Source: JADFSZ01 sp022560555 [NCBI: PVC group bacterium] (lineage in GTDB: Bacteria > GCA-001730085 > JADFSZ01). Taken from it: a DNA stretch of 7,837 bases. Shown here piece after piece: positions 1-7,837 of the stretch. The translations under genes and the position numbers were made by a program. Under the pieces are notes generated by a model. The model worked only from the letters and a program-made list of their open reading frames with translations, did not search any database and was not told the origin of the DNA. Positions within the stretch are counted from its first letter, which is position 1. Each line of letters starts with the position of its first letter. Location of the stretch: assembly GCA_022560555.1 (NCBI GenBank), contig JADFSZ010000080.1, positions 1 to 7,837 of the forward strand. Direction: 5' to 3'.

Positions 1-23
1 GGCTGATTGCTGTATCGTTGTTC

Positions 24-41
24 TTTATTATCCATAATAAA
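24..41. repeat. AT-rich dyad downstream of tRNA-Arg
   Basis: TTTATTAT (24-31) and ATAATAAA (34-41) are perfectly complementary around a 2-nt CC centre. The dyad begins 6 nt past the tRNA 3' end. On the minus strand the tRNA is followed directly by ACATTTTTTATTATGG, so a U-rich stretch plus a weak AT-only hairpin lies where transcription of the tRNA should end. With no G-C pairs in the stem it is not a convincing intrinsic terminator; it could instead assist 3' processing or be chance in AT-rich DNA. Confidence 0.3.
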
Positions 42-46
42 AAATG

Positions 47-120
47 TGCGCCTGGCAGGAGTCGAACCTGCGGCCTTTGGCTTCGGAGGCCAACGCTCTA
101 TCCAACTGAGCTACAGGCGC
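47..120 (-). tRNA. tRNA-Arg (anticodon CCG)
   Basis: Read on the minus strand this folds into a complete cloverleaf. The 7-bp acceptor stem is GCGCCTG/CAGGCGC. The D arm is GCTC-AGTTGGATA-GAGC and the anticodon arm is TTGGC-CTCCGAA-GCCAA. The T arm is GCAGG-TTCGACT-CCTGC, and the discriminator base is A. The 7-nt anticodon loop CTCCGAA puts CCG at positions 34-36, which reads CGG arginine codons. The 3' CCA is not encoded (the bases after the discriminator are CA then T), so it must be added by the CCA-adding enzyme. The gene lies on the same strand as the upstream TPR gene, about 137 nt away. Confidence 0.97.
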
Positions 121-130
121 ATGAAATACA

Positions 131-165
131 AGTTTCCAGTTTCTAGTTTACAGCTTCCAGTTAAA
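131..165. repeat. Degenerate heptanucleotide tandem repeat (AGTTTCC-like)
   Basis: Five consecutive 7-nt units are visible: AGTTTCC, AGTTTCT, AGTTTAC, AGCTTCC and AGTTAAA. Each begins with AG, and the first four follow AG(T/C)TT(T/A/C)N. The tract lies 10 nt beyond the 5' end of the tRNA gene, in non-coding DNA. It resembles short tandemly repeated heptamer families found in intergenic regions of some bacteria. No protein-coding reading is plausible. Confidence 0.6.
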
Positions 166-229
166 AAAACATTATTGATAAATGGTCACAAAGCTGAGGA
201 TGGATAATTTTTTCATTAAAGATTTTTAA

Positions 230-257
230 ACGATTTACGATTTACAAATTACGGTCT
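230..257. repeat. Second degenerate heptanucleotide repeat (ACGATTT-like)
   Basis: Two perfect 7-nt copies, ACGATTT at 230-236 and 237-243, are followed by the degenerate units ACAAATT (244-250) and ACGGTCT (251-257). The tract stops exactly where the TPR gene's stop codon begins at 258. A 12-nt perfect palindrome, GTCTTTAAAGAC (254-265), spans the junction and includes that stop codon. The unit length matches the heptamer tract at 131-165 but the sequence differs. The DNA between them (166-229) is AT-rich and shows nothing recognisable. Confidence 0.5.
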
Positions 258-1652
258 TTAAAGACTTTTTTTCCAGGCAAGAACCAGCCGATCTAAACTC
301 ATCCGAAACTCTTTTTTCAAAGCCGCCTCAAGACTCATGCCTTGTCCTAAATCCCCGCAAAGCTTGCGAATTTTATACATACGGAATTTACTAATGAGAT
401 AGTTCACAAAAGAATACGACTGATCATAAAACAAGGAGACAACGTCGGCATTCATCGAAAAGTCAATCTTCGTTCCGGAAAAATCACGAAAGTTCAATAA
501 TTGATTTTGTTTGATCGCCCGTTTTAAAAATAGAAATCCATACTTCTGCCCCCTGTATTCTTCATATCGCGCTAATCCCTCATTGAGCCATATCGGACAG
601 TTCCCGTTCGTTAAATCCTGTATAAGAACATGCGTGTATTCATGAAAAATAATTTTCTCCAAAATATCTTTGGAAGCTTTTTTCCCGAGAGGAATACGGA
701 TTTTTCCGTCAAACATCCCGGCCAGCCAATGAGGACGGTCCCGTATCTTTTCAAAGTCATCCTCCGGATAGAGAATGACAATAGTTTTATACTTTGGGTA
801 AACCCCGAAATCTCTGCCGATCTTTCTCCGGGCTTCATAAAGCATGCCCTTGACATCATAGATTTCATACTGAGCCGCATCCCGTTCATACCGAATATCA
901 AAATTACTCACTCCCGTTTTTTGAAGCCGTGTCTCCACAGACATTTCTTTTCCCAGCCGATCAAGTTTGCCTTGAACATACGGATGTGTCGGTTCAACCG
1001 CCAATACATCCTCCCAAACCTTTTTAGCTTTTTTCATCTTTTGCTGCTCATAGTAAACTTGTCCTAAAAGAAATAGCGCATTAATGTTGTCTTTGCGGTA
1101 GCCTAAAGCGCGTTTAAGATCCTTCTCCGCTGAGCGGTATTCCTTTTTTTTAAGCGATTGAGCCGCTTGCTTAACAAAAATTTCTGCCGTATTATTTAAA
1201 AAGACTTCATCGTCCGGTGATAGTCTTTTTGCTTTGTCCAGATATCTTATGGCTTCCTCGTTTTGATCCGACGAATACAATTCGATAGCCTTTTGATTAT
1301 AAACCTGAGCTAAATTTTCTTTAATGACGGTATTGCCCGGAAACATTTTTTTTGCGTCCTCAAGGACACCTATCGCACCCGCAATATCATGGCCCTTAAG
1401 ACTCAAAGCATAATTATTCATGGCCGTGGCCAGATTGCCTTCAATCTCAACTTGATTGGGCAGATAAACCATCGCCGACTCAAAAAGCTGAATAGCTCTT
1501 TCATACTTTTGGTTTTCTAAGGCTTTTAGGCCGCGTTCGTTCAGCATATGGGCCTGTTGAGCCGAATCCGCTTGCACAAAACCAAGAGGCCCTAAGCTTA
1601 AACATCCCGCAAAAATCAGAAGAACGATTTTAGGGTAACGCGTACTCAGCAT
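258..1652 (-). CDS. Exported TPR protein with C-terminal HExxH (peptidase MA-like) domain
   Basis: The protein has 464 residues. An N-terminal signal peptide (about residues 1-28) has a hydrophobic core around VLLIFAGCLSL and a likely signal peptidase I site after VQA. The sequence FAGC around Cys17 is lipobox-like, so a lipoprotein is possible but less favoured. Residues about 36-222 form about five TPR-type helical repeats. The C-terminal half carries HEYTH (337-341) and a downstream Glu in NEGLA (Glu358), the arrangement of gluzincin zinc peptidases of the peptidase MA-like type. All predicted zinc ligands and the catalytic Glu338 are present, so it may be active. The likely location is the periplasm or cell surface; the substrate is unknown. 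It is the last gene of the minus-strand cluster and starts 4 nt after the ruvX stop. The Shine-Dalgarno is weak (AAGTGA), as expected for a translationally coupled gene. Confidence 0.88.
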   Translation of the reverse strand: MLSTRYPKIVLLIFAGCLSLGPLGFVQADSAQQAHMLNERGLKALENQKYERAIQLFESAMVYLPNQVEIEGNLATAMNNYALSLKGHDIAGAIGVLEDAKKMFPGNTVIKENLAQVYNQKAIELYSSDQNEEAIRYLDKAKRLSPDDEVFLNNTAEIFVKQAAQSLKKKEYRSAEKDLKRALGYRKDNINALFLLGQVYYEQQKMKKAKKVWEDVLAVEPTHPYVQGKLDRLGKEMSVETRLQKTGVSNFDIRYERDAAQYEIYDVKGMLYEARRKIGRDFGVYPKYKTIVILYPEDDFEKIRDRPHWLAGMFDGKIRIPLGKKASKDILEKIIFHEYTHVLIQDLTNGNCPIWLNEGLARYEEYRGQKYGFLFLKRAIKQNQLLNFRDFSGTKIDFSMNADVVSLFYDQSYSFVNYLISKFRMYKIRKLCGDLGQGMSLEAALKKEFRMSLDRLVLAWKKSL

Positions 1653-1656
1653 GACA

Positions 1657-2073
1657 TCACTTTGCTTGATCTAAATAGTTTTGAAGTATAATTTGCGCGG
1701 CGATTTGATCAATGAGGACTTTCTTTTTCTTTCGTTTTATTTTACCTTCATTCATCACGCGATGAGCAGCTTGTGTGCTTAGACGTTCATCCACCAAAAC
1801 AACTTGAACCTCTGAGTCGCTTTCCAGTTCAACCTTAAATTTTAGAACCTCTTCTCCCTTAGGGCCGACGGATCCGTTCATATTCTTTGGAAATCCCAGA
1901 ATAATTTTTTTGACATCGTATTGACGGATTGTGTCCCGGATTCTATCTATCACATTCCCTTCTTGAACATCAAGCGTACAAAACCTCTGGGCCGTAAACC
2001 CGAGCTCATCCGACAGGGACAGCCCTACACGCACATCCCCATAGTCAATGCCCAAAATCCTTCCTTCGCTCAT
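1657..2073 (-). CDS. ruvX: RuvX/YqgF-family putative Holliday junction resolvase / pre-16S rRNA nuclease
   Basis: This is a 138-residue RNase H-fold protein of the YqgF family, the usual length. Family members are proposed to resolve Holliday junctions, and E. coli YqgF processes the 5' end of pre-16S rRNA. Visible motifs are ILGIDYGDVRVGLS with catalytic Asp10, GFPKNMNG (60-67), VDERLST (94-100, Glu96 catalytic) and KVLIDQIAAQ (118-127, Asp122). All acidic residues are intact. A longer reading frame extends upstream to 2151, but the start is placed at 2073 for two reasons: homologues begin just before the (R)ILGIDYG strand, and this ATG overlaps the manC stop as ATGA (2070-2073), a classic translational-coupling arrangement. 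The extra 26 residues upstream would be Lys-rich sequence inside the manC 3' end. The TPR gene follows after 4 nt. Confidence 0.93.
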   Translation of the reverse strand: MSEGRILGIDYGDVRVGLSLSDELGFTAQRFCTLDVQEGNVIDRIRDTIRQYDVKKIILGFPKNMNGSVGPKGEEVLKFKVELESDSEVQVVLVDERLSTQAAHRVMNEGKIKRKKKKVLIDQIAAQIILQNYLDQAK

Positions 2074-3170
2074 AAAAACTTTTTCATGCTTTTCTTTTGA
2101 TTTAAACGCAAGACAATATTTTTGACGTTTTGAGAACTTTGCTTTTGACAAATCAGCAGCGCGTCTTTTTCTTTAATAACAACAAGATCCTTGACGCCGC
2201 ACAAAGCGACAAGATCCGAATCTGTCGACACTAAACATCCGCTACTGTTCATAATGACAGTTTGCCCCTTGCCCAAAACAACATTTTGATCCGGTTTTTT
2301 AGCGACCAAATCAAAAACAGCCGACCAGGAGCCAATATCACTCCACCGGAAACGCGCCGTTACCAGATACACATGGGGATACTTTTCCATCACAGCATAA
2401 TCGAGTGATTTTTTTTCGCATTGACGATACACTTTTTGAATGATCCCGACCGGTACTTTCTTTCCGCGACTTTGCCGCATCGTTTTGACCGCCCGATACA
2501 GTTTCGGATCACACCGTTTGACGGCATCCAGAATTACGGATGCCCTAAAAACAAACATCCCGCTGTTCCAATAATATTTTCCTGACCGTATAAACTTTTC
2601 GGCTCTCTTCAGCCCGGGTTTTTCCGTGAATTGTCGAACTTGATAAGTGAGCGGAGCCACCTTTTTGCCCCTCTCAATATATCCATAGCCTGTTTCGGGA
2701 TATGCCGGGGGAATCCCGAATGTCACAAGGCCATCCGAGTTGAGCGCTTGCTGACACGCGACAACAACATCCTTCTCAAACACGCGCTCGTTTATCACAA
2801 TATGGTCTGAAGGTAATATAAGCATCACGGCGTCTGAAAATCTTTTTTCGCATTCCACAGCCGCCCAAGCGACACAGGGGGCGGTGTTGCGGCTCATGGG
2901 TTCGGCTAAAATCTGATTTTGAGGAAGTGCGGGGATGTGTTGCTTGACAAGAGAAACTTGTGTGGTATGCGTTACGACAAAAATTTGATCCTTAGGGATA
3001 AATTTTCTTACCCGCTCATAGGTTTCACGAATAATACTTTTGCCTCTTCCGGTAATATCCAGAAACTGTTTGGGACGCCGGCGACGGCTCTTCGGCCAAA
3101 ATCTTTCGCCGTAACCACCCGCCATAATAACGGCCACAACAGGCATTTTCTTATTTTTTTTAGGTTTCAT
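2070..3170 (-). CDS. manC: Mannose-1-phosphate guanylyltransferase (GDP-mannose pyrophosphorylase)
   Basis: The 366-residue cytoplasmic nucleotidyltransferase converts mannose-1-phosphate and GTP to GDP-mannose, the mannosyl/fucosyl donor for polysaccharides and glycans. The nucleotide-binding signature runs MAGGYGERFWPKS...RPKQFL (16-37). Other family landmarks are RNTAP (94-98), LPSDH (119-123), ETGYGYI (159-165), FTEKP (181-185), WNSGMF (201-206), SLDYAVMEK (255-263) and WSDIGSW (276-282). The length fits the single-domain type, without the C-terminal phosphomannose isomerase domain of larger ManC/AlgA proteins. Either the ATG at 3170 or an internal Met9 (3146) could start it; neither has a strong Shine-Dalgarno. 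It lies 69 nt after recG and overlaps ruvX by 4 nt. That gap contains only a weak 4-bp hairpin (TCCC/GGGA) followed by TTTTTAAT on the minus strand, so partial attenuation after recG is possible. Confidence 0.94.
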   Translation of the reverse strand: MKPKKNKKMPVVAVIMAGGYGERFWPKSRRRRPKQFLDITGRGKSIIRETYERVRKFIPKDQIFVVTHTTQVSLVKQHIPALPQNQILAEPMSRNTAPCVAWAAVECEKRFSDAVMLILPSDHIVINERVFEKDVVVACQQALNSDGLVTFGIPPAYPETGYGYIERGKKVAPLTYQVRQFTEKPGLKRAEKFIRSGKYYWNSGMFVFRASVILDAVKRCDPKLYRAVKTMRQSRGKKVPVGIIQKVYRQCEKKSLDYAVMEKYPHVYLVTARFRWSDIGSWSAVFDLVAKKPDQNVVLGKGQTVIMNSSGCLVSTDSDLVALCGVKDLVVIKEKDALLICQKQSSQNVKNIVLRLNQKKSMKKFL

Positions 3171-3239
3171 AAACCGTGCATTGTACCATATTTATTAAAA
3201 ATCCCGAAGAGGGAACTCATGCTCATGCCCTTTAAGATT

Positions 3240-5303
3240 TTAGGATTTAAAGAGCTCGAGACGGGTCTTAAACTTCATTTCCATTTCTCTTTTGAGGCCC
3301 TGATGTTCTTGATGGTTAAGGTCAGGATCATGTTTTAAAATACAGACGGCCTCTTGACGCGCTTGTTCTAAAACCCGGATATCCTCAACAATATCGCCGA
3401 TGCGCAAGTCCGGCATGCCATGCTGGCGTGTTCCAAAAAATTCTCCGGGGCCGCGAATCACAAGGTCCTTTTCGGCCAATTGAAATCCGTCCGAAGTTTT
3501 CGCCATTGCCTCCAATCTTTCTTTCGCTCCTTCCGAGCGGGCATCAGAGACAAGGATACAATAAGATTGATCGACTCCTCGTCCCACACGGCCGCGGAGC
3601 TGATGCAGCTGGGCTAATCCGAATCGATCGGCATGTTCAATGACCATAACCGTCGCGTTAGGTATATCAATCCCGACTTCGATAATCGTCGTAGAAAGGA
3701 GCACGTCATATTCATGTTTTTTAAAGCTCCTCATAACATTCTCTTTCTCCTCCCGGCTTAGTCGTCCGTGAATAAGCCCCAAGCGAAATTCCCGAAAGAC
3801 TTCCCCTTGCATACGATTAAACACCTGGGTTACGGCTTTGAGGTCGATTTTTTCGGATTCTTCAACCAAAGGGTAAATGATATACACCTGTCGTCCTTGT
3901 GTAATATTTTTTTTGATAAAACCGTACATTGCCTCTCGTTTTTTTTCTCCGACCCAATATGTCAAAATCTGTTTTCGCCCCGGCGGAAGTTCATCAATCA
4001 CAGAAATATCCAAATCCCCATAAACTGTCAGGGCCAAAGTCCGGGGAATCGGCGTGGCTGTCATGACAAGCGTGTCGGGAACCATAGCTCCTTTTTGGCG
4101 GAACACCATCCGCTGGCTCACTCCGAATTTATGCTGTTCATCAATGATAATGAGCCCAAGTTTTTTAAAAACAACATCCTCTTGCAAAAGAGCGTGAGTA
4201 CCGATAACAATGTCAACTTCTTGAGAACGGATTCTTTCGCATTCTTCGTCCCGATCTTTTTTTCTCATACTCCCCACCAATAGCCCGACACGAAGTCCCA
4301 TGGGAACCAAGAGATCCTGCAAATTAACATAGTGCTGTTCCGCGAGTATTTCCGACGGAACCATAAGAGCTGTCTGATAAGCTCCGTCAACAGAAATCAG
4401 GCACGCGGCCACAGCAACAATCGTTTTTCCAGATCCGACATCGCCCTGAAGAAGACGATTCATGGGTTTGGCTGATTTCATATCCGTTTCAATTTCTTTT
4501 ATCACCCGTTTTTGCGCGCTTGTTAAAGCAAACGGCAGCGATTTTTGAAACCCTTTGAACAGCTGCTCGGTTTTGTGAACAATTCCTTTTTCGACTTTTT
4601 TTTGATTTTTCCTTGCTGACACAATGCCGATCTGCAAAAGAAGAAATTCTTCGAAAACCAGCCGTTTACGGGCGCTATCTATCGCGGATTCCTTTTCAGG
4701 AAAATGAATCGTACGCATCGCCGAAATTTTGTCCATGAGGCCGTATTTATCAAGAAGGCCCCGGGGAATATTTTCTTCAATCTTATCCGCGCATAAGTCC
4801 AGAACTGTTTTGATCATGAGACGCAATCGACGCTGATTCATCTGCTCCGTTAAAGAGTATATCGGAACGATTCGTCCCGTATGGAGAAGATCCTCTTCAT
4901 CACCTGTCAATATTTCATAGGCCGGGTTGGTCATTTGCAGCCTTTTATACCTCTCAACACGGCCGCTGAATATTACATCGACACCCGGACCAAGGGTCTT
5001 GGCCAAGTAATCTTGTCTGAAGTAGGTCACATTGAAAAGTTTCTTGTGATCCGTAACCAAGACATCCAGCATCGACATCCCCTTGTACGTTCTGCGAACG
5101 TGATTTTTAATGACTTGGACCCGTATGGTTGCTAACATCCCGTCCTGCAGATCCCCCAGAGGGCTAAACCGGCTCCGATCCTCATAAGCACGGGGGAAAT
5201 AATACAAGAGCTCTTCCAGTGTCTTAATACCGAGTTTCTCCAAAATGTGGGCCCGTTTGGGGCCGACACCTTTGAGATATTGAATAGATGTATTCAGATC
5301 CAT
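3240..5303 (-). CDS. recG: ATP-dependent DNA helicase RecG
   Basis: The 687-residue superfamily 2 helicase reverses stalled replication forks and branch-migrates Holliday junctions and D-/R-loops. The N-terminus has a helix-hairpin-helix-like segment (KGVGPKRA, 11-18) followed by the OB-fold wedge (about 50-150). Helicase motifs are Walker A GDVGSGKT (287-294), DEQH (388-391), TATPIPRT (415-422), STTIIEVGIDIP (537-548) and QLRGRVGR (568-575). The C-terminal RecG hallmark GFQLAEKDL...RGPGEFFGTRQHG (606-629) is complete. The length is normal and no motif is damaged. The ATG at 5303 is preceded by AGGAA with a 4-nt spacer; this ribosome binding site lies inside the last degenerate copy of the 17-nt tandem repeat upstream. 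It is the first gene of the recG-manC-ruvX-TPR cluster and divergent from rpmB. Confidence 0.97.
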   Translation of the reverse strand: MDLNTSIQYLKGVGPKRAHILEKLGIKTLEELLYYFPRAYEDRSRFSPLGDLQDGMLATIRVQVIKNHVRRTYKGMSMLDVLVTDHKKLFNVTYFRQDYLAKTLGPGVDVIFSGRVERYKRLQMTNPAYEILTGDEEDLLHTGRIVPIYSLTEQMNQRRLRLMIKTVLDLCADKIEENIPRGLLDKYGLMDKISAMRTIHFPEKESAIDSARKRLVFEEFLLLQIGIVSARKNQKKVEKGIVHKTEQLFKGFQKSLPFALTSAQKRVIKEIETDMKSAKPMNRLLQGDVGSGKTIVAVAACLISVDGAYQTALMVPSEILAEQHYVNLQDLLVPMGLRVGLLVGSMRKKDRDEECERIRSQEVDIVIGTHALLQEDVVFKKLGLIIIDEQHKFGVSQRMVFRQKGAMVPDTLVMTATPIPRTLALTVYGDLDISVIDELPPGRKQILTYWVGEKKREAMYGFIKKNITQGRQVYIIYPLVEESEKIDLKAVTQVFNRMQGEVFREFRLGLIHGRLSREEKENVMRSFKKHEYDVLLSTTIIEVGIDIPNATVMVIEHADRFGLAQLHQLRGRVGRGVDQSYCILVSDARSEGAKERLEAMAKTSDGFQLAEKDLVIRGPGEFFGTRQHGMPDLRIGDIVEDIRVLEQARQEAVCILKHDPDLNHQEHQGLKREMEMKFKTRLELFKS

Positions 5304-5387
5304 GATGTTCCTAAAAAAAGGATTTTCCTTAAAAAAGGATTTTCCTTAAAAAAGAGTTTTCCTTAAAAAAGGATTTTCCTTAAAAAA
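5303..5387. repeat. 17-nt tandem repeat, four copies plus a degenerate fifth
   Basis: The plus-strand unit GGATTTTCCTTAAAAAA occurs at 5320-5336, 5337-5353, 5354-5370 (variant beginning GAGTTTT) and 5371-5387. A degenerate fifth copy at 5303-5319 matches at 14 of 17 positions and includes the recG ribosome binding site and the first base of its start codon. Each unit junction holds small inverted repeats (AAGGA-TTT-TCCTT, or TCCTT-AAAA-AAGGA), so the transcript could form alternative short hairpins. Read on the minus strand each unit has a Shine-Dalgarno-like AAGGA. The A6 run of the rightmost copy lies immediately upstream of the rpmB -35 element and could act as an UP-like element. Confidence 0.93.
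5308..5312 (-). promoter_or_regulatory. recG ribosome binding site (AGGAA)
   Basis: AGGAA on the minus strand lies 4 nt upstream of the recG ATG (AGGAA-CATC-ATG). It falls at the position occupied by AAGGAA in each tandem-repeat unit further upstream, so the repeat appears to be a reiterated version of this site. Confidence 0.6.
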
Positions 5388-5389
5388 GG

Positions 5390-5417
5390 TTGCAATTCTT
5401 ACAAACGCGAATATAAT
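5390..5417 (+). promoter_or_regulatory. Putative sigma-70 promoter of rpmB (P1)
   Basis: A -35 hexamer TTGCAA (5390-5395) and a consensus -10 hexamer TATAAT (5412-5417) are separated by 16 nt. The A6 tract of the last tandem-repeat copy sits directly upstream of the -35. Transcription would begin near 5424, giving an rpmB leader of about 105 nt. Confidence 0.6.
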
Positions 5418-5429
5418 AACGATCCTTTG

Positions 5430-5458
5430 AGGGAATCTGAATTGAGTCCCTTCCGGGA
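5430..5458 (+). promoter_or_regulatory. Mutually exclusive hairpins in the rpmB leader
   Basis: TCCC(T) at 5447-5451 can pair with (A)GGGA at 5430-5434, extended by TC/GA around a TGAATT loop with one A-G mismatch. Alternatively TCCC pairs with GGGA at 5455-5458 across a TTCC loop. The two stems share the same TCCC strand, so only one can form at a time. They are short, and a regulatory role is only a possibility. Confidence 0.3.
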
Positions 5459-5489
5459 TTGAAATATCAATAAGTACTTAAATTATAAT
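5459..5489 (+). promoter_or_regulatory. Possible second rpmB promoter (P2)
   Basis: TTGAAA (5459-5464) and TATAAT (5484-5489) are separated by 19 nt, which is longer than optimal. It lies 40 nt upstream of the rpmB start. Because ATTATAAT is nearly symmetrical, a TATAAT also reads on the minus strand (5487-5482), with ATGACA (5508-5503) at 15-nt spacing as a weak candidate for the recG promoter. Confidence 0.35.
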
Positions 5490-5515
5490 GCCTTATCGAA
5501 TTTGTCATTATAGCG

Positions 5516-5521
5516 AGGGAG
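5516..5521 (+). promoter_or_regulatory. rpmB ribosome binding site (AGGGAG)
   Basis: The purine-rich AGGGAG ends 7 nt before the ATG at 5529 and fixes that start codon. A second GGAG at 5523-5526 is too close to the start to be optimal. Confidence 0.7.
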
Positions 5522-5528
5522 TGGAGAC

Positions 5529-5735
5529 ATGTCAAAGTTTTGTGAAATATGCCATAAAGGCCCGCATGCAGGCAATAGTGTGAGTCACGCAAAAAACGCC
5601 ACAAAACGTCGATTCCTGCCCAATCTTCAGCGCGTCAAAGCGATAACCAAAGGAACCATCCGCTATATTCGTGTGTGCACAAAATGCATAAAAGCCGGTA
5701 AAGTCGAAAAACCCCTCAAGCGCTCCCTCGTCTGA
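5529..5735 (+). CDS. rpmB: 50S ribosomal protein L28 (zinc-ribbon, C+ form)
   Basis: The 68-residue basic protein is a component of the large ribosomal subunit. It begins [21 protein letters not shown], in which the GP..GN.VSH signature typical of L28 is visible, followed by RRFLPNLQ and the C-terminal VCTKC. Two CxxC pairs (Cys5/Cys8 and Cys50/Cys53) mark the zinc-binding C+ form rather than the cysteine-free paralogue that replaces it under zinc limitation in some bacteria. The length is normal for the family. It is the only plus-strand gene here, divergent from recG and convergent with the PEP-CTERM gene. A minus-strand open frame overlapping it is a shadow. Confidence 0.96.
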
Positions 5736-5860
5736 TTCTCTCAAGACGCTACTAGTATACACTGTATTATATACTCTCCTTAAGAAAAGCACCGCAGGGC
5801 CCCTTATCAAACTGTCAATATTCCACAAAAAAAGAATGGGCGGGGTTTTTGTATTCGTTG
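5736..5860. other. Non-coding spacer after rpmB
   Basis: No gene is apparent. An AT-rich inverted repeat AGTATA (5754-5759)/TATACT (5770-5775) with a 10-nt loop lies soon after the stop codon. A G-rich stretch GGGCGGGG followed by TTTTT (5838-5850) looks like the 3' half of a terminator but has no adequate complementary arm upstream. rpmB transcripts may therefore end at the strong hairpin at 5873-5908, which is nearly symmetrical. Confidence 0.4.
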
Positions 5861-5908
5861 GAACAAATAAAAAAGCGCGGACAAAGATAAAAATCTTCGT
5901 CCGCGCTT
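5861..5908 (-). terminator. Strong intrinsic terminator of the PEP-CTERM gene (possibly bidirectional)
   Basis: AAGCGCGGAC (5873-5882) pairs perfectly with GTCCGCGCTT (5899-5908). After one A-C mismatch the stem continues AAGAT/ATCTT around an AAAA loop, giving 15 pairs. On the minus strand the GC-rich stem is followed by TTTTTTATTTGTT, a proper U-tract, 66 nt past the stop codon of the PEP-CTERM gene. On the plus strand the tail is only TTAATTGTTTAA, so termination of convergent rpmB transcripts there would be weaker. Confidence 0.92.
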
Positions 5909-5924
5909 AATTGTTTAACTGAAA

Positions 5925-5946
5925 AACTGTTTTATTAAAAACAGTT
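5925..5946. repeat. AT-rich perfect hairpin in the PEP-CTERM 3' UTR
   Basis: AACTGTTTT (5925-5933) and AAAACAGTT (5938-5946) form a perfect 9-bp stem around ATTA. An extra TTAACTG at 5915-5921 can instead pair with CAGTTAA (5942-5948), so two alternative folds exist. It sits between the PEP-CTERM stop codon and the GC-rich terminator and may be an mRNA 3'-stabilising element or a remnant terminator. Confidence 0.45.
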
Positions 5947-5973
5947 AATCGATTTTACTTCCATACATCTCAA

Positions 5974-6771
5974 TTACAGAGATTTTCTCTTTTTCAAGAA
6001 ACCAACCAGACCTGCGCCCAAAAGCACAAGACTCGCCGGTTCAGGAACGGGTGCTGTTCCTGTCAAAGGATCTTGACTAGTGAAATCCCATATATCACCG
6101 CCATCTATAAAAATACTCGACGTTAATCCAAACTGAGCCCCTGTGATAGGGTTCGTGAACCAGTCGATACCGGTATTATTCGTAGTGAACACGAAAGTGG
6201 CCGCTGCGGTAATATCGCTGTTCGGACCTGTACCATCGGCTCCAAGCGGATTCGTACCCGAAATTGGATCCTTTACTGTCGTTTCATAGAACAGTGATTC
6301 AAGTTCGGCCAAAAGTGTAGCACCGACGTTACCGTCACCAAATGATGCCTCCGCAGCCGCAAGCGATGAATTGTCGATATCGCTTGTATCCAACCACATG
6401 TCCAACACGGCATCCCAAGAGGCAACTCCACCTCCCACAACACTATCCAACGTTAACGTGAATTCACCATCGATAAATTCACCGGTAGAGAATCCTGATA
6501 CCCACCAACTTGTATCAAGGGCTCCAGTAATAACCACAACACCGCCGATAATTTCGGCAGGCGCTCTTTGAATCGTGGTCACCTTATAGAAACCTTTGAT
6601 TTCATCAGGAACTCCGGATGTAAACCCAGTTTGATCAGGGATGTATTCCCAGTTAGTGTACTTGAAAAAGTACTGATAGCCTTGTTCAAGCTGAAACGAA
6701 ACAGCGTGAGCTGTTCCTGCTACAGACAGAACACAGATAGCTAACAAAATAGCAAATAAGTTTTTTTTCAT
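5974..6771 (-). CDS. PEP-CTERM sorting domain protein, function unknown
   Basis: The 265-residue exported protein has a clear Sec signal peptide (residues 1-23, KK then a hydrophobic core, AHA cleavage site). It ends in a PEP-CTERM sorting signal: VPEPA (242-246), a hydrophobic helix LVLLGAGLVGFL and basic KKRK (260-263). Proteins with this tail are recognised by exosortase (EpsH/XrtA-type), and such systems are linked to exopolysaccharide or biofilm matrix. The mature region is acidic, poor in lysine and cysteine-free, with Gly/Asp/Thr-rich beta-type sequence and three D/N-P-[IL]-[ST]-G-[TA] motifs (168-173, 207-212, 234-239). No enzymatic motif is recognised. The start at 6771 is chosen over an upstream ATG at 6855 because it has a strong AGGAGGT 6 nt upstream and begins the signal peptide directly. 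A sigma-54 promoter motif lies between the two candidate starts. No exosortase gene is in the window. Confidence 0.93.
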   Translation of the reverse strand: MKKNLFAILLAICVLSVAGTAHAVSFQLEQGYQYFFKYTNWEYIPDQTGFTSGVPDEIKGFYKVTTIQRAPAEIIGGVVVITGALDTSWWVSGFSTGEFIDGEFTLTLDSVVGGGVASWDAVLDMWLDTSDIDNSSLAAAEASFGDGNVGATLLAELESLFYETTVKDPISGTNPLGADGTGPNSDITAAATFVFTTNNTGIDWFTNPITGAQFGLTSSIFIDGGDIWDFTSQDPLTGTAPVPEPASLVLLGAGLVGFLKKRKSL

Positions 6772-6777
6772 TGTTAC

Positions 6778-6784
6778 ACCTCCT
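6778..6784 (-). promoter_or_regulatory. Strong Shine-Dalgarno of the PEP-CTERM gene
   Basis: AGGAGGT on the minus strand is perfectly complementary to the 16S rRNA 3' end and lies 6 nt upstream of the ATG at 6771. It decides that start against the upstream in-frame ATG at 6855 and suggests high translation. Confidence 0.9.
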
Positions 6785-6827
6785 TTCCCTATAATCTCGT
6801 TTTTTCTTATCATTTGGGAGATGGAAG

Positions 6828-6843
6828 AGCAATCGTGATGCCA
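6828..6843 (-). promoter_or_regulatory. Sigma-54 (RpoN) -24/-12 promoter for the PEP-CTERM gene
   Basis: The minus strand reads TTGGCATCACGATTGCT, matching the YTGGCACG-N4-TTGCW consensus. The invariant GG (6842-6841) and GC (6830-6829) are exactly 12 nt apart. Transcription would start near 6817, giving a leader of about 45 nt that contains the strong Shine-Dalgarno at 6778-6784. The promoter needs an AAA+ activator. PEP-CTERM systems are commonly accompanied by the PrsK/PrsR two-component pair, whose regulator is of the sigma-54-dependent class. Confidence 0.8.
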
Positions 6844-7136
6844 AAAACGACACAATTTGTAAACAGTTAATAAATATAAAGTTATGGATAATATGTTCCC
6901 CTTGCATTTCTACTAAAACTGCCTGCCTTTGTTGATTAGAGCAAACAGAACAATTACCTCTACGAAGATTCAGTTTTGTAATCGATGTAACTATTTTATT
7001 ATTAGTATTTTATGGAAAATACGGGACGGAATTTGTGAATGTTGAAGGAATACGACATGTTTGTCGATCTCAACGTATATATATAGACAAGATCTAAGTC
7101 AAATTAAGATAAGGCTATATGGGAACCAATCTCAAG
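6844..7136. other. AT-rich non-coding region upstream of the PEP-CTERM promoter
   Basis: About 290 nt contain no credible gene. It holds a TGTCG half-site on the minus strand (6848-6852), the inverted repeat CGACA-TGTT-TGTCG (7053-7066) and an alternating (TA)5 tract (7076-7085). No convincing intrinsic terminator for the HAD gene is visible between 7081 and 7136. The length and AT-richness are typical of the upstream control region of a sigma-54 promoter, where activator binding and DNA bending occur. Confidence 0.6.
7053..7066. promoter_or_regulatory. Inverted repeat CGACA-N4-TGTCG, candidate activator site
   Basis: A perfect 5-bp inverted repeat with a 4-nt centre lies about 235-245 nt upstream of the predicted sigma-54 transcription start. 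A lone TGTCG half-site recurs on the minus strand at 6852-6848, just upstream of the -24 element. Dyads at such distances are typical of enhancer sites for sigma-54 activators, but the assignment to a particular regulator is inference. Confidence 0.35.
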
Positions 7137-7802
7137 CTATGCTGGACGCGGGGGCCGTTTTTGAAGATCATGGATCAAGCTTTCTGCTTCAGGCAAAGTA
7201 TCTTTGATCCAATCCGCTTCCACAAGATAGCGCCCCGGAAGACTGGTCGTGAGCGCGATACAAGACAAGCCCGCCTGCTTCGCGGATCGGATTCCGTACG
7301 GGGCATTTTCAATAACAAGAATCTCACGAGCCGGCAAGTCTAAGGCTTTCACAGCTTTCTGATAAGGCTCCGGATGCGGCTTTCCAAAGGATACATCCGT
7401 TCCTGTAACGATAACGTGAAAATATTTCCGGAATGTTTTGGGAAGTAATTTTTCGACTTCCGGGCGGGACGTTCCTGTCACCAAGCCCAGCAACAGGCCT
7501 TTTTGAAAAAATCGGGTCACACAATTTTCGGCATGAGGAAAGAAATCCGCGGGGGAAAGGCCTTTAAATATTTTCTCTTTGGCGGACAAGAGTTTTCGGA
7601 TATTTTCAGGGCTTGAGGATTGATGATTTTTTTCTAATATTTCCTTTGCGGTAATTTGGCCTTGTTCTCCTTCGCGTTTATAAATATCCAGTTTAGAAAC
7701 AGTGATATTGTTTTGTCTGAACGCTTCCGCCCACGATTCAAAGTGAGACGGCATGCTGTCCATAATCACACCGTCCATATCTAAGATGACTCCACGAACC
7801 AT
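7137..7802 (-). CDS. HAD-superfamily hydrolase (subfamily IA; phosphatase or beta-phosphoglucomutase-like)
   Basis: The 221-residue cytoplasmic enzyme is likely to act on a phosphorylated sugar or other small metabolite. HAD motif I is DMDGVIMDS (8-16) with nucleophile Asp8 and acid/base Asp10. Motif II is VTGTS (108-112, Thr109), motif III the lysine of GKPHPEPY (Lys141), and motif IV is VIENAPYGI (163-171). Motif IV has Glu-Asn (165-166) rather than the commoner Glu-Asp or Asp-Asp. The region between motifs I and II is a helical C1 cap (about 17-85) containing the REGE segment and His20 seen in beta-phosphoglucomutase-like proteins. The exact substrate cannot be read from sequence. The ATG at 7802 fits the family start; the only purine-rich site, GGAG (7818-7815), is rather far upstream, and the frame stays open to the window edge, so a start further out is not excluded. 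Confidence 0.88.
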   Translation of the reverse strand: MVRGVILDMDGVIMDSMPSHFESWAEAFRQNNITVSKLDIYKREGEQGQITAKEILEKNHQSSSPENIRKLLSAKEKIFKGLSPADFFPHAENCVTRFFQKGLLLGLVTGTSRPEVEKLLPKTFRKYFHVIVTGTDVSFGKPHPEPYQKAVKALDLPAREILVIENAPYGIRSAKQAGLSCIALTTSLPGRYLVEADWIKDTLPEAESLIHDLQKRPPRPA

Positions 7803-7803
7803 C

Positions 7804-7836
7804 TTAGGAATCGTCTCCGCGATGATGAACGGTACC
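7804..7836 (-). CDS. Possible 3' end of an upstream gene (partial)
   Basis: One minus-strand frame reads GTVHHRGDDS and ends in TAA (7806-7804), leaving one nucleotide before the HAD ATG. Such tight spacing would fit an operon whose upstream gene lies beyond the window. Only ten codons are visible, all three frames are nearly open over this short distance, and the product is not recognisable, so this is tentative. Confidence 0.2.
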   Translation of the reverse strand, partial: GTVHHRGDDS

Positions 7837-7837
7837 G

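Follow-up and report, generated by a model that had tools for sequence, protein, structure and literature searches.

A probable sigma-54 promoter upstream of a solitary PEP-CTERM gene, and the candidate surface-protein regulon to which it may belong

The PEP-CTERM gene and its upstream element

The window, by which we mean the whole analysed stretch of 7,837 nucleotides, constitutes an entire contig (C49) of a genome of 1.658 Mb in 222 contigs that is 91.5% complete. It includes, on the minus strand, a gene coding for a 265-residue protein with a C-terminal sorting tag, along with the following associated features:

5974..6771, minus strand: gene for a PEP-CTERM protein of 265 aa, with signal peptide, Thr/Gly-rich domain and C-terminal PEP-CTERM tag
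5983..6051, minus strand: PEP-CTERM sorting signal PVPEPASLVLLGAGLVGFLKKRK (PF07589, 31.8 bits, E 4e-7 in the genome search)
5873..5908, minus strand: intrinsic-terminator-like hairpin of 16 pairs, after the PEP-CTERM gene
6779..6783, minus strand: Shine-Dalgarno sequence GGAGG, supporting the ATG 57 nt after the promoter site
6829..6843, minus strand: predicted sigma-54 (-24/-12) promoter core TGGCATCACGATTGC, exact in core and spacing, with an implied +1 at about 6817
6844..7136, no strand assigned: intergenic region, the expected place of an activator site

The N-terminus of the protein, MKKNLFAILLAICVLSVAGTAHA, is signal-peptide-like both by eye and by hydrophobicity, and its Thr/Gly-rich domain is reflected in an overall content of 28 T and 30 G. 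It is recovered by both models of the sorting tag (PF07589, 27.4 bits against a cut-off of 20.7; TIGR02595, 23.7 bits against a cut-off of 16), and scores below the cut-off of the PepA flocculation protein model (NF033554, 24.9 against 80 bits). A single-sequence structure model was uninformative (pLDDT 35). Searches for relatives that could serve footprinting of the promoter gave 25 pattern matches in genome contigs, none of which was confirmed, and none in plasmids, the order being represented by this genome only.

Examination of the DNA upstream of this gene revealed TGGCATCACGATTGC on the minus strand at 6843..6829. As the preliminary description had claimed, it matches TGGCAN6TTGC, with the GG at 6842/6841 and the GC at 6830/6829, i.e. 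at -24/-12 with an offset of 12 nt. From the C of the promoter (6829) to the ATG (6771) we measure 57 nt rather than the 56 nt given there, while the Shine-Dalgarno support for this start (GGAGG, 6783..6779) stands; likewise, recomputing the implied +1 from the position of the site again places the predicted transcription start near 6817. The upstream neighbor on the same strand, a HAD gene, ends at 7137 and leaves 365 nt before the PEP-CTERM gene, a solitary gene followed by the 16-pair hairpin. Between the two genes there is a terminator-like stem of only 5 pairs. A scan of both strands from 5730 to 7140 detected one weak sigma-70-like match (minus strand, 9/12, 7135..7106) as against a mean of 3.5 in shuffled sequences, so that a housekeeping promoter is not evident, again as first described. 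Elsewhere in the window we observed five tandem copies of the 17-nt unit GATTTTCCTTAAAAAAG between recG and rpmB (5304-5389), and a tRNA-Arg (CCG) on the minus strand near the contig end (46-120).

Distribution of the site and the genes it precedes

Genome-wide, TGGCAN6TTGC occurs at 25 exact sites as against 5 for a reversed control pattern; at the density of the control, simple arithmetic leads one to expect a site in a given 250-nt, one-strand upstream stretch in about 4 of 10,000 cases. When genes are delimited by longest-ORF starts, 11 of the 25 sites are intergenic (p 4.5e-5) and the window site falls inside a frame; with Shine-Dalgarno-aware starts the number rises to 14, 17 and 18 at gene cut-offs of 90, 130 and 160 aa respectively (p 5.8e-6, 1.3e-7 and 1.6e-7), the coding fraction behind all these p values having been drawn from 231 kb of stretches picked for sites, activators or related genes. 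Classification by hand yielded 18 intergenic and 7 in-gene sites. All 18 of the former read TGGCAT or TGGCAC, and 5 of the 7 latter read TGGCAA or TGGCAG. Measured from the site, the distance to the first start with Shine-Dalgarno support is 48-62 nt for 10 of the 18 promoters, the window promoter with its 57 nt among them; three of these ten starts belong to short ORFs (two, on C59) or to an ORF at a contig end (one, on C126); for two of the 18, no such start was found after the site.

A leave-one-out matrix derived from the 18 intergenic sites ranks the window site lowest, at 12.4 (range 12.4-23.6), because it has a T after the TTGC, where 16 of the 18 have G or A. A score of 12.4 is reached at 27 places in the 231 kb, 17 of which are training sites, as against a mean of 6.75 (1-10) in 12 runs of simulated sequence, so the flanks of the window site add no support. 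The case for the window promoter is carried instead by its exact core, position, orientation and distance, and on these properties TGGCATCACGATTGC is probably a real sigma-54 promoter.

The intergenic sites lie upstream of about 18 transcription units, and by eye or by model at least 7 of the 18, including the window gene, code for surface or secreted proteins. On contig C170 they precede two type IV prepilins (one recognized by a model and one by its GFTLVEIMIVVAIIG start) and a unit coding for a PilZ protein followed by a sugar transferase. Further sites precede genes for a porin (C200, by Pfam), a secreted protein that matches no Pfam family (C59), an Hsp20 protein (C58), two look-alike small secreted proteins (C106 and C191) and a response regulator (C55); two near-identical gene starts (C70 and C126) and several genes with no assigned product make up the remainder. 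Activator genes, or the tails of such genes, are present on five promoter-bearing contigs (C55, C59, C106, C170 and C200). The PEP-CTERM gene is thus probably part of a small sigma-54 regulon rich in surface proteins, as predicted from these gene contexts, and since its site fits in with a set of about 18 sigma-54 promoters, the preliminary description of it as a remote regulon member is the one to prefer. As a separate observation, the near-identical promoters of C126 (L034) and C70 (L035), with gene starts MARSSI.., lie at contig ends, and this near-identity is perhaps a duplication or an assembly effect.

Two PEP-CTERM genes in the genome score above the Pfam cut-off, and the site is found only before the window gene. 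The second, on C20, comes by eye after a thioredoxin-like gene, and no site upstream of it figures among the 60 best matrix matches. A third match, found on C170, is weak (16.8 bits, below the cut-off) and falls on the beginning of the sugar transferase encoded after the PilZ promoter. The first residues of this transferase (locus L029, C170:9057-9791, minus strand), MPEPSSIILISSGLGGILIRYVR, resemble a PEP-CTERM tag placed N-terminally; its catalytic part scores 231.9 bits with the model of XrtA-system glycosyltransferases (TIGR03013, cut-off 393.35), and of its 1004 plasmid matches, the 12 best align from residue 20 onward at the earliest and so leave the tag uncovered.

We extended the comparison to other genomes. 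In one other genome of the phylum, exact sites show little excess over the reversed control (13 versus 8), and models for rpoN, exosortase and PEP-CTERM, the last representing the family rather than the 265-residue protein, all lacked a match. A sample of 23 genomes, picked from 80 loci by RecG similarity, included five with PEP-CTERM genes (25 genes, 23 of them readable); none of the 23 readable genes has an exact site within 250 nt, the sample having been assembled independently of rpoN status, and looser sites accompany three PEP-CTERM genes. In a RecG tree of 32 rows (the window and 31 of the 80 loci), the window branches from an unresolved node together with UBP18, Omnitrophota and other lineages.

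RpoN, exosortase and the candidate activators

A sigma-54 promoter calls for RpoN, for which the preliminary description had recommended a search, and this is encoded on C155 (E 8.8e-58). The exosortase was expected to be encoded away from the window, and we indeed detected a single one in the genome, on C170 (PF09721, 209.8 bits against a cut-off of 25.7; TIGR02602, 156.8 against 105.55). It displays the motifs CSGLR, NVARI and FHDFSG and retains Cys184, Arg229 and His250, which we take to be the catalytic positions. Exosortase A (TIGR03109) is its best-scoring exosortase type, at 180.1 bits below the cut-off of 208; a PDB search returned one match of no use (E 0.074). In composition, C49, C170 and C155 agree with an origin in one genome, with no sign of foreign DNA.

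In addition to the exosortase, contig C170 carries three genes in tandem, whose products are a histidine kinase, a sigma-54 activator of NtrC type and a TPR protein. The last of these exceeds the cut-off of the PrsT model (TIGR02917, 400.8 against 312.2 bits), an assignment that is weakly specific because MamA, PilW and other TPR models also pass their cut-offs. The genome contains 12 matches to PF00158, of which 9 are strong activators, and all nine fall below the cut-off of the PrsR model (TIGR02915, 328-414 against 502.6 bits), a model that gives 585 bits with the regulator of a Desulfovibrio exosortase plasmid used as positive control. The C170 activator scores highest (414), followed by those on C209 (399.9) and C55 (391.4), with the other six lower; BLAST against the Desulfovibrio regulator again puts C170 first, by a small margin (294 bits for C170, 286 for C55 and 283 for C209). 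When their alignment is inspected by eye, the C-termini of the C170 and Desulfovibrio regulators differ where the DNA-reading helix is expected. The best of 14 matches to the PrsK model (TIGR02916), on C170, reaches 90.2 bits against a cut-off of 300, 13 of 14 control genomes also falling below it; the N-terminus of this kinase contains a receiver-like stretch. Membership in a Prs regulon, which the preliminary description had favored, therefore holds in outline (RpoN, the exosortase and a kinase, regulator and PrsT-type protein on C170) and is not supported as regards a true PrsK/PrsR pair (90 versus 300 and 414 versus 502.6). By model score the C170 regulator is not a member of the PrsR family, of which it could be a functional counterpart.

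Two other activators deserve separate mention. The C200 activator passes the NifA model (548 bits). On C209 (L049, 1078-2331, plus strand) the activator frame stops at 418 aa, with a C-terminus that finds no counterpart in the DNA-reading end of the other activators, possibly because of a frameshift or because the DNA-reading part is missing.

To obtain a candidate activator site we scanned the Desulfovibrio plasmid locus for TGTCGG-type 17-18-mers ending in ACA and recovered nine places, seven of which read TGTCGGAN7ACA. Among the nine are places upstream of the PilZ gene, of two PEP-CTERM genes out of three annotated there and, at a distance of about 300 nt, of a TPR gene; one of the nine falls within a gene, and only one is followed by a TGG-N8-TTGC site in the next ~120 nt. 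TGTCGGAN7ACA agrees with motif 1 of Haft 2006, which is 17 nt long, and we presume that it is the PrsR box. Over 250 nt upstream of the window site, its best match on either strand has 9 of 13 fixed positions, so the box is absent there; two other promoters of the set reach 10 of 13. Motif 1 as described in Haft 2006 (17 nt ending in TTTACA, 32-92 nt before motif 2) was likewise not found at the window site, the one occurrence of TTTACA within 220 nt upstream ending just 14 nt short of it. A dyad box, TGTAAAN5TTTACA, suggested by the pilin promoter, was rejected: with up to 2 mismatches it occurs 105 times as against 182 for the control, counted per strand, since the box is its own complement.

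Pairwise comparison of upstream DNA, with C70 left out because its upstream stretch is too short, covered 17 promoters and hence 136 pairs. The promoters of the PilZ unit and pilA on C170 have 45 nt in common, a likeness equalled by none of 200 shuffles, and the window offers one related feature:

6857..6892, no strand assigned: AT-rich stretch of 36 nt, like the upstream region of the C170 PilZ/sugar-transferase promoter, reversed (2 of 400 dinucleotide shuffles as good; 136 pairs compared)

This stretch is a possible activator or bending site, and we regard it as a candidate lead. The likeness of the window promoter to the upstream DNA of C170 pilA is at the level of chance (123 of 200 shuffles as good). 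Independently of the window, C59 (L032) and C200 (L041) each have a promoter immediately after the end of an activator gene, the two gene ends being near-identical. Upstream of both promoters there is a common stretch that ends in ACAAAAATGTAATTT and is equalled by 3 of 200 shuffles; it is a candidate activator box. None of the activators can be tied to the window promoter.

A proposed regulatory scheme and its relation to known systems

Taken together, these observations make it rather likely that the element is a working sigma-54 promoter, a judgment that concerns the promoter and not the choice of its activator. Going by the established biology of sigma-54, RNA polymerase with RpoN would wait at this promoter in a closed complex until an upstream-bound activator of the NtrC family, once its signal has turned it on, remodels the complex. 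As the closed complex needs the activator, the PEP-CTERM gene would be silent when the signal is lacking. The 265-residue protein would be exported via Sec and held by its PEP-CTERM tag, whereupon the C170 exosortase would cleave it and pass the product to the surface or to exopolysaccharide. The best single candidate for the activator is the NtrC-type regulator on the exosortase contig, to which we would assign somewhat less than an even chance.

The promoter could equally be served by one of the remaining eight activators, without a link to the exosortase locus, a reading whose probability we again place a little short of one half. The genome has nine strong activators to choose from, and the occurrence of an activator gene or tail on five promoter contigs suggests local pairings, whereas the window contains no activator gene. 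A 19-nt stretch beside the window site recurs at the C146 promoter, a likeness that none of 200 shuffles equals, yet this is one of 136 pairs and its score of 14.6 barely exceeds that of the best shuffle, 14.4. It is unlikely that the element is a chance match, with the gene read from an unrecognized housekeeping promoter or by read-through from the HAD gene: the rank of the site as the lowest of 18, with a matrix score no better than background, would agree with this, as would the 5-pair stem and the weak sigma-70 match at 7135..7106, but the exact core, orientation, 57-nt distance and solitary layout fit a promoter, and one upstream region would hold a site by chance in only about 4 of 10,000 cases. 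An orthodox Prs regulon, in which a true PrsK/PrsR pair acts via a PrsR box, is improbable, for despite the PrsT-type protein above its cut-off, the TIGR03013-like transferase and the tandem kinase and regulator on C170, as in Haft 2006 (PMC1569441), and the roughly 8% of the genome that is missing, all nine activators score below the PrsR cut-off that the control passes at 585 bits, PrsK stands at 90 versus 300, and the presumed PrsR box is absent upstream of the window site.

The favored reading thus remains that of a sigma-54 promoter within a surface-protein regulon. More tentatively, and at rather less than even probability, this non-Proteobacterial lineage might have placed its PEP-CTERM/exosortase system under sigma-54 with a non-PrsR activator and another DNA box, as part of one surface programme with the prepilins, PilZ and the sugar transferase. 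If true, sigma-54 control of exosortase substrates arose more than once. The presence of this promoter logic in the absence of a recognizable PrsR or PrsR box suggests that the conserved feature is the tight, signal-dependent control of these substrates and not a particular regulator. The lineage is distant and poorly sampled, two genomes of its phylum having been examined, and the analysis provides a testable set of about 18 promoters and 9 activators. No description of the same arrangement in this or a related lineage was found in searches of open-licence papers.

Sigma-54 control of PEP-CTERM genes has itself been in print since 2006, and the account of the cis-element given there reports it in Proteobacteria only and ties it to PrsK, PrsR and PrsT (PMC1569441). 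Such wiring is therefore known from other bacteria; here the usual regulator and its box were not found. Like the window site, the Haft 2006 element places a -24/-12 motif before PEP-CTERM genes that stand as single-gene units and have long intergenic DNA, and the distance from its motif 2 to the start averages 71 nt (SD 38.5; PMC1569441) as against 57 nt for the window gene; unlike it, the window site is not preceded by motif 1 at the reported spacing. A second parallel is pepA of Aquincola tertiaricarbonis, a PEP-CTERM gene with RpoN1-dependent transcription whose start, in the account of that locus, was mapped downstream of TGGCAC/CTGCTT (PMC9850573); in contrast, the window protein fails the PepA model (24.9 versus 80 bits) and prsT is not adjacent. 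The view of sigma-54 as a controller of the bacterial exterior, with a regulon rich in surface and secreted proteins, likewise resembles the gene set described here, but the main text of that paper contains no occurrence of PEP-CTERM, exosortase or pilin (PMC3162934). In Desulfovibrio vulgaris, DVUA0057, the response regulator of an exopolysaccharide locus, is reported to have bound five predicted PEP-CTERM targets in DAP-chip (PMC3333781). We infer that the regulator of the Desulfovibrio plasmid corresponds to DVUA0057 and that TGTCGGAN7ACA is its site. Strain RCH1 has a related plasmid, on which PEP-CTERM genes have a PilZ gene in their vicinity; the plasmid regulator passes the PrsR model (585 bits) and its locus carries TGTCGGAN7ACA boxes, neither of which holds for the system described here.
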